NCBI GenBank assembly: GCA_022704585.1
Contig: JAKJGD010000052.1
Span: 1 to 8,833, forward strand
Origin: Spirochaetota bacterium
GTDB taxonomy: Bacteria > Spirochaetota > UBA4802 > UBA5550
Length of the DNA: 8,833 nt
Direction: 5' to 3'
Below the pieces are notes generated by a model that searched no databases, had not been told where the DNA came from, and was given only the letters and a program-made list of their open reading frames with translations. The translations under genes and the position numbers were made by a program. Shown one piece after another: positions 1 to 8,833 of the stretch. Position 1 is the stretch's first letter, and the number at the start of each line of letters is the position of its first letter.

Positions 1-221
1 CCCGGTGCCTGAAGGAGATCATGAACCGCGACGGCAAGCAGGCCGTACCCCAGTCGATCCTGCCGGCGATAGCGAAGGCGACGATGATGGACGGGGCCCG
101 GCTGTACAACCCGGAGGAGATACTCGAGTACGATTCGCTCATGGTGCTTGAGCACGCGTATGAAGGTATCCCCCTTGACCGCAGCAAGATCAAGAAGGGC
201 GGAAAGAAAGTCGCCTACTGA
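1..221 (+). CDS. 3' end of an unrecognised gene (5' end outside window)
   Basis: The frame is open from the first complete codon (position 3) to the TGA at 219-221, giving 72 visible C-terminal residues. An ATG at 21-23 lies only three bases after an AAGGAG, too close for a normal ribosome site, so I read this as the tail of a longer protein and not as a small gene. The visible part is hydrophilic with mixed helix-forming stretches, contains no cysteine-rich or transmembrane segment, and ends in a lysine-rich tail (KIKKGGKKVAY). GC-rich third positions support real coding. I do not recognise the family, and no function is proposed. A strong terminator begins 48 bases downstream, so this is probably the last gene of its transcript. 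Confidence 0.6.
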   Translation, partial: RCLKEIMNRDGKQAVPQSILPAIAKATMMDGARLYNPEEILEYDSLMVLEHAYEGIPLDRSKIKKGGKKVAY

Positions 222-268
222 TGTACCGCGTGGTTTCAGCCACACGGCGAGAAGGCCTGGATTGGCAC

Positions 269-301
269 AAAAAGGCGGGTCCGCAAGTACCCGCCTTTTT
301 T
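269..301 (+). terminator. Rho-independent terminator after the first gene
   Basis: GGCGGGT (274-280) pairs perfectly with ACCCGCC (289-295) around an 8-base loop. An A run precedes the stem (269-273) and six Ts follow it (296-301), so the stem can extend with A-T pairs to 12 bp. The A-tract on the other side lets it also act on leftward transcription. It separates the first gene from the acyl-CoA dehydrogenase transcript. Confidence 0.9.
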
Positions 302-310
302 CATCCTCTC

Positions 311-399
311 AACCTGCGGTTTTAACCGCACGCAGCCGCCCGGGGAAACCGGGGCCTTTTTGCGGGTTACTATTCACCATCCTCCTTGAGCCGGGAGGA
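311..399 (+). other. Series of overlapping small hairpins in the leader
   Basis: TGCGGTT (315-321) can pair with AACCGCA (324-330). The same AACCGCA can alternatively pair with TGCGGGTT (361-368, one bulged base) in a larger fold that encloses CCCGG (339-343) with CCGGG (349-353), followed by five Ts at 357-361. A third stem pairs TCCTCC (380-385) with GGAGGA (394-399), with ATTTTT at 405-410. The first two pairings exclude each other. This could be a second weak terminator, a remnant of a repeat, or an attenuator-like leader; nothing shows which. Confidence 0.35.
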
Positions 400-427
400 C
401 AGATATTTTTCTTGATTTATCTCCCCG

Positions 428-437
428 TATCATGATA
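428..437. promoter_or_regulatory. Perfect 10-bp palindrome upstream of the rubredoxin-fused ACAD
   Basis: TATCATGATA at 428-437 is its own reverse complement and lies about 80 bases before the start codon, after a TTGATT (412-417) that could be a -35 element. No convincing -10 box stands at the right distance, so I do not call a promoter. A regulator-binding site is possible, but a 10-bp palindrome is short enough to occur by chance. Confidence 0.25.
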
Positions 438-504
438 GGATGTTTCTCTTTGCGCATCCCGGCCTGTATCGCGGTTGCTGGCAGAACCGATACCGATGAC
501 AAAT

Positions 505-510
505 AGGAGG
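505..510 (+). promoter_or_regulatory. Ribosome binding site AGGAGG
   Basis: A full AGGAGG sits five bases before the ATG at 516 and fixes that start for the acyl-CoA dehydrogenase. Confidence 0.85.
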
Positions 511-515
511 TCCGC

Positions 516-1862
516 ATGCTAGACTTCAGCCTTTCCCCCGAGCAGATTGAGATCCAGAAAATGTCCCGCGAGTTCGCGCTCAAGGAAGTGCTCCCCCTGG
601 CCTGGTACTACGACGAGGCGAACGACCTTCCCCTCCCCCTGCTGAAAAAAGCCTTCGACCTGGGGCTGATGAACGGGGACATCCCGAAAAAGTACGGCGG
701 CCGCGGGATGGGCCTCGTGGAAGCCGCCCTGGCCACTGAGGAGATATCGGCGGCGTGCTCCGGCCTCGCCACCTCGATCTTCGTCAATTCGCTCGGCATG
801 GAGCCGCTCATCCTCTGCGGCAACGAGGCGCTCAAGGAAAAATACCTTACGAAGATAGCGAAGGAATTCAAGAAAATATCGTTCGCCACTTCCGAGCCCA
901 CGATGGGTTCCGACGTGGCCGGCCTCCGGTGCCTGGCCGAGGACAGGGGCGACCACTACGTCCTGAACGGGACCAAGTACTGGATCACCGACGCCGGCGT
1001 CGCGGACTACATGAGCATCTTCGCGACGGTGGACCCGAAGTCGCAGCACCAGGGTATCTGCGCGTTCCTCGTGGAGCGTGACTGGGAAGGCGTGACCGTC
1101 GGCCGGCACATCCCGAAACTCGGCCAGCGCGCGTCCAATACCGCGGGGATCAGCCTGAAAAACGTGCGCGTGCCCAAAGAAAACGTGATCGCGGCGCCCG
1201 GCGAGGGGTTCGTGATTGCGATGAAGACCTTTTCCCGCACCAGGCCGATCATCGGCGCGTTCGCCGTGGGCGCGGCCCGCTCCGCCATGGAATTCGCGCT
1301 GGACTACGCAAAGAGGCGGCGTGTCTTCGGCACAAAGCTCTCGAACTTCGAGGCGATCCAGTTCAAGATCGCCGAGATGTTCCAGAAGATCGAGACCTCC
1401 CGCCTCCTGGTGCTCAAGTCCGCGTGGGAGACCGACAACGGGATGGACCCCACGCTCGACGCGTCCATTTCCAAGTTCTACGCGACCGAGGCCGCCGTGC
1501 AGGTCGCGAACGACGCGCTCCAGATCGCCGGAGGCTACGGATTCACGAAACTCTACCCATTCGAGAAAATCCTGCGCGATGTGCGGCTCCTCATGATATA
1601 CGAGGGGACCAGCGAGGTCCAGCGCATCATCGTGTCCGGGTACGCGCTGGGATCATACAAGCCGGTGATGCCGCCGCTGGAAGATCTCCCGATGCTCAGG
1701 AGCGAGACCGGCGGCAATGATTTCTACGGCGAGATGGAGGGGAAAACGGCGTGGCGATGCCGCATATGCGGCCACATCCACTACGGGGACGAGCCGCCGG
1801 AGGAATGCCCCTATTGCTTCTTCCCGGGCACGGCGTTCAAGAAGGTGTGGCCGCGGGAATAA
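516..1862 (+). CDS. Acyl-CoA dehydrogenase with C-terminal rubredoxin-like domain
   Basis: The 448-residue product is an FAD-dependent acyl-CoA dehydrogenase, oxidising acyl-CoA to 2-enoyl-CoA in the cytoplasm. Residues 1 to about 380 carry the whole family pattern: N-terminal helical domain, the flavin/substrate loop F-A-T-S-E-P-T-M-G-S-D (123-133), Y-W-I-T (155-158), an R-x-x-FG helix, the GGYGF turn, and I-Y-E-G-T-S-E with the expected catalytic base at Glu363 (short/medium-chain position). After a roughly 30-residue linker, residues 413-445 form a compact iron-binding module with CxxC at 415/418 and CPYC at 431/434, resembling the short rubredoxin-like end of rubrerythrins. Ordinary ACADs stop near 380 residues and pass electrons to ETF, so the extra domain suggests a built-in one-electron relay (inference). 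The start is set by AGGAGG five bases upstream. The small membrane-protein gene 69 bases downstream is probably co-transcribed. Chain-length specificity cannot be read from the sequence. Confidence 0.95.
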   Translation: MLDFSLSPEQIEIQKMSREFALKEVLPLAWYYDEANDLPLPLLKKAFDLGLMNGDIPKKYGGRGMGLVEAALATEEISAACSGLATSIFVNSLGMEPLILCGNEALKEKYLTKIAKEFKKISFATSEPTMGSDVAGLRCLAEDRGDHYVLNGTKYWITDAGVADYMSIFATVDPKSQHQGICAFLVERDWEGVTVGRHIPKLGQRASNTAGISLKNVRVPKENVIAAPGEGFVIAMKTFSRTRPIIGAFAVGAARSAMEFALDYAKRRRVFGTKLSNFEAIQFKIAEMFQKIETSRLLVLKSAWETDNGMDPTLDASISKFYATEAAVQVANDALQIAGGYGFTKLYPFEKILRDVRLLMIYEGTSEVQRIIVSGYALGSYKPVMPPLEDLPMLRSETGGNDFYGEMEGKTAWRCRICGHIHYGDEPPEECPYCFFPGTAFKKVWPRE

Positions 1863-1920
1863 AGCCGGTTTACCGTTCCGCCTCAGGCATGCAAAAAACG
1901 CAACGAGCGCGCGAAGCGTC

Positions 1921-1926
1921 AAGGAG
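1921..1926 (+). promoter_or_regulatory. Ribosome binding site AAGGAG deciding the start at 1932
   Basis: AAGGAG lies five bases before ATG 1932. An in-frame GTG at 1926 overlaps this site itself and so cannot be the start; the ATG at 1932 is chosen. Confidence 0.8.
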
Positions 1927-1931
1927 TGGCT

Positions 1932-2411
1932 ATGCTGCTGCACATACTGGATATCGCGAGAATACTCGGGGTAGCTGCGACGTTCTATATCGGCTATTCA
2001 ATCGGTTTCGCCGGGGACTATGACCCGATAGCGCAATTGCACTTCATGGTTCCCGCTGTCATTGTCATTATCGCGGGCATATCTGGCATTGAGGGCCTTG
2101 TACTGGGCGACCGGGCGGCCGCGGCCAAAGGTTACGCTGCCGACGGCAATTACCAGAGGCAATCTTCCTTCGCCCTGTTGTCCTATGCCGCGGTTGCCGT
2201 TTTCGTGCGGGTGAGCGGATGGGGCATCCGCGCCGAGCTGACGATATTCTTCGCATTCATCTTTTTTCTTGTTTTTTCGGGAATCAATCATGCCGCGAGC
2301 GCGGTCAGGGACAGGAATTTCAAATGGCAGAACATCAACCGCCCTTTCATCACTCTCGCATTGATCGCGGGAATGGCCTACCCGGTCATCGAGGCAATGA
2401 AAAGAATATGA
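1932..2411 (+). CDS. Small multi-spanning membrane protein of unknown function
   Basis: The 159-residue product is mostly hydrophobic, with likely membrane helices at about 3-26, 36-58, 79-97, 101-121 and 136-155. The main soluble stretch is a polar loop at about 59-78 (GDRAAAAKGYAADGNYQRQ). It has no cysteine and three histidines (4, 37, 120) near or inside helices, so no obvious redox or metal-binding motif. The overall pattern recalls uncharacterised DUF6790-like small membrane proteins, but I hold that family name only loosely. AAGGAG at 1921-1926 supports the start. It follows the rubredoxin-fused ACAD by 69 bases with no terminator visible between, suggesting one transcript, and converges on the MMPL gene on the other strand. 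Confidence 0.8.
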   Translation: MLLHILDIARILGVAATFYIGYSIGFAGDYDPIAQLHFMVPAVIVIIAGISGIEGLVLGDRAAAAKGYAADGNYQRQSSFALLSYAAVAVFVRVSGWGIRAELTIFFAFIFFLVFSGINHAASAVRDRNFKWQNINRPFITLALIAGMAYPVIEAMKRI

Positions 2412-2412
2412 T

Positions 2413-2439
2413 GTAACCGGGGAATCGCCGCCGGGTTAC
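2413..2439. terminator. Hairpin between two convergent genes (weak terminator candidate)
   Basis: GTAACC (2413-2418) pairs with GGTTAC (2434-2439), extended inward by GG/CC past one bulged G. It lies just after the stop of the membrane-protein gene and before the end of the MMPL gene, where a two-way terminator would be expected. No T run follows on either strand, so the call is weak. Confidence 0.3.
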
Positions 2440-2460
2440 TGCGCCGGATCAGCTCCACCG

Positions 2461-2477
2461 TTCACTATTCACTATTC
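2461..2477. repeat. Short heptamer repeat TTCACTA at the end of the MMPL gene
   Basis: TTCACTA occurs twice head to tail (2461-2467 and 2468-2474) followed by a partial third unit TTC. It overlaps the MMPL stop codon and last codons. It may be simple slippage-derived sequence; a related stretch (ACTATTCACCAT) occurs at 369-380. Confidence 0.4.
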
Positions 2478-5392
2478 TCTGTTAACCGCTTTCCCCCCGG
2501 CCACCAGTTCCACCGGCCCAGCAGAACCACGATCGAGGGCACGAGTATCGTGCGCGTGATGAACGTATCCTGAAGAACGCCGACGGTGATGGCGAAGCTC
2601 AGTTGCACCAGCCCCAGGAGCGATGACGACATCATGGCCGCGAACGTTCCCGCCATGATGATGCCTGCGGACGTGATGATGCCTCCGGTGTGCAGCACGG
2701 CGAGCCGCACGCCCTTCCGCGTGCCGTGAACGGCCGCCTCCTCGCGCACCCGCCCCATGAGGAATATGTTGTAGTCCATGCCGAGCGCCAGGAGAAGAAC
2801 GAACATGAAGAACGGCACGAACCAGGCGATCTCCCTGCCCAGGAGGTATTCGAACACGAACCGCATGATGCCCATGCACGCGTTGTAGCTCAGCAGAATC
2901 GTCCCCAGGAGGTACACGGGCGCCACCACGCTGCGCAGCAGGAACACGAGCACTATCATGATACCGCCGCAGACCAGGAGCCACATGAGCACTGTGTCGC
3001 GCTTCATGGCATCGCGCAGGTCGGCAAGAACGGGGATGTTCCCGCCCACGTGAAACGTGTCGCTCATCTTCATGTTCCGGATCCTCCTCACGGTATCCAT
3101 GGCCGCGGGAGAAAACGGCTCGTCCCTGAGCAATAGCTGGTAGCGCACCGCGTCGCCTTCGAGCGTCGTGTAGGTGTCCAGGAGCATCATCAGGGCGCCC
3201 CCGCCCGGAAGCCGGGCCAGCTCGACCGGCGCGTAATACCCGTCCGGGCGGCCGGCGAACTTCACCGACAGGCCCCGCACCGATCCCTCGAATGACCGCA
3301 GGTCGGTCAGGATCGGCATGATGATATAGCTGAGCTCCGGCGGCACGACCGGGGGAACGTACACGGTGGCGGCGAGCTTCATCTCCGCCTCTTTCGTCAG
3401 GCGGTGGAGGTTGTCGGAGAGCTCCGACCGGAGGCCCTGCAGCTCGACGTACTGTAATATCATCAGGACGAGACGCGTCACCGCGGGCATCTTCCCGTAG
3501 GCGGCGAATTTCCCGTGGAGCCCGTCGAGCGCGGACATCGTGCCGGCGTACCCGTCCATCCCCTGTATCTGCGGCGCGACCCGCTCCAGCCCGGCGAAAT
3601 ACTGCCGCAGCATCTCGAGCTTCGGCAGGATGATCTCGGGATCGGTCCCCTTCATGTCGTTCATGATCCTGCCGATCTCGGCCAGCTGCGCCGGGACTTT
3701 AATGAGATGCGATGAGGAATCATACCGCTCCCGCACCCGCTGCAGCGCGGCCATGGCGCCGATATAATCGGGGTCCGACGCGAGCCACGGGAAAGCGCCG
3801 GCCAGGCCGGCGAAATAATCATGCAGCACCGCGAACATGCCGTCCGCGTTGTATATGAACGCTTTCAATTTGGGCGGGTCGCTCACCGCGGCGCCGATCG
3901 CGTCCACCTGGACCGCCAGCTGGGCCAGCTGAAAATCGACGCGCAGTACCCGGGAGGTGAACGCGTCGGGCTTGCCCGTCGGGCTGGTAAGGCTCCGCAC
4001 CCCGGTCACGCCGGGTATGCTGCGCAGATACTCCGTGGTCCGCGTTATCTTCCCGATGCCTTCCGGTGTGCGCGTGTCCCGCAGCCCGGTCACCAGCACG
4101 TCCACCGGCAGCATCTCGCCCACGCCGAATTTCTCGGCGAGTATATTGTAGCCGACCCGCACCATGTTATTTTTCGGGAGGTCCGCCAGCATGTCGAAGG
4201 TCTGCTTCTGGCCCTGGCCGTAGATCGCGAGCGGCGCCATCACCAGGAGCGACAGCACGAGGAAGGCCCAGGGCATGCGCGTGATCCAGCCGCCCAGCCG
4301 CCCCCACATCGTCGCCTCGTGCGCATGCTTTGGCCTGCCGGGCCAGAACGCGCGCCTGCCGATGATCGCGAGCATGGCGGGGGTGAGCGTCATGACCGCG
4401 CAGAGCGCGATCACCAGCGCGATCGCAAGGCTCGGGCCGGTGCTGGAGAACAGCTTCACGGACACGAAGCTCAGCGCTATGTCCGCCACGATCAGCGTGC
4501 CCGCACTGCTCGTGATCGTCTCGCCGACGCGCGCCATCGTGCTGGCCGCGGCGTCTTTCCCGGGCATGCCGTCGGCCATGTGCTCCTTGAACCTGCTGAT
4601 GATGAAGAGGCAGTAATCCGTGCCCGCGCCGAAGAGGAGCACCACCATGAACAGGTCGGTCATCGACGATATGACCAGGCCCTGCTGCGCGAGCCACGCG
4701 ACGATGCCGCGCGCTATCCCGTACGCCACGCCTATGATGACCAGGGGGACGAACGGCAGGATCGGGGAGCGGTATATCAGAAGCAGGCAGACGATGACCA
4801 GCCCGATCGTGATGACAATCGTTTTTTCCGCGCTTTCCAGAATGCATTGTTTGTAGGCATTGGTAATGGGCACGTCCCCGGTGACATACCCCCGGTACCC
4901 GGCGGGCATGGCGGCCATGTGCCTCATGATGGTGTCCATGGTCTTCTCAACGGCCTTGTCGTCCGGAGCCCCGTTGATGCCCGCAAAGATGATGGCCACG
5001 CGCCCGTCAGGGCTTATCAGCCGGTCCGTGAGGTTGGGGTCCTCGGGAGACAGCAGGTTCTCTGAAATTTTGGGGTCCTTGAGCGATCGCACCCAGCCGG
5101 TCAGTTCGCCGATGGCGGCCGCCCCTTCCGTGCTTTTCAGCGAACCCCTGTTCGATTCCAGCACGAGGATCGCGGAATTGGAAAAGACCTCTTTGGGAAA
5201 ATTTTTCCTGATCAGCTTCTGGGCCTGGATGCTGGGCTCCTTCGCGCTTAAATAGGCCGACTGGTCCGATATGCTCAGCTCGGACAGGTTCGGCGCAAGC
5301 CAGGTTATCACGCCCACGGCGACAAGCCAGAACGCGATAACCGCGTACCGGTACCGTACTGAATAGTGCCCGATTTTTTCAAATATGCCCAT
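2465..5392 (-). CDS. MMPL-family RND transporter (lipid/hydrophobe exporter)
   Basis: The 975-residue product is an inner-membrane, proton-driven exporter of the MMPL branch of the RND superfamily, which moves lipids or other hydrophobic molecules outward. Topology is the family's two-fold pattern: helix 1 (about 14-34), an external domain (35-190), helices 2-6 (about 191-345), helix 7 (372-392), a large second external domain (393-799), and helices 8-12 (about 800-955). The Asp-Tyr pairs of the proton relay are present in both halves: G-T-D-Y with Asp259/Tyr260 and G-M-D-Y with Asp873/Tyr874. The second external domain, about 400 residues, contains an imperfect internal duplication (526-557 and 598-629). 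The ATG at 5390-5392 follows AAGGG (5402-5406, spacing nine); a nearer AGAGGA is only one base away. No convincing promoter is visible; ATGACA/TCTATT in the 5415-5450 area is weak. The TetR gene upstream in the same direction is a plausible regulator. Substrate is unknown; a hopanoid, fatty acid or other lipid would fit the neighbourhood. Confidence 0.93.
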   Translation of the reverse strand: MGIFEKIGHYSVRYRYAVIAFWLVAVGVITWLAPNLSELSISDQSAYLSAKEPSIQAQKLIRKNFPKEVFSNSAILVLESNRGSLKSTEGAAAIGELTGWVRSLKDPKISENLLSPEDPNLTDRLISPDGRVAIIFAGINGAPDDKAVEKTMDTIMRHMAAMPAGYRGYVTGDVPITNAYKQCILESAEKTIVITIGLVIVCLLLIYRSPILPFVPLVIIGVAYGIARGIVAWLAQQGLVISSMTDLFMVVLLFGAGTDYCLFIISRFKEHMADGMPGKDAAASTMARVGETITSSAGTLIVADIALSFVSVKLFSSTGPSLAIALVIALCAVMTLTPAMLAIIGRRAFWPGRPKHAHEATMWGRLGGWITRMPWAFLVLSLLVMAPLAIYGQGQKQTFDMLADLPKNNMVRVGYNILAEKFGVGEMLPVDVLVTGLRDTRTPEGIGKITRTTEYLRSIPGVTGVRSLTSPTGKPDAFTSRVLRVDFQLAQLAVQVDAIGAAVSDPPKLKAFIYNADGMFAVLHDYFAGLAGAFPWLASDPDYIGAMAALQRVRERYDSSSHLIKVPAQLAEIGRIMNDMKGTDPEIILPKLEMLRQYFAGLERVAPQIQGMDGYAGTMSALDGLHGKFAAYGKMPAVTRLVLMILQYVELQGLRSELSDNLHRLTKEAEMKLAATVYVPPVVPPELSYIIMPILTDLRSFEGSVRGLSVKFAGRPDGYYAPVELARLPGGGALMMLLDTYTTLEGDAVRYQLLLRDEPFSPAAMDTVRRIRNMKMSDTFHVGGNIPVLADLRDAMKRDTVLMWLLVCGGIMIVLVFLLRSVVAPVYLLGTILLSYNACMGIMRFVFEYLLGREIAWFVPFFMFVLLLALGMDYNIFLMGRVREEAAVHGTRKGVRLAVLHTGGIITSAGIIMAGTFAAMMSSSLLGLVQLSFAITVGVLQDTFITRTILVPSIVVLLGRWNWWPGGKRLTENSE

Positions 5393-5443
5393 ATCCTCTT
5401 ACCCTTGCTCCCTGCATGAATAGATGTATTGCGCAGCTGCATG

Positions 5444-5533
5444 TCATTCCCGCATACAAAGCACGCCATTCCCGCCCCTCGACAGGTTTATCCCGAGCTT
5501 GTCGAAGGGCTCGGGAGAACCTCCAGCGGGAAT
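5444..5533. repeat. Dispersed-repeat-like element with nested inverted repeats
   Basis: The 247-bp gap between the TetR and MMPL genes holds CATTCCCGC twice in direct orientation (5445-5453 and 5467-5475) and its complement GCGGGAAT once (5526-5533), so ATTCCCGC/GCGGGAAT forms the outer stem. Inside, TCCCGAGC (5491-5498) pairs perfectly with GCTCGGGA (5509-5516) over a 10-base loop, while CGACA (5480-5484) can pair with TGTCG (5500-5504). This nested layout is typical of repeats scattered through intergenic DNA of many environmental bacteria; that it is multicopy in this genome is inference. Confidence 0.6.
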
Positions 5534-5639
5534 CCAAGCGAAAAAAATGGAACCCGGCTATTTGCCATGATTGTGCCGGAATGATAGATGAGCCAGGCAG
5601 GAAGTCTGATGTTTTCCCCCGTGCCTGACCGGATTTCGG

Positions 5640-6272
5640 TCAGACCGCCTGCAGTCTTGCCAGCATCAAATCCGACGCAAAATCGAGGAGCTTCTTGTCC
5701 TTCACCTCGCCCAGCTCGTTGCGCTGCATGAAATCCGAAACGGCGAACACGCCGGTCGCAAGCGCCCAGAATGACAGTGCCGTTTCCCTTGGATCGACGT
5801 CGATAAACTCGCCGTCAGTTATGCCTTTCCTGATGATGTTCACGATGTACTCGAGCAGTTCCATGGCCATCCCGTGTATCCTGTCATATACGGCATCGGA
5901 AATCTTTTCACGATCGATGGAACCGGACTGGATCGAGGTCAGGATGGTATAGTAGAGCCGGTGCTCGGTGTAAAATGAATAGAACGCTTCGATCAGGTTG
6001 AGGGTTTGTTTTGTCGCGCTCAACACCGGGTTGGTCGCTCTTTTAAAAAATTCGTGAAAGAGCTGCGCGCCCTCCTCGACAAGGGACACGTACAGCTCTT
6101 CCTTGCTTTTGAAATACAGGTACAGGGTGCCCTTGCTCAGCTCCGCTTTATTGGCTATCTCTTCCATCGTGGCCGCTTCCAGGCCCTTTGAGATAAACAC
6201 CCCTTTTGCGACCTCAAGGATGTCCTTTCTGCGTTTTATCTTTTCATTAATTTTTCTTTGTTGCGTTCCCAT
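5640..6272 (-). CDS. TetR-family transcriptional regulator
   Basis: The 210-residue product is a one-component repressor-type regulator. Residues about 13-60 form the TetR DNA-binding domain: a first helix (RRKDILEVAKGVFISKG), then the helix-turn-helix at about 35-54 with the signature S-K-G-T-L-Y-L-Y-F and the following K-S-K-E-E-L. The remaining 150 residues are helical and hydrophobic enough to hold a ligand pocket and dimer interface, with no diagnostic ligand motif. Length is normal for the family. The ATG at 6270-6272 has only a weak GGGG six bases upstream, giving a short leader of about 14 bases from the predicted start of transcription. A promoter with a perfect inverted repeat across it lies directly upstream, indicating autoregulation. 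Neighbours (MMPL exporter downstream, ACADs upstream) suggest it senses a fatty acyl-CoA or another hydrophobic ligand; this is inference. A 7-bp hairpin (5625-5643) overlaps its stop codon. Confidence 0.95.
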   Translation of the reverse strand: MGTQQRKINEKIKRRKDILEVAKGVFISKGLEAATMEEIANKAELSKGTLYLYFKSKEELYVSLVEEGAQLFHEFFKRATNPVLSATKQTLNLIEAFYSFYTEHRLYYTILTSIQSGSIDREKISDAVYDRIHGMAMELLEYIVNIIRKGITDGEFIDVDPRETALSFWALATGVFAVSDFMQRNELGEVKDKKLLDFASDLMLARLQAV

Positions 6273-6281
6273 GACCCCAAT

Positions 6282-6310
6282 CCATTAAATGAATAATAGT
6301 CATTTAATGG
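6282..6310. promoter_or_regulatory. Probable TetR operator: perfect 11-7-11 inverted repeat
   Basis: CCATTAAATGA (6282-6292) and TCATTTAATGG (6300-6310) are exact reverse complements separated by seven bases. The element starts ten bases upstream of the tetR start codon, and its spacer contains the -10 box, so a bound dimer would block RNA polymerase. Perfect 11-bp arms beside a TetR-family gene are the classic layout of a self-regulated operator. The inner AATGA/TCATT arms loosely recall operators of TetR-type fatty-acid regulators, but that resemblance is from memory. Confidence 0.85.
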
Positions 6311-6321
6311 CTAAAAGTCAA
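6293..6321 (-). promoter_or_regulatory. Sigma70-like promoter of the tetR gene
   Basis: Read on the minus strand, TTGACT (6316-6321) and TATTAT (6293-6298) stand exactly 17 bp apart; each differs from consensus (TTGACA, TATAAT) at one position. Transcription would begin near 6286, about 14 bases before the tetR ATG. The -10 box and part of the spacer lie inside the inverted repeat at 6282-6310. Confidence 0.85.
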
Positions 6322-6377
6322 CTGTGATGAGACATTTTTTCTGAAAAGTGGATTTTTTTCATAGAAATGACCGAAAT

Positions 6378-6426
6378 GCTCTGACACCGGGTTGGTGATG
6401 GGGGCTCTGACCCCGGGTTGGTTGAT
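6378..6426. repeat. Two-copy tandem repeat, REP-like
   Basis: Positions 6378-6399 and 6404-6426 are near-identical (one substitution, one inserted T), spaced 26 bp. The core GGCTCTGACCCCGGGTT, read on the other strand as AACCCGGGGTCAGAGCC, resembles short repeats I associate with REP-linked single-strand transposases (RAYT type). The second copy includes GGGG/CCCC arms (6401-6404 with 6411-6414). No transposase gene is present in the window. Confidence 0.55.
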
Positions 6427-6457
6427 ATCCTCTTCACTGGTACAGGACCTTTTCTTA

Positions 6458-6609
6458 ATGGGCGGGACGGAGCTGCGCCCCGGCATCGTGTCCACAGAGT
6501 TACTTCGGAACGCCCGGGAGCACCCGCAGTACTATCGCGATCCCGCGGTACGGACGCCCTGCTACTACACCATTCGCACCAACACGGGCAGGGCCATCCA
6601 TGACCGCGA
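6458..6609 (+). pseudogene. Possible remnant of a protein-coding gene
   Basis: From an ATG at 6458 the plus strand reads open through 6706, but beyond 6609 it is merely the antisense of the neighbouring acyl-CoA dehydrogenase gene. The first 50 or so codons have strongly GC-biased third positions and a natural-looking composition (for example the stretch YYRDPAVRTPCYYTIRTN), unlike the arginine/proline-rich shadows elsewhere. AGGA at 6444-6447 is ten bases before the ATG. I cannot assign a family. It could be the 5' fragment of a gene truncated by rearrangement, or a small gene overlapping its convergent neighbour by about 97 bases, or chance. Confidence 0.3.
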
Positions 6610-7962
6610 TCAACCGGTGAACAAAGATTCCTTGTTAATCATAAAATCCGTCCCCGACTGGTGCTCGAACAGCGCCAGCCGGTTGATCTGGTTTGTCCCC
6701 TCGTAAATCTGAGTGAGCCGCGAATCGCGCCAGGCGCGCTCCACACCGTGCGCGTGCAGGCAGCCCGCGTCGCCCATGAGCTCCATGGCCTGGCCGCATA
6801 CCCTGAACGCCGTGTCCGAGGCGAACACCTTTGCCGACGCGGACGCGGACTGGTAGCACCGGAACTGGCGGCAGCTCTGCCAGACCATGGAGCGCGCGGC
6901 CCAGAGGCTTATCGCCATGTCCGCGAGCTCCATCTGCACGTCCTGGTATTCGATGAGCTTCCTTGGGCCCAGGTTTGTGCGCCGGCAGAACTCCAGGCAC
7001 CGCTCGAACGCGCCGCGGCCGTGCCCCAGCGCCATGGCCCCGACCACGGGCCGCGAGTAGTTCAGCACGTTGCGGTTGTTGGGCCATCCCGACCGCACCC
7101 TGCCCACCACGTTCTTCTTTGGCACGAACACGTTGTCGAAAACGAGCTCCGAGGCGTCGGACGCGCGTTGTCCCATCTTGCGCTCGCTCCTTCCCACGGA
7201 GAAGCCTTTCATGCCCTTCTCGACAAGGAAGCAGGTCCACGACTCGATCCCCTCGCCCTCGATTTTCGCGTACACGGTCACTTTGTCAGCTATGGCGCCG
7301 TCCGAGATGAAGCACTTCCGCCCGTTCAGGACATAGCCGCCCATGCCGGGCATGTATTTAGCCGTGGTGACCAGGCGCGCGGCAGCTCCGCCCGCGGTCT
7401 CCTCCGCGTCCGATCCGGCTTCCGGCTCGGTGATGGCAAAGGCCATGCACCCGGGCCTGCCCAGGACACGCGACCCCAGGTAAAAGGGGATGAAGTGCCG
7501 TACCATGACGCGGAGGCTTCCGGAGAGGAGCAGGGGCACGATCCCCAGGTTATGGGCGAGCAGGAGCAGGGCCAGGCCCCCGCACTCGGTCGCGAGCTCC
7601 TCGCCCACGACCGCGACCTGGAGCGCGGCGCCCCCCAGGTAGGGGCGCAGGCTCGCGCTGCCCAAGGGCCACGGCGCGAGGAGCGTCTGGAATCCCTCCC
7701 GCGCCGCTGCCGCGAGCAGCGGCTTCGGGTCGTACTCATGCGGATGGAGGTCCGCCTCCGGAGCGAGCGGGCGTATATGCTCTTGCGCAAACCGGCGCGC
7801 CTTCCTCCGCCAGCGGCGCGCGCCCCGCGGGAGGGTCAGGGTGTCGTGCTCCCACAGGCTCATGTCGCGGTTATCGACCAGGAGCCGGCCTATCAGGTTC
7901 ATCCGGCCCGTCGCGTTTTTCATGGCAAGCTGCTCAATCCGTTCCCGCGTTGACTGGTTCAT
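6610..7962 (-). CDS. Acyl-CoA dehydrogenase, catalytic-type subunit
   Basis: The 450-residue product is an FAD-dependent acyl-CoA dehydrogenase catalysing alpha,beta-desaturation of an acyl-CoA thioester. Visible family motifs: F-A-I-T-E-P-E-A-G-S-D (175-185, flavin and substrate loop), K-C-F-I-S (216-220), Y-x-R-P-x-x-G-A-M-A-L-G (302-313), I-E-Y-Q-D-V-Q-x-E-L-A-D-M (337-349), and I-Y-E-G-T-N-Q with catalytic Glu421. It is longer than the usual 380 residues because of a basic N-terminal extension of about 45 residues and a longer tail. The start at 7960-7962 is supported by GGGGAG eight bases upstream and by a four-base ATGA overlap with the stop of the preceding ACAD-like gene, which implies translational coupling and suggests the two proteins form one complex. 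The frame stays open 78 codons further upstream, but that stretch is arginine-rich shadow of the neighbour. Substrate class is not readable. Confidence 0.93.
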   Translation of the reverse strand: MNQSTRERIEQLAMKNATGRMNLIGRLLVDNRDMSLWEHDTLTLPRGARRWRRKARRFAQEHIRPLAPEADLHPHEYDPKPLLAAAAREGFQTLLAPWPLGSASLRPYLGGAALQVAVVGEELATECGGLALLLLAHNLGIVPLLLSGSLRVMVRHFIPFYLGSRVLGRPGCMAFAITEPEAGSDAEETAGGAAARLVTTAKYMPGMGGYVLNGRKCFISDGAIADKVTVYAKIEGEGIESWTCFLVEKGMKGFSVGRSERKMGQRASDASELVFDNVFVPKKNVVGRVRSGWPNNRNVLNYSRPVVGAMALGHGRGAFERCLEFCRRTNLGPRKLIEYQDVQMELADMAISLWAARSMVWQSCRQFRCYQSASASAKVFASDTAFRVCGQAMELMGDAGCLHAHGVERAWRDSRLTQIYEGTNQINRLALFEHQSGTDFMINKESLFTG

Positions 7963-8833
7963 GATGCATACTCCCCGGTGAGATCGAAGAACATCTGCTT
8001 GAGGTATGCCGGCGGCCCGCACGCGGTCCTGAGCACCATGACGTCGCGGAGCCGCTTCTCCATGCCGAAGTCCTCCATGTACCCGTACCCGCCCAATACC
8101 TGCATCGAATCCGTCACGGCGCGGGCGGCCAGCTCCGTTGCCGCGAGCTTCGCCGCTGCCGCACGCGCGAGCGCGCCGCGCGATCCGATGGCGCAATCCG
8201 CGAGCGCCATGACCGCGGCTTCCGCGGAGCGGGCCGCGGCATCGGCCCCGGCGATGAGCATCTTCACTGCCGGGTGCTTTTCGATGAGCGAGCCGCCCTG
8301 GTACCGCTCCGACGCGTACGCGCGCGCGGCCGCAACCGAGCCCCGCGCGATCCCGACCGCAATGGCAGACATGCCTGACCAGTTCAGGAAGAGCGCGCGC
8401 GACACGAGCTCTTCCGCGTCGCCGCCGTCGATGCGCGCTTCCCGGGGCAGCTCAACGCCGTCAAACGCGACATGGTCCAGGCGGCAGGCGCGCAGGCCCG
8501 TGCGTGCGCCGGCGTCTGTGACCGTGATCCCGCCCTGCCCGGCGGGAGCCAGGAAACAGGCCCACCTGTCTTTCGCCCGGGTGAAAACGACAAACGCGCC
8601 CGCGCCTTCCATCGAATAGGAAAAGGATTTCGCGCCCCGGATCACGTACCCGCCGCGCTCCTCGGCCGCGGTTGTCTCGATCCTCGCCGGAGCGTCCTCG
8701 CCCGGCCTGGCGAGCACTCCCGCGTGGGGAGGATACGGCCCTTCCTGCAGGCAGAGGCGCACGCGCGCGGGCGCGGGCCCGCCCTTCGCCCGCAGGGCGA
8801 TGGCGGACGCGACGCCCTGGCTGTGCAGGCACA
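7959..8833 (-). CDS. Non-canonical acyl-CoA dehydrogenase-like subunit (5' end outside window)
   Basis: The C-terminal 290 residues are visible; the start lies beyond the right edge. The fold is that of acyl-CoA dehydrogenases: a middle beta domain (G-Y-V-I-R-G-A-K-S-F-S-Y-S at the strand that normally reads GTKxWIT), an E-R-Y-Q-G-G-S-L-I-E-K-H helix, and the conserved L-G-G-Y-G-Y-M-E-D turn followed by E-K-R-L-R-D-V. Three key features are altered. The I-Y-E-G catalytic motif reads T-A-C-G, placing Cys (codon 8019-8021, 20th residue from the end) where the base Glu should be. The helix that carries the alternative Glu in isovaleryl- and long-chain enzymes reads L-F-L-N-W-S. The T-E-P-x-x-G-S-D loop is not recognisable. 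The frame is intact and codon use normal, so decay is unlikely. Its stop overlaps the next ACAD start by ATGA, pointing to a heteromeric enzyme in which this subunit is structural or has changed chemistry (inference). Confidence 0.88.
   Translation of the reverse strand, partial: CLHSQGVASAIALRAKGGPAPARVRLCLQEGPYPPHAGVLARPGEDAPARIETTAAEERGGYVIRGAKSFSYSMEGAGAFVVFTRAKDRWACFLAPAGQGGITVTDAGARTGLRACRLDHVAFDGVELPREARIDGGDAEELVSRALFLNWSGMSAIAVGIARGSVAAARAYASERYQGGSLIEKHPAVKMLIAGADAAARSAEAAVMALADCAIGSRGALARAAAAKLAATELAARAVTDSMQVLGGYGYMEDFGMEKRLRDVMVLRTACGPPAYLKQMFFDLTGEYAS
7971..7976 (-). promoter_or_regulatory. Ribosome binding site GGGGAG within the upstream ACAD-like gene
   Basis: On the minus strand GGGGAG stands eight bases before the ATG at 7962. 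It lies inside the last codons of the upstream gene, as expected for coupled translation, and rules out the longer upstream open frame as the true start. Confidence 0.75.

Follow-up and report, generated by a model that had tools for sequence, protein, structure and literature searches.

Two overlapping genes on the minus strand of the window (the whole stretch of 8,833 nucleotides analysed here) very probably encode the two subunits, here called alpha and beta, of an obligate heteromeric acyl-CoA dehydrogenase (ACAD), most likely an alpha2beta2 enzyme that holds two FAD and has as many active sites. Judged from the sequences, the FAD site is shared between the subunits, with the isoalloxazine residues provided by alpha and the ADP residues by beta. 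The arrangement is best read as a composite site, one per alpha-beta pair, which would work like that of ChsE4-ChsE5. Features are listed in Table 1.

Both proteins contain the ACAD middle (PF02770) and C-terminal (PF00441) domains of Pfam above the curated cut-off; among the NCBIfam models listed, none reached its cut-off for alpha or beta. The predicted fold aligns with solved ACADs across almost the full length, and PDB matches were ordinary ACADs throughout (best 60 of 81, 105 and 113 by sequence for beta, beta profile and alpha, respectively; best 50 by structure). Full-length homologues of beta mostly have about 393 aa. We number its residues after P0001, a full-length relative of 395 aa that is listed at 100% identity and shows one visible difference (G285 to V).

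Table 1. Features of the putative alpha-beta pair; positions refer to the window, fractions to homologues in the alpha (117) and beta (110) sets.
Feature	Position	Strand	Remark
Putative alpha subunit gene	6610..7962	-	ACAD of 450 residues; catalytic Glu and isoalloxazine loop both present
TEPEAGSD flavin loop of alpha	7408..7431	-	T, E, P, G, S and D each 117/117
Alpha residue 329 (Thr) at R281 position	6976..6978	-	Arg in 0/117 alpha rows
Alpha ELMGDAG, residues 394-400	6763..6783	-	Glu replaces Q349; Asp398 replaces G353 (Asp 117/117)
Catalytic Glu421 of alpha	6700..6702	-	117/117
Putative beta subunit gene, 3' part	7959..8831	-	Base-less ACAD-like; open at the window edge (8831), stop included; last 290 of about 395 residues visible
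RYQGG motif of beta, R281-G285	8292..8306	-	Presumed ADP-side FAD Arg; R281, Y282, Q283 and G284 invariant, 110/110
QVLGGYGY of beta, Q349 to Y356	8079..8102	-	Presumed ADP-side FAD loop; Q349, G352 and G353 invariant, 110/110
Cys376 codon of beta	8019..8021	-	MCAD catalytic Glu position; unconserved, C 3/110, Glu 0/110
ATGA, beta stop overlapping alpha start	7959..7962	-	Exact 4-nt overlap; same overlap possible in 19/31 homologous pairs

A preliminary description of this DNA had reported for beta a Cys in place of the catalytic Glu, Asn or Trp at the alternative Glu site, an unrecognisable TEPxxGSD flavin loop and an ATGA overlap with an ACAD bearing Glu421. These readings were borne out. 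The alignment, counted back from the beta stop, places Cys at the MCAD Glu376 site, the IVD-type site is occupied by Asn255 followed by Trp256, the TEPxxGSD loop was sought in the beta sequence and not found (LCLQEGPYPPHAGVL), and both the overlap and Glu421 are present as described.

A heteromer is supported by the fact that each subunit has lost the half of the FAD site which the other keeps. We take R281, Q349 and G353, after MCAD structures, to be ADP-side contacts across the dimer, an assignment backed here by the ChsE literature only. These residues are kept by beta in 110/110 and lost by alpha in 117/117 homologues, counts which, like all conservation and locus counts in this study, are inflated by the relatedness of the sequences. 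Conversely, TEPxxGSD and Glu421 are kept by every alpha, and no beta has the base Glu. The beta set consists of 110 sequences of at least 370 aa, drawn from the 120 listed of 217 matches. Ordinary homotetrameric ACADs carry both halves of the FAD site in each subunit, whereas here each subunit has one. In alpha the catalytic Glu stands at the MCAD site, the residue at the LCAD/IVD site is Ser in 37/37, and the active-site motifs are as in SCAD, MCAD and cyclohexenecarboxyl-CoA dehydrogenase, which share the fold. The positions of F284 and Q292 are mostly kept by ordinary ACADs; in beta the equivalent of F284 is G in 39/40 and that of Q292 is Q in 1/40, and hence the ADP site of beta is not fully canonical. 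This, and the retention of Q292 by alpha in 28/37, count against a heteromer.

The genes also travel together. Homologous pairs, the search for which the preliminary description had recommended, are adjacent in 31 of the 33 close loci (MAGs throughout, by record title) and in most cases overlap, and alpha and beta co-occur across genomes and show closely parallel divergence. Six co-occurrences were found at order level, one of them (G147) with the N-terminal part of beta only. Taken together, adjacency, co-occurrence and the reciprocal loss of FAD-site halves lend strong support, at the level of sequence, to the heteromeric desaturase suggested there.

A few genomes depart from this pattern. 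G008 revealed no alpha elsewhere at E 1e-60; the contig of its beta locus L017 stops 64 nt past beta. G434 has an alpha-like gene (E 8.8e-131) and no clear beta: its best match to a widened beta profile (5.8e-65) is as for ordinary ACADs, and the stretch is partly masked. In G007, a MAG for which mis-binning is possible, beta and alpha are unlinked. Like the partial beta of G147, these cases count against a heteromer.

On the heteromeric reading, alpha and beta would form an FAD-binding dimer that, of two conceivable FAD sites, has just one in working order. Alpha would bind the acyl thioester and carry out alpha-proton abstraction and hydride transfer, beta would be a catalytically dead subunit that holds the cofactor and serves as scaffold, and the electrons would presumably pass to ETF or a similar acceptor.

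We consider it unlikely that beta serves as an adaptor, be it for regulation, ligand sensing or electron transfer, and that alpha alone acts as an ordinary homo-oligomeric ACAD. The completeness of the own-side flavin and catalytic residues of alpha would fit such an adaptor, as would the alpha-like gene of G434, the unlinked genes of G007 and the imperfect ADP site of beta. Yet R281, Q349 and G353 are lost from all 117 alpha rows, with Asp in place of G353 in every one, and a mere regulator would have no need of these three residues, which beta retains throughout. The preliminary description had further proposed that the Cys subunit may perform different chemistry or sense a ligand. Beta would then be an enzyme in its own right, in which Cys acts as a base or a nucleophile, or a sensor that works through the Cys. 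The Cys at the catalytic position of the beta sequence here invites this idea, but the check on orthologues that it had called for went against it: the position is occupied by S in 64, A in 19, F in 7, G in 6, L in 4, H in 4 and C in 3 of the 110 homologues, and by M, W and T in one each. Since Cys is replaced in most orthologues, Cys chemistry or sensing is unsupported; its poor conservation refutes the proposal for the family, the isoalloxazine loop is gone as well, and we regard this candidate as ruled out but for a very slight chance. Orthologues with a normal Glu, which would have pointed to a mutation or error here, are absent from this set, and with Glu missing from all 110 homologues, its loss here can be put down neither to one isolated mutation nor to faulty sequencing. 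Beta does evolve faster than alpha, as a decaying pseudogene might, but the 14 beta genes compared contain no stops, dN/dS is well below 1 in 7/8 comparisons, and the motifs are invariant in 110 sequences. We therefore reject a pseudogene or sequencing artefact with near certainty.

Kinship with known split enzymes needs a more differentiated answer. According to the literature, ChsE4-ChsE5 (FadE26-FadE27) and ChsE1-ChsE2 (FadE28-FadE29) are alpha2beta2 steroid ACADs from separate genes, in which, as in the pair here, the catalytic Glu and the isoalloxazine side belong to one subunit and the ADP side to a base-less other; as functional analogues, these mycobacterial enzymes were rightly named in the preliminary description. 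CasC of Rhodococcus jostii RHA1 is reported to have two fused ACAD domains, one with Glu and the other needed for FAD (PMC8399759); it is a fused steroid enzyme, whereas our pair consists of two genes. The short, base-less IpdE2 of the IpdE1-IpdE2/Scd-type steroid ring ACADs keeps R281, F284, Q349 and GG and so resembles beta.

ChsE-like proteins for comparison were taken from genome G198, which was chosen by an IpdE2 match and then identified through PDB 4x28. An adjacent pair in G198 matches chains A and D of 4x28 (E 2e-201 and 8e-173), which are labelled in the PDB as acyl-CoA dehydrogenase only and which we take to be ChsE4-ChsE5, and shows the same residue split, with the Glu/isoalloxazine side in one subunit and the ADP side in the base-less other. 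Among the papers listed in a literature search for the code 4x28, no matching one printed it; a legend in PMC11153573 gives 4X08 for ChsE4.

In a first quick tree of 101 rows, four beta rows were set apart at a weak root. When L049_598, a base-less RYQGG protein that we relabelled after inspection of the tree, was counted as beta, a single branch (SH-aLRT 96) had 40/40 beta on the same side. A careful 61-row tree resolved alpha and beta as two supported clades, with 99/98 for beta when L049_598 was left out. Six steroid-type betas, IpdE2-type proteins included (one named by PDB match, two by the IpdE2 cut-off and three placed by resemblance), formed their own clade (100/99), apart from the beta clade in the best tree.

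A role in steroid degradation, with the pair orthologous to one of the steroid side-chain ACADs (FadE26-27, FadE28-29 or IpdE1-E2), appears very unlikely. Points in its favour are the same division of labour, the change of Q349 to Glu common to both alpha and ChsE4-like alpha, and the genes found next to a few pairs, namely 3beta-HSD-like epimerases (L034, L009) in some and thiolase-like PF22691 genes (L005, L035) in others. A kinship with FadE26-FadE29, as implied by the preliminary description, found no support for alpha, whose union with the ChsE4-like protein in one clade was rejected (AU p 0.0098; a single ChsE4-like row entered the test). For beta, a joint clade with the steroid-type betas was not rejected (AU p 0.27), which likewise counts in favour of steroid kinship. 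The base of alpha stands at the MCAD site, in contrast to the LCAD/IVD-site Glu that M. tuberculosis ACADs, ChsE systems among them, share according to the literature, and beta has RYQGG and QxFGGYGYMED where ChsE-type subunits show REQF and HVHGG. PDB entry 4x28 was outside the best 60 matches of beta, beta profile and alpha, which also points away from orthology and by itself proves nothing. The pair looks like a lineage separate from the shared enzymes of steroid degraders.

The pair further differs from ChsE in its hosts, which include lineages such as Smithella, and in a frequent neighbour: an acetoacetate-decarboxylase-like (ADC-like) gene occurs in 29/40 beta-bearing loci versus 0/40 others, a recurrent and unexplained partner. 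The other neighbours are mixed (thiolase-like, AMP ligase, SDR, epimerase, nitroreductase, TPP enzyme) and define no firm pathway. In some relatives, thiolase-like, AMP-ligase, SDR and ADC-like neighbours hint weakly at a route resembling beta-oxidation that would act on an unusual acyl substrate, perhaps a bulky or branched one. A limonene paper was checked for a link to the pair, and its passages offered none (PMC12583861).

A broader scenario is conceivable, though in our estimate somewhat short of probable: ACADs may have been split at least twice, in steroid degraders with an LCAD/IVD-site base and independently here with an MCAD-site base, with the same Gln to Glu loss in the ADP loop of both alphas. 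It would include a three-protein module with the Lys-bearing ADC-like protein for an undescribed route of dehydrogenation plus decarboxylation (or aldol) chemistry in Desulfobacterota, Spirochaetota, Myxococcota, Calditrichota, Chloroflexota and others. A search of an open literature collection, judged by titles and abstract openings, yielded no description of the alpha-beta clade or of its ADC pairing.

If the heteromeric reading is true, ACADs with a split FAD site would extend from steroid catabolism to many mostly uncultured bacteria and would offer a second natural experiment in how a homomeric flavoenzyme comes to be divided between one subunit that catalyses and one that does not. A simple sequence rule, TEPxxGSD, YEGTN and GD instead of GG for alpha, and RxQGG, QxxGGYGYMED and no Glu for beta, would flag half-enzymes among genes named merely acyl-CoA dehydrogenase.

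The minus-strand ACAD gene pair at the far end of the window encodes a base-less ACAD-like protein, here beta, and an intact ACAD, alpha, putative subunits of a heteromer. ACAD Pfam domains were found in both, and the stop codon of beta overlaps the start codon of alpha in the tetranucleotide ATGA. The visible residues of beta end in ...EKRLRDVMVLRTACGPPAYLKQ..., and this C-terminal sequence bears out the preliminary description, which had placed a Cys at the position of the catalytic Glu of MCAD. The N-terminus absent from the window was supplied by the relative P0001 (395 aa; given as 100% identical, although one difference is visible), which also provides the residue numbers of beta; Glu421 and Asp398 follow alpha.

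Coordinates of the window's genes and of example ADC-like (acetoacetate-decarboxylase-like) genes in related loci
Feature	Location	Strand	Remarks
Intact ACAD with C-terminal rubredoxin-like domain (RUBY_RBDX)	516-1862	+	Pfam
161-aa protein after this ACAD	1926-2411	+	no Pfam match at 1e-6
MMPL/RND-type exporter	2465-5392	-	between the two ACAD loci
TetR-family regulator	5640-6272	-	between the two ACAD loci; resembles FadR/FasR models below cut-off
Alpha, second ACAD	6610-7962	-	450 aa
Beta	8831 (open at window edge) to 7959	-	visible part 290 residues
ADC-like gene	L024:7334-8125		
ADC-like gene	L034:3309-4112		
ADC-like gene	L058:8652-9431		

A protein search with beta gave 217 matches among 7999 candidates scored, and an alignment was made of those 110, out of the 120 listed, that have 370 residues or more. 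Not one of these 110 has Glu at the MCAD-type base site, which is occupied by S (64), A (19), F (7), G (6), L (4), H (4), C (3), M (1), W (1), or T (1), and the IVD-type site carries N (94), H (6), S (6), D (3), or M (1). Because Glu is missing from both sites, the absent base is a property of the beta family as sampled and not of one sequence. The Cys that prompted the finding, for which different chemistry or ligand sensing had been considered, is not conserved (3/110) and, judged from these homologues, is incidental.

The FAD-site residues are divided between the two proteins. Beta R281, Q349, G352, and G353 are each invariant (110/110) and correspond by position to what we take to be the MCAD residues holding the ADP part of the neighbouring subunit's FAD. 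The residue pattern of alpha reads as the reverse: in an alignment of 117 rows (116 of the 120 listed matches, out of 7241, plus the window's alpha), T178, E179, P180, G183, S184, D185, and Glu421 are each present in 117/117, no row has Arg at the R281 position or Gln at the Q349 position (E 104, A 8, D 3, T 2 at the latter), and Asp398 replaces G353 in 117/117. When both were aligned jointly with ordinary ACADs, R281 was present in 1/37 alpha, 40/40 beta, and 23/24 ordinary sequences, and Q349 and G353 were each present in 0/37, 40/40, and 22/24, respectively. Two positions speak against beta having a fully canonical site: Gly stands in place of F284 in 39/40 beta sequences, and only 1/40 has Gln where Q292 would be. 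AlphaFold2 predicted confident ACAD folds for single chains of P0001 (pLDDT 92.7, pTM 0.93) and of P0121, 96% identical to the window's alpha (pLDDT 89.1, pTM 0.89). The alpha model fits ordinary ACADs closely (rmsd 1.8-2.0 over 371-379 residues, best 12 rows), the beta model less so (2.6-3.4 over 346-362 residues, 50 rows shown).

As read in sequence alone, this pattern is the arrangement of the alpha2beta2 steroid ACADs ChsE4-ChsE5 and ChsE1-ChsE2, in which, according to PMC11153573, isoalloxazine binding, the Glu, and the substrate site all lie in alpha and the ADP-ribose is contacted by beta. Each ChsE heterodimer has one Glu and one interface FAD, and activity requires the heterotetramer (PMC8399759). 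By analogy, alpha would contribute the isoalloxazine and Glu side, and beta the ADP side, of one FAD. A firm difference concerns the base: the LCAD Glu291-type base is common to the M. tuberculosis ACADs (PMC11153573), whereas alpha has Ser there in 37/37 rows and uses the MCAD-type Glu site instead. A different adjacent ACAD pair was seen in locus L043: the first member (1104-2237) has TEPEAGSD and YEGTNQ but retains none of R281, Q349, and G353, all of which are kept, along with a Glu, by the second (2279-3427). This pair is possibly another, earlier-stage split. In addition, the ACAD L083:2899-4314, adjoining the unlinked alpha of genome G007, carries TEPEAGTD and VELMGIDG, so that its own ADP loop resembles that of alpha.

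Coupling of the two genes was followed by scanning genome contigs with the beta alignment; the best 80 of 467 relatives were kept as loci. Clear beta family members occur in 33 of these (L001-L033), from six phyla, and alpha directly follows beta in 31/33. Of the other two, L017 stops at a contig edge, and a search of its genome found no alpha elsewhere; the MAG of L010 carries alpha on a different contig, where it adjoins an ADC-like gene. The same 4-nt overlap is possible in 19/31 pairs, a start within -1 to +5 nt in nine more, and gaps of 42 or 90 nt separate the genes of the remaining three. Pairs of greater divergence were seen in L034, L035, L045, L058, and L063; those in L037 and L041 are partial. 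Scoring the best 4-12 candidates per genome in 149 genomes drawn from the order of G002, a Smithella genome among them, placed beta (E <1e-100) and alpha (E <1e-230) in the identical six genomes. In one of the six, G147, beta is represented by its N-terminal part alone (positions 2-232), which shares a 649-residue open frame with alpha (30-441) at C90:1314-3230. The alpha match contains one TAG, and the frame may be a natural fusion, a deletion, or an assembly error. A phylum-wide draw of 395 genomes, scored likewise and sharing three positive genomes with the order draw, gave beta in seven, all with alpha, and divergent alpha in two more. In one of these (L140) a divergent beta missed by the first profile adjoins alpha (E 2.5e-127 with a wider profile); in the other, G434, no beta was recognisable. 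Across 37 pairs, the identity distances of alpha follow those of beta with a correlation of 0.92. Both genes appear constrained by purifying selection, alpha the more so, in the eight pairs of loci compared, two of which carry little weight, the loci being too close in one and too distant (dS >2) in the other.

The ADC-like protein is a recurrent partner of the split pair. An HMM built from five seed ORFs found it in 29/80 loci, namely in 29/40 beta-bearing loci (L001-L035, L037, L041, L045, L058, L063) and 0/40 others, which include L049 with a lone beta-like gene (Fisher 9e-13, for loci that are not independent and seeds all from beta-bearing loci). The PF06314 cut-off was passed by 13/13 proteins tested (12 of the 29 and the one by the unlinked alpha in L083). 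By coordinates, the gene adjoins the pair in 27/29 loci; one gene intervenes in L003, and the distance is 5 kb in L001. A [FYL][PT]KF motif, presumably resembling the surroundings of the Schiff-base Lys of acetoacetate decarboxylase, occurs in 27/31 ADC-like ORFs. In the window itself no ADC-like gene was seen up to 8833, beyond which the DNA lies outside it. Thiolase-like PF22691, AMP ligase, SDR, and nitroreductase neighbours in some loci fit a beta-oxidation-like route and indicate no particular substrate. Upstream of the pair in L012, L014, L015, and L016 lie two proteins named from visual inspection of their sequences, one of 1409-1438 residues resembling a BadF/BcrA-type ATPase and the other resembling a 2-hydroxyacid dehydrogenase; L012 also has a TPP enzyme, and L016 a relative of that enzyme. 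Within the window, the RUBY_RBDX ACAD and its 161-aa neighbour are a possible ETF-independent electron outlet.

Resemblance to the steroid enzymes could reflect common descent or a separate split. In a 101-row tree, a branch with SH-aLRT 99 separates the 37 alpha rows from the rest, and another (96) sets off the 40 beta rows, among them L049_598, which was counted as beta after inspection of this tree. A 61-row tree with steroid-type subunits, taken from genomes chosen by a search with IpdE2, a short base-less steroid ACAD subunit, sets alpha (100/100), beta (99/98), and six steroid-type betas (100/99) each apart. Matches to chains A and D of PDB 4x28, which we take to be ChsE4-ChsE5, identified the ChsE4-like and ChsE5-like rows (E 2e-201, 8e-173); the other steroid-type betas were assigned by IpdE2 cut-off (two) or resemblance (three). 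Forcing alpha together with the single ChsE4-like row was rejected (AU p 0.0098). This favours a separate origin of alpha, though long branches and that single row weaken the case. Joining beta with steroid-type beta was not rejected (p 0.27), and thus neither origin is favoured for beta. The alpha-beta system is ordinary in fold and chemical principle; it is unusual in its recurrent ADC-like partner and in being, apparently, a second, widespread, split ACAD that evolved separately.
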